Part shown: positions 1 to 64,000 of the stretch, in pieces
Numbering within the stretch: the stretch's first letter is position 1
Layout of the letters: each line of letters starts with the position of its first letter
NCBI RefSeq assembly: GCF_021731985.1
Contig: NZ_JAKFWH010000006.1
Location: 1 to 64,000 of the forward strand
DNA length: 64,000 bases
Reading direction: 5' to 3'
From: Nitrosomonas sp.
GTDB taxonomy: Bacteria; Pseudomonadota; Gammaproteobacteria; Burkholderiales; Nitrosomonadaceae
The notes under the pieces: model-generated
Told to the model about the DNA's origin: nothing
Databases searched by the model: none
What the model saw: only the letters and a program-made list of their open reading frames with translations
Position numbers and translations under genes: made by a program

Positions 1-8
1 GCCCATAA

Positions 9-118
9 GGAATCTCTGAATAACTGTCATTTCGAGCAGAGCGAGAAATCTATATTGTTGATTGCCAAAGATTCCTCACTACGTTCGGAATGACAAAGGT
101 GAGTTATTCAGAGATTCC
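9..118. repeat. MITE-like inverted-repeat element, copy 1
   Basis: A 110-bp element starts with GGAATCTCTGAATAACT and ends with its exact reverse complement (17-bp perfect terminal inverted repeats). An inner imperfect inverted repeat (TGTCATTTCGAGC... / ...TTCGGAATGACA) lies within. The four bases ATAA occur directly outside both ends, consistent with a short target duplication. A second diverged copy lies at 1301-1411. No coding capacity. It sits just upstream of the pagL-like gene. Confidence 0.75.
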
Positions 119-157
119 ATAAAGTAATCATCAGGATCTGAACGGGAGGATCTGATC

Positions 158-709
158 ATGCGTACACAGATTAAACTATTGTTTTGTTGCTTGAGTTGTG
201 TGATTTCATCCGCTGTAGTCGCGGATGAACGGAGGGTATCCGCTTGGCTGCACGAGGTTAAGTTCGGCGTGCTTCACCATGACACGGGTGATTTGTGGAG
301 TGGCTTTCGTCGCGAGAGCGGTGTTGATCTGAATCTGGAAGGTATTTTTTCGCCGCATATTAAATTTTTGGGCGGAACCGTTCGTCCCGCCTTGGGCGGA
401 TCGGTAAATACCAACGGTGATACGTCCAAGCTTTACTCCGGCCTTCGCTGGCAATATGAGCACGCGAGCGGTATGTTTTTTGGTATTGGTTTGGGCGGGG
501 CGATTCATGACGGCAAACTCCATCTTCAGCACAATGACCGCAAAGCGTTCGGCTCACGAGTGCTGTTTCACATTCCGGTCGAAATCGGCTATCGCCTGAC
601 TGCCAAAAGTTCATTATCCGTGTACTTTGATCACGTCTCCAATGCCTATCTCGCGAATTCCAATGAAGGCATGGATACCTTGGGCGGACGTTTCGGTTAC
701 CGATTTTAG
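158..709 (+). CDS. pagL: PagL-like lipid A 3-O-deacylase (acyloxyacyl hydrolase)
   Basis: An outer-membrane beta-barrel esterase that removes the 3-O-linked acyl chain from lipid A. The 183-aa product begins with a Sec signal peptide (LLFCCLSCVISSAVVA, cleavage near residue 22). The C-terminal signature FDHVSNAYLANSNEGMD contains the His and Ser of the PagL active site (about H159 and S161) and a nearby Glu (about E170). It ends in Phe (GGRFGYRF), the usual last residue of an outer-membrane barrel. Family length is about 150-190 aa, so it appears complete. The ATG is preceded by a strong GGGAGGA ribosome site. A single gene on the host side of the prophage junction. Confidence 0.88.
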   Translation: MRTQIKLLFCCLSCVISSAVVADERRVSAWLHEVKFGVLHHDTGDLWSGFRRESGVDLNLEGIFSPHIKFLGGTVRPALGGSVNTNGDTSKLYSGLRWQYEHASGMFFGIGLGGAIHDGKLHLQHNDRKAFGSRVLFHIPVEIGYRLTAKSSLSVYFDHVSNAYLANSNEGMDTLGGRFGYRF

Positions 710-890
710 TATTCTTGGTGTAATGCGCTTCGCTCATTGACACCCTACATCATGGATGGATGCGCGTTCATTCAGCGTTATGTGCTTGAGTGGGGTGTTT
801 TATCAAATAATTCAGCATATCTCTGAATTTTTGAGAAATTTCTGAGAAATCTCCTTGACTCTTAATAGATGTTTTTCGAAGGAGAAGTTT

Positions 891-1274
891 ATGGCTATAA
901 CACTGAATCACACAATTGTGCCTTGCTTTAATAATGTCGAATCTGCCAGATTCTATTGCAAATTATTTGGTTTTGAATATGCCGGCGAGTTTTCACGTTT
1001 CATCGTAGTCCGTGTAAATGATACGTTGTGCTTGGATTTTGATAGTAGGGATCAGTTTGAATCCAATCACTATGCATTCAAAGTCTCCGAGCAGGAATTT
1101 GACGAAATATTCGAACGCTTACAGACCGAGAATATTAAATATGGCAGCGGACCCAGTGAGGTTGATAATATGATTATCAACCACAACTATGGCGGACGCG
1201 GGGTTTATTTTCGTGACTCGAACGGGCATTTGCTGGAGTTGCTGACAGTTGACTATGTTATACCTACCCACTAA
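891..1274 (+). CDS. VOC superfamily (glyoxalase/bleomycin resistance-like) protein
   Basis: A 127-aa protein with one VOC unit: ITLNHTIVPCFNNVESARFYCKLFGF at the start and GGRGVYFRDSNGHLLELLTVDY near the end, the second being the typical metal-ligand and C-terminal strand signature. Such proteins are metal-dependent dioxygenases, lyases or thiol transferases; the substrate cannot be read from sequence. The ORF track starts at a TTG (855), but GAAGGAG six bases before ATG 891 makes 891 the likely start. Monocistronic, followed by the second inverted-repeat element. Confidence 0.8.
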   Translation: MAITLNHTIVPCFNNVESARFYCKLFGFEYAGEFSRFIVVRVNDTLCLDFDSRDQFESNHYAFKVSEQEFDEIFERLQTENIKYGSGPSEVDNMIINHNYGGRGVYFRDSNGHLLELLTVDYVIPTH

Positions 1275-1300
1275 CCATAATCAGCACTACGGTCATTTAG

Positions 1301-1411
1301 GGAATCTCTGAATAACTGTCATTTCGAGCATGGCGAGAAATCTATGCTATTGATCCTCGAAGATTCCTCGCTACGTTCGGAATGACAAAGGCGGGTTAAG
1401 AGATTTCTTAG
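1301..1411. repeat. MITE-like inverted-repeat element, copy 2 (right end degraded)
   Basis: Starts with the same GGAATCTCTGAATAACTGTCATTTCGAGC as the element at 9-118 and shares its core (AGATTCCTC-CTACGTTCGGAATGACAAAG). The right inverted repeat has decayed to GGTTAAGAGATTTCTTA. It lies between the convergent VOC and decarboxylase genes, and its fold could act as a transcript end, but no clear U-tract is seen. Confidence 0.65.
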
Positions 1412-1429
1412 AAAACATTCGTTTTCGCG

Positions 1430-2602
1430 TTAGATGTAGTAATCCTTCAACGGCGGAAAGCCGTTGAACTCTACCGAGCTGTATGTCGTTGTGTAGGCGC
1501 CGGTTGACAGCCAATACAGTCGATCTCCGGTTGCGAGATTCAGCGGCAATCCGTACTTATAGTTCTCGTACATGATATCTGCGCTGTCGCACGTCGGCCC
1601 GGCGATGATCGCGTTCTCGAGCTCGCCGTTTTTCTCGGTGTAGATCGGATACTTGATCGATTCGTCAAGCGTCTCGATCAACCCGGTAAACTTTCCGACA
1701 TCGGTGTACACCCATCGATGCAACGCCGTGCGTGATTTACGTGCGATCAGCACGACTTCGCTCACAAGTACGCCGGCATTCGAGACCAACGAGCGGCCAG
1801 GCTCGATGATAATTTCCGGCATGTCATCCATGAAATCTTCGTGCAGGAATCGTGTAATTTCCTCGGCGTAGATCGCAAGTTCGTTCGTGCGTTGCAAATA
1901 GTTGGCCGGAAATCCACCGCCCATGTTGATCATCTTCAGTTTGATGCGGTCTTCTTCCCACAAGCGGTTGAAGATCACTTTCACCTTGCCGAGTGCCGCG
2001 TCCCAAGCGCCGATTTCACGCTGTTGCGAGCCGACGTGGAACGATACGCCGTATGGTTCGAGACCGAGATCGCGCGCGAGGATCAGCAGATCCATAGCCA
2101 TGTCACTCTCGCATCCGAACTTGCGCGATAGCGGCCAATCGGCGGTCAATGTGCCTTCTGTCAGGATGCGAGCGTAGATACGCGCACCGGGTGCAGCCTT
2201 CGCAATATTGCGCAGATCCGCCTCGGAATCGGTCGCGAACATGCGCACACCCTTCTGGTAGAAGGTGCGGATATCCTTGGCTTTCTTGATAGTATTGCCG
2301 AAGCTGATTCGATCGGGCGTCACGCCGAGTGCGAGCACCTTGTCAAGTTCGTATGTCGACGCGATGTCAAAGCAGGCACCTTTGTCTCTGAGCAATGTCA
2401 GGACTTGTGGTGCCGGATTGGCTTTGACCGCGTAATAGGTGCGCGCGTACGGAAAATGCCGCAACATATCATCGTATTGGCGATCGATCGTTGTGAGATC
2501 AACAACCAGGAACGGCGTTTCGTGCGTGTCGGAGAAGGCTTTAATTCGCCCCCAGGTGGTCTCATCGAAATAATCGTTAACTGTAACCGCTGTGTCGGAC
2601 AT
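1430..2602 (-). CDS. Ornithine/lysine decarboxylase, PLP-dependent fold type III
   Basis: Decarboxylates ornithine (possibly also lysine) to putrescine or cadaverine in polyamine synthesis; cytosolic dimer. At 390 aa it matches the eukaryotic-type ODC family. Visible landmarks: the PLP lysine in YYAVKANP (K60), substrate/PLP motif HVGSQ, phosphate-binding glycine loop MGGGFP, EPGRSLVSNAG, and the second-subunit catalytic Cys in GPTCDSADI. The C-terminus ends NGFPPLKDYYI. Start ATG 2602. Nothing distinguishes ornithine from lysine preference with certainty. Host gene adjoining the phage attachment region. Confidence 0.88.
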   Translation of the reverse strand: MSDTAVTVNDYFDETTWGRIKAFSDTHETPFLVVDLTTIDRQYDDMLRHFPYARTYYAVKANPAPQVLTLLRDKGACFDIASTYELDKVLALGVTPDRISFGNTIKKAKDIRTFYQKGVRMFATDSEADLRNIAKAAPGARIYARILTEGTLTADWPLSRKFGCESDMAMDLLILARDLGLEPYGVSFHVGSQQREIGAWDAALGKVKVIFNRLWEEDRIKLKMINMGGGFPANYLQRTNELAIYAEEITRFLHEDFMDDMPEIIIEPGRSLVSNAGVLVSEVVLIARKSRTALHRWVYTDVGKFTGLIETLDESIKYPIYTEKNGELENAIIAGPTCDSADIMYENYKYGLPLNLATGDRLYWLSTGAYTTTYSSVEFNGFPPLKDYYI

Positions 2603-3007
2603 TGGCTGATGGATTCTCCAAGTAAGGTGTTCGGGGATATGGGTACAGCGCGGAGATCTTACAGGGTATCTGGCTGTTATTGCAATTGGAAATTCTGGTT
2701 ATTTTAAGGATTATAGTATCGAAGCTTATTGGTGGAGCTAACTTTGCGCAACCTTACTATTGAGCACCCTTCGTATTGATGGGGAATTGGTTGTGATGGG
2801 AATATTAATATTATTCGATGACAAGTGACTTAAGTGGTTATTCTAATATTTTGAATAGCTGGCTGATTCATTAGTTTTAGAGAAATTGCTTGATCAGTTA
2901 AATGAGAAAACCCTTTTTATGTTCGATTTATTCCAGTTCTCTACCTGCTTCGTTTAGAGTTGTATTTAAATTTCCTACATTGTGGCTACACAAGCGCAGA
3001 AAATAAA
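2603..3007. other. Intergenic, no gene seen
   Basis: About 400 bp between the decarboxylase start and the tRNA-Phe terminator. AT-rich, with stops in all frames; the only listed ORF overlapping it (2405-2707) is a shadow of the decarboxylase. It presumably holds the decarboxylase promoter, but no box pair is convincing enough to mark. Confidence 0.5.
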
Positions 3008-3046
3008 AAAGCACTTAAGATTATCGATCTTTAAGCGCTTGTTTTT
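3008..3046 (-). terminator. Rho-independent terminator of tRNA-Phe
   Basis: Read on the minus strand: a stem of the type AGCGCTTAAAGAT / ATCTTAAGTGCT around CGATA, followed by TTTTTTATTT. It lies directly downstream of the tRNA 3' end, so it was the host tRNA terminator and stayed with the 3' fragment after phage integration. Confidence 0.75.
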
Positions 3047-3048
3047 AT

Positions 3049-3096
3049 TGGTGGCCAAGGGCGGAATCGAACCACCGACACAAGGATTTTCAGTCC
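3049..3096 (-). tRNA. 3' fragment of tRNA-Phe(GAA), left prophage attachment site
   Basis: The minus strand reads GGACTGAAAATCCTTGTG, then the T-arm GGTTCGATTCC and acceptor end CCCTTGGCCACCA, giving anticodon GAA. Upstream of position 3096 the sequence no longer matches a tRNA: the anticodon stem 5' side and the whole D-arm are missing. It is therefore a leftover 3' half, 48 nt long, beside an integrase gene. The intact tRNA-Phe should be rebuilt at the other prophage end, beyond this window. Not a functional tRNA by itself. Confidence 0.85.
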
Positions 3097-3107
3097 GAGT
3101 TCCGCGC

Positions 3108-3254
3108 CATTCTCGCACATTCACGCAGATTCATAAAAGTTCACAAAACTTGATGTAAAGCCATTCTTGGGGTAATCTGTTATTAATGGGCATTCATGAA
3201 AATACGTTAAAATGCCTGCAAATTGTTACCCCAATGTTACCCCGGTGTTACCCC
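3108..3254. repeat. Short repeats upstream of integrase (candidate arm-type or regulatory sites)
   Basis: Three direct copies of GTTACCCC at 3225, 3236 and 3247 have an exact 11-bp period, and an inverted copy GGGGTAA lies at 3169-3175. To the left, ATTC-C repeats with a ~10-bp period (ATTCTCGCACATTCACGCAGATTCAT) follow the tRNA fragment. Helically phased short repeats next to the attachment core are what integrase arm sites or an integrase autoregulator would use. Function is inferred. Confidence 0.45.
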
Positions 3255-3257
3255 AGA

Positions 3258-4454
3258 ATGAGCAGAAGATTCAATTTCACAAAGTCCGAAATAGACGGAT
3301 TACCAATCCCGGACCACGGCAAACGTGAAGATTATCAGGATACAAAAGCTGCTGGCTTGTATTTGCGGATATCGCATACTGGAATTAAAACATTCAGCGT
3401 TTTAAAGCGCATCAAACGCGGCCAGCTCGAAAGAGTTACCCTTGGGCGATACCCAGAAATGACGATTGATCAAGCGCGTCGCAAGACAATGGAAATAAAC
3501 CTTAAAATTTCAGAGGGCAATAACCCGGCTGAGATCAAGCGCGCGGCAAGAGATGAAATTCTTTTTAGTGATCTTTTCGCTGACTATCTTGAGAGGCATT
3601 CAAAGCAGCATAAAAAAACATGGATGGAAGATCAGGAAAAATACAATAATCACATATCAGGCACGCTGGGTAACAAAAGGTTGTCAGCAATCGATAGGAG
3701 CATCATTTCAATGCTGCACAGCTCTATCACTAAACAAGGTCACCCAATCGCAGCAAATCGTATCCTGGCGTTAATTTCAAGCGTGTTCGGCTGGGCGATG
3801 TCAGCGGGTATGTGGGAATCAAACCCGGCATTGGGAATCAGAAGAAATAAAGAAAAAAGCCGCGATAGATTCATTCAGGGCGATGAATTGCCGCGATTCT
3901 TTCAGGCCGTGGCGGATGAGCCAAATGAAACTGTGCGTGATTATGTGCTAATTTCACTGCTTACCGGGGCAAGGCGCTCAAACGTTTGCTCAATGCGCTG
4001 GCAAGATATTAATTTTGATAGGGCAGAGTGGCGTATCGAAGAAACTAAGAACGGTACCCCGCAAACTGTTGCTCTGTCTCCAGAAGCGCTTCACGTACTC
4101 AGGAATCGCAAATCAGATAAGTCAGTTTTTGTATTTCCTGGCACCGGAAAATATGGATATCTTGCGGAGCCTCGTAAGGGATGGGAAAGAATTCTGAAAC
4201 GCGCCGGGATCGACAATCTTCGGATTCACGATTTACGGCGTACTTTGGGAAGCTGGCAAGCTAAAACAGGCGCTTCTTTGGCGATTATTGGCAAATCTCT
4301 AAACCATAAGCACCAAAACACCACGGCGATTTATGCAAGGCTTGATTTAGATCCGGTGCGAGACAGTATAAATACGGCCACAAGCGCAATGCTGAGTGCT
4401 GCTGGTCTCAAAGAGCCTGCTGATGTGATCAACATCAAAAAGAAAACAAAGTAA
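3258..4454 (+). CDS. int: Tyrosine recombinase / phage integrase
   Basis: Catalyses site-specific integration and excision at tRNA-Phe. About 398 aa. The N-terminal domain (GLYLRISHTGIKTFSVLKR, LGRYPEMTIDQAR) is the DUF4102-type arm-binding domain, followed by a core-binding domain and the catalytic domain. Catalytic residues are visible in order: TGARRSNV (Arg I), an ETKNG lysine region, HDLRRT (His-x-x-Arg), LNHKHQNTT (His/Trp position) and YARLD (nucleophilic Tyr). The ORF track begins at 3186, but that extension translates the GTTACCCC repeats (TPMLPRCYPR), so ATG 3258 (MSRRFNF) is preferred. Convergent with the excisionase-like gene; the two stops abut. Confidence 0.93.
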   Translation: MSRRFNFTKSEIDGLPIPDHGKREDYQDTKAAGLYLRISHTGIKTFSVLKRIKRGQLERVTLGRYPEMTIDQARRKTMEINLKISEGNNPAEIKRAARDEILFSDLFADYLERHSKQHKKTWMEDQEKYNNHISGTLGNKRLSAIDRSIISMLHSSITKQGHPIAANRILALISSVFGWAMSAGMWESNPALGIRRNKEKSRDRFIQGDELPRFFQAVADEPNETVRDYVLISLLTGARRSNVCSMRWQDINFDRAEWRIEETKNGTPQTVALSPEALHVLRNRKSDKSVFVFPGTGKYGYLAEPRKGWERILKRAGIDNLRIHDLRRTLGSWQAKTGASLAIIGKSLNHKHQNTTAIYARLDLDPVRDSINTATSAMLSAAGLKEPADVINIKKKTK

Positions 4455-4676
4455 TCAAGCTGCGACTCTCTTGCTCTCAAGCCACGCAAGCAAATCCTGT
4501 TCTCGGTAATACACTTTCCCCCCCACTTTGTAGTATGGGATACTTTCTTTCTTCGTGCATCGCCATGCCGCCATTGTCTGTTTTGATACGCCCACAATTG
4601 CGGCGGCCTCATCTGGTGTGAGTTGCTTCGGTTTACTGTTTATGATTTTTTCTATCGCTTGGCTCATTATATTCAT
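4455..4676 (-). CDS. Excisionase-like helix-turn-helix protein
   Basis: A 73-aa MerR/AlpA-like DNA-binding protein: LTPDEAAAIVGVSKQTMAAWRC is the helix-turn-helix and VYYREQDLLAWLES the usual wing/helix end. Last gene of the leftward operon and beside the integrase, so an excisionase or directionality factor is the natural reading. ATG 4667 (MSQAIEK) is an alternative start. Placement matches xis/int of lambda. Confidence 0.75.
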   Translation of the reverse strand: MNIMSQAIEKIINSKPKQLTPDEAAAIVGVSKQTMAAWRCTKKESIPYYKVGGKVYYREQDLLAWLESKRVAA

Positions 4677-4679
4677 CCA

Positions 4680-4895
4680 TCAATTAAGCACGAGGTTATC
4701 GTTAATTTCTTTCTTGCATTCAATCGTTACTACGTGAGTTCCGAAATCTACATCGTGATTGATCACCGCGCCCGGTTCATAATCGTTAAGAATATTAGAG
4801 ATATACACCCCATAATATGCTCTTAGTTCTAGCTCGAATTCTTCCTGCGTCATTCCGCTTTCAAGTGCCAGTGTTTTCAGGTTCTTAGTGATCAT
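4680..4895 (-). CDS. Hypothetical early phage protein
   Basis: 71 aa, no recognised family. Acidic, with an early helical segment (MITKNLKTLALESGMTQEEFELELRAYYG) that could be a small HTH-like fold. Tightly placed in the leftward operon, 3 bp upstream of the excisionase-like gene. Confidence 0.55.
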   Translation of the reverse strand: MITKNLKTLALESGMTQEEFELELRAYYGVYISNILNDYEPGAVINHDVDFGTHVVTIECKKEINDNLVLN

Positions 4896-4917
4896 TGTGT
4901 TGTGACATGGCCTTCAA

Positions 4918-5184
4918 TCAATAATTAATCTTGTATTCTTCAATCTGTCCCGGTACCAAAAAGCAATTCACGCCTTCAAATGTAAGATTTAGAAAACCGT
5001 AACATATAGGAGGATTGTCAATTTTTGCTGCTTCCAAAAACTTGCTTAATCCTAAATTATTAAAAGTTATGCACTTTGGTATAGGGGGTAATGATTTAGC
5101 GAGTTCTATTCCGGCTTGTAGATCAGCTAATGTGAAATTCTTCTGCGTTCCGGTCGTGGCGATGCTTGCTGGATAAGCATTCAT
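4918..5184 (-). CDS. Hypothetical early phage protein
   Basis: 88 aa, no recognised domain. Soluble, with short hydrophobic strands (ICYGFLNLTFEGVNCFLVPG). Its start codon overlaps the stop of the upstream gene by one base, indicating translational coupling in the leftward operon. Confidence 0.6.
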   Translation of the reverse strand: MNAYPASIATTGTQKNFTLADLQAGIELAKSLPPIPKCITFNNLGLSKFLEAAKIDNPPICYGFLNLTFEGVNCFLVPGQIEEYKINY

Positions 5185-5504
5185 TACTTAATCTCCAATC
5201 TATTGGATTCATTGACGATAAGAATGGATTTATCCAAAGTTTCAGCATCAACAGTATCACCTGATTCCTTAACCACTTTTTCTAGCGCCGCCACTGCCCG
5301 CCTAATGTACTGTGGCACGCTCGCTGCTTTCCTGACGCTTTCCACAATCCGCTGCTTGGCTGCTTCATCAAGATCGTGATCGACTATTCCTGATAATTCA
5401 GCGCATCGTTGGATGGTTTCTTGCTCATCGCCACCGATTTGGCATTTAACATACCCAAGCAGCCGTCTTAAATGGTTGATGTCTGATTGTTTGATGGTTT
5501 TCAT
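5184..5504 (-). CDS. Hypothetical early phage protein, helical
   Basis: 106 aa from ATG 5504 (MKTIKQSDINHLRRLLGYVK). The longer ORF-track start would overlap the next gene by 55 bp, whereas ATG 5504 follows that gene's stop at 5507 directly. Predominantly helical and charged (DEAAKQRIVESVRKAASV). No family recognised. Confidence 0.6.
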   Translation of the reverse strand: MKTIKQSDINHLRRLLGYVKCQIGGDEQETIQRCAELSGIVDHDLDEAAKQRIVESVRKAASVPQYIRRAVAALEKVVKESGDTVDAETLDKSILIVNESNRLEIK

Positions 5505-5506
5505 TA

Positions 5507-5707
5507 CTAGACTGCCTTTGCCCAACGCGGGAATTTGTTGTCGCCGGTTATGCGATTCCACTGCTTGTAATACGCAGACACCTCATGTCGTAGAATTACA
5601 TCGTTTTCATTGCTATGAGCGATTGATTCTAGTTCTTTCAGCATTGCCCAGAATGTGCCTAGTACGCCTTCTTGCTCGTTTTCAGGTATATGCTTTAAGT
5701 TAGGCAT
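5507..5707 (-). CDS. Hypothetical early phage protein
   Basis: 66 aa, acidic N-terminus (MPNLKHIPENEQEGVLGTFW), no recognised domain. Overlaps the upstream gene by 8 bp in the compact leftward operon. Confidence 0.55.
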   Translation of the reverse strand: MPNLKHIPENEQEGVLGTFWAMLKELESIAHSNENDVILRHEVSAYYKQWNRITGDNKFPRWAKAV

Positions 5708-5921
5708 TTATGGCCTTATCCGCTAATTTATCTCTCAGAGATAGCATGTGGTTTTTCGCATCACCCGATGAGTCGAATACGCTTTGTGTGTTTAGTACAG
5801 GTCTACCATTTGGCATGGATATCCATCCTGAAAATTTACCGTTGCTGTCAGGACCGGCATACGTAAAAATAAGATCCTCGTTATTTACGATTATCATAGC
5901 GGTCAGGTTAGATATACTCAC
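5700..5921 (-). CDS. Hypothetical early phage protein
   Basis: 73 aa. Short beta-rich N-terminal part (MIIVNNEDLIFTYAG) then a helical end (AKNHMLSLRDKLADKAINA). No family recognised. Overlaps both neighbours by a few bases. Confidence 0.55.
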   Translation of the reverse strand: MSISNLTAMIIVNNEDLIFTYAGPDSNGKFSGWISMPNGRPVLNTQSVFDSSGDAKNHMLSLRDKLADKAINA

Positions 5922-6148
5922 TTCAGCTCCTCCTGTAGCTCTTCTTGTTTCTCTGCAAAGAAAAGGAATTCGTTTTCGTTTGATGGGTCTCTATATTTGT
6001 AAGCTGGCTTGCATTCAGAGAAATTTGAGTCACAAGGAACTAGGTCGCTAACATCACATCCGCATTCAGCGTAGCCATTCACAAGTCCATCAAACTCGTT
6101 ATCAACCAGGTGCTGTTTAAGTATTTCTATAACTGTTGGCATAATCAC
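5918..6148 (-). CDS. Hypothetical early phage protein
   Basis: 76 aa with four Cys in the first half (ECGCDVSDLVPCDSNFSEC), which could bind metal. GTG 6148 overlaps the upstream stop as GTGA; ATG 6142 (MPTVIEI) is an alternative start. No family recognised. Confidence 0.55.
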   Translation of the reverse strand: MIMPTVIEILKQHLVDNEFDGLVNGYAECGCDVSDLVPCDSNFSECKPAYKYRDPSNENEFLFFAEKQEELQEELK

Positions 6149-6402
6149 CGCTCCATCAGCTCATCAAGGTTTTTGATGTTCCCGATATTCGCGCTTGATA
6201 TTGCTTTATCAGCCGCAGCCATGTCGCCCGCATCTAAAGCCTGCTCTATCAAATCAAGCCTGCGCATTTCGTGATCACACGATACCACAGTAACTGAAAA
6301 CGGCTTTCCCTCTGATGCACTCATGCTATCAATGATAGATTTGCGGGTTTCCTCGAAAGCTGCCGGGTCATTGATTGTGTAAACCACTGTTAGGAATTGC
6401 AT
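6145..6402 (-). CDS. Hypothetical early phage protein
   Basis: 85 aa. N-terminal strand QFLTVVYTINDPAAF, C-terminal helices (LIEQALDAGDMAAADKAISS). A good ribosome site (AAGGAGAAG) precedes ATG 6402. No recognised family. Confidence 0.6.
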   Translation of the reverse strand: MQFLTVVYTINDPAAFEETRKSIIDSMSASEGKPFSVTVVSCDHEMRRLDLIEQALDAGDMAAADKAISSANIGNIKNLDELMER

Positions 6403-6414
6403 GGCTTCTCCTTA

Positions 6415-6675
6415 TTACTCAGTATTAGTGCCATTGCCAGACTCAGATTCATCATTAATAAACTTGATCATGTTTGCAGCTGGTGTGATAACAGATCCAT
6501 CTGGCATTTCTACTATGGCAGTCGAATATGAGGAAAAGCCACGATCATCTTCCATGCAGTCATATCCGAACTGATGGAATATGCCAGTTCCCAATTCACC
6601 TTTAACCAAAGGATCTCCAAATTTATTTGTGTACTCATAAACAACTACTTTTCTACGTTGCGCGCTCATATTCAT
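6415..6675 (-). CDS. Hypothetical early phage protein
   Basis: 86 aa, beta-rich (KVVVYEYTNKFGDPLVKGEL, AIVEMPDGSVITPAANMIKF). No family recognised. Overlaps the upstream gene by 4 bp (ATGA type). Confidence 0.6.
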   Translation of the reverse strand: MNMSAQRRKVVVYEYTNKFGDPLVKGELGTGIFHQFGYDCMEDDRGFSSYSTAIVEMPDGSVITPAANMIKFINDESESGNGTNTE

Positions 6676-6863
6676 CCATTCTCAGTAACCGTTTCCCATA
6701 TTTCCTCGAGCTTATCGATCTGTGCCTCACTCAAATTCCGGCCCTCATCAATCTGATTGCGTATCGTTTCAATGAACTCACATTCCCAGTCACTCATCAT
6801 CGATTTGTCGACCTCGCAATCTTCAATCATATTCAGCAAGTAGCTGTTATTGTCATTATCCAT
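6672..6863 (-). CDS. Hypothetical early phage protein, acidic
   Basis: 63 aa from ATG 6863 (MDNDNNSYLL), chosen over the track start 6881 because GGAGGGG lies eight bases upstream of it. Strongly acidic and helical (DEGRNLSEAQIDKLEEIWE). No family recognised. Confidence 0.55.
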   Translation of the reverse strand: MDNDNNSYLLNMIEDCEVDKSMMSDWECEFIETIRNQIDEGRNLSEAQIDKLEEIWETVTENG

Positions 6864-7080
6864 ACCAGTCCCCTCCATCATTTTCTATGTTTATTGTCGC
6901 AACAACATGCTCCTGACAAACTCCGCCAGTTTCATTAATGGCTCTATTGTTTCCTCCTGCTTTCTTCAATACACATAGAGAACCTGATCCGGAGAAAAGC
7001 CATAAACTTTTTGGCCATTTCTTAGCTACTCTTTTAAGCGCATCAATCGCTTTTTTTTCTTCCTTACTAAGTTCTTCCAT
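6856..7080 (-). CDS. Hypothetical early phage protein
   Basis: 74 aa from ATG 7080 (MEELSKEEKKAIDALKRVAKKW), which follows the upstream stop directly. The middle reads SLWLFSGSGSLCVLKK, a strand-turn-strand pattern seen in small phage proteins of unknown role. Confidence 0.55.
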   Translation of the reverse strand: MEELSKEEKKAIDALKRVAKKWPKSLWLFSGSGSLCVLKKAGGNNRAINETGGVCQEHVVATINIENDGGDWYG

Positions 7081-7082
7081 AA

Positions 7083-7268
7083 TCACCTTCCACTCACGGG
7101 CACAAACCCACACTCATCAGTACGCATATCCGAAAAATCAATCGGTGGCTCACCATCGCTTCCCCACCATGCGCGTGCGTGCGCCATCACGTCATCATTA
7201 AAATTCCTGCTGCAATCGGTATTCGCGCACGGCTGGTTGCAGAATCGTTTGTCTAGGTAGCAGGGCAT
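7083..7268 (-). CDS. Small cysteine-containing phage protein
   Basis: 61 aa. CNQPCANTDCSRNF gives three closely spaced Cys plus an earlier MPC; likely metal-binding. No family recognised. Next to the CxxCxGxG protein below. Confidence 0.55.
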   Translation of the reverse strand: MPCYLDKRFCNQPCANTDCSRNFNDDVMAHARAWWGSDGEPPIDFSDMRTDECGFVPVSGR

Positions 7269-7270
7269 TT

Positions 7271-7885
7271 TTAAATCCGACAGCCCATGATTGCTCCGAT
7301 TGTGTCAGAGCCTGTCCGAAACACGAGCATTCCGTTTTCTTTTGCGGAAGAGAATTCCAGGCTTTCTTCGTCGATTATTAGCCGCAAATACTTTTCTTGC
7401 ACATTGATTCCGAGAATTTCCACACAAGCGTATGGCTTGTATACTTTCCCAGAGCCATTGCAATCCGGGCATGTTTCATCGGTTTCCAGATTGTTGTCAT
7501 AACCGGCTCCACCGCATAGCGCGCACTGAAGATCATAGTATGTGCTGTAGTCTGTTTCCGCATCAACAGTGCCATCGCCTTCGCATTCTTCGCACTTTAT
7601 TTTCTTTGCCTTGCCTGTGCCACGGCACACCAGGCATGGCACCATCTCCGGCAAAACCATTCCATCTTTATTCACAGTTAACCATGCGGTCGCTGATTCG
7701 ATTATGTTTATCACCCGCGCAGCGTTGAACCTTTCCGGGCATTGCGGATACTCGTTTTTGCCGTCGTTTGGCATTACGATAATTACGTGTCCGTTAGTTG
7801 CAACAATTCTGTTGTCAACAATGAATGGTGCGTTTAGATGGCTGCGAATATCGTCTTTTCCGCAGAATTGATTAATGTCAATCAT
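7271..7885 (-). CDS. Phage protein with four DnaJ-type CxxCxGxG zinc motifs
   Basis: 204 aa from ATG 7885 (MIDINQFCGK). The N-terminal 80 residues contain FIVDNRIVATNGHVIIVMP, which resembles a sliding-clamp-like strand pattern. The central part holds four zinc motifs in order: CLVCRGTG, CEECEGDG, CALCGGAG and CPDCNGSG, as in the DnaJ cysteine-rich domain. No J-domain (HPD) and no DnaJ C-terminal domains are present, so it is not a co-chaperone. Role unknown; it belongs to the early leftward operon. Confidence 0.7.
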   Translation of the reverse strand: MIDINQFCGKDDIRSHLNAPFIVDNRIVATNGHVIIVMPNDGKNEYPQCPERFNAARVINIIESATAWLTVNKDGMVLPEMVPCLVCRGTGKAKKIKCEECEGDGTVDAETDYSTYYDLQCALCGGAGYDNNLETDETCPDCNGSGKVYKPYACVEILGINVQEKYLRLIIDEESLEFSSAKENGMLVFRTGSDTIGAIMGCRI

Positions 7886-8441
7886 GTTTTGCCTCCAAAT
7901 CAACTATTGCCGCAAACTTTCCTGGATGCCAACTCACGGTTCCAGCATCAACCAATGCTTTATTAAAGACTGCTAACGCCTCCTCTACGCTATCCGGCAA
8001 TTCACCATCCTCTGGAAGATCGTCATTCCAATATTCCGAATTTATTTGCGACAATTCATTTGGTTCACAGATAAACAACTCCAATTCATCGGGATCTGTC
8101 ACTTGGGTTTCGCACATCAAATCAAACAGATCATCTTTATCGAAGAGATACTTGTCATGATCCTGTGAATAGAGCGGCGTTTTATGATCCCATTCGATTT
8201 TTTGGGCATTCTTGTATTTCTCGATATCTTTCCTTCTTGAACATGCCCTGCAATAAGACCTTTGTTCAACTACCTCGCCACAATCGCAATGCCTATGCGT
8301 AGATCCTGAATATCTGGCCATTTTTTCATCGGCACCCCAAAACCGGCCATCACGATCAACCCACCCACTAATGCCGGTGACAAATTTAGCCGCTTCCTCG
8401 GATTCTGGGAATATTGGTTTTTCTGGGTTATTTGCTTGCAT
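7878..8441 (-). CDS. Hypothetical phage protein with zinc-like motif
   Basis: 187 aa from ATG 8441 (MQANNPEKPIF), with GAGG six bases upstream. HCDCGEVVEQRSYCRACSRR forms a C-x-C...C-x-x-C cluster suited to one zinc ion. The C-terminal half is very acidic (DDLFDLMCETQVTDPDELEL). No family recognised. Overlaps both neighbours by a few bases. Confidence 0.6.
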   Translation of the reverse strand: MQANNPEKPIFPESEEAAKFVTGISGWVDRDGRFWGADEKMARYSGSTHRHCDCGEVVEQRSYCRACSRRKDIEKYKNAQKIEWDHKTPLYSQDHDKYLFDKDDLFDLMCETQVTDPDELELFICEPNELSQINSEYWNDDLPEDGELPDSVEEALAVFNKALVDAGTVSWHPGKFAAIVDLEAKHD

Positions 8442-9057
8442 TTTTTGCCTCGTCATATTTCATGATCCCCCACACAATCGCGTACAGGTTCCAGATAAAC
8501 TGCGGCGAATAGCATTCAGTTCCTCCGCCGTCAAAGAAATCAGAGAATTCAAATGTATGATCACCAATCTCATATCTAAAATCATTAACAGATTGATACG
8601 CCCTGTGTTCCTCGTCAGAGTTGTATAAAACCTCATCCTCTATTTCTTTCCACAATTCACCCTTCTGTAATTCATCCTGAATGCGGGTAACCATATAATC
8701 TTCAAAATGTTCTTTGACCCGGTTCTTGAATTTTTCCTGATCAAATCTTAGGAATCCCCCAAATCTGCTAATAGACTCAAGCTTTTCGCCCCAATAATGT
8801 GGATTGATTAACATCACTCCATTTTTGGATCTAAAAAATCCGAACATGTCGTTAGTGCGTGAAAAAACATAGGTACCGCAATCACCTGAAATACACAGTG
8901 TCCCAGACCAAGTAATGAGATTAAACCAATAAGTGCAGCTATCTGCTTGTTTGAACTGAATGTGTCTATGAACACCATCATCTTTGATGATAGTCATATG
9001 GTGACCCTTAACATCCTCAAGAAATCGTTCTTGAGTGCATTCGTGTTGGTTACTCAT
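8428..9057 (-). CDS. Hypothetical phage protein
   Basis: 209 aa from ATG 9057 (MSNQHECTQE). Aromatic-rich (RFGGFLRFDQEKFKNRVKEHFEDY, SPQFIWNLYAIVWGIMKYDEAK). A conserved-looking type in phage early regions, but function is not known to me. Overlaps the membrane-protein gene upstream by 8 bp. Confidence 0.65.
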   Translation of the reverse strand: MSNQHECTQERFLEDVKGHHMTIIKDDGVHRHIQFKQADSCTYWFNLITWSGTLCISGDCGTYVFSRTNDMFGFFRSKNGVMLINPHYWGEKLESISRFGGFLRFDQEKFKNRVKEHFEDYMVTRIQDELQKGELWKEIEDEVLYNSDEEHRAYQSVNDFRYEIGDHTFEFSDFFDGGGTECYSPQFIWNLYAIVWGIMKYDEAKNASK

Positions 9058-9286
9058 CACGCGCCTCTTTTGCTCGTTCTGCAAGATTCTTTATTGTTTC
9101 AAAAACAAGGTGAGCCTCATCTTTGTGCATTGGCACCGATACAAAAAGCCTTCCTTGCTCCAAATTGCTCCTTTCTTTCCGGATGACTCTCTCAGCAAAC
9201 CACTGACCCCAGCCGAACCCGGAAACAAAAAATATGACAGCTATCACTGCAAAATAAGTAATCACGATTTTCATATCCTTGAGCAT
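9050..9286 (-). CDS. Single-pass membrane protein
   Basis: 78 aa. One transmembrane segment near the N-terminus (IVITYFAVIAVIFFVSGFGWG), then a charged cytoplasmic helix. Lies directly downstream of the SMC-like gene (adjacent stop/start). Function unknown. Confidence 0.6.
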   Translation of the reverse strand: MLKDMKIVITYFAVIAVIFFVSGFGWGQWFAERVIRKERSNLEQGRLFVSVPMHKDEAHLVFETIKNLAERAKEARDE

Positions 9287-11011
9287 TTAAGCTGCCTTTG
9301 CCTTGTTATCCTGAGCAATAACCCCGTCCTGTATCCAATAAGCACTTGTTAAAGATGGAAGCTTTTCAGGCAATTCTTTGAGCGTTCCAAACACCATCAC
9401 TGTTTCAATCTCTTTATTTTTTGCCAAGGTAACAAGCCATTTCATGCAAGTGACGCGACTAGGTGGATCAAGCAAATCAAACTCATCGGCCATAAAAAAC
9501 TTCAATTCGGTTATGTGGCTGATAGCTTCTGCAATCATTACATTGGCGCGCCACTTGGCAGATTGTGATGCTAGACCGTATGGTTTGCCGCCATAACTGA
9601 TGGTCATGTCATCATTGATAAAAACTTGCTTCCAGCCGGTATCTGTAGAAGTTTTTGCCAGCCGCTCATTGATTGGGGTAATTGCAGTTTTAAGTATTTC
9701 TCCTGGTATTCCATCAGGAGCTAATGCATACGAAATTGCATCCCATTCCTGAACATCAGTGTGATAGCCAGCGGCTTTTTTGGTCTTTTCATCTGCTTCA
9801 AGGGCAAGTTTTACGTTCTTATTGATCAGGTCGAGTGCATCCTGGGATTCTTTGCGCTTTGTTCTCAGCGAATCAAGCTTTTCTTTAAGTAGATTAATGC
9901 GTTCCTCGCTGATTACCTCTTTTGATTCTTTTTCGAGTTCTACCAGTTTTTCTTTGGCATATTTCGCAGCCGCAAGATCACGCTCACCGTTTTCAACTGA
10001 ATTCTTGAGCAATGTAAGTGCGCTTTCTAATCCAGGAAGCGCCAAAACAGCATCTTCATTGCCTTGCAAATCGCCTTCCCGTTTAACAAGTTCCTTTCCA
10101 TTCCAGAATAAGTCAGAATCGCATGATGGGCACTTGCACGCGATATTGTCAGGCGTTGATCCTTGAGCAAGTCTGCGTGCGTCCTCTACCTTTACCGTAA
10201 TCAATGCTAGTTCTTTCTTATCAATCGACAACTTTGTTTCAATACGATCAATCTGCCCAGATTTAGCGCGTAATCCATTAATCTCAGCTTCATTCTTATT
10301 GGCATTGTTAAATTGTGTCTGCAATGATCCAAGTTTCTGGTTTTCCGCATCAAATTCAGCGCTGATATCTTCGAGTGCTTTCTGTGCCGCAGCCATTGCA
10401 GATTGATCCACTTCCGGCTTGACTGCCTTCCAATCGACAGCCTTTTTATCGCCATACACTTCGCCGGTCGTAGCTTTCCAACTGGATCGCGCATCTTTGG
10501 TATTATCGATGGCTTGCTTTTGGGCATTGCTAAAGCCTGACACCAGGAATGGCAGTATTGATTCAGTTTTTTTCTCATTGCATTTGCGTTCTAGCATTTT
10601 CTTTTTAATGCTAGGCAGGTCTCGTTTTGTACCGGTAATCTCTATGATGAGACCGCGCCTTAAATCCTCGGTGGCACTCGAAAATAGGGCAGGGTTTAGC
10701 ACATACGGAAGGGCAGAATGAATCTGTTCTTTAATCTCATGCGCGCCATTAGGCAGGGTAATACTTGCGCGCTTGCCACCATCCCATTCAACGTAGCAAT
10801 ATCCAACCGTGTCATTATCATTAACAAGATGTTTTAATTCTTTTTTGCCTACCCGCGTGCTGGCACCGGTAAAAGCGTGAATGATTGCTTCATAAATACT
10901 GGATTTCCCGGCTTCATTTGATCCGCAGATCATGTTTACCGGGTTACTCAATTGGATATCTGCGCTTCTTGCTGCAATTATGTTGTGTGCTGATATTTGT
11001 TCGATTTTCAT
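9287..11011 (-). CDS. SMC/RecN/SbcC-like AAA ATPase with zinc hook
   Basis: 574 aa. Walker A GSNEAGKSSI (about residues 30-39); two long coiled-coil arms flanking a CPSC zinc-hook-like motif near the middle; a signature-like LASQSAKWRANV and Walker B FFMADEFDLLD near the C-terminus. This is the architecture of phage SbcC/RecN-type ATPases that work with nucleases on DNA ends. No adjacent SbcD/Mre11 gene; the likely partners are the RecT-like protein and exonuclease of the same operon. Confidence 0.85.
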   Translation of the reverse strand: MKIEQISAHNIIAARSADIQLSNPVNMICGSNEAGKSSIYEAIIHAFTGASTRVGKKELKHLVNDNDTVGYCYVEWDGGKRASITLPNGAHEIKEQIHSALPYVLNPALFSSATEDLRRGLIIEITGTKRDLPSIKKKMLERKCNEKKTESILPFLVSGFSNAQKQAIDNTKDARSSWKATTGEVYGDKKAVDWKAVKPEVDQSAMAAAQKALEDISAEFDAENQKLGSLQTQFNNANKNEAEINGLRAKSGQIDRIETKLSIDKKELALITVKVEDARRLAQGSTPDNIACKCPSCDSDLFWNGKELVKREGDLQGNEDAVLALPGLESALTLLKNSVENGERDLAAAKYAKEKLVELEKESKEVISEERINLLKEKLDSLRTKRKESQDALDLINKNVKLALEADEKTKKAAGYHTDVQEWDAISYALAPDGIPGEILKTAITPINERLAKTSTDTGWKQVFINDDMTISYGGKPYGLASQSAKWRANVMIAEAISHITELKFFMADEFDLLDPPSRVTCMKWLVTLAKNKEIETVMVFGTLKELPEKLPSLTSAYWIQDGVIAQDNKAKAA

Positions 11012-11059
11012 GATTATTCGACCTTAATTGATGTAAGTTCTTGTCTGTTTTGATGATGA

Positions 11060-11947
11060 TTACGCAGCCGCTTTCTCATCACTCAAAGGCCGCTGCTCCC
11101 CCAGAGTACCAATTAGCTCATTGATTATTTTTAAGCACTGTCCTGACCGGATGGTGAACTCGTTATCAAAATAGTCATCATCTGTGTCGAATTCAGAGCG
11201 ATCCTCAACTAGATCAGGAAGGGTGATTTTGCTAATCATTGATTTGTTATCAATTGTGAAAAAGCACTCATCCTTGCCAAGTACGATTTCTAACTTAACA
11301 GGGCGCTTACCCTGCAGAACGTAACTGGTAACCACGACCGTGTCCAAATGCTCATTTTTGTACGTGATTCTTTTGCTTTTTGCTTCCGCATCTTCAAGAA
11401 CGCAACTCCTGCCCAATGAAAAATTATCAATGCTCGAATCATCATCAAGAACCAGTCTGCGCATAAACATTTCCACCGAACTACCAAATCTTAGAAGCGC
11501 CCCGGTGTATCCTAAGTGCTTAAAAAGGCGTGCCCATACATCATCCGCAACGGCACTGGAGGTAGTTTCAATGCACAGCAAATCATGTTCGGTATTAATC
11601 CAAACATTTATTGATTTGCTTGTTACAAAAGCTTTTGCGTACAGCTCAGAGATTAATTGCTCTTTTAATTCGCGCAACTGGCTTTTTGTAAGTTTTTTTA
11701 CTTCGAGCCTTTTGCACAAATCATCGGCTCGCAGTTTTAACTCACGATTAATCACGCTGGCAGGTAGCAATTTCTCTTGTTTTTCGCAAACAAGCATGAT
11801 GTTTTTGCCTACTTCGATGAATGGATCGCCATTGCGTAATTCCTTCCATGAGTAACCAACATGGCCTGGTATTGAGATTTCCTCTCTGAGCTTTTCCAGG
11901 TCTGGTACCCACCCTTTGGGCGATCTGAATATCGTTAAATTTTTCAT
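11060..11947 (-). CDS. rdgC: Recombination-associated protein RdgC
   Basis: 295 aa, close to the roughly 300 aa of chromosomal RdgC, a ring-shaped DNA-binding protein that limits RecA activity. Recognised by the central block VCEKQEKLLPASVINREL, LKEQLISELYAKAFVTSKS and INVWINTEHDLLCIETTSS, which follow the RdgC pattern. Encoded between the SMC-like ATPase and the RecT-like gene, so it is part of the phage recombination module. Identification rests on pattern memory without a search. Confidence 0.72.
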   Translation of the reverse strand: MKNLTIFRSPKGWVPDLEKLREEISIPGHVGYSWKELRNGDPFIEVGKNIMLVCEKQEKLLPASVINRELKLRADDLCKRLEVKKLTKSQLRELKEQLISELYAKAFVTSKSINVWINTEHDLLCIETTSSAVADDVWARLFKHLGYTGALLRFGSSVEMFMRRLVLDDDSSIDNFSLGRSCVLEDAEAKSKRITYKNEHLDTVVVTSYVLQGKRPVKLEIVLGKDECFFTIDNKSMISKITLPDLVEDRSEFDTDDDYFDNEFTIRSGQCLKIINELIGTLGEQRPLSDEKAAA

Positions 11948-11975
11948 GTTTATTTCCTATGTTAATTTTTGGTGG

Positions 11976-12458
11976 TTAATTTGATGCCAATAATTTACTT
12001 TCCTTTAAAACCATTCTCGCCCACTCAGCAGAACACCCAACTTCACGCGCCAGTAAGCTAATGTTGATTCTCTGTCTGCCCCTATTTAGCTTAATCATCC
12101 TTTTATAAACCTTAATAATCGTGACCTTTACAAGAGGAAGGCTAATATTCAAATGAGATCTTGTTTCCTGTATGTATTTGGCTATGCTGCTACTCTTTAA
12201 ACACGGAATATCTTCATTGCTCTTATCTTCCGTAATAAGGCCATCCACACATAATTCGTAATGAATAACCTTGCACAAGGTTTTTCCTTCAAGAAGCTTT
12301 TTAGCAATCGTAGTCTTAATATTTTCTCTCTGCTCTTTGCTTATTTTTGTGCGTTCCCGATGACTGATTGAACATTTGCCAATATGAATCCGTGGCTTAA
12401 CACCGTCTAAAATTGGCAGTGACTTATTCGCAAAGAAATTAATTGCAGCGCTATCCAT
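11976..12458 (-). CDS. Hypothetical protein with C-terminal HTH-like segment
   Basis: 160 aa, basic. The last 40 residues (INISLLAREVGCSAEWARMVLKE) look like a helix-turn-helix. The rest is Lys/Ile-rich without known motif. Sits between RecT-like and RdgC genes, so a DNA-related role is plausible but unproved. Confidence 0.6.
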   Translation of the reverse strand: MDSAAINFFANKSLPILDGVKPRIHIGKCSISHRERTKISKEQRENIKTTIAKKLLEGKTLCKVIHYELCVDGLITEDKSNEDIPCLKSSSIAKYIQETRSHLNISLPLVKVTIIKVYKRMIKLNRGRQRINISLLAREVGCSAEWARMVLKESKLLASN

Positions 12459-12463
12459 GACAT

Positions 12464-13504
12464 TTAATCGAGATTAAAATCTTTATCTGATGAAGATTCA
12501 GCAATCTCGCGCTGGCGTATCTTTTCTTTCTCTTCTGGTGATGGTGAATCAGAGTTTCCAGCTTGGGATTCTTCGGTTTTTATGCCTGGTCTAGCTTGCT
12601 CGTTTTGCTTTTGATCATCAGGTTTTTTATCTGCAGTTTCTGTTCTTTCCTTTGTGCGTTCTGAGCCACCAGACAAATCTCCAGCATCAGGAGATGATTT
12701 AAGGTCTTGGAGATTTACGTTGTTCGCAGAAAAAGATCCATCTGCCTGCTCAAAAACATCAATTACATCATTGATTTCTTCGGAGCTTTTCCCCATCCCC
12801 ATAATCGCGTCTTGAGCGTATATCGATGCAAAGAAAGTACCTGCGCGATATTGGAGCATCTGGAATCGCATTTCTCCCTGCCATTTTGAGCCGTCTTTTG
12901 CATACCATCCTTCCTCTACTGCCATCTTCATGGATACCGGAATAGACTGCACAATATCTTTTGTCGGACGGCGGTTAGCGTCGAGAACATAAGCCCACGC
13001 AACACATTCCCAGTTATCTATTTCAATCTGTTGATCTTTGAAATTAAACCGGTTTAGAGTTTTATTCCAATCCTGCTTTTCTTTATATTTGGCCGTTATT
13101 CTGCCTAGGTTTGTGAGCTTAAATTGGAGCGGAGTAAATCTACCGCAGGCGTTAACAGCGGCTATTTGGAATTTTGACGACCAACGCAACTTGCCTTGGA
13201 TTACATCAGCATTTTGCATGACGCTTATCATTGATAATCCGACTGATTTGGCAACTTCTATTGCAACCAAGCAATTTCCTAGTGATGCGGGGTTTCCAAC
13301 AAGCGTTGAATTCCCATTAGATCCTTTTTTTTCATTGAATTGCCTGAATGCTGATGGCACTGCATCCGATGTTGAAAGAGCCTTGGCAATTTCGCACGCA
13401 AGTTCAAAGCCGTTCTTCGAGAAGAAATCAACTTTTAAATCCGGCTGCATTCCTATGGCTGTTCCAGTTTTCCTTATTTCTGATAATTGTGTTGTTTCAT
13501 TCAT
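12464..13504 (-). CDS. recT: RecT-family single-strand annealing protein
   Basis: 346 aa. The central region follows the RecT/phage Bet-type pattern: NPASLGNCLVAIEVAKSVGL, SVMQNADVIQGKLRWSSKFQ, then EMRFQMLQYRAGTFFASIYA. The C-terminal 90 residues are a disordered, charged tail. Such proteins anneal complementary strands with the partner exonuclease, encoded directly upstream here (5 bp apart), giving a two-component homologous recombination system equivalent to lambda exo/bet. Confidence 0.83.
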   Translation of the reverse strand: MNETTQLSEIRKTGTAIGMQPDLKVDFFSKNGFELACEIAKALSTSDAVPSAFRQFNEKKGSNGNSTLVGNPASLGNCLVAIEVAKSVGLSMISVMQNADVIQGKLRWSSKFQIAAVNACGRFTPLQFKLTNLGRITAKYKEKQDWNKTLNRFNFKDQQIEIDNWECVAWAYVLDANRRPTKDIVQSIPVSMKMAVEEGWYAKDGSKWQGEMRFQMLQYRAGTFFASIYAQDAIMGMGKSSEEINDVIDVFEQADGSFSANNVNLQDLKSSPDAGDLSGGSERTKERTETADKKPDDQKQNEQARPGIKTEESQAGNSDSPSPEEKEKIRQREIAESSSDKDFNLD

Positions 13505-13509
13505 TTGAT

Positions 13510-14322
13510 TTAATCTCCTTTAAAAATACATTTTTTCCAGCGTGGACAATATTTCTCTGAACAGAGCGTAGATTTTGGATTCGGATAAAACATGCCAGTA
13601 CGAAACATATTTGCAGCAAACTCAATCAAACCCTTATTGTTTTCATCACCAACCATGATCTGCTTCGCATTGCCTATTACCCCGGTAGCTATTTCCGCCT
13701 TGCCCTTGGTTTTTAGTCCGATAATCTCAGCCTCAGAGGTTATTTGTTGGCCGGTCGTGTGTTCATACAGCAATTCATACGTGCCTATTTGCGCAGCATG
13801 TCCCTTCGTTACTGCAACGCCGTTTTGAACAGAATTTCCACCACTTTTGAGGTCAGCAATACCAACCCCTGCGGTTGTTTTCTTTATCCTTGCTCTATCC
13901 AGCGTTCCTTTCAGCCTGATAACAACTCCGTTTCCGCAATCAATATCAAACTCCTTGGTATTCATTTCGATAGCCACAAAGTTGTATTTTGGGGACCATA
14001 CTTGGCAATACTCTGAAACAAGCGACACCCCTATAAATTCCGCTTCTTTCATGGTGATGCCGTCTCTACCGTGATCGAATTCGTTTTCAGGATCGTGCAA
14101 TTTGTCTATCATTACGCCGGTTGCATCTATGATGCTCACACCAGAGTCGTCTAATCTGCCTTGATCAAATGCCGCGGTTCCAGCATGAATTGCGGTACCT
14201 AATGCGGCTCGCAGTCCGACTGTGTTGCGCATGCCTAGCAAGTGAATTCCCTCCCATTTATACGCACAGTCAAAAAGACTGGGCCATGAGGATGCGCGAA
14301 CGGTTAGCGACGGCTCTACCAT
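13510..14322 (-). CDS. PD-(D/E)XK exonuclease with Fe-S cluster cysteines (Cas4/RecB-like)
   Basis: 270 aa. RecB-family nuclease motifs: GTAIHAG (His), KGTLDRAR (Asp) and IADLKSG (D-x-K). An N-terminal Cys (LFDCAYKWE) plus CSEKYCPRWKKC near the C-terminus form the four-Cys set that holds a 4Fe-4S cluster in AddB/Cas4-type nucleases. Paired with the RecT-like gene, it should be the resecting exonuclease. ATG 14322 is preferred; GTG 14325 adds one residue. Its start overlaps the stop of the small upstream gene (TGATG). Confidence 0.82.
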   Translation of the reverse strand: MVEPSLTVRASSWPSLFDCAYKWEGIHLLGMRNTVGLRAALGTAIHAGTAAFDQGRLDDSGVSIIDATGVMIDKLHDPENEFDHGRDGITMKEAEFIGVSLVSEYCQVWSPKYNFVAIEMNTKEFDIDCGNGVVIRLKGTLDRARIKKTTAGVGIADLKSGGNSVQNGVAVTKGHAAQIGTYELLYEHTTGQQITSEAEIIGLKTKGKAEIATGVIGNAKQIMVGDENNKGLIEFAANMFRTGMFYPNPKSTLCSEKYCPRWKKCIFKGD

Positions 14323-14438
14323 CACTTCTTCTCTCGAGTAATTCTTGCCAGACGAAACGATTCTTTGAAACTGAACCCCTCACGCTTATAAAAAACAAAG
14401 TCACAGAGGAACTGCCACGCTCTCTTAATTTTTTGCAT
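14322..14438 (-). CDS. Small basic protein, not in ORF track
   Basis: 38 aa: starts MQKIKRAWQFLCDF and ends FRLARITREKK. Found by reading the gap: ATG 14438, TGA overlapping the exonuclease start as TGATG, and the start itself overlapping the stop region of the next small gene. The chain of overlaps typical of this operon supports it. Function unknown. Confidence 0.55.
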   Translation of the reverse strand: MQKIKRAWQFLCDFVFYKREGFSFKESFRLARITREKK

Positions 14439-14571
14439 GATTTATTCCCTCACAAAACCCGTATGTCTTGCACCACCGCTCGTTTGCTTTATCAAAATCA
14501 ATAAAGCTAACAACCGCAACCAATACGGCGATCCCGAATATCAGATGTTTAAAACCCATTAGTTCATTCAT
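14425..14571 (-). CDS. Small membrane protein, not in ORF track
   Basis: 48 aa: one membrane segment (LIFGIAVLVAVVSFIDF) followed by a Cys-containing tail (RWCKTYGFCEG). ATG 14571; overlaps both neighbours by a few bases, as expected for coupled early genes. Function unknown. Confidence 0.55.
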   Translation of the reverse strand: MNELMGFKHLIFGIAVLVAVVSFIDFDKANERWCKTYGFCEGINHAKN

Positions 14572-14630
14572 TTGAATACTCCACATTCATGTACAGTTGC
14601 TACAATCGCGATTTGTAGAGGAAGGCTCAT
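14568..14630 (-). CDS. Possible 20-aa peptide
   Basis: MSLPLQIAIVATVHECGVFK, ending in ATGA overlap with the membrane-protein gene. No clear ribosome site. Kept as a candidate only because it tiles the otherwise empty space with proper coupling. Confidence 0.25.
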   Translation of the reverse strand: MSLPLQIAIVATVHECGVFK

Positions 14631-14633
14631 AAT

Positions 14634-14879
14634 TTAACTCTCTGTACGAGTTAATATTCCATCAGTAAAATCGTGGTCGTAATAACCTCGGTTCACCTTG
14701 TCCAAATCTATCAATACTGATTCCCAGTTTTCGTTCTGCTTCCCCTCCGCGGCAACACAAATCTCATGTTTAGAAACAAAACAGCCATCAACCGGAGTCG
14801 GGTACGCTGCATGGAACTTAACTGTCCCATCCAGATCTTGTGTTAAATATTTAAAAGTTGGGACCTCTAATTTAGGCAT
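14634..14879 (-). CDS. Hypothetical early phage protein
   Basis: 81 aa from ATG 14879 (MPKLEVPTFKYLTQDLDG); GTG 14882 is the track start. TGATG overlap with the upstream gene. No family recognised; mixed alpha/beta composition. Confidence 0.6.
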   Translation of the reverse strand: MPKLEVPTFKYLTQDLDGTVKFHAAYPTPVDGCFVSKHEICVAAEGKQNENWESVLIDLDKVNRGYYDHDFTDGILTRTES

Positions 14880-15217
14880 CACAGCACCTCGCTATCAGGT
14901 AAAAAATTCTTTAATTGCTGATTCTTTAGTTTTGCTTCAATGCGTAATTCACGCGCTTCTGCTGCAAATTTCATTTCAACAGCACGGAAAACGTCAGCAG
15001 ACATGGAGTCAACTATTCTCATCACTTCAGTGTTCGGAATGTCCTCGTATCTTGGATAACTAGGATCAGGAATATTTAATTTTCTAACGAACCCGCTCAA
15101 AGAGTTACCACTCTTTCTTCTGTTAGCTAAATACTCTGAATGGTCATCAAGTTTTTTTGCTCGCTTTAATAGATCTTTTTCTTCATTGGCAATCTGGTTA
15201 AGGTTTTCAAGATTCAT
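14879..15217 (-). CDS. Hypothetical early phage protein, coiled-coil rich
   Basis: 112 aa from ATG 15217 (MNLENLNQIANEEKDLLKRA), chosen because it overlaps the stop of the 47-aa gene as TGATG. Highly charged helices (RAVEMKFAAEARELRIEAKL). Function unknown. Confidence 0.6.
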   Translation of the reverse strand: MNLENLNQIANEEKDLLKRAKKLDDHSEYLANRRKSGNSLSGFVRKLNIPDPSYPRYEDIPNTEVMRIVDSMSADVFRAVEMKFAAEARELRIEAKLKNQQLKNFLPDSEVL

Positions 15218-15360
15218 CACAGCACCTTTACTTTCACGCAGCACAATCCATTCATCGCTGCATACATTTGGCATGTAGCCTCACCAGTTGATTTGAACTG
15301 GCCATAAATCGGTTTGTGCCTACCGGCAGCAGTCCTGATTGTTATTACGCACTTGATCAT
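15217..15360 (-). CDS. Small phage protein, first gene of the leftward operon, not in ORF track
   Basis: 47 aa: MIKCVITIRTAAGRHKPIYG... GEATCQMYAAMNG, ATG 15360, stop overlapping the next start (TGATG). The ORF-track line at 14879-15274 partly reads through it in another frame. It lies about 70 bp after the predicted leftward promoter and is the first cistron of that transcript. Confidence 0.6.
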   Translation of the reverse strand: MIKCVITIRTAAGRHKPIYGQFKSTGEATCQMYAAMNGLCCVKVKVL

Positions 15361-15436
15361 TTTTATTCGCTCCGTTTGTTTGCTTATCAGCACTCACCTA
15401 CGCTTAACGATTCATGGTGGTTGTGTTGATGTGATG

Positions 15437-15465
15437 ATATTAGGCCATGCCTAACTACTTGTCAA
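15437..15465 (-). promoter_or_regulatory. Leftward early promoter (pL-like)
   Basis: On the minus strand TTGACA (15465-15460), a 17-nt spacer, then TAATAT (15442-15437): a near-consensus sigma-70 promoter driving the 15360-to-4455 operon. Both elements are covered by repressor operator copies, so it should be shut in the lysogen. Confidence 0.82.
15440..15454. promoter_or_regulatory. Operator, left control region, site 1
   Basis: TTAGGCCATGCCTAA, a perfect 6-3-6 inverted repeat, overlaps the spacer and -10 of the leftward promoter. The same half-sites occur at 22639-22653 in the repressor/Cro region. Confidence 0.8.
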
Positions 15466-15479
15466 TAGGCAAAGCCTAA
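15465..15479. promoter_or_regulatory. Operator, left control region, site 2
   Basis: ATAGGCAAAGCCTAA, 5/6 and 6/6 half-site matches, centre 25 bp from site 1 and touching the -35 of the leftward promoter. The spacing suits cooperative repressor binding. Confidence 0.75.
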
Positions 15480-15486
15480 TATTATT

Positions 15487-15495
15487 TGCTATACT
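15487..15495 (+). promoter_or_regulatory. Extended -10 promoter for the TCM gene
   Basis: TGCTATACT, a TGN-extended -10 box on the plus strand, about 100 bp before the TCM protein start. No good -35. It lies 8 bp from operator site 2, so repressor might influence it. The leader it would produce contains AGGGAG followed by a TTG-initiated 18-codon ORF, which is of unclear meaning. Confidence 0.4.
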
Positions 15496-15594
15496 CCAAA
15501 CTCAAGTTGAAATTAAGCGTTGCTTTGAAGGCCGGGCAGGGCGTTGCAGGGAGATTTATTTGAACAATCTGAAATTAATTACTAAGATGCGAAT

Positions 15595-16344
15595 ATGGCT
15601 ACTCAATCAACAATAGAATGGACGGAGCAAACCTGGAATCCCACTACCGGCTGTACTAAGGTGTCACCGGGTTGCAAAAACTGTTATGCAGAAGTAATGG
15701 CAAGGCGGTTACATGCAATGGGAACGCCTGGCTATGAAAACGAATTCAATCTCACTGTTCATGAAAATCGTCTTAGCCAGCCTTTACTCCGGAAGAAGCC
15801 AACTGTTTATTTTGTGAACAGCATGAGCGATTTATTTCATGAAGGCGTTTCTGATGAATTCTTGGATAAGGTGTTTGAAGTTATCGAAAATACTCCGCAG
15901 CATACCTATCAAATACTAACCAAACGAGCAGAACGGTTGCCGGTATATTTCAACCTGCGAAAATGTCCTGATAACGTATGGCTTGGCGTATCAGTAGAAG
16001 ATAAGAAATATGGAGTGCCACGCATTGATTACTTGAGGCAAGTAAACGCAAAAATTAGATTTCTTTCAGTGGAACCCTTGCTCGAAGATGTGGGGAAAAT
16101 GAATCTAACCGGCATTCACTGGGTGATTGTTGGCGGTGAATCTGGACACAAAGCCAGACCAATGAAGGCTGAATGGGTTATTAATATTCAGCAACAATGT
16201 GAAGAATCGGATGTGGCTTTTTTCTTCAAACAATGGGGTGGTTGGGGTGCGGACGGTGTTAAGCGTGACAAAAAGGCTAACGGGCGCATTTTTCGTGAAC
16301 GCACATGGGATGACTATCCGAAAGCTTTGGGTTCGTCCTTATAG
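15595..16344 (+). CDS. Three-Cys-motif protein, phage Gp37/Gp68 (DUF5131) family
   Basis: 249 aa. The N-terminus IEWTEQTWNPTTGCTKVSPGCKNCYAE carries the C-x6-C-x2-C motif of this family, which resembles a radical-SAM-like cluster site. Further family blocks: YFVNSMSDLFHEGV, YQILTKRAERLP, NVWLGVSVED, FLSVEPLLED and GIHWVIVGGESG. FFFKQWGG near the end is also typical. Activity is not established. Its partner TcmP is encoded convergently and overlaps it by 6 bp. Located in the cargo segment between the two operator regions. Confidence 0.87.
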   Translation: MATQSTIEWTEQTWNPTTGCTKVSPGCKNCYAEVMARRLHAMGTPGYENEFNLTVHENRLSQPLLRKKPTVYFVNSMSDLFHEGVSDEFLDKVFEVIENTPQHTYQILTKRAERLPVYFNLRKCPDNVWLGVSVEDKKYGVPRIDYLRQVNAKIRFLSVEPLLEDVGKMNLTGIHWVIVGGESGHKARPMKAEWVINIQQQCEESDVAFFFKQWGGWGADGVKRDKKANGRIFRERTWDDYPKALGSSL

Positions 16345-17256
16345 TGAATTCAGAATATCTTTTGCAATTTTGGTCGCCAGTCCATGCGCCTTAAGGCTAG
16401 GATTGGATGATGCAAAATACAGGGCGAAGAGTGGAGGGCCACTTGGATTTCTTGAATTTCCGCCCCGGTGCAGAATTTTTGGTTCAGTCACTGCGGGAAA
16501 CAAAGTCTTCAATTGCTTTGATACAAATTTCAGCATCTGAGGGTGATCTATATCACGCACATCGCCATTTCCTCCGCCAAACATATCTGATTGTGGATTC
16601 TGGACATAGAATACCTTGCGCCATTCATCAGTCCCAAGTACGCGCGTTAGTGATGCCTCTTTGTCGGCATCAAGTGCGTCTGCGTTCTTTGTTGCCTGTC
16701 GATACAGTCCGGCATACGGGAATAAGTACCAGACATCAATCGCACCGGTTTTAGCAATAGTTTCCAACGTTGACCATTCAACATGCATTCCAAACGGATC
16801 AAGAAACAGTACGGCACGCTCCCGTCTCCAATGATATTGGGTGCACAAGGTTTTCAATGCCTTATTGGCATCGTCCTGGATAATCTCAATGATCTTTCCA
16901 GGATGCTCTGATCTCAAAGCATTCAATGCCATTAACTTCTTCGAGTGAAGCTCGATGAAACAGAATTTATGAAATGCTGGATTGATGTCCAATGCCCTGC
17001 GTGCAGAGCCATCGATAGTTTTATTCTCACCATCGACTTTGATATCGCACCGTCCCGTACCAGCAAAAGCATCGATATATAGACGGGTAAAACTTTGTTT
17101 GCTGAGAACAGTATTGAACGCAGCCAGATATTTCTCTAACGCCCCTAGCTTGATGAGAGTCCAAGCCCCGCCGAAGGAGTGCTGATCGCGTGAGACATTG
17201 TCTAATTCGTCTTCATCTGGCAACAGCCCATTATCACCTCCGATAGGTTCTACCAT
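16339..17256 (-). CDS. tcmP: Three-Cys-motif partner protein TcmP
   Basis: 305 aa. Family pattern: SFGGAWTLIKLGALEKYLAAF, LYIDAFAGTGRC (a methyltransferase-like GTG loop), FCFIELHSKK and VLFLDPFGMHVEW (D-P-F/Y like motif IV), then VWYLFPYAGLYR. The fold looks like an SAM-dependent methyltransferase. TcmP proteins are defined by occurrence with the Gp37/Gp68 protein, here encoded on the opposite strand with overlapping 3' ends. Joint function unknown. Confidence 0.83.
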   Translation of the reverse strand: MVEPIGGDNGLLPDEDELDNVSRDQHSFGGAWTLIKLGALEKYLAAFNTVLSKQSFTRLYIDAFAGTGRCDIKVDGENKTIDGSARRALDINPAFHKFCFIELHSKKLMALNALRSEHPGKIIEIIQDDANKALKTLCTQYHWRRERAVLFLDPFGMHVEWSTLETIAKTGAIDVWYLFPYAGLYRQATKNADALDADKEASLTRVLGTDEWRKVFYVQNPQSDMFGGGNGDVRDIDHPQMLKFVSKQLKTLFPAVTEPKILHRGGNSRNPSGPPLFALYFASSNPSLKAHGLATKIAKDILNSL

Positions 17257-17464
17257 ACACCCCTCTTAGTTCTGTTTAATAATAAAAAATATCATATTTC
17301 CAATTACTTGGTAACGTAAAATTTTTGATAAACTTGAATTCACCGCGATATCGTAAGGGTAAGGGAAAGAACGAAAGGGTAGGCGGTAGAAGGGGTGCGG
17401 TTATAACAGGCAATAAAAACCAGCCGGAGCGGATTAGTGGTCGAATTGGATTAAAATTAAATAG

Positions 17465-17896
17465 TTACACTTCAATTCTAAACTTATATTCTAAATCGGT
17501 TTCCTTAATTGAAACTACTAATTTATATTCACCAAGTTGCGTAACCTTAAATGGAACAAATTTTGCAATTAAATTAGCTTCTTTATGTGCGCTATTAATT
17601 CCTTCATCAACTATATGACCTAATTCACTATTTTCTATTAATACCGTGGTATCTGGCGCATATAGACTTATATTTACTGCAAAACTACCTTCAAAACCAA
17701 CTAAACTAGCTAATATAGAAACACTTGGAATCATGACAGCCGCTTCTTTGGAAAGGGCTGGTATATCAGTAGGTAAAGTAATGACAATTCGATCTCTTGG
17801 GTATAGGCCGATTATGATAGGACGATTATTCAATTCAAGTCGAATATCTTCTGCCAAATAAAACTTTACTTCTTTTTTTTGAGATGTTTTTTTCAT
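17465..17896 (-). CDS. Hypothetical protein resembling DUF6941-type
   Basis: 143 aa, AT-rich gene. VKFYLAEDIRLELNNRPIIIGLYPRD resembles the start of a small family (AEDIR-E...IG-Y) of unknown function; the rest is beta-rich. Its start overlaps the HicB stop by 4 bp, so it is the third gene of the HicA-HicB operon and may belong to that unit. Family name is from memory and uncertain. Confidence 0.55.
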   Translation of the reverse strand: MKKTSQKKEVKFYLAEDIRLELNNRPIIIGLYPRDRIVITLPTDIPALSKEAAVMIPSVSILASLVGFEGSFAVNISLYAPDTTVLIENSELGHIVDEGINSAHKEANLIAKFVPFKVTQLGEYKLVVSIKETDLEYKFRIEV

Positions 17897-18456
17897 TGCT
17901 GGGTAATAAAATGTTCTGAGGGAGTGTTTTCCGCCATACTAATTGTCTTTCCTTTAAAAGCAATCATTTGTTTATTGCTAATAGTTTGAGGCGGGTAAGC
18001 GACTAAAATCGTATTACGCAAGTCATTTTTGATAGAAAAGAATTGGTCTTGTATGGATTTTAAAAAAACATGCTCTGTATTTTTACAACCAACATACTCA
18101 GAGATTGCTGAGACAATCAGTTGATTAATACTGGTATCTTCTAATTCCGCTAATTCTGCAATTTGTTTATGCAGTCCGCGTGGTATACGCAATGCTATCT
18201 TTCCACTATAGCCAGAATAATCTATTGGCTCCCTAACAGGATAGCCATTAGATAGAGAACTTTCTAGCCAAGAGAAAGCAGCTTCATTCAAATTATCGAG
18301 TGCCTCTTGCGGGGTATCTCCTTCAGCAAAACAACCTGGAAATTCTTGTATCAATGCTGTAAACCCGCCAGTCACGTCCGGAATAAGTTGTCGAGCATAG
18401 GGTTTCCTCAAAATATCTTTTATTTTGTCTAAGTGATGTTTATTGGTTTTTTTCAT
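17893..18456 (-). CDS. hicB: HicB-family antitoxin
   Basis: 187 aa from ATG 18456 (MKKTNKHHLD); ATG 18465 is the track start. The N-terminal HicB fold is visible as YARQLIPDVTGGFTALIQEFPGCFAEGDTPQEALDNL, followed by a ribbon-helix-helix-like GKIALRIPRGLHKQIAELAE. Longer than a minimal HicB because of a C-terminal extension of about 60 residues. Encoded directly after the HicA-like toxin with a short overlap, the usual order for hicAB. Confidence 0.82.
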   Translation of the reverse strand: MKKTNKHHLDKIKDILRKPYARQLIPDVTGGFTALIQEFPGCFAEGDTPQEALDNLNEAAFSWLESSLSNGYPVREPIDYSGYSGKIALRIPRGLHKQIAELAELEDTSINQLIVSAISEYVGCKNTEHVFLKSIQDQFFSIKNDLRNTILVAYPPQTISNKQMIAFKGKTISMAENTPSEHFITQQ

Positions 18457-18748
18457 CTGATTCATTTTCTATTAAAAATAATTCCCATTCATCAACATCG
18501 TTAATAAGAAAATCAATAATATTTCTCGCTGTTCCAGGTTTGAGTTCATCCCGATGAGGGATACTTAATGAACCGTTTAGCCGTGGCGGGATATTTTTCC
18601 TTTCATAATAAGGTTCCTTACCATGATTCTCTTTTAAGCGACCTAATTTTTTAGCAATATTAACTAAAATCTTAGAGTTAATATTGAAGGGGGACTTACG
18701 TAAACTACTCAACTGTTTCTTAATTTCAGATAATTTCTTCTTGTTCAT
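18440..18748 (-). CDS. hicA: HicA-like mRNA interferase toxin
   Basis: 102 aa. LSIPHRDELKPGTARNIIDFL matches the C-terminal half of HicA (IPxH-ELxxGTxRxIL). The preceding KKLGRLKENHGKEPYYERKN replaces the usual G-S-H-H segment, with one His retained. Ribosome-independent RNA cleavage is the family activity. First gene of a three-gene AT-rich operon with HicB. Likely stabilises the prophage or acts in abortive infection. Confidence 0.7.
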   Translation of the reverse strand: MNKKKLSEIKKQLSSLRKSPFNINSKILVNIAKKLGRLKENHGKEPYYERKNIPPRLNGSLSIPHRDELKPGTARNIIDFLINDVDEWELFLIENESDEKNQ

Positions 18749-18860
18749 GATATCACAGGCAATATCATAAGCAAGTAATCGGAAGGAAAGAGATTTTATT
18801 TAACATTAATTTTATGACCTGATAATTATCTAAAACTTCCTCTCATTGATCACTATAATT

Positions 18861-18926
18861 TTAGGTCTTCTTGCGCATCCCCATAAACCCAACCAACCCC
18901 AACCCGGCCAGCAGCATCGCGTAGGT
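18861..18926 (-). pseudogene. Relic of a PEP-CTERM sorting tail
   Basis: The minus strand encodes TYAMLLAGLGLVGFMGMRKKT then a stop: the transmembrane and Arg-rich end of a PEP-CTERM signal, nearly identical to the tail of the intact protein at 21307 (TYAMLLAGLGLVGFM). Nothing upstream is in frame; the secreted gene at 18938 now abuts it. It is a 3' remnant of a lost exosortase substrate gene. Confidence 0.75.
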
Positions 18927-18937
18927 GTGTTATGAAA

Positions 18938-19303
18938 TCACCAGACTTTTGTCGCTGTAATCTTATAGCCATCCGGCAACAAACATTCATATCCAATATT
19001 GGGGATGCAAGATACTTGTGTTATTTCAGCGATTGTATCCGTTTTAATTTCTATATCAGAGATTATATTGCCTTCTCCGGTGATATTGGTGATACGGGCT
19101 TTATTATCTGTCCTTGTACCTCTTGAAGCCACCCAATCTCCCCCATAATCGTCGTTATACACAGCAACAATAATCATTTCATTGTTATTTTCGGAAACAA
19201 TGGCATATCCGTAAGGTTTTATTTCCCAAATGCCATCGAATGGCCCAGCCGCGAATGACTGCGCGGGTACAAGTAACAAAAGCGCTATAAGAAATTTTTT
19301 CAT
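18938..19303 (-). CDS. Small secreted protein of unknown function
   Basis: 121 aa from ATG 19303 (MKKFLIALLLLVPAQSFA), preceded by GGAGAAAATATT. Clear Sec signal peptide, mature part beginning AGPFDGIWEIKPYGYAIVSE; two Cys (SCIPNIGYEC) could form a disulfide. No family recognised. Cargo gene next to a PEP-CTERM relic. Confidence 0.65.
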   Translation of the reverse strand: MKKFLIALLLLVPAQSFAAGPFDGIWEIKPYGYAIVSENNNEMIIVAVYNDDYGGDWVASRGTRTDNKARITNITGEGNIISDIEIKTDTIAEITQVSCIPNIGYECLLPDGYKITATKVW

Positions 19304-19357
19304 AATATTTTCTCCTAATTTGATCATTTCTGTTTTATAAACGTATTAACCAAATAT

Positions 19358-20632
19358 CTAGTCGCTTACCGAAACCAACTCGTCCCAATCAGTTGTGTAT
19401 CCTGGGCTTCTACTACCCTGTTTCATCTTCCATAACTGATCAGTACCTTCGGATGCTAACTTAATAGTGCCTTTGCCCATCCTGGCGTTAATTTGATCTA
19501 TAACTTTCATCAATCTTTTCGACTTGCTATCTTCCAGCCGGAGCCCAAACAGATCGGTTTGCCGATGCTCGCTATCTACCAAGTCGGATAGCATCACCCC
19601 AGCTTTGTTGTATTTATAGCCGCGCCGGTAGATTTTGTGGAGTCCCCAAAGGGCAACTTTGGTCAGCAAGATAGTATCTGCAGATTGAGTTGGCAGCTTG
19701 ATCTTGAAATCGTTATGATAGTTCTCTTCCGGCTTATTGAATCTGCTGGTGGTGATGAATACCTGCACCGATCCGGCATACGATTGCTGCCGGCGTAATT
19801 TCTCTGCCGCTCTGGCGATGTGTGAGGAAACCGATTCTTCCAGGCTAGCGAGATCTTTTACCGTGATTCCGAAAGATCGAGAACTGATGATCTGCTTCTT
19901 GGGAGGCGATATTTCTTCCATTGCTATGCAGGGTGTACCATTAATCTCATGAATAGTTTTTTCCATGACCACGCTAAAATCCTCCCTCAATCGCTTTGGA
20001 TTTGCGTGTTTCAGGTCTAATACTGTCTTAATGCCATGTTTATTGAGTCGTGGTGCCAGGCGCCTGCCGATTCCCCATACTTCTCCAACTTCAATGCGGC
20101 TGAGCCACTCGTCATGGAGGGTAGGGGATAATGAATTAAGATCGCACACGCCGCTGAACTCTGGATTTTTCTTGGCAATATGGTTTGCCAGCTTTGAGAG
20201 CGTTTTGGTTGACCCAATTCCTACGCATACCGGAAGTCCTGTGCATTGTTTGATTCTTTGTCTGATGCCATGGCCATAAGTAGATTGATTCTGAAATCCG
20301 GTGAGATCGAGAAAGCATTCATCAATCGAGTAGATTTCCTGATTAGGGCTGTATTCAGAGAGTATGCTCATCACTCGACTGCTCATGTCGGCATAGAGTG
20401 TGTAATTGGATGAATAAGCAATGATTCCATGTTTCTTTGCCAAATCCTTCATCTCGAACCATGGCTGACCCATCTTAACGCCCAGGGCTTTGACTTCATT
20501 GCTTCTTGCTACCGCGCAGCCATCATTATTCGAAAGAACGACAACAGGCACGCCCTCAAGCTTTGGATTAAATACCCGCTCGCAACTCACGTAAAAATTA
20601 TTGACATCGATGAGGGCAATTAAGCGGGGCAT
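19358..20632 (-). CDS. umuC: UmuC-type DNA polymerase V catalytic subunit
   Basis: 424 aa Y-family translesion polymerase. Active-site motifs: [20 protein letters not shown] with the first Asp, [15 protein letters not shown], and [14 protein letters not shown] with the catalytic D-E pair; then the HhH/little-finger region. The C-terminus [20 protein letters not shown] and [26 protein letters not shown] is the usual UmuC end. No umuD is found on either side, so it must use a chromosomal UmuD or work alone. No clear LexA box was identified upstream. A second, diverged 3' fragment lies at 58021-58257. Confidence 0.92.
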
Positions 20633-20947
20633 GATTTACTCTATTAATATTTTTCGTGTTCTGGCGTACAAAATAGAAGATAAAATGAATTCAGCATCCG
20701 AAAAGTTCATATCGCTCTCATCCAGAGTGGCCTCCCAGCCGACTTTGCTTTGGGGTGTGAAGAAGGCTGGGTTTATTTTCATTCTTTATTTTTCTTCCGG
20801 ACCTGGTTCTGGAACAGGATCTGGATCTGGCTTTATGGGAAAAGCCAGATCCAGATGGTTGCAATTGCAATCAGCGCAGTAAAGATTAGTGGCTTAGTCG
20901 GAAAAATTGCCTTTTCCTGATTCTATAGCAGCATATTATGAATTAAC
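20633..20947. other. Intergenic region with a perfect hairpin, no gene
   Basis: About 315 bp. Contains ATCTGGATCTGGCTTT at 20819-20834 and its exact complement at 20841-20856 (16-bp stem, 6-base loop). No U-run follows on either strand, so it is not a standard terminator. A minus-strand frame through it reads KPDPDPVPEPGPEEK, like the proline linker of the PEP-CTERM protein at 21307, but there is no start codon. Confidence 0.5.
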
Positions 20948-21244
20948 TTATTTTTTACCGTATGGTATCCAGTCTAGCTTTTCATCTAAAAAGGCAATCC
21001 TATATGAAAGACATCGACGCTCAGCGAGAGTCACAAGCAAACTTAAGGTATGCACTTCGGTGCCCAGGTCTAATAGCCAACAGTTTTCGCCGAGCGCTTC
21101 AAGATTTTCGCCAGTATTCGAGAGATTTTTGCATCTCTCTCTATAAATACGTGAAATTTCGTCTAAAGCGAGACTAGCTTCATGAGGAATGCTTCCTTGG
21201 GAATCCTTTTCTGGTCTGAATATTTGTAAAATTGCTTGTTTCAT
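20948..21244 (-). CDS. Hypothetical protein
   Basis: 98 aa from ATG 21244 (MKQAILQIFRPEKDSQ). Helical, with LALDEISRIYRERCKNL and a His/Leu-rich middle. No signal peptide or known motif. Between umuC and a PEP-CTERM gene in the cargo segment. Confidence 0.45.
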   Translation of the reverse strand: MKQAILQIFRPEKDSQGSIPHEASLALDEISRIYRERCKNLSNTGENLEALGENCWLLDLGTEVHTLSLLVTLAERRCLSYRIAFLDEKLDWIPYGKK

Positions 21245-21306
21245 AATGTTTATGGCGCTGATTATGATTTTTTCAATTTTTCTTTCCAAGATACGATTAC
21301 CGCAAG

Positions 21307-22071
21307 CTACTGTTGTCTATTCCTACGCCGCACCATAAACCCAACTAATCCAAGACCTGCCAGCAGCATCGCGTAGGTGGATGGCTCTGGTACCGGCGAC
21401 ACTGGATCAGGATCTGGAATAAAAACTGGCGGCAGCGTTACATTAATGTTGTCTATCGCTAGGAAATTGGTGGTGTCTTTCGTGATTGTTACGCTTGCTA
21501 GATTGGTGAATCCTGTCAGATCGTGGTGAGTGAAATCATTCCCAATCTGAATATCGCTATTAAGGGCGGTGGCATCAAGTCCCACAGATTGACTGATTGA
21601 GCCGCCGCCTACAAAATTACCAGTAATGGTAGCCTGAGTCTCACCATAACCAGCCTGCCACATAACCAAGTCCAAGCCATTGAGAGAAAACGGTTCATTG
21701 CTGGCAAGATTGAACGTTAATGATGGAGAAAACATAGCGTAATCGGTCCCGTTCCAAGCTGTCAGGAACGTATCTATTGCAGCCCCAGAAAGCCCCGGAT
21801 TGCTGCCCCAATTTTGCATATCAACAAAAATTAATCCATTATCAGCTCCGATAGATGGATTTAAACCTACGCCGCTACTAGCGAATTGGAATCCTCCAAT
21901 AGAAGCTACTGCGCTATTGATAAGCACTGTCGACGCACTATCATGAGAATACTCTCCCGGCATATAGTTGCCAGCCAAGCCATCAAAAGTGATTGTTTCT
22001 GCCGCTGAATTTGATGCTAGCCCTATTGATAAAACACTTGCTATTGATGCTGCTATTAGTTTTTTCTTCAT
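21307..22071 (-). CDS. PEP-CTERM exosortase-sorted surface/exported protein
   Basis: 254 aa. N-terminal signal peptide (KKKLIAASIASVLSIGLASNSAAE), a beta-rich Gly/Asn/Ser body, a proline linker (IPDPDPVSP) and the sorting tail VPEPSTYAMLLAGLGLVGF-VRRRNRQQ: PEP motif, membrane helix and basic end. Exosortase (host-encoded, none seen here) should cleave the tail and release or anchor the protein, often with exopolysaccharide. The body has no enzyme motif. Transcribed opposite to the rightward phage genes, just downstream of the repressor, where lysogenic expression is likely. Confidence 0.88.
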   Translation of the reverse strand: MKKKLIAASIASVLSIGLASNSAAETITFDGLAGNYMPGEYSHDSASTVLINSAVASIGGFQFASSGVGLNPSIGADNGLIFVDMQNWGSNPGLSGAAIDTFLTAWNGTDYAMFSPSLTFNLASNEPFSLNGLDLVMWQAGYGETQATITGNFVGGGSISQSVGLDATALNSDIQIGNDFTHHDLTGFTNLASVTITKDTTNFLAIDNINVTLPPVFIPDPDPVSPVPEPSTYAMLLAGLGLVGFMVRRRNRQQ

Positions 22072-22143
22072 TTTTATTTTCTTTTAATTAAGTTCTTGCA
22101 CTTACATTCTTCTTCATCGCACCACTCGTTTAAAAAAACAACG

Positions 22144-22587
22144 TTATTTGTCTCCATTAACATCATTTTTCTTTGGTTTTCCTGTCGAATCAGCAAATCT
22201 TCTAACGATTTTTTTTAAATCAGGACGATGATCTTTTTTTATTTTCATCACCGCTCTGATTATCTCTATCTGATCGAAATCTAAATTGTTCTTTTCAATA
22301 CCAAGCAGATCTAATAGATCTTTATCTTCTGAAGTTTCCTCTATCGACGGGACGGGTGGTTTCTCTTTTAATCCCCAATGCTCTGGGCCTACCACATCAG
22401 AAAAATAATCCCAAAGCTTTGGCAATTTATCTTTAGAGATCGACCCTTTCTTTATCCAATCGTGTATCGATGGCGGCTGTATGCCGAAATAGTCAGCAAT
22501 CTCTTTCTTTGACGAAACAGCGCCAGAAGCTATTTTTAATTTGATAGCTTCAGCTATTGCGTAACCCAATTCTTTTCCTTTAAGCAT
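22144..22587 (-). CDS. CI-like phage repressor
   Basis: 147 aa. The N-terminal HTH is SKKEIADYFGIQPPSIHDWIKKGSISKDKL; the C-terminal part is a short acidic/basic helix region (DLLDLLGIEKNNLDFDQIEIIRAVMKI). There is no LexA-type Ser/Lys peptidase domain, so induction would have to use another route such as an antirepressor. Divergent from the Cro-like gene with three operators in and near the gap. One operator (22580-22594) covers its own start codon, implying autoregulation. Confidence 0.8.
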   Translation of the reverse strand: MLKGKELGYAIAEAIKLKIASGAVSSKKEIADYFGIQPPSIHDWIKKGSISKDKLPKLWDYFSDVVGPEHWGLKEKPPVPSIEETSEDKDLLDLLGIEKNNLDFDQIEIIRAVMKIKKDHRPDLKKIVRRFADSTGKPKKNDVNGDK

Positions 22588-22594
22588 CGCCTAA
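22580..22594. promoter_or_regulatory. Operator, right control region, site 3 (over repressor start)
   Basis: TTAAGCATCGCCTAA, matching the TTAGGC-N3-GCCTAA operator in 11 of 12 half-site bases. It overlaps the repressor ATG (22587), where binding would block translation initiation region transcription or elongation. Confidence 0.6.
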
Positions 22595-22614
22595 TTTTCG
22601 ACCCAAAAAAGAAT

Positions 22615-22629
22615 ATAGGCAATTCCTAT
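22615..22629. promoter_or_regulatory. Operator, right control region, site 2
   Basis: ATAGGCAATTCCTAT, the most diverged copy (9 of 12 half-site bases). It abuts the -35 of the rightward promoter exactly as site 2 does at the leftward promoter, and covers a possible -10 (TATATT) of a weak repressor promoter. Confidence 0.6.
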
Positions 22630-22656
22630 TGACAATTATTAGGCGTGGCCTAATAA
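22629..22656 (+). promoter_or_regulatory. Rightward early promoter (pR-like)
   Basis: TTGACA at 22629-22634, 16-nt spacer, TAATAA at 22651-22656. The spacer and -10 contain operator site 1. The whole promoter closely matches the leftward one at 15.4 kb (TTGACAA...TTAGGC-TGGCCTAATA in both). Confidence 0.75.
22639..22653. promoter_or_regulatory. Operator, right control region, site 1
   Basis: TTAGGCGTGGCCTAA, a perfect 6-3-6 inverted repeat within the rightward promoter spacer and -10. Confidence 0.8.
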
Positions 22657-22664
22657 TGTTAAAC

Positions 22665-22916
22665 ATGAATACAGAAACCGTTAATTATCATTTAAAAAAT
22701 GCATGCGAAATAGTTGGCGGGCAATGTACTTTGGCGCGCTTGCTACAAGTCTCATGCCCAACAGTTAACCAATGGATACACGGTATAAGGCCAATTCCAG
22801 CGAAGCGGTGCCCTGAAATTGAAAAATTAGTAAATGGGAAAGTTAAATGCGAGCAATTGCGAGCTGATATCGACTGGTCGTATCTACGCCAAACAAATTC
22901 AGAAGAAGCGGCATGA
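22665..22916 (+). CDS. Cro/YdaS-like transcription regulator
   Basis: 83 aa from ATG 22665. HTH: ALRLLQ-type pattern in CTLARLLQVSCPTVNQWIHGIRPIPAKRCPEIEKL, as in YdaS/Cro-like phage regulators. The ORF track starts at a TTG inside the promoter. With the -10 ending at 22656, transcription should begin at about 22663-22665, so the message is probably leaderless; the alternative ATG 22656 would lie in the promoter itself. First gene of the rightward operon. Confidence 0.78.
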   Translation: MNTETVNYHLKNACEIVGGQCTLARLLQVSCPTVNQWIHGIRPIPAKRCPEIEKLVNGKVKCEQLRADIDWSYLRQTNSEEAA

Positions 22917-22957
22917 TTTTTCATCATTCCAGTTTAGAAACATTGTCGAGGTAAGTC

Positions 22958-23554
22958 ATGCAACATAAATCGCATAAAAGATCGTGGATTTCAGTTGTTT
23001 CTGACCATGTTGAAGAGTGGAAATCAGCAAATAAGTGGAGCCGCGAAACTGCAGCGGAGGCGATAGTCAACAAATACCATGAGGTTTATCCAAACGGATT
23101 GCCTGGGGTGGAAGAGTTCTCAAGTCACCCTGACATATTCACGCGCAATCGGGTAAATGCAACGCGCATATTCCGCTGGCTTGATGACCGTACAAAAGAC
23201 AAAAACTTCCTTGATTCAAACTTTCTCTCAGTGATCCTGCAAGCATTGCCAGATGACATAAGGCTTCATTGTTTGAATGAAATGCTGCGGTCAATGGATA
23301 TTGTTGCTGAATCAGTTTGGCAGCAAGTAAAAACCTCTGAAGATAAGCCAATTTCGCACTTAAAGGCATTGATAAAAGAAGGCTCGGAAGCCTGTAATGC
23401 GCTGACAGACTTACTTGATGGAGAAACATACGAAGAGTTGGCTAAGGCTCAACAGGAATTAGCAGAACTCGAACGAAGTGCAAAAATTTCCAGGTTATCA
23501 GTAAATGCAAAATTATCAGCCTTGAATGTACAGCCAATCAAAGGCAGTAAATAA
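22958..23554 (+). CDS. Hypothetical early regulator-like protein
   Basis: 198 aa, ribosome site GAGG before ATG 22958. Helical N-terminus (WISVVSDHVEEWKSANKWSRETAAEAIVNKYHE) and a late coiled coil (EELAKAQQELAELERSAKI). Position directly after the Cro-like gene is that of CII- or YdaT-like genes, but no defining motif is seen. Confidence 0.55.
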   Translation: MQHKSHKRSWISVVSDHVEEWKSANKWSRETAAEAIVNKYHEVYPNGLPGVEEFSSHPDIFTRNRVNATRIFRWLDDRTKDKNFLDSNFLSVILQALPDDIRLHCLNEMLRSMDIVAESVWQQVKTSEDKPISHLKALIKEGSEACNALTDLLDGETYEELAKAQQELAELERSAKISRLSVNAKLSALNVQPIKGSK

Positions 23555-23668
23555 CAGAATTCATGTGAACCTCACTAGACCATGAATAAACCTCTTAACC
23601 CAAGTGCTGGAAACAGCATCAAAACGATACGAGATATCGGTGGAGTGTTGAATTGGGTTTCATACACA

Positions 23669-23737
23669 AGAGCTGTATTAGTGGTAGCACATGCAATTCC
23701 TTCATGTGCGCAGGTTCGATTCCTGCCAGCTCTTCCC
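23669..23737 (+). tRNA. tRNA-like structure, D-arm degenerate
   Basis: Acceptor AGAGCTG pairs perfectly with CAGCTCT (7/7); the T-arm is canonical (GCAGG-TTCGATT-CCTGC), followed by discriminator T and CCC in place of CCA. The central part GCACATG-CAATTCCTT-CATGTGC makes a 7-bp stem with a 9-nt loop rather than a standard anticodon arm. The D-arm (TTAGTGGTA) lacks a proper stem. It is 7 nt shorter than normal between acceptor and T-arm. Probably a degenerate or unusual phage tRNA; no anticodon is assigned. Confidence 0.45.
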
Positions 23738-23750
23738 GGTTTTACAGCAG

Positions 23751-23796
23751 CCCAGTGCGTTTTGTTTTACTCCTTGTTTAGCGCACTGGGTTTTTT
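23751..23796 (+). terminator. Rho-independent terminator after the tRNA-like element
   Basis: CCCAGTGCG / CGCACTGGG stem with a long A/T loop, then TTTTTT. It ends the first segment of the rightward early transcript. Confidence 0.75.
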
Positions 23797-23817
23797 ATTC
23801 CTTACTACATTTTTTGA

Positions 23818-24135
23818 TTACACAAGAAAAGACATGACATTAAATGCAACACCAATAACCTGCATAGAAAATCCTGCAATAAGAAGTCTCGTGCCAATTT
23901 TTTCTGCTTCTATTGCCTGTCCATGCATACCGTACATTTGAATATTCGGAATGGCTTCGCCTCTTTTTATGGCTGCGGAAATTTGTGCATTCAGATCGAG
24001 GGCTTCAACTGCGAAAGAAAGTGCTTTTAGTATTTTAGTGACCCGCAATGACACAAGGATAGTGCCAGCAAACATGAAGACAGCACTCAACATTTTTAAT
24101 GAATCAACTTCAATAATTTCAAAAGGAATAACCAT
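23818..24135 (-). CDS. Two-TM membrane protein, leftward
   Basis: 105 aa: a first hydrophobic segment (MLSAVFMFAGTILVSLRV), an amphipathic middle (LNAQISAAIKRGEAIPNIQMYGM) and a second one (LLIAGFSMQVIGVAFNVM). Its ATG overlaps that of the rightward gene at 24134. A ribosome site AAAAGG lies upstream on the minus strand. Opposite to its neighbours, so possibly expressed in the lysogen, perhaps as an exclusion protein; no motif proves this. Confidence 0.5.
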   Translation of the reverse strand: MVIPFEIIEVDSLKMLSAVFMFAGTILVSLRVTKILKALSFAVEALDLNAQISAAIKRGEAIPNIQMYGMHGQAIEAEKIGTRLLIAGFSMQVIGVAFNVMSFLV

Positions 24136-24382
24136 GTTTTGGCCTTTTAATAAAAAGAAAATAATTGCGAAGAAAGAAACTAAGCAACGAAAAGAATTCT
24201 ATTCGTTCGAGCCTACCGAAGATATCACGGCCTATGAGTGTGCTCAATTTTTAGCAGAATTCACGTGGCGCGTATTAAAGGACGGGGACTATATAAGTAG
24301 TCTTCCAATTTCTGCAAGACGACATTTTAAAAAGATTCCGTTGCTAGATGAAGCGCAAACATTAACCAATATTGATGCGTAA
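24134..24382 (+). CDS. Hypothetical phage protein
   Basis: 82 aa from ATG 24134 (MFWPFNKKKIIAKKETKQRKE), ribosome site AAAAGGAAT. The track start 23951 reads antisense through the membrane-protein gene and is rejected. Basic start, then an acidic segment (EPTEDITAYECAQFLAEFTW). No family recognised. Confidence 0.5.
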   Translation: MFWPFNKKKIIAKKETKQRKEFYSFEPTEDITAYECAQFLAEFTWRVLKDGDYISSLPISARRHFKKIPLLDEAQTLTNIDA

Positions 24383-24731
24383 ACAAAGAAATCAATTCTT
24401 TAAGAGCAAAGAACAAATGATTAAGAATTCGTCATGGAATCTCCATAATGATGAGCGCACCGCACCATCCAGAGCACAAAATGCCGTGCGTAGACGGATG
24501 GATGGATTAATTAAAAGCATCATTGCAAATGAGAATCATTTGCAATTAATAAAACAATCGGGTAATATAACAATCTTCCATCTCTCATATTTTTTGGAAA
24601 TACCGCAGCAACCAGCGCGCCTTAGAACGCGTAGTCGGATGGTAGCTTTATTCAAGTTTGTTGCCAATAAACCCAGCACACCTTCCTCCTTAGGTGTGCT
24701 GGGTTTTTCTTTGGGTAACGATAATGCCTAA
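24375..24731 (+). CDS. Doubtful ORF running into a terminator
   Basis: 118 aa from ATG 24375, overlapping the previous stop. Residues 1-50 could be genuine (basic, helical), but the last 35 residues translate the terminator hairpin at 24671-24710 and the frame runs into the replication gene start. It may be a shorter real gene or only an open frame. Confidence 0.25.
   Translation: MRKQRNQFFKSKEQMIKNSSWNLHNDERTAPSRAQNAVRRRMDGLIKSIIANENHLQLIKQSGNITIFHLSYFLEIPQQPARLRTRSRMVALFKFVANKPSTPSSLGVLGFSLGNDNA
24522..24546. promoter_or_regulatory. Perfect 25-bp inverted repeat, candidate protein-binding site
   Basis: ATTGCAAATGA-GAA-TCATTTGCAAT: two 11-bp arms around 3 bases, 200 bp before the O-like gene. 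It differs from the repressor operator, so a different protein would bind it. Confidence 0.5.
24671..24710 (+). terminator. Strong rho-independent terminator before the replication genes
   Basis: ACCCAGCACACC / GGTGTGCTGGGT (12-bp stem, 10-nt loop) followed by TTTTTC. Located 14 bp before the O-like start. With the one at 23751 it makes two barriers on the early rightward transcript. Confidence 0.8.
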
Positions 24732-25527
24732 CCGTTTGCTAAAAGAAGGCATTTGTACGTCAGATGCCATCAATATGCTGTCAAGCGACAGCGAGGTGCT
24801 TTTCTATCGCTTGCTTGTAGTTGCAGATGACTTTGGACGCATGGATGGTCGAGTCCAAATAATAAAAAGCCAGTGTTTCCCTCTCAAAGATTCATTCACT
24901 CCATCAAAAATAGAGAAACTGCTTGTTGAGCTTCAACAAGCAACCTTAATTACATCCTACCAAGTTAACAATAAACCTTTCTTTATCATAAACAAATGGG
25001 AGCAAAGAGTTAGAAGTAAAGAAAAATATCCTGCGCCTCAAGAATCAATTGAGAGCAATAAGAATACATTTGACAGCAATCTGCTGACAGATGACAGCGA
25101 AGCGCAGACATGTGACAGCGATATGCAAACAGATGACCGCCTGGGTTTGGGTTTGGGTAAGGGTAGGGGAATGGGTAAGGGAATAGAAGAAACACACACT
25201 ACCTATCCCTCCCAACAGAGTAGCGATTTATCCCTTTCAGCGAGTGTGTGTATTGCCATAAAAAAAATCGGAATTATCGACATCAACCAATCTCATCCTG
25301 AGTTCATTGAATTGCTAAGGATTGGAGCGACTATAGATGAATTTATGCATGCTGCCAGAACTGCCAAAGACAAGAAGTCTGGATTTGCGTACATGCTTGG
25401 AATCGTCAAGAAACAGCGCGAAAGAGCATTGGAATTAAAAGGAAAATTGTTAATAGGAACGCTACCGGAATTAACGGGAAAAACAGGATCGGATCATGGA
25501 AAGTACCAAACAGTCGAATCGGTTTGA
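24724..25527 (+). CDS. Phage replication protein (lambda O-like position)
   Basis: 267 aa from ATG 24724 (MPNRLLKEGICTSDAINMLS), which avoids the terminator translated by the track start. The N-terminal domain (SEVLFYRLLVVADDFGRMDGRV, CFPLKDSFTPSKIEKLLVEL) is of the type found in phage replication initiators. A linker (residues about 118-155) encodes TGACAG repeats and a Gly/Lys run from a G-rich tract, then a C-terminal DnaT-like helical domain. It overlaps the helicase-loader gene by 32 bp, matching O/P organisation. Initiator role inferred. Confidence 0.7.
   Translation: MPNRLLKEGICTSDAINMLSSDSEVLFYRLLVVADDFGRMDGRVQIIKSQCFPLKDSFTPSKIEKLLVELQQATLITSYQVNNKPFFIINKWEQRVRSKEKYPAPQESIESNKNTFDSNLLTDDSEAQTCDSDMQTDDRLGLGLGKGRGMGKGIEETHTTYPSQQSSDLSLSASVCIAIKKIGIIDINQSHPEFIELLRIGATIDEFMHAARTAKDKKSGFAYMLGIVKKQRERALELKGKLLIGTLPELTGKTGSDHGKYQTVESV
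25071..25181 (+). other. Candidate replication origin inside the O-like gene
   Basis: TGACAG occurs at 25071, 25085, 25092 and 25113 (three as TGACAGC), followed by seven G-runs (GGGTTTGGGTTTGGGTAAGG...GGGTAAGGG, 25143-25181). Iterons plus a strand-biased tract inside the initiator gene linker is the lambda ori layout. Function inferred. Confidence 0.45.
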
Positions 25528-26314
25528 TGAAATGCAAAACATTTCTAATCTTGCAGAAATAGCGATTGGAAACGCAATGGATAAGGCCAAAAAATCTGAA
25601 TTTATCCAAGAATTCGGAATCTGCGATACCCATGGTCAATATCCAGCGAACATGCAGGATACGAACGGTGTTTTACGCAGTTACAGACCTCCCGGATGTC
25701 CGGCGTGTTTAAAGCTGGAAAATGCCGCTAGATTGTTAGGTAAAAGCAACATTCCTAAGCGTTTTTTGAGTTGTGACTTCGATAATTACGAGACTTCAAC
25801 TGATGTTCAGAAAAAGGCGCTTCATCAATGCAAATCATTCGCTGAAAACTTTGCAATTCATCGCAAAAATGGAGCCTGCCTTCTGCTTTGCGGTCGCCCA
25901 GGTACTGGGAAAAATCATCTTGCCACAGCGATAAGCAAAAAATTGTTAAGTGATGGCTTTTCAGTGCTTCGAGTCAAAGCAAGTCAGTACCTTGATGCTT
26001 ACTGGGCAAAGAGTTTTGAAGAGCGCGAAGGTTGGTTGAATGACATAGCCAAGGTCGATTTGATCATGATCGATGAGATAGGCCGCAGCAGCAACGCAAA
26101 AAGCGCACAAGACGCATTTTTCAGACTGATTGATGCGCGATACGAAGCCCAACTACCCACGATGATTGCAACGAATATGAACCGTGACGAATTAATCGAA
26201 GTGCTTGGAGAAGCCACTTATGACCGGTTTCGTCAGGGCGGAAGTACCCGCATTACTTTCGACTGGGAAAGCTACAGACCAAACGCAGCAATGCAAGATT
26301 CTGGTGATATTTGA
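25496..26314 (+). CDS. DnaC-like helicase loader ATPase
   Basis: 272 aa. N-terminal zinc-like region (CDTHGQYPANM...PPGCPACLKLE), then an AAA+ ATPase with Walker A CGRPGTGKNHLATAI, Walker B VDLIMIDEIGRS, sensor I PTMIATNMNRDEL and a C-terminal arginine region (YDRFRQGGSTRITFDWESYR) as in DnaC. It loads the replicative helicase at the phage origin with the O-like protein. Overlaps the previous gene by 32 bp. Confidence 0.87.
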   Translation: MESTKQSNRFDEMQNISNLAEIAIGNAMDKAKKSEFIQEFGICDTHGQYPANMQDTNGVLRSYRPPGCPACLKLENAARLLGKSNIPKRFLSCDFDNYETSTDVQKKALHQCKSFAENFAIHRKNGACLLLCGRPGTGKNHLATAISKKLLSDGFSVLRVKASQYLDAYWAKSFEEREGWLNDIAKVDLIMIDEIGRSSNAKSAQDAFFRLIDARYEAQLPTMIATNMNRDELIEVLGEATYDRFRQGGSTRITFDWESYRPNAAMQDSGDI

Positions 26315-26335
26315 GCATCAAGTTGCTGTTAAGAA

Positions 26336-26551
26336 ATGTCTGTCTTGGATAAGCCTGCAGAAGATAAAACTAAGTACAGAAAACCGACAGTAAAAGAAGG
26401 TGCTGACTTTATCGAAATGTGTATTACCAGAGAGTACAAATTTAGCTGCATAGCTTTTTGGCGAAGATTGTACGGTGATGAACTTGCAGATCAGATCATG
26501 AATGAGTTGAGAGCAAGGAAAAGGAAGGGGAAAAAAGAAAATGACAAATGA
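26336..26551 (+). CDS. Hypothetical early phage protein
   Basis: 71 aa, very basic end (ELRARKRKGKKENDK), with FIEMCITREYKFSCIAFWRRLYG before it. No family recognised. Its stop overlaps the next start. Confidence 0.55.
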   Translation: MSVLDKPAEDKTKYRKPTVKEGADFIEMCITREYKFSCIAFWRRLYGDELADQIMNELRARKRKGKKENDK

Positions 26552-26660
26552 AATTAAGCTAACAAAAACCAGTTTATCGAAAATGGTAATTATGGCCATG
26601 TTTGCGGGAATAACTATTGGTTTTGTGATTGGTCTTGTTTGTGGGTTGATGGGCAAATGA
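26541..26660 (+). CDS. Small membrane protein, not in ORF track
   Basis: 39 aa: MTNEIKLTKTSLSKM then one hydrophobic segment (VIMAMFAGITIGFVIGLVCGLM). Overlaps the previous gene by 11 bp and the next by 4 bp (ATGA). Ribosome site AAGGGGAAAAAAG. Function unknown. Confidence 0.5.
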   Translation: MTNEIKLTKTSLSKMVIMAMFAGITIGFVIGLVCGLMGK

Positions 26661-27007
26661 TTCTCGAAAAAGACGAAAAGATAATTGTCACTGAGCTTAA
26701 ACCGATGAGCGATTGCCCGGTTAGAAAGAAAGTGATGATCGACTGCAATTTTAGCTCATGTCTTGAAATGGGTATCTTGAGTCAAGAGCGTGACAAGGTT
26801 TTTCTGATTCACGGCGGGATGAAAATCGATATTGATGATTGCAATGGGTGGTTGCCATGCTTCTCCTATATTCCAGAATCAAATGAGCCAGACACAAGCC
26901 AGCAGAGGTGCATTGAATGCGGCGCTGTGACAGCAAAAGAAGCTGAGGAAAAATGTATCAGCAATGCTGAAAAAGATTTGTGCCACGGCAATGAGTTGTG
27001 GGGTTGA
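26657..27007 (+). CDS. Cysteine-rich phage protein
   Basis: 116 aa from ATG 26657 (MILEKDEKIIVTELKPMSD). Start MSDCPVRKKVMIDC, and a C-terminal RCIECGAVTAKEAEEKC...LCHG that could bind zinc. No function assigned. Confidence 0.55.
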   Translation: MILEKDEKIIVTELKPMSDCPVRKKVMIDCNFSSCLEMGILSQERDKVFLIHGGMKIDIDDCNGWLPCFSYIPESNEPDTSQQRCIECGAVTAKEAEEKCISNAEKDLCHGNELWG

Positions 27008-27011
27008 TTGT

Positions 27012-27347
27012 ATGTACGATTGGCTAAAAAACCTAAAAACAGGTGATGAAGTTTGCGTTTGCCGGTACTGCGATGAGCGCATTGTTAAAGTAGATCGCGT
27101 CACCAAGACCATGATTGTTGCTGATTGTGGCGAGAGGTTTAGTAAGTTAAATGGTAGGGCGGTTGGTTCTCCTAGTTGATCGAAAACGCATATTGTTGAG
27201 TTAACAAATGAACGAAGAGAAGTAATTGAAAAGAAAGTTATTTGCGACCGGATTCGTCGGTGTACTTTTGAAGCTTTTAGTATTGAAAACCTAAGAGAAA
27301 TTAAAAAGATAATTGATTTAGATAGACAACAGAAGAATAAACAATAA
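27012..27347 (+). pseudogene. Hypothetical phage gene split by an in-frame TGA
   Basis: ATG 27012 opens MYDWLKNLKTGDEVCVCRYCDERIVKV...RFSKLNGRAVGSPS, then TGA at 27177-27179. The same frame continues for 55 codons (SKTHIVELTNERREVIEKKV... to NKQ) with protein-like composition and a stop at 27345-27347. Related small phage proteins, as I recall them, carry a Trp at this place, so TGG to TGA is the simplest explanation. Either a recent nonsense mutation or programmed readthrough. The ORF track lists only the first half. Confidence 0.6.
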
Positions 27348-27361
27348 CAAGGAGTTTTAAA

Positions 27362-27571
27362 GTGAAAGTTAGAGCAAATGTAATGATAACGAAACGTAAA
27401 TTAGAGCAAGTTTTTAAAGATTGGAACGCTACCGCTAAAGCGTCCGAGAATGCGCCAGGTTGGCTATATTTTTTGGCCAAGCATTTCGGTGAAAAGCAGG
27501 AATTCAATACTTGCTACAGCATTCTTGAAGTTCGTCAGTTCTTTGGTGTTCAGTATTTGATCTATAAGTAA
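27362..27571 (+). CDS. Hypothetical early phage protein
   Basis: 69 aa from GTG 27362, with AAGGAG eight bases upstream. Basic and aromatic (TKRKLEQVFKDWNATAKASE, LEVRQFFGVQYLIYK). No family recognised. Confidence 0.55.
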   Translation: MKVRANVMITKRKLEQVFKDWNATAKASENAPGWLYFLAKHFGEKQEFNTCYSILEVRQFFGVQYLIYK

Positions 27572-27574
27572 TAA

Positions 27575-28267
27575 ATGAACCAACAAACCATCAGAAACGC
27601 CACGATCATCAACGTTCACTGCATGAAATACATGCAGACGTTGGCTGATAAGCATTTTGATTTGGCTATTGTTGATCCTCCTTATTTTGATGGTCCGAAC
27701 AGGGCGGGTTATTACGGCAAAGGATATTCAAGCCTTGGTGTGCAACGTGCCAAACACTATGGTGAGTGCAAATCTTGGGAAGTGCCGGATAGAGAATATT
27801 TTATTGAACTGCAGCGCGTGAGCAAAAAACAGATTATCTGGGGTGCAAATCATTTTGCCGGTCTATTTGATTCTAGCTCTCCATGCTGGATTGTGTGGGA
27901 CAAAGTTAATGGAGCAAGCACATTTGCTGATGCTGAATTGGCTTATGCATCATTCGATACTGCTGTGCGTGTATTCAAATATATGTGGAATGGCATGCAC
28001 CAAGGAAGTTTTGGCGGCGATGTTCGCAAAAACGATAAGCGCATTCATCCAACGCAAAAACCGGTGCCGCTTTACGAATGGTTGCTGCTCAATTATGCGA
28101 AACCAGGACAGAAAATACTTGATACGCACCTTGGTTCAGGATCGAGCGCAATAGCTTGTAACAACATGGGTTTTGAAATGGTTGGCTGCGAATTGGATAT
28201 TGATTATTACCATGCGGCATGCGAGCGAGTAGATGAATACGCAAAACAAGAGAGGCTGTTTGCATGA
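27575..28267 (+). CDS. DNA methyltransferase (N6-adenine/N4-cytosine type)
   Basis: 230 aa. Catalytic motif IV is DLAIVDPPYFDGP near residue 30 and the SAM-binding motif I region is ILDTHLGSGSSAIACNNMGF near the C-terminus, so order IV-I (beta class). HPTQKPVPLYEWLL is the usual motif preceding motif I. No cognate restriction enzyme is seen, so it is an orphan phage methyltransferase, probably for protecting or marking phage DNA. Confidence 0.88.
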   Translation: MNQQTIRNATIINVHCMKYMQTLADKHFDLAIVDPPYFDGPNRAGYYGKGYSSLGVQRAKHYGECKSWEVPDREYFIELQRVSKKQIIWGANHFAGLFDSSSPCWIVWDKVNGASTFADAELAYASFDTAVRVFKYMWNGMHQGSFGGDVRKNDKRIHPTQKPVPLYEWLLLNYAKPGQKILDTHLGSGSSAIACNNMGFEMVGCELDIDYYHAACERVDEYAKQERLFA

Positions 28268-28971
28268 GCCAAAACGAAGCCATAGCAGTATCAGGCACCA
28301 GGCGAAGTATGAAAGAGCTTGTGGACGGCACGATCAGAGTTCAGATCGATATTGACCCAGTCTATCGAGAGTTGTTCTTTAAATTGTTTGGGCAAATTGA
28401 TATGCCGGTTGCAATCGCTCCGATGGTAATTAATTCGCCAATTCTATCGCCGGTACATGAAGAGCAGCGGAAACCGGATAAAAAAGAAGCTAATTATCTG
28501 GCTCAAAGCATGCACCGTGATGGCTATTTCCGCAATCCCAAGCTTTGGGATGCCATGGAAGAGAAGGGACTCTATACCCAGGAAATGCACAAAGTGTACG
28601 TTCAATCGCTTCCGTGCTGCGGAATCAAGTTTGCGCCACATATAAAGCCGTGCGATGGCGATGTTGTTATGCACCACGTCAAGACATCGGCGAATTCAGG
28701 GGTAAGAATTAAACCGCTGCACTGGTACGGCGTGCCTTTATGTTGCAAGCACCACATGACTTGGGCGCACGGTTCCCACAAAGGATCTGCCAGCCACGAA
28801 GATCGTCATGATGTCATGTTGCCGCATGCTGTAGGACTCACAGCAGATCGTATAAAGGCAGCATTTAAGGATTCTCTTGGACTTGAAAGCCTGTCAGAAA
28901 TTACGCAGGAAATGCTTGATGATTTTGAGAAATATTTGTTTGGCAGGGTTATTAATAATTACGCGGCATAG
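28264..28971 (+). CDS. HNH-like nuclease (DUF968/YbcO-type candidate)
   Basis: 235 aa. The C-terminal half holds CCGIKFAPHIKPC...VVMHHVKT...VPLCCKHHMTWAHGSH, with paired Cys/His suited to an HNH/zinc nuclease such as phage YbcO. The N-terminal half is of unknown role. It starts within the methyltransferase stop (ATGA), so the two are coupled. Located where lambdoid phages keep recombination nucleases (nin region). Confidence 0.65.
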   Translation: MSQNEAIAVSGTRRSMKELVDGTIRVQIDIDPVYRELFFKLFGQIDMPVAIAPMVINSPILSPVHEEQRKPDKKEANYLAQSMHRDGYFRNPKLWDAMEEKGLYTQEMHKVYVQSLPCCGIKFAPHIKPCDGDVVMHHVKTSANSGVRIKPLHWYGVPLCCKHHMTWAHGSHKGSASHEDRHDVMLPHAVGLTADRIKAAFKDSLGLESLSEITQEMLDDFEKYLFGRVINNYAA

Positions 28972-28981
28972 GGGATCATAA

Positions 28982-29389
28982 ATGACAGATTTCGTTACTG
29001 AAAACACGACACCGGCTAATGCTCCTGCAAAAGAGCCTGTAGAACAAAAAGATCCAGCAAAAGAGTACAGGGCTAAGCTGGTTCAAAAGTTAGTTGAGAA
29101 CGTAAAGCGAGAAAGCGAATTCATGAGGAAATTCCATGAATTATTCGGTGACTATCCGGGGCTTAATAGCGATACCTGCTTATACCGGTTCGTGAATGAC
29201 CTTCTTGCTGACCAAATCAGTATTGTTGCCACCTTGATCGGTGATACCAAGGTCGGTCTTGATTGGTTCCTTTTTGAAAATGAATGCGGTGACAAGGGGT
29301 ACGAGGCCGGTATTGATGAAGGTGAAACAAGGCCAATTAAAACAGTTGAAGATTACCTTTGGTTGGTGGATGTAAGCAAGGAAATTTAA
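28982..29389 (+). CDS. Hypothetical phage protein
   Basis: 135 aa. Disordered start (TENTTPANAPAKEPVEQKD) then a helical body ending ETRPIKTVEDYLWLVDVSKEI. No family recognised. Confidence 0.6.
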   Translation: MTDFVTENTTPANAPAKEPVEQKDPAKEYRAKLVQKLVENVKRESEFMRKFHELFGDYPGLNSDTCLYRFVNDLLADQISIVATLIGDTKVGLDWFLFENECGDKGYEAGIDEGETRPIKTVEDYLWLVDVSKEI

Positions 29390-29403
29390 TTCAGCGAGTA
29401 CAA

Positions 29404-29541
29404 GTGATTGCGTGTGACTTGTTAGTAAGGCTTCAAGAGATGGCGGCATTGGAACCGGGACACAAGCAAGGTTCTGCAATCGTAAAAGATTTGGTTTTAG
29501 TGCTGCCTCCTGTTGGTGAGAGCAATCTGATAAGTAGGTAA
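29404..29541 (+). CDS. Small phage protein
   Basis: 45 aa from GTG 29404 (VIACDLLVRLQEMAALEPGHKQGSAIVKDL). The track start at TTG 29359 overlaps the previous gene. The sequence is protein-like, but the start is uncertain. Confidence 0.45.
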   Translation: MIACDLLVRLQEMAALEPGHKQGSAIVKDLVLVLPPVGESNLISR

Positions 29542-29549
29542 CAAAGGTC

Positions 29550-29618
29550 GCATGGTCGCGCTGCGTGAAAATCGCAGAATAGAGGGAATCTCGTTCGATT
29601 CGAGTCGCTATGCCGCCA
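29550..29618 (+). tRNA. tRNA-like structure, D-arm absent
   Basis: GCATGGT can pair with GCTATGC (29607-29613), the stem-loop CTGCG-TGAAAAT-CGCAG has the 5/7/5 size of an anticodon arm, and CTCG-TTCGATT-CGAG is a T-arm. There is no D-arm, no U33 before the triplet, and no CCA, so it is not a normal tRNA. Second such element in the early region (see 23669). Confidence 0.35.
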
Positions 29619-29641
29619 ACAGTCTATAAATGGAGAGTGAA

Positions 29642-30022
29642 ATGCTGGAATTCAGGGAAACACGATATGTGGAACAGATCAATGTTTGGACAACCTGCAA
29701 TGACCGCAGATGTGTCGGGCAGCTCATAAAAGAAGATGGTGTATGGGGAGTTCAGCATTTAGATTTTAGAGTAACAAGCGCATCATTTCTGCACCAGATA
29801 GCGGCAAAACTGTTTGAATTAAATGGCGGCAATACCCTGCAATTCATAGAGCAAGACGATGGTGTTATCAATGTAATGGATGAGTGCGGCGATGCTGTTG
29901 GTGATCTAGTAAAACATAATGGCAGATTCCATATAAGCTTTTTACATACTAATGACAATGCTGATTATCTGTACCAAATCGCAGACAAGCTGAAACAGTT
30001 GAATAGTGATTTGGATTCATAA
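29642..30022 (+). CDS. Hypothetical protein with internal duplication
   Basis: 126 aa from ATG 29642 (MLEFRETRYVEQ), with GGAG six bases upstream; track start 29630. Two similar units: CVGQLIKEDGVWGV...FLHQIAAKLFELN and AVGDLVKHNGRFHI...YLYQIADKLKQLN. No known family. Confidence 0.55.
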   Translation: MLEFRETRYVEQINVWTTCNDRRCVGQLIKEDGVWGVQHLDFRVTSASFLHQIAAKLFELNGGNTLQFIEQDDGVINVMDECGDAVGDLVKHNGRFHISFLHTNDNADYLYQIADKLKQLNSDLDS

Positions 30023-30026
30023 AAAA

Positions 30027-30521
30027 ATGACCGGATACTCACCCGCATTCAAGAAGGATATTGAGAATCGTATTAAAAACGGCACGCTAAAGGTTGCCGG
30101 CCAAGGTCCTGCGTTAGTCCCAAGTATTAAATCAGTTCTAGCCGCAATCAATCAAGGAAACTCAGGAAGCGAAACAATGCGCAACCTGCAGGCACTTGGT
30201 CGCATGAAAACCGGCAGGATGAATAAAACAGAGATTGCTTATTCGCAATATCTGGAAGGATTAAAAGCGTGCGGTGAGATTGTTTGGTGGAAGTTTGAGG
30301 CTATAAAGCTGCGATTGGCTGATAGCACGTTTTACACGGTAGATTTTTTTGTAATGAAAGCATCCGGTGATCTTGAGGCGCACGAAGTAAAGGGTCATTG
30401 GATGGATGACGCACGGGTGAAAATTAAGGTTGCGGCAGAATCATTTCCTTTCAGATTTATAGCTGTTCAGAAGAAATCCAATAAACAAGGCGGCGGTTGG
30501 AAAATTGAAGTTTTTGAATAA
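30027..30521 (+). CDS. DUF1064-like PD-(D/E)XK endonuclease
   Basis: 164 aa from ATG 30027 (MTGYSPAFKKDIENR). The nuclease core reads MNKTEIAYSQYLEGL (Glu), FYTVDFFVMKASG (Asp), EAHEVKGHW (E-x-K) and DARVKIKVAAESFPFRF. Such small phage nucleases are taken for Holliday-junction or flap resolvases, which suits the position before the packaging genes. Confidence 0.7.
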   Translation: MTGYSPAFKKDIENRIKNGTLKVAGQGPALVPSIKSVLAAINQGNSGSETMRNLQALGRMKTGRMNKTEIAYSQYLEGLKACGEIVWWKFEAIKLRLADSTFYTVDFFVMKASGDLEAHEVKGHWMDDARVKIKVAAESFPFRFIAVQKKSNKQGGGWKIEVFE

Positions 30522-30576
30522 CGGCAATTGCAGTATCACTGAATAAATATCGACAAATACACGAGGTAAATAGTTT

Positions 30577-31230
30577 ATGGTCGAAGAAAAGCCGGTCTTA
30601 GAAGTTCCTAAAGCAAATTCACGTGCAGCACTGGCAAAGAACATGGGCATCAGGCTGCGCGCATCAAGAGAATCAATAGGCATGGCTCAGGGTGAAGCTG
30701 CTAGGCGTTTGGGTTATGCCAATCAGACTAAGCTTGCCAAGATCGAGGGTGGTACAGACACAAATTCAGTTCCGCATTGGATGGTTCTAAGAGCCGCAAG
30801 ACTCTATGACGTATCGATCGATTACATTTATGGCGAATCAGATGACTGGGAAATGAGTGCCAGGGCATTACAAGAGCGCGATATGGCCAAATGGATGATG
30901 GAAGCATGGGAAGCCGGTCGCCAGAAAGATTTGGAAGTTTTGAGGAAGCTTAAAATAAGGATGAATGCTATCAGCGAAACGGTAACCGGACTATTTTCTG
31001 CATCGCAGGATGTGCAAGATGCGTTTAGAAGGTTCATTGAGCTTAATTCAGAAACATTCGATGACATGCGCGGCGGGGCGAAATTGCTTGCATCAGTTGA
31101 CCGATTATTTAATTTAACGGGTACATGTAAGAGAACGGTAACCAGATTCAGCAATCAGTGCGCGGTATCAGGGATAGGTGCTGTTATTGTTTCCCAGGCC
31201 GATAAGCCGGTACAGCGGCAATTGTTGTAA
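30577..31230 (+). CDS. XRE-family transcription regulator
   Basis: 217 aa. HTH: IRLRASRESIGMAQGEAARRLGYANQTKLAKIEGG, followed by RLYDVSIDYIYGESDDWE, a typical XRE pattern, then an unrecognised C-terminal domain. Last early gene before terminase, so a late-gene regulator is plausible. Confidence 0.75.
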   Translation: MVEEKPVLEVPKANSRAALAKNMGIRLRASRESIGMAQGEAARRLGYANQTKLAKIEGGTDTNSVPHWMVLRAARLYDVSIDYIYGESDDWEMSARALQERDMAKWMMEAWEAGRQKDLEVLRKLKIRMNAISETVTGLFSASQDVQDAFRRFIELNSETFDDMRGGAKLLASVDRLFNLTGTCKRTVTRFSNQCAVSGIGAVIVSQADKPVQRQLL

Positions 31231-31236
31231 TCAATC

Positions 31237-32217
31237 ATGGCAGCAAAACCGAAATTAACCCCGGAAGAGTGGGCGAAAGTACGCAGCACATGGGAATCAG
31301 ACCCGCGTGAGGGTTATGCGTGGATTATTGATGAGCTGAGTATCCCGATGACGAGAGCAGCGCTGAGAAAGGTTGCTATACGTGAGGGATGGGTTAAAAA
31401 AGCAGGAAGCAAGCCAGAAGCCCTTATCGGAACTGTTGCAAAAAATGCAAGAGTTGCAAGCAAGGTATCCAGGAATTCCAAGGTACCCGTCAAGGCACTC
31501 GACAACTCACCTAAAGAATCGCCCGTGCACCCCGCCAGCAAAGGGAATAGCAAGAAGGTATCCAAGCCCAAGGTATCCAAGGTATCCCAAACAGCGATGG
31601 TATCCAAGGTATCCAATGATGATGGTTCGGATACCATCAATGACGAGCCGGATACCATCGAGGAAACCATCGAAGAGGCTGATAAGAATCCTGGGGGCAG
31701 ACCTACACTTTATAGGGAAGAGTATAACGATCAAGTACATAGATTATGTGTATTGGGTGTGACTGATGAAGAGATAGCCAAGTATTTTGGGGTATCGAAA
31801 AACACAATAACAAACTGGAAGAATGAGCATCCGGAGTTTTTGGCATCCATGGAAGAAGGGAAGATGGAAGCTGATGCTGATGTGGCTATGTCAACTTACA
31901 AATCAGCGACCGGGAAGCACTATGTCGAGGAAGAAAAGATTGTTGTTGGTGAAGGAGTCAGGAATCTAAGAAGGCAAATCCCACCAGACGTTGCAGCACA
32001 AAGAATGTGGTTATTTAATCGCAGACCCAAAGAATGGAAGAATAAAGTCGAGGTTCAAGAAGATATCAATCTCAATGTATTCCCGCCCAAAGAAGTGCTT
32101 GATGCTGTTTACGCTGAAGCATTGGAGGTTGCCAGAAAGCGTGATGAAATGCTTATCGGCAGGCGCGAGCGGCTTGGAATTGTCATAGATCACGATACTG
32201 GTTTGATTGATGACTAA
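31237..32217 (+). CDS. Terminase small subunit
   Basis: 326 aa. N-terminal region LTPEEWAKVRSTWESDPREGYAWI with a second helix pair, a repetitive Lys/Val/Ser linker (about residues 75-150), then the DNA-recognition helix GVTDEEIAKYFGVSKNTITNWKNEHPEF and a C-terminal part ending before the large subunit. Recognises phage DNA for packaging. Longer than usual because of the linker, which encodes the GGTATCC repeats. Overlaps terL by 8 bp. Confidence 0.75.
   Translation: MAAKPKLTPEEWAKVRSTWESDPREGYAWIIDELSIPMTRAALRKVAIREGWVKKAGSKPEALIGTVAKNARVASKVSRNSKVPVKALDNSPKESPVHPASKGNSKKVSKPKVSKVSQTAMVSKVSNDDGSDTINDEPDTIEETIEEADKNPGGRPTLYREEYNDQVHRLCVLGVTDEEIAKYFGVSKNTITNWKNEHPEFLASMEEGKMEADADVAMSTYKSATGKHYVEEEKIVVGEGVRNLRRQIPPDVAAQRMWLFNRRPKEWKNKVEVQEDINLNVFPPKEVLDAVYAEALEVARKRDEMLIGRRERLGIVIDHDTGLIDD
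31464..31656. repeat. GGTATCC repeat cluster, candidate packaging (pac) site
   Basis: Six direct GGTATCC (31464, 31557, 31572, 31581, 31599, 31608) followed by two inverted copies GGATACC (31629, 31650), all within the terminase small-subunit gene. Known pac sites (P22, SPP1) lie in or beside this gene. Function inferred. Confidence 0.45.
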
Positions 32218-33730
32218 ACGAGTTCTACTTCCCGAAGATCCGCGCTGGTTGCCTTTTTGCAAACGCTATGCAGGAAGCATTGAGCAATTCGCAGTAGAAG
32301 TAGTAGGAATACACCCTTCGCGGCAACAAAATGAGCTATTTGCCAGCGTATCGCCGTCGAGATCGCGTACTTCTGTTGCATCAGGTCACGGTACCGGCAA
32401 GACAGCCGGTATAGCAATTATCGTTTTGTGGCATCAGTTGTGCTACCCCATGTCGATTACGCTGCTTACTGCGAACGACATGGATCAGCTCAAAGCCACA
32501 GTATGGAAGGAAATAGGGATATCGCACGAACGCATCAGGCGCGGCAGGCACGGATGGATTGCAGAACATCTTGAAATACTGGCCGATGCTTCATGCCGGA
32601 TAAAAGGATTTGAGCCGGTATGGTTTACCGAGAGCAAAACAGCCAATGAAAAGACCGCGAACAAAATGGCCGGTCGACACGGTGAATGGTTGCTGGTGAT
32701 TGGTGATGAAGCGTCAACACTGCCGGATGCGGTATTAACCACTTTATCCGGGGCGCTGACAGAGCAGCATAACCGGATGCTTTTAACCAGCCAGTTCACG
32801 CGCAATGCCGGTTTCTTCTACAGAACCCAGAATGAATTATCAATCAGCAATGGCGGTGAATGGAACAATCTGAGGTTCAGTTCATTTGATTCGCCTTTCG
32901 TTAGCGATGCATCGCTCAAAGAGCTGTGGGACCAGTACGACGATGATGAGAGAAACGTTCGCCTGTTAGGAATTTCACCGCAGGATTCGTCAAAGCACAT
33001 GATGAATAGGAAGGTGGCCGAGGCCATGTACCGGCGAGGGAGAATAATTGATGACAATGAGAATTTCGGCTGGATTGTCAGCGGCGATATCGCATCAGGT
33101 GAAGGATTGCGGGATAAATCGTCGTGCGTTATCGGGCGCGTCATTGGTTATGGTGATATGGGACCGGACGCGCGGCGTGTTGAAATAGTCAGGATACCCC
33201 TTTTAACAAATAAGATCCGCTCGAACATGTTTTCAGGTTATCTGGCTGATGAGGGTGCTGAGTACAGCAATGTAACTCATGTTGTTGATTCAGGCGGTCT
33301 GGGTATCAATGTATGTCAAGACTTGGAAGATTTGAATAAGGTAGTTCACCGGGTTAACTGGGGCAATCCGTGCTTCAAAAACAAGAATAAGGACAGATAC
33401 CTCAATCTTCGCGCGCAAGCCATGCATCAAGCGGCCAGGGCAGCCAAGGAAGGCCGGTTATCTGTGCGGACACTGGATTATAAAAACGTGATGCTCGATC
33501 AATCGTCACGGATTCCCAAGACATTCACTGACAAGGGACGTATTCGGGTGCCACCAAAAGGCTCGACTGAATGGGATGGTATGGGTTCGCCGGATTTGTG
33601 GGATGCGGTCTGCTTTTTTTTCTTGGAAGATGTGAATTATATTGTTGCGGAAGGTGGAGTGGGAGGTTCTGGTGGATCAGTGGCCGCAACCGCCCAGGAA
33701 AAAGTTGATGATATGTTTGCTGGTGTTTAA
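32210..33730 (+). CDS. Terminase large subunit
   Basis: 506 aa motor protein that cuts and pumps phage DNA. ATPase: Walker A VASGHGTGKTAG, Walker B WLLVIGDEAS, coupling motif LLTSQFTRN. Nuclease domain: VSGDIASGEGLRDKSSCVIG (first acidic pair), THVVDSGGLGINV and a late SPDLWDAVCFFF. ATG 32210 used; the track's TTG 32207 is less likely. Overlaps the small-subunit stop. Confidence 0.9.
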   Translation: MTKRVLLPEDPRWLPFCKRYAGSIEQFAVEVVGIHPSRQQNELFASVSPSRSRTSVASGHGTGKTAGIAIIVLWHQLCYPMSITLLTANDMDQLKATVWKEIGISHERIRRGRHGWIAEHLEILADASCRIKGFEPVWFTESKTANEKTANKMAGRHGEWLLVIGDEASTLPDAVLTTLSGALTEQHNRMLLTSQFTRNAGFFYRTQNELSISNGGEWNNLRFSSFDSPFVSDASLKELWDQYDDDERNVRLLGISPQDSSKHMMNRKVAEAMYRRGRIIDDNENFGWIVSGDIASGEGLRDKSSCVIGRVIGYGDMGPDARRVEIVRIPLLTNKIRSNMFSGYLADEGAEYSNVTHVVDSGGLGINVCQDLEDLNKVVHRVNWGNPCFKNKNKDRYLNLRAQAMHQAARAAKEGRLSVRTLDYKNVMLDQSSRIPKTFTDKGRIRVPPKGSTEWDGMGSPDLWDAVCFFFLEDVNYIVAEGGVGGSGGSVAATAQEKVDDMFAGV

Positions 33731-33743
33731 TTACAGGAGTGTT

Positions 33744-34082
33744 ATGACTAGAAGAGAAAACCCGGTACCAACCATTAAATTTATTGTTTCAAAGATTCTG
33801 AAGTGCGACAAAAAAGAAGTTTTACTCAGAAAAGAGTTAATTAAGGATCTTGGGGCTGATTCAATGCAAGTGCTGCAGATAATCATCGTAATCGAGCGTG
33901 AATTCAGGGTGGAGTTTGATGATGAGCGTCTTGGCGATAGTCTCAATGGCGGTGGGATAACGGTTAGGAAATTGATTGATGAGGTGAAGCGTAGGGTGCA
34001 TGCCTCAGATGCGTTTAAAAGAACCGTGAGTCACGCGGCAAGAGCGCCGATAATCGATGAAAATAGAGCAATAATTGATTAA
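33744..34082 (+). CDS. Acyl carrier protein-like protein encoded by the phage
   Basis: 112 aa from ATG 33744 (MTRRENPVPTIKF), preceded by CAGGAG. Residues 15-80 follow the ACP fold: FIVSKILKCDKKEVLLRKELIKDLGADSMQVLQIIIVIEREFRVEFDDE, with Ser in DSM where the phosphopantetheine arm is attached. The C-terminal 30 residues (HASDAFKRTVSHAARAP) are extra. It lies between terminase and dUTPase. Whether it is modified or used in fatty-acid or virion chemistry is unknown. Confidence 0.75.
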   Translation: MTRRENPVPTIKFIVSKILKCDKKEVLLRKELIKDLGADSMQVLQIIIVIEREFRVEFDDERLGDSLNGGGITVRKLIDEVKRRVHASDAFKRTVSHAARAPIIDENRAIID

Positions 34083-34097
34083 AAAGGAGATTGAGTC

Positions 34098-34343
34098 ATG
34101 AGATATATCATTGAATTGATTAAGACTGTTAGCAAGATCATTGAGAAATACGATACCAAGGATGATGTAACAGTTAGAGTAACCGCAAGGAGAAAGATGT
34201 TGATAGGCAATGGATGCTATGAATATAGAGCATTACCAATGGCGGTTGAAATCGAGAACGATATTAAGCCAATTGATAAAGATCATCCAATTTGGATGGC
34301 GGCTTATAGAGATTTGAAAAAATCAATGGGAGTTCAACAATGA
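34098..34343 (+). CDS. Hypothetical phage protein
   Basis: 81 aa, AAAGGAG before ATG 34098. Helix then basic strands ([20 protein letters not shown]). Stop overlaps the dut start (ATGA). No family recognised. Confidence 0.55.
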
Positions 34344-34807
34344 ATAAATTTGAACTAAAAATATTGAGTAACCTGATTGCAGCCGAAAATTTGAAGCCAA
34401 AGACACCTGGTAGTGCCGGTATCGATCTGATGGCGGTGACATTTCCTTCTATTTCATCTAACAATGACGGTTTTGTTGATATCAATCCTGGTGAGGTGAT
34501 ATTGATTGGTACCGGAATCGCAATTCATCTCGCAAACCCAGGATACGCCGGTATGATATTGCCGCGCTCTGGATTGGGGCACAAAGGGCTTGTGCTTGGT
34601 AACCTGGTGGGCTTGATTGATTCGGATTATCAAGGGGAATTAAAGGTTTCTGCCTGGAATAGAACGAATGAAGCTATTAAAATTAATCGAATGGACAGAA
34701 TCGCACAGCTTGTCATCGTGCCGGTGATGGTTCCTGAATTCACTATTGTGGATAGCTTTGGTGAGTCTGCGAGGGGTGCTGGGGGATTTGGGTCAACGGG
34801 TTTGTGA
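34340..34807 (+). CDS. dut: dUTPase (deoxyuridine triphosphatase)
   Basis: 155 aa, complete trimeric dUTPase converting dUTP to dUMP and PPi. All five motifs are present: [41 protein letters not shown] and [10 protein letters not shown]. The insertion SNNDGFVD after motif I is unusual but short. Keeps uracil out of phage DNA and supplies dUMP. Confidence 0.93.
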
Positions 34808-34841
34808 GACAAAATATCTAATATAATAGAGATCATATAAC

Positions 34842-34932
34842 AATAACTTGCAACTCTTGCCAGCTCTAAGACCTGTTTGTTTTGTGCCTAATTCGATGTT
34901 ATTGACTCTCACAATGGCGCAATTTTGTCACA
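34842..34932. repeat. Flanking repeat A of the SLATT-like gene
   Basis: 91 bp from AATAACTTG to TTGTCACA. It aligns without gaps to 35527-35617 at about 57% identity, with the two ends nearly identical (AATAACTTG, TTGTCACA) and identical total length. It precedes the SLATT-like gene; the matching copy follows it. Confidence 0.45.
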
Positions 34933-35066
34933 GTATTAGATATTCTATTAGACTCACTAGATAGTTATTTGATAGAATAATTTCGTTGGTCAGTGATCCC
35001 TGTTCTTATACATGTTTGATTAGACAGAATATAGCGATATTAATTTTTATTGCTAGCGGAGAAGTT

Positions 35067-35528
35067 ATGGCAGATACAGATAATGTGCCTCAAAGGCAGT
35101 CAGTTCCAGAGATGGTGTCGTCTCGAAATAGCACATTTAAGTACTGGCAAAGAATCTGGTACGCAGTTCACTATTTATCCGGCCTTATCGCCGTCATTGC
35201 AGGTGGTCTTGCCACTGCTGCAGTTGCTATTACCACTGATCCAAATACGGTTAGTTATCCGGCATATTCCGCTTTTATCGAACAAGTTCCTTGGATATGG
35301 GGCTTGATTGCAAGTCTTTTTAGTGGGATTGTTACCTTTCTTGGGCCCTTACGAAAAGCCGAGAGTTACAAGCATGCATATTATCGTTTATCCACTGCTA
35401 TTACTCGGTATGAGGAGAGCCTCATTGAGAAGGTGCAGTTACTTGAAGAGTTTGAGACCGCCCAAAACACTGTGCTTATTGGTGATCCCTCTGCTTATAA
35501 AGCACGTGACCGCACTCAGATAAATTAA
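35067..35528 (+). CDS. SLATT-like two-transmembrane protein
   Basis: 153 aa from ATG 35067 (MADTDNVPQRQ), ribosome site GGAGAAG; the track start 34986 lies in the leader. Two membrane segments (YLSGLIAVIAGGLATAAVAI and WGLIASLFSGIVTFLGPL) are followed by a long cytoplasmic helix (YKHAYYRLSTAITRYEESLIEK), the SLATT layout of pore-forming effectors linked to nucleotide-signal defence. No sensor gene is adjacent, so the assignment stays tentative. AT-rich like its neighbour. Confidence 0.55.
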   Translation: MADTDNVPQRQSVPEMVSSRNSTFKYWQRIWYAVHYLSGLIAVIAGGLATAAVAITTDPNTVSYPAYSAFIEQVPWIWGLIASLFSGIVTFLGPLRKAESYKHAYYRLSTAITRYEESLIEKVQLLEEFETAQNTVLIGDPSAYKARDRTQIN

Positions 35529-35617
35529 TAACTTGTAGTTCTTGTCAAAGCCAAAACAAGTCCCATAATGTACTAATCACGTTTATTTGTGCCAGAACTT
35601 GGCACAAAATTGTCACA
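35527..35617. repeat. Flanking repeat B of the SLATT-like gene
   Basis: Partner of 34842-34932. It also contains the inverted repeat TGTGCCA-GAACT-TGGCACA. It starts at the SLATT-like stop codon. The remaining 180 bp before the next gene is AT-rich without a clear promoter. Confidence 0.45.
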
Positions 35618-35798
35618 AATTTACTTATATCCTGTTAGTCTTCCCGTTTATTAATTCATATACCTATAATGATCATAGCGCTATAAGAAAATTAATGTGC
35701 ATGTAATATCGCAGTATCTTAGCAACAATCAACTTATATGGTCATTGTAATTTTGAGCTATTAAGAATTCTTTAATAAGGCTCTTCAGCAAAAAACAA

Positions 35799-37331
35799 AT
35801 GTCATTACAACAATATAGATCTCAAAAGTATCAACGAAAGGCACATCAAATCAAGAAGCACCTTAAATGTTATGATGAACTTGATATATTGAATGCTTGT
35901 GCTGATTATATATATGCACCAATCAAGGAAGAGATAGATCATTTACAACGCCAACCTTGGGTAGTGCTATTGGTACTGAAATGGAGCTTTCTGGATAGAA
36001 GCAAAGAAGAAATTTATAGAAAAGATTATTTGGATAGCAAGAAATTCTATGATGTGATTAACAGGACATACAAGCTATCGAACTTGATCAAAATGCCCCA
36101 TGAATATTCACATCACCTCCTATTTCTTAGAAATATAGCGTATCAACAATTTATCTATCAACGACCATTTTCTGCATCTATGTATGGTAGGCAAGTAAAT
36201 TGGTTCGGAAATCTACCTCAGAACCATACACTAAGAAGAAGATTCAAAGAAATATATGGGATTGAATGTGAAGACTTTTTATCTCTATCTTTAGCTTTAA
36301 TTACTAAGTTTTTTGATAGATCTAATCACACTATTGACTTGAACTGGTTTTCACCAATCTTCCCTACTTTTGAACCATCTTATATTGAAAGATTTCTGGA
36401 TTCATTGAGTGTTGATATTGTTTACATTTCACGTGAACTGAAAGAAGTTAACCTATCGACAGGGGGGTATGAAGAGTATTACGAGCAATCCCCTTTTGCA
36501 AGATTTCCGCTAATAAAACATGAGAATAAGTACACATGCATACACCCATGTATTTTGTATAGGCGCTTAGAATATTTTATATACGATGCGTTAAAAGAGG
36601 ACAACCCAAGTAAGATGATGGAATATTTCTCGGGTCTATTCGAGAGCTACCTATCAAAAGGCCTAGATTATGCCAATTTAACGTATGTTACTGAGAAAAT
36701 ACTTAAATCAAATCTACCAAATCACGTTAAATGTGTTGATTACGTTGTTTATGACGATTATGCGAATATTTTTATTGATGCGAAAGCTGTGGAAATGCCT
36801 TATTTAGGAAAAATCACTGGAAATCCAGAGATTATTCTAAACAAAGTAAAGAGCACGGCAATAAAAGCTGTTGAACAAGCAAATCGATTAAATGAATACT
36901 TATTTGAAATCCGTAGTGAGAAACTACCTCAATTCAAGAAATCTAACTATTTATTAGTAGTGACGTGTAAAGAACTGTATCTTGGGTCTGGGGCATCCTT
37001 GTATGATTCGATAGGAAAAAGGAAACTTGATGAGTTATATCAAACTATTCCGAACGAGGCTTTAATTGATCCTAAGCACATTTATTTTATCAGCGTCGAT
37101 CAGTTTGATTTCCTAATGTCGATTATAAAAGAGAGAAATTTGTCACTTAAAAGTTTACTGGATCAAGTTATTTCTGAAGATGCTAACCCATCAACAAGGA
37201 AATTCGATTTTTCTCAGCACATTTATAGTTTGGATAAACAGGCCATTATTCCTAAGTATTTGGAGGAAGAAATAAACAGTAAATTTGAGTATCTTAAGTC
37301 TTTTACTATAAATTCGATATCGACCGGATAA
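35799..37331 (+). CDS. 510-aa cargo protein with possible restriction-nuclease motif
   Basis: No family recognised with confidence. Rich in Tyr, Phe, Lys and Ile and clearly more AT-rich than phage genes nearby. A central segment CVDYVVYDDYANIFIDAKAVEM gives D...D-x-K as in PD-(D/E)XK nucleases, followed by AVEQANRLNEYLFEIRSEK and a strand NYLLVVTCKELYLG. Single large AT-rich genes at such positions in prophages are often antiphage defence genes; that is inference. It has its own long upstream region and no overlap with phage genes. Confidence 0.55.
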   Translation: MSLQQYRSQKYQRKAHQIKKHLKCYDELDILNACADYIYAPIKEEIDHLQRQPWVVLLVLKWSFLDRSKEEIYRKDYLDSKKFYDVINRTYKLSNLIKMPHEYSHHLLFLRNIAYQQFIYQRPFSASMYGRQVNWFGNLPQNHTLRRRFKEIYGIECEDFLSLSLALITKFFDRSNHTIDLNWFSPIFPTFEPSYIERFLDSLSVDIVYISRELKEVNLSTGGYEEYYEQSPFARFPLIKHENKYTCIHPCILYRRLEYFIYDALKEDNPSKMMEYFSGLFESYLSKGLDYANLTYVTEKILKSNLPNHVKCVDYVVYDDYANIFIDAKAVEMPYLGKITGNPEIILNKVKSTAIKAVEQANRLNEYLFEIRSEKLPQFKKSNYLLVVTCKELYLGSGASLYDSIGKRKLDELYQTIPNEALIDPKHIYFISVDQFDFLMSIIKERNLSLKSLLDQVISEDANPSTRKFDFSQHIYSLDKQAIIPKYLEEEINSKFEYLKSFTINSISTG

Positions 37332-37559
37332 ATTTCGGACCGAACGATAGGATAAGAACATAAAATATTGAAAGTTATATATGGCTGCAGTTATTTTTTT
37401 GGTTCTACGGCGGACAGAAACCGTTTCCGGGTGCGACGGCCGACACGACGCAAGGCCATGATCAACTTTGTTGACCGCTTATTAATATAATTTTCTGGAA
37501 TACTCGGCTTAGATCCGCCAAAAACTTAAGTAGAAATTACATATAAGTTATCATGTCTT

Positions 37560-37979
37560 ATGTGCGGCGGAATCCAATATCAAGATCAAAAAATCTACTT
37601 TCCACAGCCCGAGGCTAGATTGCCTATAAATCTAAGGAAGGGCGGAATAACTTGGGTTGTTTGGGGTAGACGTAAAGATGAGTCAGTAGGTAAATTCCCC
37701 AATGGTGGATGGGCACGAATCGATTCCATCAAGATGGGCAAATGGAAACCTTGGCATCCTAGACCTGTATTGATTCCTGCTGAAAGCTTCATGGAAAAAG
37801 ATCACGATAAACAATCCCATTGGATAACCTTGGTGCCGGGGATGGCAATTCAGGCGTTACTGGCTGAGCGTGAGGGTGAACAAAGGGTGTATGTGGTTAC
37901 TGAAGAAACTCCACCTGAGTATCACTGGATTCATGATCGGTGGCCAAGATTGAGGAAGATCGCAACTATCGCGGATTGA
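37560..37979 (+). CDS. Compact SRAP/YedK (HMCES-like) protein
   Basis: 139 aa. MCGGIQY places the catalytic Cys at position 2 after Met removal, as in SRAP proteins that form a covalent link to abasic sites in single-stranded DNA. IPAESFMEK matches the Glu-containing block and HWIHDRWPRL the conserved His block. It lacks the usual N-R-x-E segment and is shorter than the 200-230 aa family norm, so it is a reduced version. May protect phage DNA ends; linked to SOS-type repair with umuC elsewhere. Confidence 0.7.
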   Translation: MCGGIQYQDQKIYFPQPEARLPINLRKGGITWVVWGRRKDESVGKFPNGGWARIDSIKMGKWKPWHPRPVLIPAESFMEKDHDKQSHWITLVPGMAIQALLAEREGEQRVYVVTEETPPEYHWIHDRWPRLRKIATIAD

Positions 37980-38032
37980 ATTTAGCGACATCCTTTTACA
38001 CACTTAACTAATGCAATTTACAGGGCAAAACC

Positions 38033-38278
38033 ATGCAAATAAACTGGACGAAATGCTCTGAGAAGATGCCTAGCTGGGAGCCTGATAACAAATTAATATG
38101 TCGATTCAGTAGTGAAGCTGATTATATTGTTGTTGAGGATTTTATGTACGATATCAACAGAAAGGGTTTCGTAAATCCTGTTAACCAGTACAACGCAATG
38201 GAATTGGATATTGAATGGACTACATTCACTTCAGAAAAATGGAATACTTGTATCAAATCGACGCAAGCAATGCGCTAG
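38033..38278 (+). CDS. Hypothetical protein, DUF551-like start
   Basis: 81 aa. INWTKCSEKMPSWEPDNKLI resembles the start of small phage proteins of the DUF551 type; the remainder is acidic and aromatic. Function unknown. Confidence 0.45.
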   Translation: MQINWTKCSEKMPSWEPDNKLICRFSSEADYIVVEDFMYDINRKGFVNPVNQYNAMELDIEWTTFTSEKWNTCIKSTQAMR

Positions 38279-38362
38279 AAAAAGGTGATTCTGTCAAGTA
38301 ATCTGCACAAAATAGCGGAATTCTCAAATTTTGAACCAAATTGTGCAGATTTCTCGAATCGC

Positions 38363-39523
38363 TTACGCCGCTGATACTTTCCTGCGATGTGCCATAAAAC
38401 CCATTAACCCTAAGCCAGCCAAAAGCATAGCGTAGGTTTGTGGTTCTGGCACTGGAAATGGAGAAAGAAGAAATGCTTCGGTATGCCCATGAAATTTGCC
38501 ATACCCAACAATTTGGCCATTATTATTGATTGCCTGCGCTACAACATTGGTCCATCCTGCGCCAATAACGGCAGGTAATAGTGAAAGATCAGTCATTTCA
38601 TTATTGCTAAATAAGAAAGAGTTCCCGCCATCAGTGGTAGATAAATATCCGACTACTTGTCCCGAATCGTTGATATCTGTGGCGTAAGAGAATGCACCGC
38701 CCTGACCATCCAGCAAGTCGGTCGTTCCAACCCCATTTGGGCCTGTGATGAATGCATGATATACAGTATCTCCAGCAAGGTAAGACCCGCCCACCACTTG
38801 CCCTGCATTATTGATGCTATTGGCGTTGCTGTAACTTCCGCCAAGGTTCTCTAAGACAGTTATTCCTGTCCCGTTAGGTCCTGTGATAAAAGGACGTGTT
38901 AAATTTTCCGTGCCATTCATTAAATACCCTGTTACTTGACCGGAATCATTAATTCCTGAGGCGCTAGAATAGTTCCATTGGTCAAACCTAGTAAATCCAT
39001 TCAGGCCAATACCATTAGTGCCAGTAATAAAGGCCGTTATATAAGGTTCCCCGCCATCAGTACCTGCAACTTGTCCAGAATTATTGATAGCAAAAGCCTC
39101 ACTATATTCAAAGTCATTATTTTCACCAGGATGCACACTTAAAAATCCTAAATCGTTCATTCCACCACCATTAGGGCCCGTTATAAAAGCGTGAGTCCTG
39201 AAGTAGCCTAAGCTAGAAGATCCTACTACTTGTCCAGAATCGTTGATGCCGGTAGCTATACTGTTTTTTCCACCCAACGTGCCCAGGTCCGACATGCCAG
39301 CGCCATTAGGCCCGGTTATGAAGGCACGGTAGTTACCTATAGTGCCGTAAGACCCTACTACCTGCCCAGAATTATTTATATCATAGGCCTCACTTATTGT
39401 TCCTCCCAGAGTTCCCAAGGCACGAATTGACCAATCTGCAAGAGCCATCGTGGGTATTGAAGCTGCGGCAATCCCAGCGAGAAAGACTGCAGTGCGTTTA
39501 ATTTTTGAAAGTTTATTGTTCAT
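38363..39523 (-). CDS. PEP-CTERM protein with HAF repeats
   Basis: 386 aa from ATG 39523 (MNNKLSKIKRTAVFLAGIAAASIPTMALA), with GGAAAAT upstream; the track start 39592 adds a leader without signal features. After the signal peptide come about seven beta repeats built on INNSGQVVG / INDSGQVVG and AFITGPNG-GM-DLGTLGG (HAF repeats). The tail VPEPQTYAMLLAGLGLMGFMAHRRKVSAA is a PEP-CTERM exosortase signal. Extracellular role unknown. Leftward, against the phage genes, as for the other PEP-CTERM cargo. Confidence 0.88.
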   Translation of the reverse strand: MNNKLSKIKRTAVFLAGIAAASIPTMALADWSIRALGTLGGTISEAYDINNSGQVVGSYGTIGNYRAFITGPNGAGMSDLGTLGGKNSIATGINDSGQVVGSSSLGYFRTHAFITGPNGGGMNDLGFLSVHPGENNDFEYSEAFAINNSGQVAGTDGGEPYITAFITGTNGIGLNGFTRFDQWNYSSASGINDSGQVTGYLMNGTENLTRPFITGPNGTGITVLENLGGSYSNANSINNAGQVVGGSYLAGDTVYHAFITGPNGVGTTDLLDGQGGAFSYATDINDSGQVVGYLSTTDGGNSFLFSNNEMTDLSLLPAVIGAGWTNVVAQAINNNGQIVGYGKFHGHTEAFLLSPFPVPEPQTYAMLLAGLGLMGFMAHRRKVSAA

Positions 39524-39636
39524 TATTTTCCTTTTTTGAAATCTCATTTTGCTCAGGCTTCTCCTTGGCACAGCAAAAGTATTGTTCAGCATTATTAAAC
39601 TCTAAATACTGAGGGATCTGAATACATCATAAAAAA

Positions 39637-40245
39637 TCAGAAAGCCCGAATAGCACGAACTCTCTGAGGAATATCTTTTTGTGTTGGATCTCGATTTTGA
39701 TCTTGGTTATAAATATAAATGGAGAAAAGAACATCACTGCCCTCAGTGGAACTCCAATAAAAACTGTCGTGGAACCCAAACCCAGAATCACTTCTGCTCC
39801 AGATGTATAAGTTTTCACGCATCAGTTTTAATTCCTGAACTGAGGGTAAAAACCAATCGGAATAACCATTGAGTTCGTAATTTGCAGCAAGTTCTGCAGC
39901 TGTACCTGGTTCTGTACAATCCGCCAAGATATCGGCAGTATTTTGCGCGCCAGTTCCGACTTTATATCCTGCTGCTCCGGGTATATCTGAAACCGTAAGA
40001 CATCCCCAGGGTGCATCACCTAGATCTGCTGGCGCGGTCTCCAATCCATGATGCCCGCGAACTCTACTGCCCCCACCATCGCTAATATGAAACACAATTC
40101 CACCGGCAGGTCCGGTTTTGCCAATTTCATAAACGGTAGCTGCTGCGGGTTTTTGGGGTTTCTGCGCAAAGACGTTGCCAGACAGAATTATTGCGATACT
40201 TAGCATTACTATGCTTAGAATCGTAGTTGATTGATATTGTTTCAT
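39637..40245 (-). CDS. Secreted DUF1566 (Lcl C-terminal-like) protein
   Basis: 202 aa from ATG 40245 (MKQYQSTTILSIVMLSIAIILSGNVFA), with AAAGGGAAAAGC upstream. After the signal peptide: GKTGPAGGIVFHISDGG, LETAPADLGDAPWGC, YSDWFLPSVQELKLMRENL, FYWSSTEGSD and IPQRVRAIRAF, the DUF1566 pattern found in adhesin-like exported proteins. Probably co-acquired with the PEP-CTERM gene downstream. Confidence 0.78.
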   Translation of the reverse strand: MKQYQSTTILSIVMLSIAIILSGNVFAQKPQKPAAATVYEIGKTGPAGGIVFHISDGGGSRVRGHHGLETAPADLGDAPWGCLTVSDIPGAAGYKVGTGAQNTADILADCTEPGTAAELAANYELNGYSDWFLPSVQELKLMRENLYIWSRSDSGFGFHDSFYWSSTEGSDVLFSIYIYNQDQNRDPTQKDIPQRVRAIRAF

Positions 40246-40806
40246 GCTTTTCCCTTTCAATATGGTATTGGAATGACCAATGCTATGCCTAAACAATTGT
40301 GCTGTATATAGGTTATTTCACCCTGTTTTTAGGACATATGACTACAGCATGTTGTGCGCCATGGGGTTGTGGCGGGGGGGTGAGTGTTCCAAGATGGAGC
40401 TGTAATTCCGTTAAAAATTATTCACAAATTATTTCATACTGAATAATACTTTATCGGGTAAGTAATTAAGGTTTTGCTTTATATTCCGAAGCGGTTTGTA
40501 ACCGCTGTCTCAAGCATGCAGTTCAGTTTGCGAAATTGTGCAAGTTTACAAATTGGATAATTTGCAAGGTTATCAGGTTGACAAAAGCGCGTTATTACAA
40601 GGTTGGTTGACAAAAACTGATTAATGCAAAGTCATGGAAGGCATTTGGATAGCACCTCAGTTTGAACTTCACTTGTAATGCTTTACATTTCCACCAATCA
40701 AGCTTTACATTTATCTGTATTCTTTAAAGTAAATGGATGAATCGATCCTGTCGTTCCAGGTTATGAGAAAATTCTTATATTATTTATTACCTATGGTTTA
40801 TTTATA
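40246..40806. other. AT-rich intergenic region, no gene
   Basis: About 560 bp between divergent cargo genes. It should hold the promoters of both. Repeated motifs GGTTGACAAAA (40576, 40602 region) and TTTACA are present, but no consensus promoter pair or hairpin stands out. Confidence 0.4.
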
Positions 40807-41295
40807 ATGATTCCCTGCAATCTAGGCACAGTTACAGTTCGTTACCTTGAATGCCAAGATCACGAATCCTATATCGCATTGGAAAAGGACGCAGTGATAA
40901 AGCAATACGTTGGTGGCCCATCTCCAAGAACCAAGCAGGATCTTAAGGAAAATCTTGGTGAGTATCGCCCCCAAATCTCACTAATGGTGATAGCAGACTC
41001 TGAGACAAATAAATTTATTGGTCGTTGTGGTCTGCTTGAGGGTATGGGATTATATGAGGCAGAGTTATACATATTGCTTGCTAATACTCATCACAAAAGA
41101 GGAATCGCTAGTGTGGTTGTACCATTTCTTGTACAGCTTGCTTCATCGAAGGGAAAGGCCGCTGTTGCTTATGTTGATCCAAATAACAATGCAAGTATCA
41201 AGTTAATGAATCGAGTCGGAGCTATTCATGCGGGCATCGCTGAAGTTGAGGGCTATCAAGATGGCCATTTGCGCTATGTATTTCCAATCGTATAA
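40807..41295 (+). CDS. GNAT-family N-acetyltransferase
   Basis: 162 aa. The acetyl-CoA core is seen in LMVIADSETNKFIGRCGL, GLYEAELYILLANTHHKRGIASVVVPFLVQLA (motif A with R/Q-G-x-A) and VAYVDPNNNASIKLMNRVGA. Substrate not predictable; ribosomal-protein or small-molecule acetylation are typical. Cargo gene in a stretch of non-phage genes. Confidence 0.82.
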   Translation: MIPCNLGTVTVRYLECQDHESYIALEKDAVIKQYVGGPSPRTKQDLKENLGEYRPQISLMVIADSETNKFIGRCGLLEGMGLYEAELYILLANTHHKRGIASVVVPFLVQLASSKGKAAVAYVDPNNNASIKLMNRVGAIHAGIAEVEGYQDGHLRYVFPIV

Positions 41296-41345
41296 CCTTA
41301 TACACTTAAGCGGAACGCACCTTACTCCACGTTAGGAATTAACCC

Positions 41346-41678
41346 ATGTATCTCAAGATTCACAAGAGCAGAATAATCACATCTATCCTCGCGGCAATTT
41401 TCATGACTGGTTGCCTCTCTACCAGTCAGGTTTTAGAGATGGGGCGTGATACTTATTCCGTTACCTCAACCGCCGATGGATATCGCCTTGCGTCACAGGC
41501 GAGAGAAAGTGCATTTCAGGCGGGGACAGAAAAATGCACTTCCCTTGGCAAACGTTTTATGTTCATTAATGAATCCAGCGCACGAACACGTATGGGAATC
41601 GACACTACAGTAACTGTGACATTTAGATGTTTGAATGAGAACGATCCAGAATATGTAAGACCAAATGTCCGGCAATAA
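41346..41678 (+). CDS. Small lipoprotein
   Basis: 110 aa. Signal peptide with lipobox (SILAAIFMTGC), so membrane-anchored through Cys 22 or so. The mature part has YSVTSTADGYRLASQARESAFQ and two Cys. Resembles small surface lipoproteins of proteobacteria; function unknown. Confidence 0.7.
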   Translation: MYLKIHKSRIITSILAAIFMTGCLSTSQVLEMGRDTYSVTSTADGYRLASQARESAFQAGTEKCTSLGKRFMFINESSARTRMGIDTTVTVTFRCLNENDPEYVRPNVRQ

Positions 41679-41756
41679 AAAAACAGCTAGGTTAAAGGAA
41701 AAACCGCGTTAGAGAGCGGACAGGATGTCACTTTTTGGAGTCTTGCCTTATATCTA

Positions 41757-43775
41757 TCAATTACTTAACCCACCAGTAACAATATGAGCAATACGCCGGT
41801 CTTTGACATCCTGCCCAACTTCCTGCTGTGCTGAAGCAACAACATTCTGATTCCTGGTACCAATGCTTGCCAATGGTTCTACAATTGACGGCTCATCCGC
41901 TGGCAATTGAGGTGCTGGCATTCTCGGTGATTCCGGTACGTGCGCGTGAGCAGTTTGGACATTACCCACGGTTGCAGCATAGCGTTTATCCAGTGCAGCC
42001 CTGTTTGTGTCAATGTACTCTGATGCCGTTCTGCTATTAGCACCATAATTCAGATTCATTGATCGCTGAGTATTAGATGACAAGTCAGCCTTGGATTTTC
42101 CACCCTCTGACCCGCGTATTATTTCCTTAGCTGCGCTTGGTCCAAGCTGATGCATCATGTAAATGTTTTCTGCAGTGACCGGCAATCCTGCTTTTTTAAG
42201 CATAGCCATGTTCTGGCTTGTTAGCTTCATGCCGCCTTCAATGTTCTGATCGACATCAAAGCGATTCTTTATTCCAACGCCTGACGCTGTTTGGCCGGTG
42301 AATTGATATAACCCAAGCGCGCCGGTCTTGCTGATTGCATTAGGGTTCCCGCCGCTTTCCATCGCCGCTATTTTTTGCATCATTACCGGATCTAATCCAT
42401 GCTTCTTAGCCTGGGCAGAAATCTTATCCTGTATTTCTTGAGACATTCCGCCCGGAATATTGGCTGATGTGTTGGCGGCGCTTGTCTTTAATGTCTTGAT
42501 ACGCTTGGCTTCAGCATCGGTATAGGTTCCATACTTTGCCAAGTCATCGCCGCCTTTAATGCCATCAAACATCGCTTTGTGGCGGTATCCTTTTAGCGTT
42601 ACATTCTCTAATACAGATCCGGTCTCAGCCTTTGCAACATCGTATGCGCGCTTTACAGAGGATGTTACGCCCGATACTTTCTCGGAGATTTTTTCAGCTA
42701 CCGGCTTTATCGCTTTTGGGATATCAATGCCAAACTTATCTTTTACAAATCCCGTAAAAGTGTTCCAGAATGATTCTATTTTGCTTGTAATGCTGCCAAG
42801 TACACCGTCAAATTTGTCTGTTGTGGAATCCCACGCGCTGAGAATCTTGGTCGCTACTGTTTTAAAATCGGTGACAGTAGAATCCCACGCTTTGCCTATT
42901 GAACCTCCTACCCCGGAAACACCGGCCATAACGAATGGCAATGCTAATGCAAGAATTGGGAGAATATACCTTCTTAACCAACTACTATCACCGCCCGATG
43001 CATCCCCACCAGCTGGATTTTCTTCAATATTCTTGAGGCTTTTATTGGCAGCTTTATTGAAGGCCGTTTCATCCTTCCGGAATAGCTTTATTTCGCCGAA
43101 TATTTTCCTAAACCATCTGAAAGTATCCTTTTGTTCACGCCCGGTACCGGCTGTCAGAATCTCATAACCGCGAGCCATAGGCTGCGCTACTTCACTGAAT
43201 GCCTTAATTGCCGGGTCTGTCTCTTCCATGCCGCTGCTGGCCGAACTGACAGCATTGGCAATCTTTTCTGCTGCCATACTCACCGCGCCGTTAGTATCTG
43301 ACGACGAGCTATCAACGTACCTATCGTTACTAACCGCGTTTTCATCACCGAATAACTGGCTGCCATTCTTCTTTGCGAATCTGCCGGTTTTGATATCTCT
43401 TTCTGCAGCCTGATTTACTTTTGCGGCAGACCTGACGTTTCCCGGCGTTACTGCGGGTTTCAATGGTTCTAACAAAGCCTTGTGGGTGGTGGTGACCGGT
43501 GCTGCTGCGGTAGGCTGATTCTTATTAGATTCGCGCGCGCTTTCATCCCTGCGCTGCGGTATGGCTGCCGGTTGTTGCGGTATATTTTCGCTGTCACCCG
43601 CGCGCTTGCTTGATATTACCCTGCCGGGTGATAATTCAGATACACCTTTACCATTGAGTGCCAGCCGAACGGCTCGCATGTCATTACGAATATCGTTCCA
43701 CAATTCAAACGTTCTGTTTAAATCAAGCGGCTCACCGATTAGGAATCCTTGATTGTCACTTTTAATATTTGCCAT
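41757..43775 (-). CDS. Tail-associated protein with lytic transglycosylase domain
   Basis: 672 aa. The C-terminal third contains an SLT-type lysozyme fold: AKKHGLDPVMMQKIAAMESGGNPNAIS (catalytic Glu in MESGG), GALGLYQFTGQTA and a final helix set. The middle has hydrophobic segments (YILPILALALPFVMAGVSG) and long helices, the N-terminus is disordered and Ala/Pro-rich. Either a virion-borne cell-wall-opening protein or a tape-measure relative. Leftward, with the next two genes closely packed. Confidence 0.72.
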   Translation of the reverse strand: MANIKSDNQGFLIGEPLDLNRTFELWNDIRNDMRAVRLALNGKGVSELSPGRVISSKRAGDSENIPQQPAAIPQRRDESARESNKNQPTAAAPVTTTHKALLEPLKPAVTPGNVRSAAKVNQAAERDIKTGRFAKKNGSQLFGDENAVSNDRYVDSSSSDTNGAVSMAAEKIANAVSSASSGMEETDPAIKAFSEVAQPMARGYEILTAGTGREQKDTFRWFRKIFGEIKLFRKDETAFNKAANKSLKNIEENPAGGDASGGDSSWLRRYILPILALALPFVMAGVSGVGGSIGKAWDSTVTDFKTVATKILSAWDSTTDKFDGVLGSITSKIESFWNTFTGFVKDKFGIDIPKAIKPVAEKISEKVSGVTSSVKRAYDVAKAETGSVLENVTLKGYRHKAMFDGIKGGDDLAKYGTYTDAEAKRIKTLKTSAANTSANIPGGMSQEIQDKISAQAKKHGLDPVMMQKIAAMESGGNPNAISKTGALGLYQFTGQTASGVGIKNRFDVDQNIEGGMKLTSQNMAMLKKAGLPVTAENIYMMHQLGPSAAKEIIRGSEGGKSKADLSSNTQRSMNLNYGANSRTASEYIDTNRAALDKRYAATVGNVQTAHAHVPESPRMPAPQLPADEPSIVEPLASIGTRNQNVVASAQQEVGQDVKDRRIAHIVTGGLSN

Positions 43776-43777
43776 GG

Positions 43778-44689
43778 TTACACCTTGATGAAGGTATCGA
43801 GCTGCGAGAACGTCATTTGGATTTCCTGCATTGCATCATCGCGCCGTGACAGGCTTATTTCCAGATTTGACGGCCTGAACCATCCGATGCTCTCGTATGC
43901 CTCTGCTAGTGTGCTTTGTCTTGTGATGAAGGAATGCACGATCTTGATCTGTATGGCGTACTGACTGGGAGTTCCAACGGTGCCGTCCTGTGCTACTGTT
44001 GCCGCATGATGTTGCTCATACCAGCGTTTTATAGTGCCAAATTGATCATCCATTGTGGTTACGCGCAGCTCTACCGGTTCGCTGCTTTGAACAGAATCAA
44101 GAACAGCGACGCCAACTTTGCGTTTATCGCCAGATATGGTTAGGGGTGCATAATCCAGTTCCGTGGCGAATAGGTTGAACCACTGCGATATCCAATCACC
44201 CATAAGCGCGCTGGATACCTCAATCAGAAACAGATTCTTTTTTGACAGCCGGGCACTTCGCATTGTTTGGTAGATTTGCCGGGCTTCAGTGGGTGTAATG
44301 CCGCCAAACAATGGCGTTGGTCTGCCCCAATACATAACCTGAGACGCTATTCCGCTCATTCCAGGCAGGAAATCATTCAACAATCCGGAATCAAGTACGC
44401 GCAACCCGGCTCCGCTGATATCGCCGCGCATCAAATCGCCCACGACACCGCCGCCCACGTTCAATGCTCTATGGGCTTCGATAGGGATGTGCTGGTTAAT
44501 TGCATTCCTGACCACATTAGTTGCCATGGCGCCGCCAATGTTTGTTACGGCCTGAGCCAATTCACCTCCGCCCATCATATTCGCGGCCTGTTTGCTGATT
44601 CCGCCAGTGATTGACGTGGCACCGGAAATGGTAGCTCCAATCGTTCCTTGGGCAGATAGCGCTTGCGATACGTTATTGTATAAGGACAT
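43778..44689 (-). CDS. Phage structural protein, tail/baseplate type
   Basis: 303 aa. Gly/Ala-rich N-terminus (NVSQALSAQGTIGATISGAT), then a mixed body (LFLIEVSSALMGDW, VELRVTTMDDQFGTIKRWYEQHHA) and C-terminus ISLSRRDDAMQEIQMTFSQLDTFIKV that resembles tail-tube-like folds. 2 bp from the tail lytic gene and from the portal gene. Exact role unknown. Confidence 0.5.
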   Translation of the reverse strand: MSLYNNVSQALSAQGTIGATISGATSITGGISKQAANMMGGGELAQAVTNIGGAMATNVVRNAINQHIPIEAHRALNVGGGVVGDLMRGDISGAGLRVLDSGLLNDFLPGMSGIASQVMYWGRPTPLFGGITPTEARQIYQTMRSARLSKKNLFLIEVSSALMGDWISQWFNLFATELDYAPLTISGDKRKVGVAVLDSVQSSEPVELRVTTMDDQFGTIKRWYEQHHAATVAQDGTVGTPSQYAIQIKIVHSFITRQSTLAEAYESIGWFRPSNLEISLSRRDDAMQEIQMTFSQLDTFIKV

Positions 44690-44691
44690 GG

Positions 44692-46347
44692 TTATCCGCC
44701 TTTTCTACGGCGTTGTTTGCGATTTTGGATGATTGGGGCATCAATCTCTATCGCACTATCCATTTTTCCTTGACCGAATCCTTGACCAAACCCAGGACCG
44801 CCGCCAGATCCATCATCCGGGTTTTCATCCTTCATTTCTACAATTGGCGCATACAATTTGGCCTGATCCTCATCAAGCATCATGGTTTTGGATAAGAACT
44901 CTTGCATCATTTCTTTGGTAGCGCCAATATCTTTCATCTGCTGCATGGCTTGAACCAGTATCATTCCAGAATTCATTGAATCAGCTTTTGTGCGCTGCTT
45001 CTCCGCTTCTTGTGCTAAATTAGAGCCGTAGTAATTAACAGTGAATGGCCGCTTATCAGGATCAAATACCGTTCCATACTTGTGCATCGTATGGATATCA
45101 ATAGCGTGATAAATAAATTCTGACAATGAGTTACGAATAATCCTAGAATTTTCCGCTGCCTGAGCCGACATCCTGAAAAATCCACCTTCACCAAGACCGC
45201 CAGCTAACTGATCGGCAAATCCCAGCATGGCCAGATCGACACCAATGGCACCGGAATACATGCGAGCGTGAAGCATGATATCTTCAATGCTGATGTTGTT
45301 GGTTCTGCCAGTCTGCCCGCCGTTTGCATTGCTTACTGTCGTAAGCTGTTTCTCATTGAATGTGGGGATAATGTGCCTAATTCGTTCTAGTACCGGCTGG
45401 CCATTCTTGACGGCATCTTCAGCGCGTTGTTTTGATGAGGTCAGCATGGCTTTGATGGAAGCTAGGAATCTGTTTTGCTGCTCAATTGTCATTGACGTGA
45501 GATTCACCTGCAGCATTTGCTCATCAATCGAATCGAGCCAGCGTTGGCCAACAATGCCGACAAGCGATGAATACAGATTGTCGTAAGGACCTTCAGCGTT
45601 ATAAAACAGCGAGCCACCGGCCATGCTTGGCATGATTGGCAGGTTTTCAATATTATCTTCGGTAATGGCTATCCTCATGGCTTTCTCTACAACACCGAAC
45701 TGAGGCACCCATTGCGTGCGCGGCATTTTGAAGCGTGCCATCTGCGAAACATCCAGCCTTTCGAAGTTTCGAGTTCCAGTATAAACCGCATAACCGACTG
45801 TTCTATTCCCCTTCTCAAACGGCTGTACCAATTGCGGCCTGATCATCTCGCCAGTGTAAAGATCCACAACGCCGCGCGATCTTTCCGAATAAATACGCGC
45901 GTAAGAATCGCCAAAAGATGCCCCGGTGTACGCTATTGTGCGTGCTTCACGGTTAATCATTGGCGATAAAGCGGCTGATATTTCATCAACAACCGCAGCC
46001 AATCGCTTATTCTTTTTAGCTTCCACAGTTTTTTCGATAAAAACCAGGTCTCCACTTGTTTCATGACCCCCAAGCGCGCAGGTAACCAGCAATCCAATTG
46101 CAGTAGATCCAATGGGGTCTGATTCCATGCTCGACCATTTGTTATAAATCTGTTGGCGTGACCGGGCGGCGCGCCTGTCAGTTCCAAGTAACGATGCGAC
46201 AGTGGTTTGACCTGAGCCGTAAAGATATGCATCGGACTCATTGATTTCTTTGGCTACCGGGAGATTGGCTTTACTCCATCTGCTGGATGTCATGCCAATA
46301 CTGGCAAGAAAGCTGTTCTTTTTGATGTGATTTGATGATTGCGGCAT
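44692..46347 (-). CDS. Portal protein
   Basis: 551 aa, the DNA-channel ring at the capsid vertex. Recognised by overall pattern: GSTAIGLLVTCALGGHETSG, the MARFKMPRTQWVPQFGVVEKAM stem region, FNEKQLTTVSNANGG, and a late MYSGAIGVDLAMLGFADQLAGGLGEGGFFRMSAQ segment. C-terminal Gly/Gln tail (GGGPGFGQGFGQG). Encoded leftward, unlike the capsid genes, which start divergently at 46509. Confidence 0.72.
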   Translation of the reverse strand: MPQSSNHIKKNSFLASIGMTSSRWSKANLPVAKEINESDAYLYGSGQTTVASLLGTDRRAARSRQQIYNKWSSMESDPIGSTAIGLLVTCALGGHETSGDLVFIEKTVEAKKNKRLAAVVDEISAALSPMINREARTIAYTGASFGDSYARIYSERSRGVVDLYTGEMIRPQLVQPFEKGNRTVGYAVYTGTRNFERLDVSQMARFKMPRTQWVPQFGVVEKAMRIAITEDNIENLPIMPSMAGGSLFYNAEGPYDNLYSSLVGIVGQRWLDSIDEQMLQVNLTSMTIEQQNRFLASIKAMLTSSKQRAEDAVKNGQPVLERIRHIIPTFNEKQLTTVSNANGGQTGRTNNISIEDIMLHARMYSGAIGVDLAMLGFADQLAGGLGEGGFFRMSAQAAENSRIIRNSLSEFIYHAIDIHTMHKYGTVFDPDKRPFTVNYYGSNLAQEAEKQRTKADSMNSGMILVQAMQQMKDIGATKEMMQEFLSKTMMLDEDQAKLYAPIVEMKDENPDDGSGGGPGFGQGFGQGKMDSAIEIDAPIIQNRKQRRRKGG

Positions 46348-46476
46348 GTTTTGCGCACCATGAACATGATAATCCTATGATGTTATGGTTTTGAAACCCC
46401 AGAAATGCCTTGATTTTCCGCAACAGATGCGCGTTACCGGAAAACTGCCAGTAAGAGCGTTTTTTCAGAAGGCATT

Positions 46477-46508
46477 ATTGACTCAATTAGATAAAACAAG
46501 GAGTCAAT
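46477..46508 (+). promoter_or_regulatory. RBS-sequestering hairpin before the protease/scaffold gene
   Basis: ATTGACTC (46477-46484), 16-nt loop, GAGTCAAT (46501-46508) directly before ATG 46509. The only ribosome-site-like bases (AAGGAG) run into the 3' arm, so folding would hide the start. Confidence 0.5.
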
Positions 46509-47357
46509 ATGCCTATATCTACCCCAATGATTCAGTATTCCCTCAAAGACAGGGGGCGAAAACATACCGGGCAGGCGCGTAATTTCAATACTAAATTGAT
46601 ATGCGACGCTATTAATAGCCCAGCTTGCCAGGAAATGGTTTCATCCCGCGGGATGGTTGGGTATTACGGGCACTTCCCAAGATTACGATTTGGCATGATG
46701 CCATCGGAGGGTGGTATGGATGGCGGCAAGTATGTGCCGGTCGATCCCGCATTCGTTACCACGCACCTGAGCGCAACACCAGAGGGAATCATCCGGCATC
46801 AGGCTGAATTCCTGGATACCGCAGCCGGTTTGGTTGCGGCCAAAGCATGGAATGGCAGGGTAGGGGGCTTTTCTTCTGCTATCGATGAGTCTAAGCCGCA
46901 ATTCTTTGGCTTTGACTACGTGTTACAGCCTAACTATCTGGGTAATTCTTTCCGTGGTGTTGTTTTGGATGATGTCATGGGCGGCAATTTTGGTGAGCTG
47001 ACTTACGACGATATCTACGCAGCCGAACAAGACGAACAAAAACAAGCAATGATTGTATTGCTGGACAGCTTAGATCGTGAGCGTAACGTATCCAGCGAAA
47101 CAATAGAGCGGCTGCAGCAAGAAAACGAGCAATTGCTATCCATGCTGGCAAAGAAAGGTAGCGATCCTTCCATGGTGCTTGATGCGTCTTATATTGCGCC
47201 CATCATGGTATCCGGTGGAACCCTTGACTCAATCCAGCGGGATATGGCGAGTTTCAAAAACATGGATTCGTTACCAGGTTTTGTTTCTCCCGTGAAAGAG
47301 GTGAGGGAAGAGACTGGTTCTGTTGTCAATCGCCTGCTCAATAGATTTAAGCGGTAG
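46509..47357 (+). CDS. Candidate prohead protease/scaffold
   Basis: 282 aa. N-terminal part VGYYGHFPRLRFGMMPSEGG, VTTHLSATPEGIIRHQAEFLDTA and AKAWNGRVGGFSSAID has His and Ser spacing reminiscent of phage prohead serine proteases; the C-terminal half is a coiled coil (QQENEQLLSMLAKKG) that could be scaffold. Position (portal next door, capsid downstream) fits head assembly. No decisive motif. Confidence 0.5.
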   Translation: MPISTPMIQYSLKDRGRKHTGQARNFNTKLICDAINSPACQEMVSSRGMVGYYGHFPRLRFGMMPSEGGMDGGKYVPVDPAFVTTHLSATPEGIIRHQAEFLDTAAGLVAAKAWNGRVGGFSSAIDESKPQFFGFDYVLQPNYLGNSFRGVVLDDVMGGNFGELTYDDIYAAEQDEQKQAMIVLLDSLDRERNVSSETIERLQQENEQLLSMLAKKGSDPSMVLDASYIAPIMVSGGTLDSIQRDMASFKNMDSLPGFVSPVKEVREETGSVVNRLLNRFKR

Positions 47358-47365
47358 GGCTTGGC

Positions 47366-48091
47366 ATGCTTGAGCCAGTCAAGGTAGCTTTTGGTGAATA
47401 TATGGGCGCGTTCTACTCAGGAATAGCGCCTACCACCATTGGGTTGAACGAATATGTTACGCGTGGTCTCGCTAAAAGCATTGTGTGGGCACCGTCGAGA
47501 ATGGTTGATGCTGTAGAGGAGATGCTTTCATCATGGCAGCGCAATGATACGGATGGCGCGCCCACGCAACCGGCCAAGATGCCCATTATCTTTGTGGCCA
47601 TAGCAAAAGATTACACACCTTCCGGGCGTGACTATACGCGGCAAATATCCGAACAAGTAGAAGTCATATTGCCGGGCGATACCAAAGAGCGTGATTTCAG
47701 AGTGCGAGTTATTTCTGGCGATGTTCGCGCGCAAGTTGTGTTTTGTGCGTTCGATGAACCAACCGCCAGATCATTGGCAGCTCAGTTCCTCTTATATCTG
47801 GACAACATGGAGAATAGGCGGTTTTTCTCCACCTACACGTTTGCCGGTCAGAATCTCACTTGGCCGGTGCAAATTGAATCCCCAGACAACCCCGCCATGT
47901 CCATTCAAACGGACTCGAAGAATTTAACAATACTGGCATGCGATGTCACATTAAGAGCATCGATACCATTATTCAGTGCGCCTGCAGATAGCGACCCGAA
48001 TGATGGCAAGGGAACTGATGGAGACCCAATAGATCCGCATGGTTACCAAGTGGTTGTGCAAGTTAACTACGATAAAGAGGATGTGCTTTGA
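47366..48091 (+). CDS. Phage structural protein (neck/tail-completion candidate)
   Basis: 241 aa, beta-rich (EQVEVILPGDTKERDFRVRVIS, FSTYTFAGQNLTWPVQIES, KNLTILACDVTLRASIP). Follows the head gene by 8 bp. Neck or tail-terminator role is inferred from position only. Confidence 0.45.
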   Translation: MLEPVKVAFGEYMGAFYSGIAPTTIGLNEYVTRGLAKSIVWAPSRMVDAVEEMLSSWQRNDTDGAPTQPAKMPIIFVAIAKDYTPSGRDYTRQISEQVEVILPGDTKERDFRVRVISGDVRAQVVFCAFDEPTARSLAAQFLLYLDNMENRRFFSTYTFAGQNLTWPVQIESPDNPAMSIQTDSKNLTILACDVTLRASIPLFSAPADSDPNDGKGTDGDPIDPHGYQVVVQVNYDKEDVL

Positions 48092-48423
48092 TGGAAATTT
48101 ACATCGATGCTGACGTTGATTTGCTTAACGGCATAGCTATGGCTTGGCTGTTGATTGGGTTGGTCTGGTCGTTAATCGTGCTGCGGATGTGCGCGAGGAA
48201 TCAGGATGATTATGAGTTTATCAATCAGAAGCTTGGGATTGTCATTCTAACCGCTGTTATCGGATGGCCGTACAACTTGTTCTGCTGGATATTCTCCTGG
48301 TCTGGGTGGTTAATGCCTGCTAAAGATGTGTTATGGGGTGAGAGCACTCCCACATTTATGGTTGCAGTGGTTTACCCCTTAATTGCTTCTGTCATTATCG
48401 CCTTTCTTGTCGGAGCGCTATGA
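48091..48423 (+). CDS. Membrane protein with three TM segments
   Basis: 110 aa from ATG 48091 (the track's TTG 48088 is rejected). Hydrophobic segments MAWLLIGLVWSLIVLRMC, IVILTAVIGWPYNLFCWIF and FMVAVVYPLIASVIIAFLVG. Overlaps its neighbours by a few bases. Holin-like size, but located in the structural block; role unknown. Confidence 0.6.
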   Translation: MEIYIDADVDLLNGIAMAWLLIGLVWSLIVLRMCARNQDDYEFINQKLGIVILTAVIGWPYNLFCWIFSWSGWLMPAKDVLWGESTPTFMVAVVYPLIASVIIAFLVGAL

Positions 48424-48908
48424 TCAAAATCCAAGCCACATTCATTGGCTACGGCGGGCGCGCCTGCACCCTGTTTTCGGCTATCGACCCTGATTCTAAT
48501 GTTCTGGTTGTCAGCGTTGAATCTGAATATAGAACTGGCCGCATGGACGGCTGTATCGTCATAACCAATAATCCAGAAATACCCTACGACAGCTTATTTA
48601 CTGACGACGATATCAAAGCGGCAATATCCGCCTTCTTTGCGTTTAAAACCGGCTTTGCCAATGACAACAAAAGCCAAAGATTGGTGTTTTCTGAGCGGGC
48701 GGCAAGATCAAACCCAGAACAATCAATTGAAAAGGACGGAATGGATTCTTCCGGCCCGCGTTTTCGAATATCTGAGGGCGTTACCTGCGGACAGATCGCA
48801 GCACTGGCTACGTGCCTGCACGCATCCCGTTCTGGCACGATTGAGCAAACACTGAATATGTTTGATGCTCTCAATGCACTTTCGCGCGGTGAAATTATCA
48901 CTATTTGA
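48420..48908 (+). CDS. Hypothetical phage protein
   Basis: 162 aa, soluble. ATFIGYGGRACTLFSAIDPDSNVLVVSVE at the start and GVTCGQIAALATCLHASRSGTIEQ near the end. No recognised domain. Coupled to the membrane-protein gene (ATGA). Confidence 0.5.
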   Translation: MIKIQATFIGYGGRACTLFSAIDPDSNVLVVSVESEYRTGRMDGCIVITNNPEIPYDSLFTDDDIKAAISAFFAFKTGFANDNKSQRLVFSERAARSNPEQSIEKDGMDSSGPRFRISEGVTCGQIAALATCLHASRSGTIEQTLNMFDALNALSRGEIITI

Positions 48909-48919
48909 GGGTTTCGCTG

Positions 48920-49255
48920 ATGATTGATAAAAACTCCACGGCGGCCAAGAATTTCTATAAGGAAATACGTCTATTCTCCGAAAGAACAAAATCTTGGGAC
49001 CCGCAGATATCCTATGAAACCAAGCCAGACGAAGCGCATGATCTGACGCTGGTTTCTCAGCGCGTATATGGCCGCCGCGATGAATATCTGGTGATCATGG
49101 CTGCTGCTGGTCTGGATATGGTCGATCAAGCTTTGCCACAAAAGCGCCTGACATTGCCTACTGAGGCGCAGCTATACGCCATTAAACGCAGAACAGGATT
49201 TGAATCAAAGGCAGATAGCCGGTTTAATTTCTCACCTACATGGGCAAGGTCCTAG
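48920..49255 (+). CDS. Tail protein X / LysM-like baseplate protein
   Basis: 111 aa from ATG 48920 (MIDKNSTAAKNFYKEIRLF), GAGGG eight bases upstream. YETKPDEAHDLTLVSQRVYGRRDEYLVIMAAAGLDMVDQAL resembles the single LysM-type fold of phage tail protein X and T4 gp53-like wedge proteins. Assignment tentative. Confidence 0.5.
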   Translation: MIDKNSTAAKNFYKEIRLFSERTKSWDPQISYETKPDEAHDLTLVSQRVYGRRDEYLVIMAAAGLDMVDQALPQKRLTLPTEAQLYAIKRRTGFESKADSRFNFSPTWARS

Positions 49256-49258
49256 ACT

Positions 49259-50350
49259 ATGGCCGATATATGGATGGGAAAAATCAAGGGGCATATCAGC
49301 GAGGCCAGAAACCGGGCTAAGGCCGATAAACTTGAACGGGAAGCCGCAGAAAAACACCCGCAGTCAATAATACTAACCAAGCGTGAAGTCCAAGGTGAAT
49401 GGGATGCCAGCCGGGTACTTTTGACAACCTTGGGTGGCGGTGCCGCGCGCCCAATTACAACTAATGATCTTGCGCAATTCCGTCATAACATGAGGATGGC
49501 GCAAAAGAACTTTAACGGCGATGGTATTACTGCGCGTCAGGTTATTGATCTTGCCTCATCCAGACCCATGCCGGGTACGGGCACGGATACTGACATTAAT
49601 CGCGCGAAAAAACAGATATCCATGGCCGTGCCAGTTTCGGCTTTCAATAACGAGATTCGCTTTATTACCAATGCCGGTCCGGAATCTGATGTTACCCGGC
49701 ATCATGTTCTTGTTCGCTTCAATGCTTTTGCTGAAGCAGCCAACAAACTAATGGCATCGACCACCAAAGAGCGTAAAGATTCCAAGCAGGCGGCAAATTG
49801 GCTCAGAAAACAAAAACTGGCCTTCGATTGTGATTGCGGCAGGCATCGATACTGGTTTCGTTATATCAGCACAATCGGGAATTTTAACGCCGGTCGCAAA
49901 GAGCTTGGGTTTCCTAAAATACGCAACCCGAACCTTCAAGGCGTGGCATGCAAGCATGTTCTGCGCGTCATGTCTGAGGTTGAATCATCAATATCGGTGC
50001 TTAATTTCCTGACAAAGCACATGATAAAGCTGCGGGATTCACAAGATAACACTGCTCGGCACCAAGCCAAGCAATCGGATTTTGATGATGATGTTAAGAA
50101 AAAATCCACACGCAAGCAACCCAAGCCCATTAAAACCAGTGTTCAGCGCGAGAGAGAGCGGCAGAGGGCTAAGGAACGCGAGCAGCTGCATAAGAAAGCC
50201 AAGCAAGTTACCAGGATCACCAGAAAACCGGCAGCTACACGCAGAATCGAAGCGGCGATGGAATCAGGCAAACTCTCAGCATCGGATTTGGATGTCCTGC
50301 GCAGAATGGGATTCACTGATAATGAAATTGCAGCCAAACTCAAAGGGTAA
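49259..50350 (+). CDS. Phage protein with SWIM-type zinc finger
   Basis: 363 aa. FDCDCGRHRYWFRY...NLQGVACKHVLRVM carries C-x-C...C-x-H of the SWIM domain. Basic tail of long charged helices (SVQRERERQRAKEREQLHKK) and a final LSASDLDVLRRMGFTDNEIAAKL, like a UBA/HTH end. Found inside the structural cluster, so probably a virion or assembly protein; role unknown. Confidence 0.6.
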   Translation: MADIWMGKIKGHISEARNRAKADKLEREAAEKHPQSIILTKREVQGEWDASRVLLTTLGGGAARPITTNDLAQFRHNMRMAQKNFNGDGITARQVIDLASSRPMPGTGTDTDINRAKKQISMAVPVSAFNNEIRFITNAGPESDVTRHHVLVRFNAFAEAANKLMASTTKERKDSKQAANWLRKQKLAFDCDCGRHRYWFRYISTIGNFNAGRKELGFPKIRNPNLQGVACKHVLRVMSEVESSISVLNFLTKHMIKLRDSQDNTARHQAKQSDFDDDVKKKSTRKQPKPIKTSVQRERERQRAKEREQLHKKAKQVTRITRKPAATRRIEAAMESGKLSASDLDVLRRMGFTDNEIAAKLKG

Positions 50351-50355
50351 ACGAC

Positions 50356-50838
50356 ATGTTAACGAACGTACCGAAAGCAATTAATCGCATGGCGCGCAAT
50401 ATCGTCATCAATCATCCTAATTCATTTGAATGCCAGCTCTACAGGAAGTCTGTTAATAGAACAAATGAATCTACCGTTTCCGGCATGCCAACTATTGGCG
50501 GCCTGGGTGTCATCAGCGCTGAAGATGAAGAGGATATTTCCTACGACTTTCTTGGCAGCGGGTATGCGCTGCAAGCTGAACCGTTCTCGCCATCGTCAAT
50601 GATGGAGCGGCAAGATGCAAATAATGGATTTGCCAATGAATTCCGTTTCTTGATCGAGCCAGAACAGCCTACCGGGGCAGAAGGCAGCTTCATGATAAAG
50701 AAAGGCGATGTGATGCTTATCGTGATATCGGATGAGGTCAGATTAGCCTACGAAATAGTCGAGCCAGAGACTGTTATGAATATCAGCCCATTCGCAATGC
50801 GGTATGTAACTAATCGCCGAGGGGATCTTGATATTTGA
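50356..50838 (+). CDS. Hypothetical phage structural-block protein
   Basis: 160 aa. ANEFRFLIEPEQPTG...KKGDVMLIVISDEVRLAYEIVE suggests a beta fold of a head-tail connector. Short gap to the SWIM gene, followed by a terminator. Role unknown. Confidence 0.5.
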   Translation: MLTNVPKAINRMARNIVINHPNSFECQLYRKSVNRTNESTVSGMPTIGGLGVISAEDEEDISYDFLGSGYALQAEPFSPSSMMERQDANNGFANEFRFLIEPEQPTGAEGSFMIKKGDVMLIVISDEVRLAYEIVEPETVMNISPFAMRYVTNRRGDLDI

Positions 50839-50864
50839 TTTCATGTGTCTCGAATGTGCCAATT

Positions 50865-50888
50865 AAAAAAGGGAGCTGAGCCCCCTTT
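50865..50888. terminator. Bidirectional terminator
   Basis: AAAAGGG-AGCTGAGCC-CCCTTT stem with A-run before and T-rich flank after. It separates the structural gene (plus) and the PEP-CTERM gene (minus) and could stop both. Confidence 0.6.
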
Positions 50889-50910
50889 CTGGATAAAATG
50901 TCAGATTAAA

Positions 50911-51738
50911 TTACAGGGCAGCTTCCTTTCTGCGCCCCGCGATAAATCCAATTAAACAAAGACCAACCAATAACATGGCGTAGGTTCCGGGTTCTGGAAC
51001 AGCACCCATGATGTACTCGTAACCGAAAGTAACTGAATGGTGACTAGGAATGGTGCCAAGATTATAAACTAAGCCAATTGATGAGTCAGAATTTACATAA
51101 TCACCAAGCGCACAGCAAGTAAAAGGAAAGGGAACAGGATCAATGTAAGACATTATGCCAAATGCTGATGGAGCAGTAGTGTTAGCTAACGTCACCGACC
51201 AACCATCCAAGCTCGTAGCCGATACAGAAGCGCCGTTTCCTGTTCCACTGATTATATTATGTGTGTCAGGGCCAAGACCAACCGGCAAACCTTGGTTTGG
51301 GTTAAATCCAACACGCCATTGTGAATCTATAGCTTCAAATCCGGTATTATTCGTAAGCTGAATCTGAACAGCAACATGACCATGCACTGGAATAGATACC
51401 GTTTCTACAAATTTCCAACCATCGGAATCTGCGCTGGTTACCATCACGATAATTGAATCGGTGGGGTCATTATTTTTATGAAGCGAAAAAACCATATTAT
51501 TCAGTATACTTGATGTGCCGCCATTGAAAGACCAACTGCCGTGATCAAAGAACTCTCTTCCCATAAAACTTAGACCAAGGGAGGTAGCGCTGGGGAAATG
51601 ATCGGGATCAGCGACCGTGGCAACGGTGCCCAAGTCGTCGGTAATAACAATAGGTGCGGCATGTGCTGTAACAAAGGTACCACATAGAGCTATCACCGCT
51701 ATTTTCGCCAAGCAATTTCGTTTCAATTCAAATTCCAT
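50911..51738 (-). CDS. PEP-CTERM exported protein, third cargo copy
   Basis: 275 aa. Signal peptide (LAKIAVIALCGTFVTAHA), beta-rich body (SFNGGTSSILNNMVFSLHKN, NNTGFEAIDSQWRVGFNPN), and tail VPEPGTYAMLLVGLCLIGFIAGRRKEAAL with PEP motif, membrane helix and Arg cluster. It lies between two capsid-module genes with its own terminator, leftward. The body is unlike the other PEP-CTERM proteins here. Confidence 0.87.
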   Translation of the reverse strand: MEFELKRNCLAKIAVIALCGTFVTAHAAPIVITDDLGTVATVADPDHFPSATSLGLSFMGREFFDHGSWSFNGGTSSILNNMVFSLHKNNDPTDSIIVMVTSADSDGWKFVETVSIPVHGHVAVQIQLTNNTGFEAIDSQWRVGFNPNQGLPVGLGPDTHNIISGTGNGASVSATSLDGWSVTLANTTAPSAFGIMSYIDPVPFPFTCCALGDYVNSDSSIGLVYNLGTIPSHHSVTFGYEYIMGAVPEPGTYAMLLVGLCLIGFIAGRRKEAAL

Positions 51739-52043
51739 AATTACTCACTATTCCTTTAATTTAGATTGTTATTATTAATGGATGCGTCGAATCCGACATA
51801 CTATTATGAATTTTTTGAATAAAATCAGCAAGAGAAACTCAGTTCCAAAAACCGTTTAGCAATAAAGGGAAGTCAGAGTAAAGCTAAGCTGCGTAGCATG
51901 CCTCCTTTGCATAATAAAACCGGAAAAACCCCCGTTTCAGCAAATTTCCAGATTCCAGAATAGGCACTTGCCAATGTTTAAAACATTGGAGGTGCCCGGT
52001 CATCCGTCCGGGTGAGTAATGTTAACCATAGGACAGAAGAATT
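51739..52043. other. Capsid gene leader region
   Basis: About 305 bp. First 200 bp AT-rich with no gene; then two hairpins: GGCACTTGCCAATGTTT-A-AAACATTGGAGGTGCC (51963-51996) and CCCGG-N8-CCGGG (51995-52012), 30 bp before the capsid start. AGGACAG precedes the ATG; the same AGGACAG-site occurs before the tail-tube gene at 62573. Possibly mRNA stability or processing signals. Confidence 0.5.
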
Positions 52044-53735
52044 ATGACCAAGCGAACGGTTCACCAAGAATATCTCAAGAAACAAACCGCCGAAGTGGCA
52101 GTATTTGCGGCTGAGTTGCGAGATCACGGCACAAACAAAGAAGGCACCTTCGATTCTGCGGCTGCTAATGATTTTATGGCAACGGCAATCAATCAGAATA
52201 TCGGCGTAAAAGTGCCGGAAAACCTGCAAATAGTCCTTGATGAAGCGCCGTCTGGAGAAGAGGGCGATGATGTGCGCAGTAAGATTACCAAGGCAATTCT
52301 TGATGGTATTGATATCTATGAAGCGCAGCACGGGTGCAATGCTCCGGCTGACGTTATTGAGCTTGGTTTGCATTTGGCTTACTCAACGAGCGATGCCGCG
52401 AAAAGAAAATATAGATTTGATTCCGCAAACTCGGACCATCAAGACAATCTTGCGTTGCAGCCAAACCGTGCCGTGCTTGCTATATTGTCTACCATGGGCG
52501 ATGCAATTCCTTTTGCACATTATCTGCCAGCTGACATTGGTTCCAATAAAGGCGTTCTGGCTATTATGGCGCATCAGGCAGGCAATACTTATGGTCAATA
52601 TACTGAAGGCGGATCAATGGATGGCGCTAATTCAGGCAACTCCTTCATATCAGCATCGCGCGTCAATGTGTCTATGCCAGCAGTCAGTACCGGCAACGTT
52701 ACGGGTGCATTAACGGCGGTACAAGCTACTGATGAAACTTGTGATCCAGCCGCATCAACACTTAAATTGCTGCGTGGCAGAACATTAGTTTATGTAAACG
52801 GCATGGTTGCTGCAAAAGAAGTGGATCAGTCCGGTTCGGGCAACTCCGCAGTCAGTGGAACGATCAATGTTGGCGGCACTGATTACGCCATTGGCGGAAC
52901 AATTAATACCGATACCGGCGTTTACGCTTTGACCACAACCCCGGCATTAGGTACAACCGTTCCAGTTGCAGTGGAAGGTTTCATTGATTACGAGCGTGCG
53001 CCAGAATTCACGCCATCGATCATCGCCGCCGCTACTACATACGAACTTTTTGCTGCACCATGGAGAGCAATCACTCAAATCACCATTGATTCAGCCACGC
53101 AAATGTCAAATGAGCTGGGTCTTGATCCCTATGGCGAGAGCATTCTTACTATCCAAAATCAGTTCGCCAATGAGCGGCACTACCAGATTTTGCTCAAAGC
53201 GCGTCGTTTGGCCAAAAACAACAGCGTTGATTATGACTTCGACTGGCCAAATCAAAAAAGTCAGAAAACCCGTGCGCAGATTTGGCTTGATTTCGCCACT
53301 CCACTGGGCGCGGTATCGCAACAAATGGCTGTCGATACGATGGATCACGGTATTACGCACATGTATGTGGGCAAATACATCGCATCTGCTTGGATGTCAT
53401 TGCCGCGCGAAATATTCGAGCCTTCTGGAATCGCTGAAAGACCTGGCATATTCCGTATCGGTCGCCTATTCGGTCGCATTGATGTGTACTACACGCCAAA
53501 AGGTCTGACTGATACCGCAGCGGCTGGGCAAATTCTTTGCATCGGTAAAGCTACTAACGTTGCACTCAATCCGTTTGTCTTGGGTGATGCGACAGCGCCA
53601 ATCGTTCAGCCATTAGCTGTTAATGCGGACATGAAGCGTGGCGCTGCGTTCTATGCGCGTAATTTCACCGCAGTTAACCCATACAAGCAAGCCTCACTAG
53701 GGTGCGCAATTATCAACGTTACAAACATGATCTAA
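52044..53735 (+). CDS. Major capsid protein
   Basis: 563 aa. The N-terminus is a helical region (MTKRTVHQEYLKKQTAEVAV) of about 120 residues; the body is HK97-like in length and composition, with the insert SGSGNSAVSGTINVGGTDYAIGG. The C-terminus FYARNFTAVNPYKQASLGCAI is conserved in myovirus capsids. Position after the leader and before a decoration-like gene and the sheath supports it. No motif is fully diagnostic. Confidence 0.68.
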   Translation: MTKRTVHQEYLKKQTAEVAVFAAELRDHGTNKEGTFDSAAANDFMATAINQNIGVKVPENLQIVLDEAPSGEEGDDVRSKITKAILDGIDIYEAQHGCNAPADVIELGLHLAYSTSDAAKRKYRFDSANSDHQDNLALQPNRAVLAILSTMGDAIPFAHYLPADIGSNKGVLAIMAHQAGNTYGQYTEGGSMDGANSGNSFISASRVNVSMPAVSTGNVTGALTAVQATDETCDPAASTLKLLRGRTLVYVNGMVAAKEVDQSGSGNSAVSGTINVGGTDYAIGGTINTDTGVYALTTTPALGTTVPVAVEGFIDYERAPEFTPSIIAAATTYELFAAPWRAITQITIDSATQMSNELGLDPYGESILTIQNQFANERHYQILLKARRLAKNNSVDYDFDWPNQKSQKTRAQIWLDFATPLGAVSQQMAVDTMDHGITHMYVGKYIASAWMSLPREIFEPSGIAERPGIFRIGRLFGRIDVYYTPKGLTDTAAAGQILCIGKATNVALNPFVLGDATAPIVQPLAVNADMKRGAAFYARNFTAVNPYKQASLGCAIINVTNMI

Positions 53736-53791
53736 GCGTCAGATTAATAACTGAAGCAAATTCAAAGTAACGTTAATAAGGAGCAAGCATT

Positions 53792-54421
53792 ATGGCAAGA
53801 AAAATAGAACTGGGATCACCTTCATTCGTGAAGGTGGCCATTGCCAGCTTAATCGGGGCATTCGCTGATGCGACCTACCCGGTTAAGGTGGTTATCACAA
53901 ACAACATGCCACGGGATATTTCCTTGCCTGACATTGGATTATTCCTGCGGCATGTATGCAATCCAGATGGTGAAAACAGGCGCGAAATTGAGTTACAAGG
54001 CTTTGATCAATTGCAGCGGCTGGCATCGAATATTGGGCAGATATCAATGCTTAATGATTACCAGTATGCGGCCATGACTGTTGAGGAAGTGGTTGAAGAG
54101 CCTGAGCAGGATGGTGATGAAGAAGTGGAAGCTAAGGCCAAAGCAGAAGCAGAAGCCGAAGCCACAAAAATGGCGGAGGCCGCAAGAGTTCAAGCCGAAC
54201 TTGATGCTGCTGAAAAAGCTAAGGCTGCCGCAGAAGCGGAATCTAAAACTGGTGATGAATCGGGTACTGAAAATAATCCTGACTTGACCGGGACTGGTGA
54301 TGAATCTACCAAGATTCCAGGCGCTGATGCTGCCAATGGTGAGAGCGATGCAGGAAAAGACGCTGCGCCGCCAGCCGCACCAAAAAAGGTATCTCATGCC
54401 AAAAAAGCTAAGGAGGGCTAA
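53792..54421 (+). CDS. Phage protein with Ala/Glu repetitive tail
   Basis: 209 aa. The first 100 residues are a small domain (SFVKVAIASLIGAFADATYP, DISLPDIGLFLRHVCNPDGE). The rest is a low-complexity coil (KAKAEAEAEATKMAEAARVQ) ending KKVSHAKKAKEG. Between capsid and sheath; possibly head decoration or tail assembly. Confidence 0.5.
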   Translation: MARKIELGSPSFVKVAIASLIGAFADATYPVKVVITNNMPRDISLPDIGLFLRHVCNPDGENRREIELQGFDQLQRLASNIGQISMLNDYQYAAMTVEEVVEEPEQDGDEEVEAKAKAEAEAEATKMAEAARVQAELDAAEKAKAAAEAESKTGDESGTENNPDLTGTGDESTKIPGADAANGESDAGKDAAPPAAPKKVSHAKKAKEG

Positions 54422-54427
54422 TAAACC

Positions 54428-56293
54428 ATGTCACTTACTTTTGTGAGACAACTTGGCTCTGAAGCAGGCGTGCAGCTTAACCCGCTGCGCGACAATTCAG
54501 AGATACCAACGTCCGGTAATGGTGATCAGGTATTCGCCTTAATGATGCGCGCTACTCGTGGTCGAATCGATAAGCCTTTCAAGGTTGATCGCGGGAACGT
54601 AACCAGAAAGCTTGGAAAGGGTGAGCAAATCCGTATATCCGCGCTAAATGAAGCCTGGGTGCATGTGGTGGAAGCATTGAACAATGGCGCGTATGAAGCC
54701 GTCGTTCAGCGCTTGGTCACCAGTGCTGCGATAATCAAATGGGCTGTAATAACTGCTCCAACTGATACCCCGGCATTTGCGGCCTCACATACTCCAGCCG
54801 TTTTAACTGCTGTGGTTGGTAGCGGAGCGGTTACTTCGGTGACTGTGGTCAGTGGCGGCAAGGATTACGCCGGTACTGAAACAATCACCGTTGGCGGTCC
54901 CGGTACCGGTGCGGTGCTTACTCCGGTATTCACCAACGGCGTTATCTCTTCAGTAACGGTAACGACTCCCGGAACTGGTTATTCAACAGCCCCAGCATTA
55001 ACGTGTTTGCCTACAGCAGCTGCGCCAGTCGGAACGTATTTGCTCGCAGTTAAGCACCTGGAATGCTTTAACGATGGCATTAAGCTGGAAATTCGTGCGG
55101 ATGAAAAGAAATCCAGCGGCGTGTCCGTAGCAAACGACAAATTGACTCTGCGCATCAAAGATAAAGACGGTCTTTTGCTGTATGAATTCACCGGGTCACT
55201 TGATCCTCTGGCAAAAGATGATTTTGGCGGATCTGCTTACCTCGCCGATGTGGCTGCGGCAATTACCGATGCATTAATAGTCAGTGTCGGTGTGACCGGC
55301 GCATCGGCTGATATTGAGCCGACATCAGATGCTTATGGATATGACTCGAACGGCAAGGAGAAATGGGCTAAATCAAGCGTTCTCACCTGCTTTACCGAGG
55401 GCAGCACTTCATATTCAAATGGCGATTATTCTGCCGCGCGAGTTAAATTGAATAATACGGTGTATGACTACGCTTATGTTTCTTCTGGGGGATCTCAGTC
55501 CGCTGCGTTGTTAGGAGAACTGGCGCAATTAGCATTCGATACCAATCGTCAACTGCGTTTCGATGTGCCTGGAAATCTTGGTATTGATGCGGCAATTGCT
55601 TTTGTCGAGCAATTAAACATGGGTGCCAGTCAAACTTCGCACCTAATTCATGCTTTCTGGTCACCTATTAAATCAAGTGATCCAACAGGCATTAACCCCA
55701 ATGGATATTTCGGTGTGGCCACGCTTAACATTGCCTACGCATGCCTGAGAAATGCACAGAAAAATGCTCGTGGCTTTGCTCCGAAGAATTACCCGATAGC
55801 TGGCAAAGAATGGCCTGTTCGTAGAACCGGAATGGTGCAAGCCTATACCCCAAGTAGTCAGGAATTGAATTCTCTTGCGAAAGCCAAGATAAATCCGGTG
55901 TTGTGGGAAGTGTATTCGGGTGGCGGTAGTTTCGTGTTCAGAGATTCTTTGACCAGTGCCTTGGTAGATTCCAGCCTGAAGAAATTGATCGCAGTAGCGG
56001 ATATGTCGGTCAGTATTGATGATGCGGTCACTCGTTACGGCAAGGATGTTCTGCAATTGCCTATGCAGGTTGCATTAAACCGTATGGGCAACTATCTAAC
56101 CGCACTGTTTGAAGGTGCCGAAGCTTCGGGATGGTTGGTTCCTAGCAATTCACCTGATATGGGCGGTAAAGCGTGGAGGTTTGATGTTCGCCCTAATGAA
56201 TTACGTCCATACGACAACATGGATGTTTCATATTGGCTTCGTTACGACGGAACGGTTAGACAGATTTTTGTCACGCAAACATTGACCCGGTAA
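54428..56293 (+). CDS. Contractile tail sheath protein
   Basis: 621 aa, longer than many sheaths. The C-terminal sheath domain is visible in NPVLWEVYSGGGSFVFRDSLTSALVDSSLKKLIAVADMSVSIDDAV and RPYDNMDVSYWLRYDGTVRQIFVTQTL. An inserted domain (about residues 115-200) is made of two VTVVSGGKDYAGTETITVG / VTVTTPGTGYSTAPALT repeats, probably an exposed knob. Shows that the particle is a myovirus. Confidence 0.78.
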   Translation: MSLTFVRQLGSEAGVQLNPLRDNSEIPTSGNGDQVFALMMRATRGRIDKPFKVDRGNVTRKLGKGEQIRISALNEAWVHVVEALNNGAYEAVVQRLVTSAAIIKWAVITAPTDTPAFAASHTPAVLTAVVGSGAVTSVTVVSGGKDYAGTETITVGGPGTGAVLTPVFTNGVISSVTVTTPGTGYSTAPALTCLPTAAAPVGTYLLAVKHLECFNDGIKLEIRADEKKSSGVSVANDKLTLRIKDKDGLLLYEFTGSLDPLAKDDFGGSAYLADVAAAITDALIVSVGVTGASADIEPTSDAYGYDSNGKEKWAKSSVLTCFTEGSTSYSNGDYSAARVKLNNTVYDYAYVSSGGSQSAALLGELAQLAFDTNRQLRFDVPGNLGIDAAIAFVEQLNMGASQTSHLIHAFWSPIKSSDPTGINPNGYFGVATLNIAYACLRNAQKNARGFAPKNYPIAGKEWPVRRTGMVQAYTPSSQELNSLAKAKINPVLWEVYSGGGSFVFRDSLTSALVDSSLKKLIAVADMSVSIDDAVTRYGKDVLQLPMQVALNRMGNYLTALFEGAEASGWLVPSNSPDMGGKAWRFDVRPNELRPYDNMDVSYWLRYDGTVRQIFVTQTLTR

Positions 56294-56326
56294 TTTCCTG
56301 GATATTTATTAAAAGAGGATTAGAGC

Positions 56327-57025
56327 ATGAAATTAGCAAATAGAGCAGTGACTGACGTATTGCGAGACGCAATGAAGAGTAGGGCTTCAACTAAGCCTGT
56401 TCTGGATTCGGCTGAAGATACTGGAACTGAATTGATGGGCGCTGATGATTTCACGTTGAAAGACATTAAATTATCTGTTGCGGCAGTCATTCAGCAATGG
56501 GTAGAAACGGACGATCTTGATGATGGTGAAACGTATGCGGATCGTTTGCTTGCATTAATGATCGGCACCGCTGATGAAAATCATGACGGCGATATCACTG
56601 ATGATGAGCAAGGTGTTTTGGATATAGCGCTCAATGCGGCATGGGACTATTTATCCAGTAAAGGTGCTTCAGATGAGGATCTTGACGTGCTGCTAAATGA
56701 CTGGGATGGCGATGTTGCTGACCGCGTGCGCGACCTAGTAGCATCCGTATTGCCAGAGGGTGAAGATGAATCTGATTCTGATATTGATAACTTCGCCTTT
56801 AGTGCCAGCGATCAGGAACCGGCTTTGGATGCGGCATACAAGATGAAAATGGCGATTCGCAAGGGCAAGAAAATGCGCATCAGAAAGCGCGTATCTGGAA
56901 CCGTTCGATTGAGTGCAGCCCAGAAGGTTGGGCTTCGTAAGGCGCGCATGAAAAGCCACTCAGCTACAGCGAGAATGCGCCGGGCAAAATCGATGAAGAT
57001 TCGCAGAAAAGCTGGATTGAAGTAA
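56327..57025 (+). CDS. Phage protein with basic C-terminus
   Basis: 232 aa. The middle has DENHDGDITDDEQGVLDIAL, an EF-hand-like acidic loop, and a second acidic stretch; the last 60 residues are very basic (KMRIRKRVSGTVRLSAAQKVGLRKARMKS), suited to binding DNA. Followed by a strong terminator. Role unknown, possibly an internal head protein. Confidence 0.45.
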   Translation: MKLANRAVTDVLRDAMKSRASTKPVLDSAEDTGTELMGADDFTLKDIKLSVAAVIQQWVETDDLDDGETYADRLLALMIGTADENHDGDITDDEQGVLDIALNAAWDYLSSKGASDEDLDVLLNDWDGDVADRVRDLVASVLPEGEDESDSDIDNFAFSASDQEPALDAAYKMKMAIRKGKKMRIRKRVSGTVRLSAAQKVGLRKARMKSHSATARMRRAKSMKIRRKAGLK

Positions 57026-57051
57026 AAACATTAGATTAACTGAAGCCCTTG

Positions 57052-57093
57052 AGCGCTACCGTATCGAGAAAAACGTCCGGTAGCGCTTTTTTT
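57052..57093 (+). terminator. Strong rho-independent terminator
   Basis: AGCGCTACCG / CGGTAGCGCT, 10-bp stem with a 16-nt loop, followed by TTTTTTT. Ends the capsid-sheath transcript. Confidence 0.9.
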
Positions 57094-57104
57094 ACATCTA
57101 CATT

Positions 57105-57911
57105 ATGAATAGAACATCATCGCAACCGCCAAGCCTTGAAGGAAACTCGCTCTCATCACTTTGGGATGGTCTTTCGCCGCATTTGATAGCCAGCTTCTAT
57201 GAGATTAAAAAAAGTGATGATGGCGTGTGGTCAAGAGCAAAAGCAGACCCTGTGACCGTTCTGGCTCCTTTGTCTGAAGCCAGCATGGAGATATCCTTGA
57301 GCTGGCAAAGCCCATTTGAGCACGCCGGACCGGAATCACGCGCGCCCACGCTGCTTGCTATGCTTCAATCGGGTGCGTTGATGCCATTAATTGACGCATT
57401 CCTGAAAGGTGATGATGCATCAAGTATGGCCTCTCAAGCGCAGCAAAAATCAAATGATTTTATTCGCCAGTTCGAAGGTAGAACCGGCATTACCAAGCTG
57501 AATTCAATGCAGGTATTCAATGGTATGCCGCCTGTTAAGTTTCAGGTTACCGCTTTATTCCGGGCATGGAGTGATCCATTTGCTGAAGTGGAAGCGCCAT
57601 TCAATAAACTCATGGAATGGTCGCTGCCGGTAAAACTCTCACCCGATGGTTCGGTATTGGCAAGATCGGCTCAGGCAGTCAAGGGCAATACTGGGTTTAT
57701 TGATGCTTTGGTACCGTCTATCGCGCCTACCATGGTGGCCATGAAGTACAAGAACCGCATCTATTCTCCACTGGTTATTGAGTTTATAAAAGACCCAATA
57801 GAATCACCTGTTGACAGAAATGGCCGGTATGTTGAAAAAGCGGTAACGATGACACTGGCAACACTGACGGCTATAGATCGGGATGATTGGGTTAAGTATG
57901 GCAGTTTGTAA
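57105..57911 (+). CDS. Baseplate/tail protein candidate
   Basis: 268 aa. GNSLSSLWDGLSPHLIASFYEI, TGITKLNSMQVFNGMPPVKFQVTALFRAW and IYSPLVIEFIKDPIESPVDRNGRYV have the mixed alpha/beta look of baseplate tube proteins. It starts right after the terminator, so it begins a new transcript or readthrough unit. Role inferred from position. Confidence 0.45.
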   Translation: MNRTSSQPPSLEGNSLSSLWDGLSPHLIASFYEIKKSDDGVWSRAKADPVTVLAPLSEASMEISLSWQSPFEHAGPESRAPTLLAMLQSGALMPLIDAFLKGDDASSMASQAQQKSNDFIRQFEGRTGITKLNSMQVFNGMPPVKFQVTALFRAWSDPFAEVEAPFNKLMEWSLPVKLSPDGSVLARSAQAVKGNTGFIDALVPSIAPTMVAMKYKNRIYSPLVIEFIKDPIESPVDRNGRYVEKAVTMTLATLTAIDRDDWVKYGSL

Positions 57912-58020
57912 TTTGCTGCTGCGGAATATTCCGTAAGTTATTCTCGATTTGAGTTCGTACAGGACATAGCACTTAGCTTGTATTTTAAGGTTGTTTGCTC
58001 AGCGATATCCTTTTCCAAAT

Positions 58021-58257
58021 CGGCTATCAGACTTCGTTGATAGCTATCACAGGCAAGCTGATATGTTTGGGCTAAGATTGGAAGATAGCAAGTCAAAAAA
58101 ACTCATGAAAGTAATAGTTCAGATCAATGCGCGGATGGGCAAAGGCACTATTAAGGTAGCATCTGAAGGCACTAATCAGTTGTGGAAGATGAAGCAAGGG
58201 AGTAGGAGCCCTGGTTATACTACTGATTGGGATGAGTTGGTGGCTGTGAAGAATTAG
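58021..58257 (+). pseudogene. umuC: UmuC C-terminal fragment
   Basis: [29 protein letters not shown]...GKGTIKVASEGTNQLWKM to DWDELVAVKN matches the last 80 residues of the intact umuC at 19358 with only a few changes per block. Several synonymous and amino-acid differences show an independent diverged copy. The ORF track's first ten residues are unrelated. No catalytic residues remain, so no polymerase activity. Confidence 0.82.
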
Positions 58258-58289
58258 ATTTTCTAACTAACGGATAAAGATCGGGTAGA

Positions 58290-58424
58290 ATGGATATTGA
58301 TGCTTGTCATGGACAACCTAGGAATAAAGAGATAGTTGCATCGATTAGAAAGTCTGTGGAAGATAATAAAAATATCTTGATATTCCCGAAAGAATTTGAA
58401 CACAATGTTATAAACAAACATTAA
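58290..58424 (+). CDS. Possible 44-aa protein
   Basis: MDIDACHGQPRNKEIVASIRKSVEDNKNILIFPKEFEHNV and a few more residues. AT-rich, no clear ribosome site. It fills the gap between the umuC fragment and the beta-helix gene and may be a remnant of a larger gene. Confidence 0.3.
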   Translation: MDIDACHGQPRNKEIVASIRKSVEDNKNILIFPKEFEHNVINKH

Positions 58425-58436
58425 AGGAGAGTTTAA

Positions 58437-59567
58437 TTGAAAAAAATATCAAGTATTGTCTTTGCTGCATTGTTGGCAATGTCAACTACATTTGCACTGG
58501 CTACAGTTCCAACAATAGGACCTAAAGCATACACTCCCACAAGTACAAGTGGAACTGTTTACTATGTTGCCACCAGTGGTTCAGGAACCACATGCTCTAT
58601 CTCTGTACCTTGCACCATGCCTACCGTTATCGGGAAGGTTGCTCCAGGTGATAAAGTATTTTTGAGAGATGGGATTTATTCATTAACTTCAACGGTTAAC
58701 ATTTATGCTAGCGGATCTTCTGGAAGCCCGATCATATTTGAAAGTTATCTAGGTGAACAAGCTATTTTTGATGGCAGTTCAAATGCTAAAGGTGATGCTG
58801 TTCGAATTCAGATTACCGGAGATTGGGTTAAATTAAGAAATATAACCATCCGGAACATGCCGCAACAAGGTTTATGGATTCAGGGAAATGACAATGTTAT
58901 CGATGCGGTTACAGTCTATGACAATTATCTCTCAGGTATTCTTGTTCATCATAGTTACAGCACTCCATACACAAAATCGTCTAGAAATTCCATAATCAAC
59001 AGTGTTATTTTTGGTAACGTTGATGAAGGATATACCACGGAAGGGGCGAATGGTGGAAACGCCGATGGCATATCCATTTCAAGTGGCAATGATAATATCG
59101 TTAAATGGAATTATGTAGCCAAAAATTCTGATGATGGAATTGATGCATGGAGATCTATAGGAACATTAATCCAATTTAATCTAGTTTTATTCAATGGTTT
59201 ATTGGATGGAAATGGTAATGGAATTAAAGCTGGCGGCGATTCTCCTAGTGCTGACAACATAGTTAAAAATAATATCTCAGTTGGAAATCGTGAAACCGGT
59301 ATCGATTGTAATGGTGGCGATAATATCACTATCGGAAACAACACAACTTGGAGTAACAAGAAGAGCTACATCTTATGTTCGGATAGTATCGTAACTGATA
59401 ATATTGAACTTGAATACAATCATGCTGGAACTGGTTCAACAAACACCGGGAATTCATGGAATGCTGGTGGAACTGTTTTGATGGATTATTGGGATGTTTC
59501 TAATAAATTATTTTTAACTCCTAGTTCACAAACTTTTCAAGCTATTGGAGCAAGGGCAACTTACTGA
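58437..59567 (+). CDS. Secreted right-handed beta-helix protein (polysaccharide lyase-like)
   Basis: 376 aa from TTG 58437, with AAGGAGAG eight bases upstream. Sec signal peptide (KKISSIVFAALLAMSTTFALA). Then YYVATSGSGTTCSISVPCTMPTVIGKVAPGDKVFLRDGIY, the start of DUF1565/pectate-lyase-type parallel beta-helices, and many coils with N-x-(I/V)-x-N patterns (NDNVIDAVTVYDNYLSGILVH). Polysaccharide-degrading activity is plausible; no catalytic set is certain. A signal peptide is not expected for a tail spike, so this looks like exported cargo. Confidence 0.78.
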   Translation: MKKISSIVFAALLAMSTTFALATVPTIGPKAYTPTSTSGTVYYVATSGSGTTCSISVPCTMPTVIGKVAPGDKVFLRDGIYSLTSTVNIYASGSSGSPIIFESYLGEQAIFDGSSNAKGDAVRIQITGDWVKLRNITIRNMPQQGLWIQGNDNVIDAVTVYDNYLSGILVHHSYSTPYTKSSRNSIINSVIFGNVDEGYTTEGANGGNADGISISSGNDNIVKWNYVAKNSDDGIDAWRSIGTLIQFNLVLFNGLLDGNGNGIKAGGDSPSADNIVKNNISVGNRETGIDCNGGDNITIGNNTTWSNKKSYILCSDSIVTDNIELEYNHAGTGSTNTGNSWNAGGTVLMDYWDVSNKLFLTPSSQTFQAIGARATY

Positions 59568-59656
59568 GCTATTATTTTCTCCCCGCCCAGGGATAGAACC
59601 GCAGATCAAAGAGACCCTGGTGGAAAGAGCTGATTTATAAATTTTAGACCACAGAA

Positions 59657-59676
59657 CCCGCTTAGGCGGGTTTTTT
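59657..59676 (+). terminator. Rho-independent terminator 1 after beta-helix gene
   Basis: CCCGC-TTAG-GCGGG followed by TTTTTT. Confidence 0.85.
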
Positions 59677-59691
59677 ATTGCCCATAGCCAG

Positions 59692-59713
59692 CCAGCGTCC
59701 TGCTGGTTTTTTT
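59692..59713 (+). terminator. Rho-independent terminator 2 after beta-helix gene
   Basis: CCAGC-GTCCT-GCTGG followed by TTTTTTT, 15 bp after the first. A double terminator insulates the cargo unit from the following tail genes. Confidence 0.8.
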
Positions 59714-59719
59714 ACGTCC

Positions 59720-59932
59720 TTAGTTTGGAGTTTGGTATCGAGCAGATGACACGAGCAGATGAAAATCACTTCTTGTCTTTGGAAGACTCCCCTTCTTGGT
59801 GTTAACGCAGTTATAGCTTTCTTCTACGTCAAATTCCTTAAATTTATGCAGCCGCCAGATATTTCCGCTATCGAGCGTCTCAGCTTCCACCCAAAAAGCA
59901 ATAGCGGAAAATCCACCAAATTCCACCTGCAC
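59720..59932 (-). CDS. Doubtful leftward ORF
   Basis: 70 aa from GTG 59932 (MQVEFGGFSAIAFWVEAETLD). No ribosome site and no family recognised, but no other gene occupies this space. Possibly a remnant left with the cargo insertion. Confidence 0.25.
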   Translation of the reverse strand: MQVEFGGFSAIAFWVEAETLDSGNIWRLHKFKEFDVEESYNCVNTKKGSLPKTRSDFHLLVSSARYQTPN

Positions 59933-60007
59933 AATTTAGCACAATCATGGCATGTAGTTACATGACCAAAAGAGGTGTTGCTGGTGATTTATTATCCTGT
60001 TCTCAGA

Positions 60008-60763
60008 ATGCGGCGTTTGACTGTGCAACTCCGAGAACTATCAATTGGCGAATCGATAAAGATCGCATCCATGCCGGTACATTTAGAAGAGGCTTCCGTT
60101 ACCGCTATGCTTCGGTATGCCGTCGAAAGTGTGAAGGGCAAGGACATTATCGAAGATCCAGCGTATTGGACGGTTCAAGAACGCATTATGGCGGTATGTC
60201 ATTATCTGGCATCCATTTCCGATGGCGAACCGGATTTCACAATTGGTAAAGGCCGATATTCAGACTATTTGGATGGTAGTAACGATGTCGGTTTGATGGA
60301 AAGCGATATCAATATCGGTGAAGTGGGCGGGGATATCTGGCACATAAGGCACTTGACCGGCGCTATGGCCGAATCGATTGAGCGTCTAAGTGGTGAAATA
60401 GAAGGGGTATCTGGAAAGCTTCACTGGTTGTTGGGCGGGATGGCTGCGCAATTGACGATAGATGGCGAAAATAGTCCAAGTCCAATAGATGGTGAGGGTA
60501 AATTTGATCAGTTTCTTGTTGACCGGATGAAAGTCATGGCCGGTTATCCCGAGAGTGATTTTAATGCATTGCTTGGCCTATATTTCACCGGACGCGAAAA
60601 ACTACACCACTTATTCCACATAGAATTCGATAACAACGGAATTGTTTCACTACCAAAAGGAGGGGCGGCAAGCGATTTGCCACCCGCCCGATTTCCGGTT
60701 AGTACCTGCCTCTCGCGCGTCGTGCTTAACCTGGTCAGAGTCGCTCATGAGCCTGGCATCTAA
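60008..60763 (+). CDS. Tail assembly chaperone-like phage protein
   Basis: 251 aa from ATG 60008 (MRRLTVQLRELSIGESIKIASMP), with GTG 59975 as the track alternative; neither has a clear ribosome site. The N-terminus LRELSIGESIKIASMPVHLEEASVTAML resembles tail-assembly or head-tail chaperones, and HIEFDNNGIVSLPKGG is a conserved-looking strand pair. Overlaps the next gene by 17 bp in a different frame. Role tentative. Confidence 0.5.
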   Translation: MRRLTVQLRELSIGESIKIASMPVHLEEASVTAMLRYAVESVKGKDIIEDPAYWTVQERIMAVCHYLASISDGEPDFTIGKGRYSDYLDGSNDVGLMESDINIGEVGGDIWHIRHLTGAMAESIERLSGEIEGVSGKLHWLLGGMAAQLTIDGENSPSPIDGEGKFDQFLVDRMKVMAGYPESDFNALLGLYFTGREKLHHLFHIEFDNNGIVSLPKGGAASDLPPARFPVSTCLSRVVLNLVRVAHEPGI

Positions 60764-60971
60764 CATCAGCCTTTATTCCCACACCTCTTTGCTTGACGCA
60801 CTGAATCTGCCTGCAAGTGTGGCAAAAGATTTCTTTGACGGCAAGCCGTTTGGAGATTGGAAGAAAGTGCGAGAAGCGGAAGCCAAAACACAATCAGCAA
60901 TTGTCGGTCGTCTGAATTCAGTAATTCGGGCGATTGGCATACTTGCCAAGACAACAGCAGGGAGAAGATAG
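60747..60971 (+). CDS. Small phage protein, possible second chaperone
   Basis: 74 aa from ATG 60747 (MSLASNISLYSHTSLLDALN), overlapping the previous stop by 17 bp; the track start 60642 lies inside that gene. Helical, with KPFGDWKKVREAEAKTQSAI. Small overlapping pairs of this kind often encode tail chaperones, but no slippery sequence is seen. Confidence 0.45.
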   Translation: MSLASNISLYSHTSLLDALNLPASVAKDFFDGKPFGDWKKVREAEAKTQSAIVGRLNSVIRAIGILAKTTAGRR

Positions 60972-60973
60972 AC

Positions 60974-61288
60974 ATGGAAAATCCACAACAATGCCCGCAC
61001 ACAATGCAAATGGGGTCGCATGAAGCAAGGATAGTCGCGCTAGAAAAAGGAATGGAGGATCTTGAACATTCTATTGAGGACAAGATAAATAAAGTGACTG
61101 CAATGGCACAGAACAATGCTGTAAAGATTATCGAAGATAAGGCAAATCAGTCTGGTTTCATAAAAGGCGTACATATCACAGCAACACTCATTGGCTACGC
61201 AATAATCATTGGTTTGTTGCTGATGGCAGGGAAATTTACTGGGGCTATAGAGTCATTCCTAAAACTATTAAGTGGTAAGGGTTTATAA
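60974..61288 (+). CDS. Holin-like protein (coiled coil plus TM)
   Basis: 104 aa from ATG 60974 (MENPQQCPHTMQ). A helical charged region (EARIVALEKGMEDLEHSIEDKINKV) precedes one membrane segment (VHITATLIGYAIIIGLLLMAG) near the C-terminus. Same layout as the HP1/phage-type holins; directly upstream of Rz/Rz1, which supports a lysis role. Confidence 0.55.
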   Translation: MENPQQCPHTMQMGSHEARIVALEKGMEDLEHSIEDKINKVTAMAQNNAVKIIEDKANQSGFIKGVHITATLIGYAIIIGLLLMAGKFTGAIESFLKLLSGKGL

Positions 61289-61291
61289 AAC

Positions 61292-61849
61292 ATGGGTTCA
61301 GCAGCATTAATTATGGCAAAAAAATACCTTCCGTATCTCATTGTGGCGATTGTAGTAATCGGTTTTCTGACATGGGCAATCTCGAGTATTTATAAGGCCG
61401 GTGAAGCATCCAAAAATGCCGAATGGCTGATTAAGGACGCAGAGCAACGGGAAGCTTTGGCAAAAGAAATGGGAGAGGCCATGCAGCGCGTGGCTGATGA
61501 TAGAAAAAAGAATGAAATGCACACTATGGAGGTAATCAATGAAAGAGACCGTCAAATTAGTAGCCTTAATAATCATCTTGATGACAGTAAGCGCGTGCTC
61601 ATCCATACACAAAACACCGCTTGTAATGGCAACGCCGTGCCTGGAAAAAACAACGGTACCGTTGACTCTGGTGGAGCCACCCGTGAATCTGGAATACGAG
61701 TCTCAGGAGGATATGCTGAAGAGGTATATGTATCAGAAGAAATGACCAATACCATCATCAATGACTTACATCGGCAAAGAGAAGAGCTAAAGATATATTT
61801 TAAAGCATGCGCGGCAGAACTCAGGCCACTGGTAAACATTGTTAACTGA
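61292..61849 (+). CDS. Rz-like inner-membrane spanin
   Basis: 185 aa. N-terminal anchor (YLPYLIVAIVVIGFLTWAISSIY), then a periplasmic coiled coil (EWLIKDAEQREALAKEMGEAMQRVADDRKKN) and an extended end. This is the i-spanin layout. The o-spanin (Rz1-like) gene is embedded in the +1 frame at 61539-61745. Together they fuse inner and outer membranes at lysis. Confidence 0.78.
   Translation: MGSAALIMAKKYLPYLIVAIVVIGFLTWAISSIYKAGEASKNAEWLIKDAEQREALAKEMGEAMQRVADDRKKNEMHTMEVINERDRQISSLNNHLDDSKRVLIHTQNTACNGNAVPGKNNGTVDSGGATRESGIRVSGGYAEEVYVSEEMTNTIINDLHRQREELKIYFKACAAELRPLVNIVN
61539..61745 (+). CDS. Rz1-like outer-membrane spanin lipoprotein, embedded in Rz
   Basis: 68 aa inside the Rz gene in another frame. 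Signal sequence LVALIIILMTVSACSS with a lipobox (VSAC), then the short mature part rich in Pro/Thr (TPLVMATPCLEKTTVPLTL), as in Rz1 proteins. ATG 61539 is preceded by GGAGG about eight bases upstream. Confidence 0.78.
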   Translation: MKETVKLVALIIILMTVSACSSIHKTPLVMATPCLEKTTVPLTLVEPPVNLEYESQEDMLKRYMYQKK

Positions 61850-61864
61850 CTATGAAAGTTCATC

Positions 61865-62437
61865 ATGATACAAAGATCGAATAGATTGCGGTGGATTACA
61901 GGATTCAAATACAGAACCACTGAGCCTTATTGGTTGTTTACAAACTTCAGACCCAAAAAAGCAATTGAGTTAAACAGAATCCACCTGACGCGCGAAGGTC
62001 TTTTGTTTATCGAAGCCGGGTATTCATCTGACGGTCCTAGCGGTCCCACGATAGATACCAAGGACATTATGCCGGGAGCAACAGGCGCGCACGATCCTGG
62101 TTATGAATTGCTACGCAACGAAATGATGGGTGTGCCGGTGGATATCGTGCAGCCAGAGCAACGGGCTGGTGAGAGGCTGATCTATAACACCCCAGATGAA
62201 GAAAAGGTAATCAAAAACGCAAGTCATGAGCAAATCAGACACGAATTTGACAAATTGCTTGCTGATTTGATGCTTTTGGATGGTCAAATAGTATGTCAGA
62301 AATTCGATAAATATCCGCGCTTCAAGAAGCTGCTGGGTAAAGTCTTGGTATTCAGAGCGCAGTATTTCTATGACGGGCTGAGACTGGGCGGTGTATCTTC
62401 GGCAATCGTATGCCGCAAAGAATACGCAGCGCCTTAA
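61865..62437 (+). CDS. DUF1353-like phage protein
   Basis: 190 aa. LLFIEAGYSSDGPSGPTIDTKDIMPGATGAHDPGYELLR matches the G-x-x-S-D-G-P-S ... H-D pattern of DUF1353, a family near lysis or tail genes in phages. A cell-wall enzyme activity is suspected for the family but not shown. Assignment from motif only. Confidence 0.55.
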   Translation: MIQRSNRLRWITGFKYRTTEPYWLFTNFRPKKAIELNRIHLTREGLLFIEAGYSSDGPSGPTIDTKDIMPGATGAHDPGYELLRNEMMGVPVDIVQPEQRAGERLIYNTPDEEKVIKNASHEQIRHEFDKLLADLMLLDGQIVCQKFDKYPRFKKLLGKVLVFRAQYFYDGLRLGGVSSAIVCRKEYAAP

Positions 62438-62572
62438 TGCCTGCAGACTACTCACAATTCTAATTCCCTCGAATACGGGGGAATTAAACCGGAAAAACAG
62501 CCAGTTCATGGCGATTCAGTAAGGCAAAGTTCTGTTCATCAGATTCACTTATGAACTATAGGACAGCCAATC

Positions 62573-63073
62573 ATGACAGTTTCTAATACAGCATATCTTC
62601 ACGGCTTCTACAACGTTTCAAAAGCGCTTGGTGCGAAGGTTATTTCCAGCGATTTCACTATGGAAATAGAAGGCTTTGAGCAAAATTACTTGCTTTGCAA
62701 GCAAGCGCCATGGGCGCAAGTATCCCCTGCTGGCGAAATAGAGGTTCCGGGGCCGATTGGATCTGCTTCATGGCAGCCACAACAAATAAGAGTCAATCAT
62801 CAAGGGCAGATTGCGCTCGAAGAAACCGTGGCTGGAAGCATAGACAATATGTTGATCAACATCATCACTCGTGGCGGCAGGTTCAACGCAAAAATGTACG
62901 AAGGAACGCCACAAAAGTTCTTGCGGGCAAAGCGCTACGAGGACTGCTTTATACAGATGGATGACGCAGACAGGGATTGGGAAAACAGATCACAGATACT
63001 GATGTTTACTGGAACGATGTTTTTTCATTACTTTGGCGAGGTAATTCCTGGAAATTCAGGCGATTACACATAA
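62573..63073 (+). CDS. Tail tube protein candidate
   Basis: 166 aa. FTMEIEGFEQNYLLCKQAPWAQVSPAGEIEVPGPIGSASWQPQQIRVN and later GGRFNAKMYEGTPQKFLRAKRYEDCFIQMDDADRDW fit a myovirus tail tube in size and strand pattern. TATAGGACAG precedes the ATG, like the capsid gene. Position relative to sheath is unusual (6 kb apart). Role inferred. Confidence 0.5.
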   Translation: MTVSNTAYLHGFYNVSKALGAKVISSDFTMEIEGFEQNYLLCKQAPWAQVSPAGEIEVPGPIGSASWQPQQIRVNHQGQIALEETVAGSIDNMLINIITRGGRFNAKMYEGTPQKFLRAKRYEDCFIQMDDADRDWENRSQILMFTGTMFFHYFGEVIPGNSGDYT

Positions 63074-63106
63074 TTTTTTCATTAACTTTAACAGGAGTAA
63101 ATTGAT

Positions 63107-63463
63107 ATGGGAGCACCATCATTTTTAGGCGGTAAAGTTCAAACCAAAAAAGGATCATCAGGTAGCGAGGTAATTAGCGCTGAAGATGTCGATAAAAATT
63201 ACATGAGCAAAGCGTCGCCCAAGATCGTTGAAGGTGCAAATGCAGCAATGGGCACTACGGCTCTTGTAGGCGGTGCTAAAGTTGTTGCAAATACCAGAGT
63301 GACTGCTAATACCAGAATATTTCTTACATCTCAGGCAGACGGCGGTACTCCTGGTTGGTTGCGTATTTCTGCCAGAACCCCCGGTACCAGTTTCACTATC
63401 ACATCTAGCAGTGGCACTGACACCAGTACCGTAGCATACGAGCTGATTGAACCAGACGCATAA
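63107..63463 (+). CDS. Small phage structural protein
   Basis: 118 aa. The C-terminal TALVGGAKVVANTRVTANTRIFLTSQADGGTPGWLRISARTPGTSFTITSSSGTDTSTVAYELIE is a repeat-like beta domain often found in phage receptor or decoration proteins. AACAGGAG ribosome site. Confidence 0.6.
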   Translation: MGAPSFLGGKVQTKKGSSGSEVISAEDVDKNYMSKASPKIVEGANAAMGTTALVGGAKVVANTRVTANTRIFLTSQADGGTPGWLRISARTPGTSFTITSSSGTDTSTVAYELIEPDA

Positions 63464-63472
63464 GGCTGACAA

Positions 63473-63859
63473 ATGGCTACTATAGAAGCGCTCGTTGATA
63501 ATTTTCTCATGAATGAGCGTCCTGATAGTATCGTGCTAGACCCCGCGACCGTGCTTGCCAAGGCGGTTGCGGCAACAGAATTTTATGCGGGATATGCGAA
63601 TCTTGAGGCAAATGACGGTGTTGATCCGCCATTGCCTGCAATTGCTGCCAACACAGTCATCAGTTACTCAGAATGGGCTTTGATCAAGCCGTTGTTCATG
63701 CTCATGACGGAGCTTGAAACATCTACGCAGCTTGAAGCTTCGCGCGCCCTGGGAGTCGATGTTTTTGGCCGGTCATCCAGTGAAGTTCAGCAGGAAATCA
63801 ACCAATATCAAATGGAATTGCCGCAAAAGGCATTTCTGCAAACAATCATAACAGTGTGA
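63473..63859 (+). CDS. Hypothetical phage protein
   Basis: 128 aa, helical. YAGYANLEANDGVDPPLPAIAANTVISYSEWALIKPLFMLM. Adjacent to the structural gene before it; ends in a Gln-rich tail (YQMELPQKAFLQ). Resembles small connector proteins; function unknown. Confidence 0.5.
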   Translation: MATIEALVDNFLMNERPDSIVLDPATVLAKAVAATEFYAGYANLEANDGVDPPLPAIAANTVISYSEWALIKPLFMLMTELETSTQLEASRALGVDVFGRSSSEVQQEINQYQMELPQKAFLQTIITV

Positions 63860-63869
63860 TAACTGCCCT

Positions 63870-64000
63870 GTGATTCTATACCTCAATAGCGGAGACCAAA
63901 TACGTGGCGACCTTATAAAATCCGCCATAATTCGCTCGGATATGTCGCCGGTACCGGTTACGCTCGAGGCAGAGATCCGGGCTGATGAAGATATGGCTAA
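63870..64000 (+). CDS. Partial phage gene running off the window
   Basis: Open from GTG 63870: VILYLNSGDQIRGDLIKSAI...MSPVPVTLEAEIRADEDMA, still open at 64000. Beta-rich start like a baseplate or late-control protein. Only 43 residues are visible, and the start is provisional. Confidence 0.45.
   Translation, partial: MILYLNSGDQIRGDLIKSAIIRSDMSPVPVTLEAEIRADEDMA

Follow-up and report, generated by a model that had tools for sequence, protein, structure and literature searches.

An acyl carrier protein with an altered recognition helix in the terminase-dUTPase interval of a P1-like Nitrosomonas prophage

Our results revealed that a large temperate phage integrated in Nitrosomonas sp. encodes its own acyl carrier protein (ACP). 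Judged from its sequence, the 112-aa product is an ACP with a predicted modifiable serine, and its recognition helix departs from that of the bacterial carrier AcpP. We favor, with a probability of about 0.5, the reading that it is a host-modified, phage-dedicated acyl carrier working beside AcpP rather than replacing it, and it probably has a phage job of its own. What is novel is the altered recognition helix and the fixed genomic slot, not the mere presence of an ACP in a phage; phage ACPs have been listed for years as auxiliary metabolic genes. The lineage offers a small, clean test case, in which the slot is fixed, the cofactor serine is intact, and the helix is changed at the positions used by AcpP partners.

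The window (the whole 64,000-nucleotide stretch analyzed herein) holds much of the element, which extends over about 90 kb, from an integrase gene (3186) to about 93,300 on the contig or beyond. The prophage carries a terminase, a portal (PHROG 1497), a PmgG-like head protein, a contractile sheath, and a baseplate; its structural genes occupy 41.7-58 kb. It also encodes a DarB-like methylase-helicase fusion of 2136 aa (L032:11267-17677; PHROG 11801, PHROG 10089). Because of the PmgG-like and DarB-like genes, whose names we take to be those of P1, we call the element a large P1-like temperate phage. The gene order at the locus is TerS-TerL-ACP-orf81-dUTPase (Table 1). The ACP gene starts 13 nt after the TerL stop, and, since orf81 and the start of the dUTPase gene share 4 nt, the ACP to dUTPase genes are read as one operon. 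The placement of the ACP between terminase and dUTPase in a preliminary description holds on its upstream side, while on the downstream side the 81-aa ORF precedes the dUTPase. Promoters predicted in a scan of the locus were at shuffle level. The host has its own AcpP (G000:C31:14137) and its own dUTPase (the second copy), both on other contigs, and encodes a stand-alone AcpS (PF01648, C2) plus a second phosphopantetheinyl transferase domain. Elsewhere in the prophage, a PEP-CTERM sorting signal (VPEP...GLMGFMAHRRK type) ends three genes, all on the minus strand (21307-22071, 38363-39592, and 50911-51738), an odd cargo for a phage that apparently depends on a host exosortase. Further, a DUF5131 gene (15595-16344, plus strand) is convergent with a 305-aa ORF without known family (16339-17256, minus strand), and a DUF5131-like gene lies again beside a 423-aa ORF near the dUTPase of a related prophage, G020 (L029:10366-12412).

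Table 1. Coordinates of the ACP locus in the window and of the Kuttervirus records used for comparison
Feature	Position	Strand	Evidence or remark
Terminase small subunit (TerS)	31237..32217	+	PHROG 309, E 2.7e-44
Terminase large subunit (TerL), 507 aa	32207..33730	+	PHROG 2, E 2.6e-21
Ribosome binding site (AGGAG), 4 nt ahead of the ATG start	33735..33739	+	read from sequence
Acyl carrier protein (ACP), 112 aa	33744..34082	+	PF00550 above cut-off, PHROG 5934, ACP fold in AlphaFold model
Ser40 codon TCA, predicted 4'-phosphopantetheine site, motif DSM	33861..33863	+	gapless alignment with E. coli AcpP Ser36
C-terminal extension, about 28 residues (85-112)	33996..34079	+	pLDDT < 50 from residue 96
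orf81, 81-aa ORF, no assigned function	34098..34343	+	own ribosome binding site; in L006/L007, absent from G008 and G020
Prophage dUTPase	34340..34807	+	PF00692, E 2.1e-31
Kuttervirus records without the serine	L043:3345-3656; L133, L134, L135, L136		

The product scored 30.5 bits (E 4.4e-7) with Pfam PF00550 (PP-binding), whose cut-off is 20.8, and it matched two PHROG families named acyl carrier protein, 5934 (E 3.2e-7) and 4154 (E 9.6e-5). The NCBIfam ACP models scored it under their cut-offs; specifically, TIGR00517, the equivalog for the AcpP of fatty-acid synthase, gave 37.6 bits where 70.45 are needed. It was the sole ACP-like ORF among the 316 window ORFs of at least 50 codons (ACP HMM, E 2e-27, a value inflated by the inclusion of the prophage ACP itself in the alignment). 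The core, at about residues 9-84, aligns without gaps with E. coli AcpP. The complete core with DSM at the phosphopantetheine serine, as first described, is borne out by the Pfam match and by the correspondence of Ser40 with Ser36 of E. coli AcpP, and the C-terminal extension, first put at 30 residues, comes to about 28. An AlphaFold model built from 17 sequences reached a pLDDT of about 70-89 in the core, with the tail predicted to be disordered after about residue 96-98; nearly all of its best 50 Foldseek matches in the PDB were ACPs (target TM mostly 0.77-0.88), and the model thus places the protein in the helical-bundle ACP fold. Within the extension, a short K-x-[TI]-x-S-like stretch is common to four copies.

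Two IMG/VR contigs (L006 and L007, identical to each other in the ACP gene) carry a copy 63% identical to that of the window, and two prophages among 84 other Nitrosomonas genomes (G008 and G020) carry copies 47-51% identical; in all four, the ACP directly follows TerL and a dUTPase lies downstream. A more diverged fifth prophage, G104, has an 85-aa ACP (L102:6605-6862) in the same interval, and it was encountered a second time as IMG/VR contig L105. Sister prophages G053, G118, and G032, with TerL 80-87% identical, hold other cargo downstream of TerL; no such ACP was found in them, and their only dUTPase was at the level of the host gene. The ACP and the prophage dUTPase therefore come and go together, both being present in five of five cases (with the dUTPase truncated in G020) and neither in three of three. 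Further, the TerL genes are of two types, about 40% identical, the ACP accompanies both, and the TerL...dUTPase slot is kept despite this swap. Outside the lineage, DNA and protein searches with the prophage ACP found it in no cultured phage (tblastn against 50,697 phage records, E 0.01-0.05), scans of genome contigs returned only the already known N. ureae locus (that of G008) and distant ACPs, and an order-wide search of 399 genomes yielded its own copy and, apart from that, matches at AcpP level only (best 1e-16).

The phosphopantetheine serine and its D-S-[ML] motif are kept in all five phage copies, as are the aspartate-serine pair and an III run in helix II; loss of the serine in related phages, proposed at the outset as the observation that would count against a carrier, is not seen within this lineage. 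Pairwise dN/dS (Nei-Gojobori, on small alignments) was 0.19-0.35 in the core and 0.48-0.81 in the tail, and on these ratios the ACP core is under purifying selection. A phylogeny against host AcpP, suggested earlier as a check, joined the five phage copies in one clade (support 96/88) apart from host AcpP, on 70-80 columns that leave the deeper branching unsettled and with a bootstrap not fully converged. A recent capture of host AcpP is ruled out by this separate clade. The DNA identity between the window ACP and that of L006 falls from 84-93% to 36-58% after about codon 60, a C-terminal divergence that looks like recombination when the two sequences are compared; we also considered frameshift or decay as its source, and no frameshift is evident.

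The prophage ACP departs from AcpP in charge. The whole-protein pI is 9.2, versus 4.05 for the host AcpP, so that the strong acidity of AcpP (pI about 4, acidic helix II) is absent from the prophage ACP. The core has a net charge of 0 in the window copy and -3, -3, and -5 in its three closest relatives, while the other 34 ACPs in the comparison lie between -6 and -19 (-15 in E. coli AcpP); the four closest copies (window, L006, G008, and G020) are thus the least acidic of 38. The G104 ACP, outside this table, has a full-length net charge of -4 and a pI of 4.8. In E. coli numbering, D38 is replaced by Q, G, or K, E41 is Q in two of the four close copies (the window copy, which has Q at both positions, and L006), E48 is R in all four, and L42-V43-M44 is III in five of five. 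We take D38, E41, and E48 to be AcpS contacts of E. coli AcpP, and modification of the prophage ACP by AcpS is, given their replacement, not assured. Both the low acidity and the altered helix speak against the protein being just a second copy of AcpP. In AcpP, SpoT and fatty-acid enzymes recognize helix II, and an M44I change weakens helix II contacts and leaves the ACP functional (PMC3340395); Ile is fixed at that position in the phage copies.

Given the fold, the serine, the slot, the core constraint, the separate lineage, and the less negative helix II, we favor a phage-dedicated carrier. Under this model, the P1-like temperate phage would supply its own ACP from the packaging/dUTPase operon, Ser40 would receive 4'-phosphopantetheine through the host holo-ACP synthase AcpS, host enzymes would load an acyl chain, and the loaded carrier may then serve a phage-dedicated step in the lytic program, its timing and partner being conjectural, with AcpP working alongside. 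Both the phosphopantetheinylation of Ser40 and the acylation are steps that we infer from sequence. The main rival, tenable if tentative, is that the protein acts as an ACP-fold adaptor or decoy that binds a host partner of AcpP (SpoT, IscS, AcpS, or a fatty-acid enzyme) and alters its activity. Among the partners of E. coli ACP are SpoT, IscS, and MukB, and interactions of this sort are uncoupled by mutations in helix II (PMC3340395); in the phage copies, helix II has an altered charge pattern that is constant (R for E48 in 4/4 close copies, III for LVM in 5/5), and the operon lacks an enzyme partner. Further, the "acyl carrier proteins" of Kuttervirus have Asp or Glu in place of Ser (DDLD or DELD, not DSL) in all five records checked and, as read from these motifs, cannot be ordinary carriers; a phage can therefore keep the ACP fold without the cofactor. 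However, the serine is invariant in the Nitrosomonas phage lineage, where a pure adaptor would not need it, and with its lower negative charge the protein would be expected to bind the usual basic patches less tightly, not more so. The Kuttervirus proteins offer a natural comparison of the fold used with and without a carrier function.

The usual published reading of phage ACPs, as auxiliary metabolic genes (PMC5463345, PMC8224337, PMC11705849, PMC10152775, PMC7760394; function called unclear in one of these), would have the protein supplement AcpP and boost bulk host fatty-acid or phospholipid synthesis; the roseobacter prophages with fabG-acpP-fabF are one published example of this reading (PMC8224337). 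We consider this improbable here. The ACP neighbors are TerL, orf81, and dUTPase rather than a fab operon, and no phage acyltransferase or fatty-acid enzyme gene was found beside the ACP in the prophage neighborhood; a single GNAT gene (40807) occurs in the prophage and was missing from those parts of its relatives that were examined. The protein is also the least acidic of the 38 ACPs compared, and E41, which a title cited in PMC6509188 reports as essential for V. harveyi ACP with fatty-acid synthase, is Gln here and in L006. Diversion of fatty-acid flux, raised at the start, is possible but conjectural: no fatty-acid gene was found next to the ACP, and its recognition helix differs from that of AcpP at the very site used by fatty-acid enzymes. 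The accompanying view that phage ACPs are rarely reported did not hold up, since host AcpP has matches in 214 of 50,697 phage records, a count that includes some host contamination, though PMC7760394 does describe them as rarely reported. A search of the open-access literature found no experiment on, or tested function of, a phage ACP. Separately, an Acinetobacter MD-2021a "phage" ACP record contains a host-like rpmF-fabD-fabG-acpP operon, and the INPHARED records with host-looking ACP matches are CAKLQH020000007 (in which the operon was read), CAKLQF020000011, OR846852, and OR846814; Listeria "phage" ACP records are probably host contamination as well.

It also seems unlikely that the gene is a passenger, carried with the dUTPase as cargo of a terminase-lysin recombination hot spot and of no selected use now. 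The interval downstream of TerL does hold other cargo in the three sister prophages, and truncation has reached the dUTPase in G020 and TerL in G008, but the ACP frame and serine are intact in five of five copies, the core dN/dS is about 0.2-0.35, and even the diverged G104 copy keeps the slot. Least credible is the structural acidic helix bundle floated in the preliminary description, taken here as a component of the virion: mass spectrometry detected an ACP in Erwinia jumbo phages (PMC7760394), but the pI of 9.2 and the core net charge of 0 contradict it, and the gene lies with terminase and dUTPase, apart from the structural genes.

Beyond Nitrosomonas, 12 uncultivated T4-like IMG/VR contigs (L048-L059) encode a 71-aa ACP between the head-closure protein Hc2 (gp14) and gp15, upstream of TerS/TerL (TerL was seen in 11 of the 12) and, in many contigs, in direct stop/start contact with its neighbors; no close match to it was found in cultured phages. 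One might generalize, in what we regard as a doubtful extension of the phage-dedicated carrier, that some tailed phages keep a carrier in a late packaging/neck operon, where acyl carriage or the ACP fold itself would serve either virion assembly or the end of infection, with the P1-like Nitrosomonas (TerL-ACP-dUTPase) and marine T4-like (gp14-ACP-gp15-TerS-TerL) arrangements arising independently and the altered helix II of the P1-like case marking a switch from host fatty-acid enzymes to a phage partner. In two unrelated phages, an ACP gene adjoins a lysis gene, namely an endolysin gene in G104 (L102:6605-7410) and an Rz-like spanin gene in GAP32 (L042:3483-4190).

Set against the closest known systems, the prophage ACP shares with bacterial AcpP the fold, the DLGADS motif, and the phosphopantetheine serine, but it is only about 35% identical to the host copy, has a net charge of +2.7 versus -15.5, is changed at helix II positions D38, E41, and E48, bears the tail of about 28 residues, and lies outside a fab operon. 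Like the members of PHROG 5934 and PHROG 4154 (moron/auxiliary metabolic class), it is an orphan phage ACP, from which its fixed TerL/dUTPase slot and reduced acidity set it apart. The G104 ACP belongs to the same clade, occupies the same interval, and keeps the serine, yet is tail-less, has a DSL motif and an acidic pI, and is followed by an endolysin gene. Finally, the ACP of the T4-like contigs is likewise an orphan inside a packaging operon with its serine intact, but it is acidic, 71 aa long, and placed between gp14 and the tail sheath stabilizer gp15 in unrelated marine phages.
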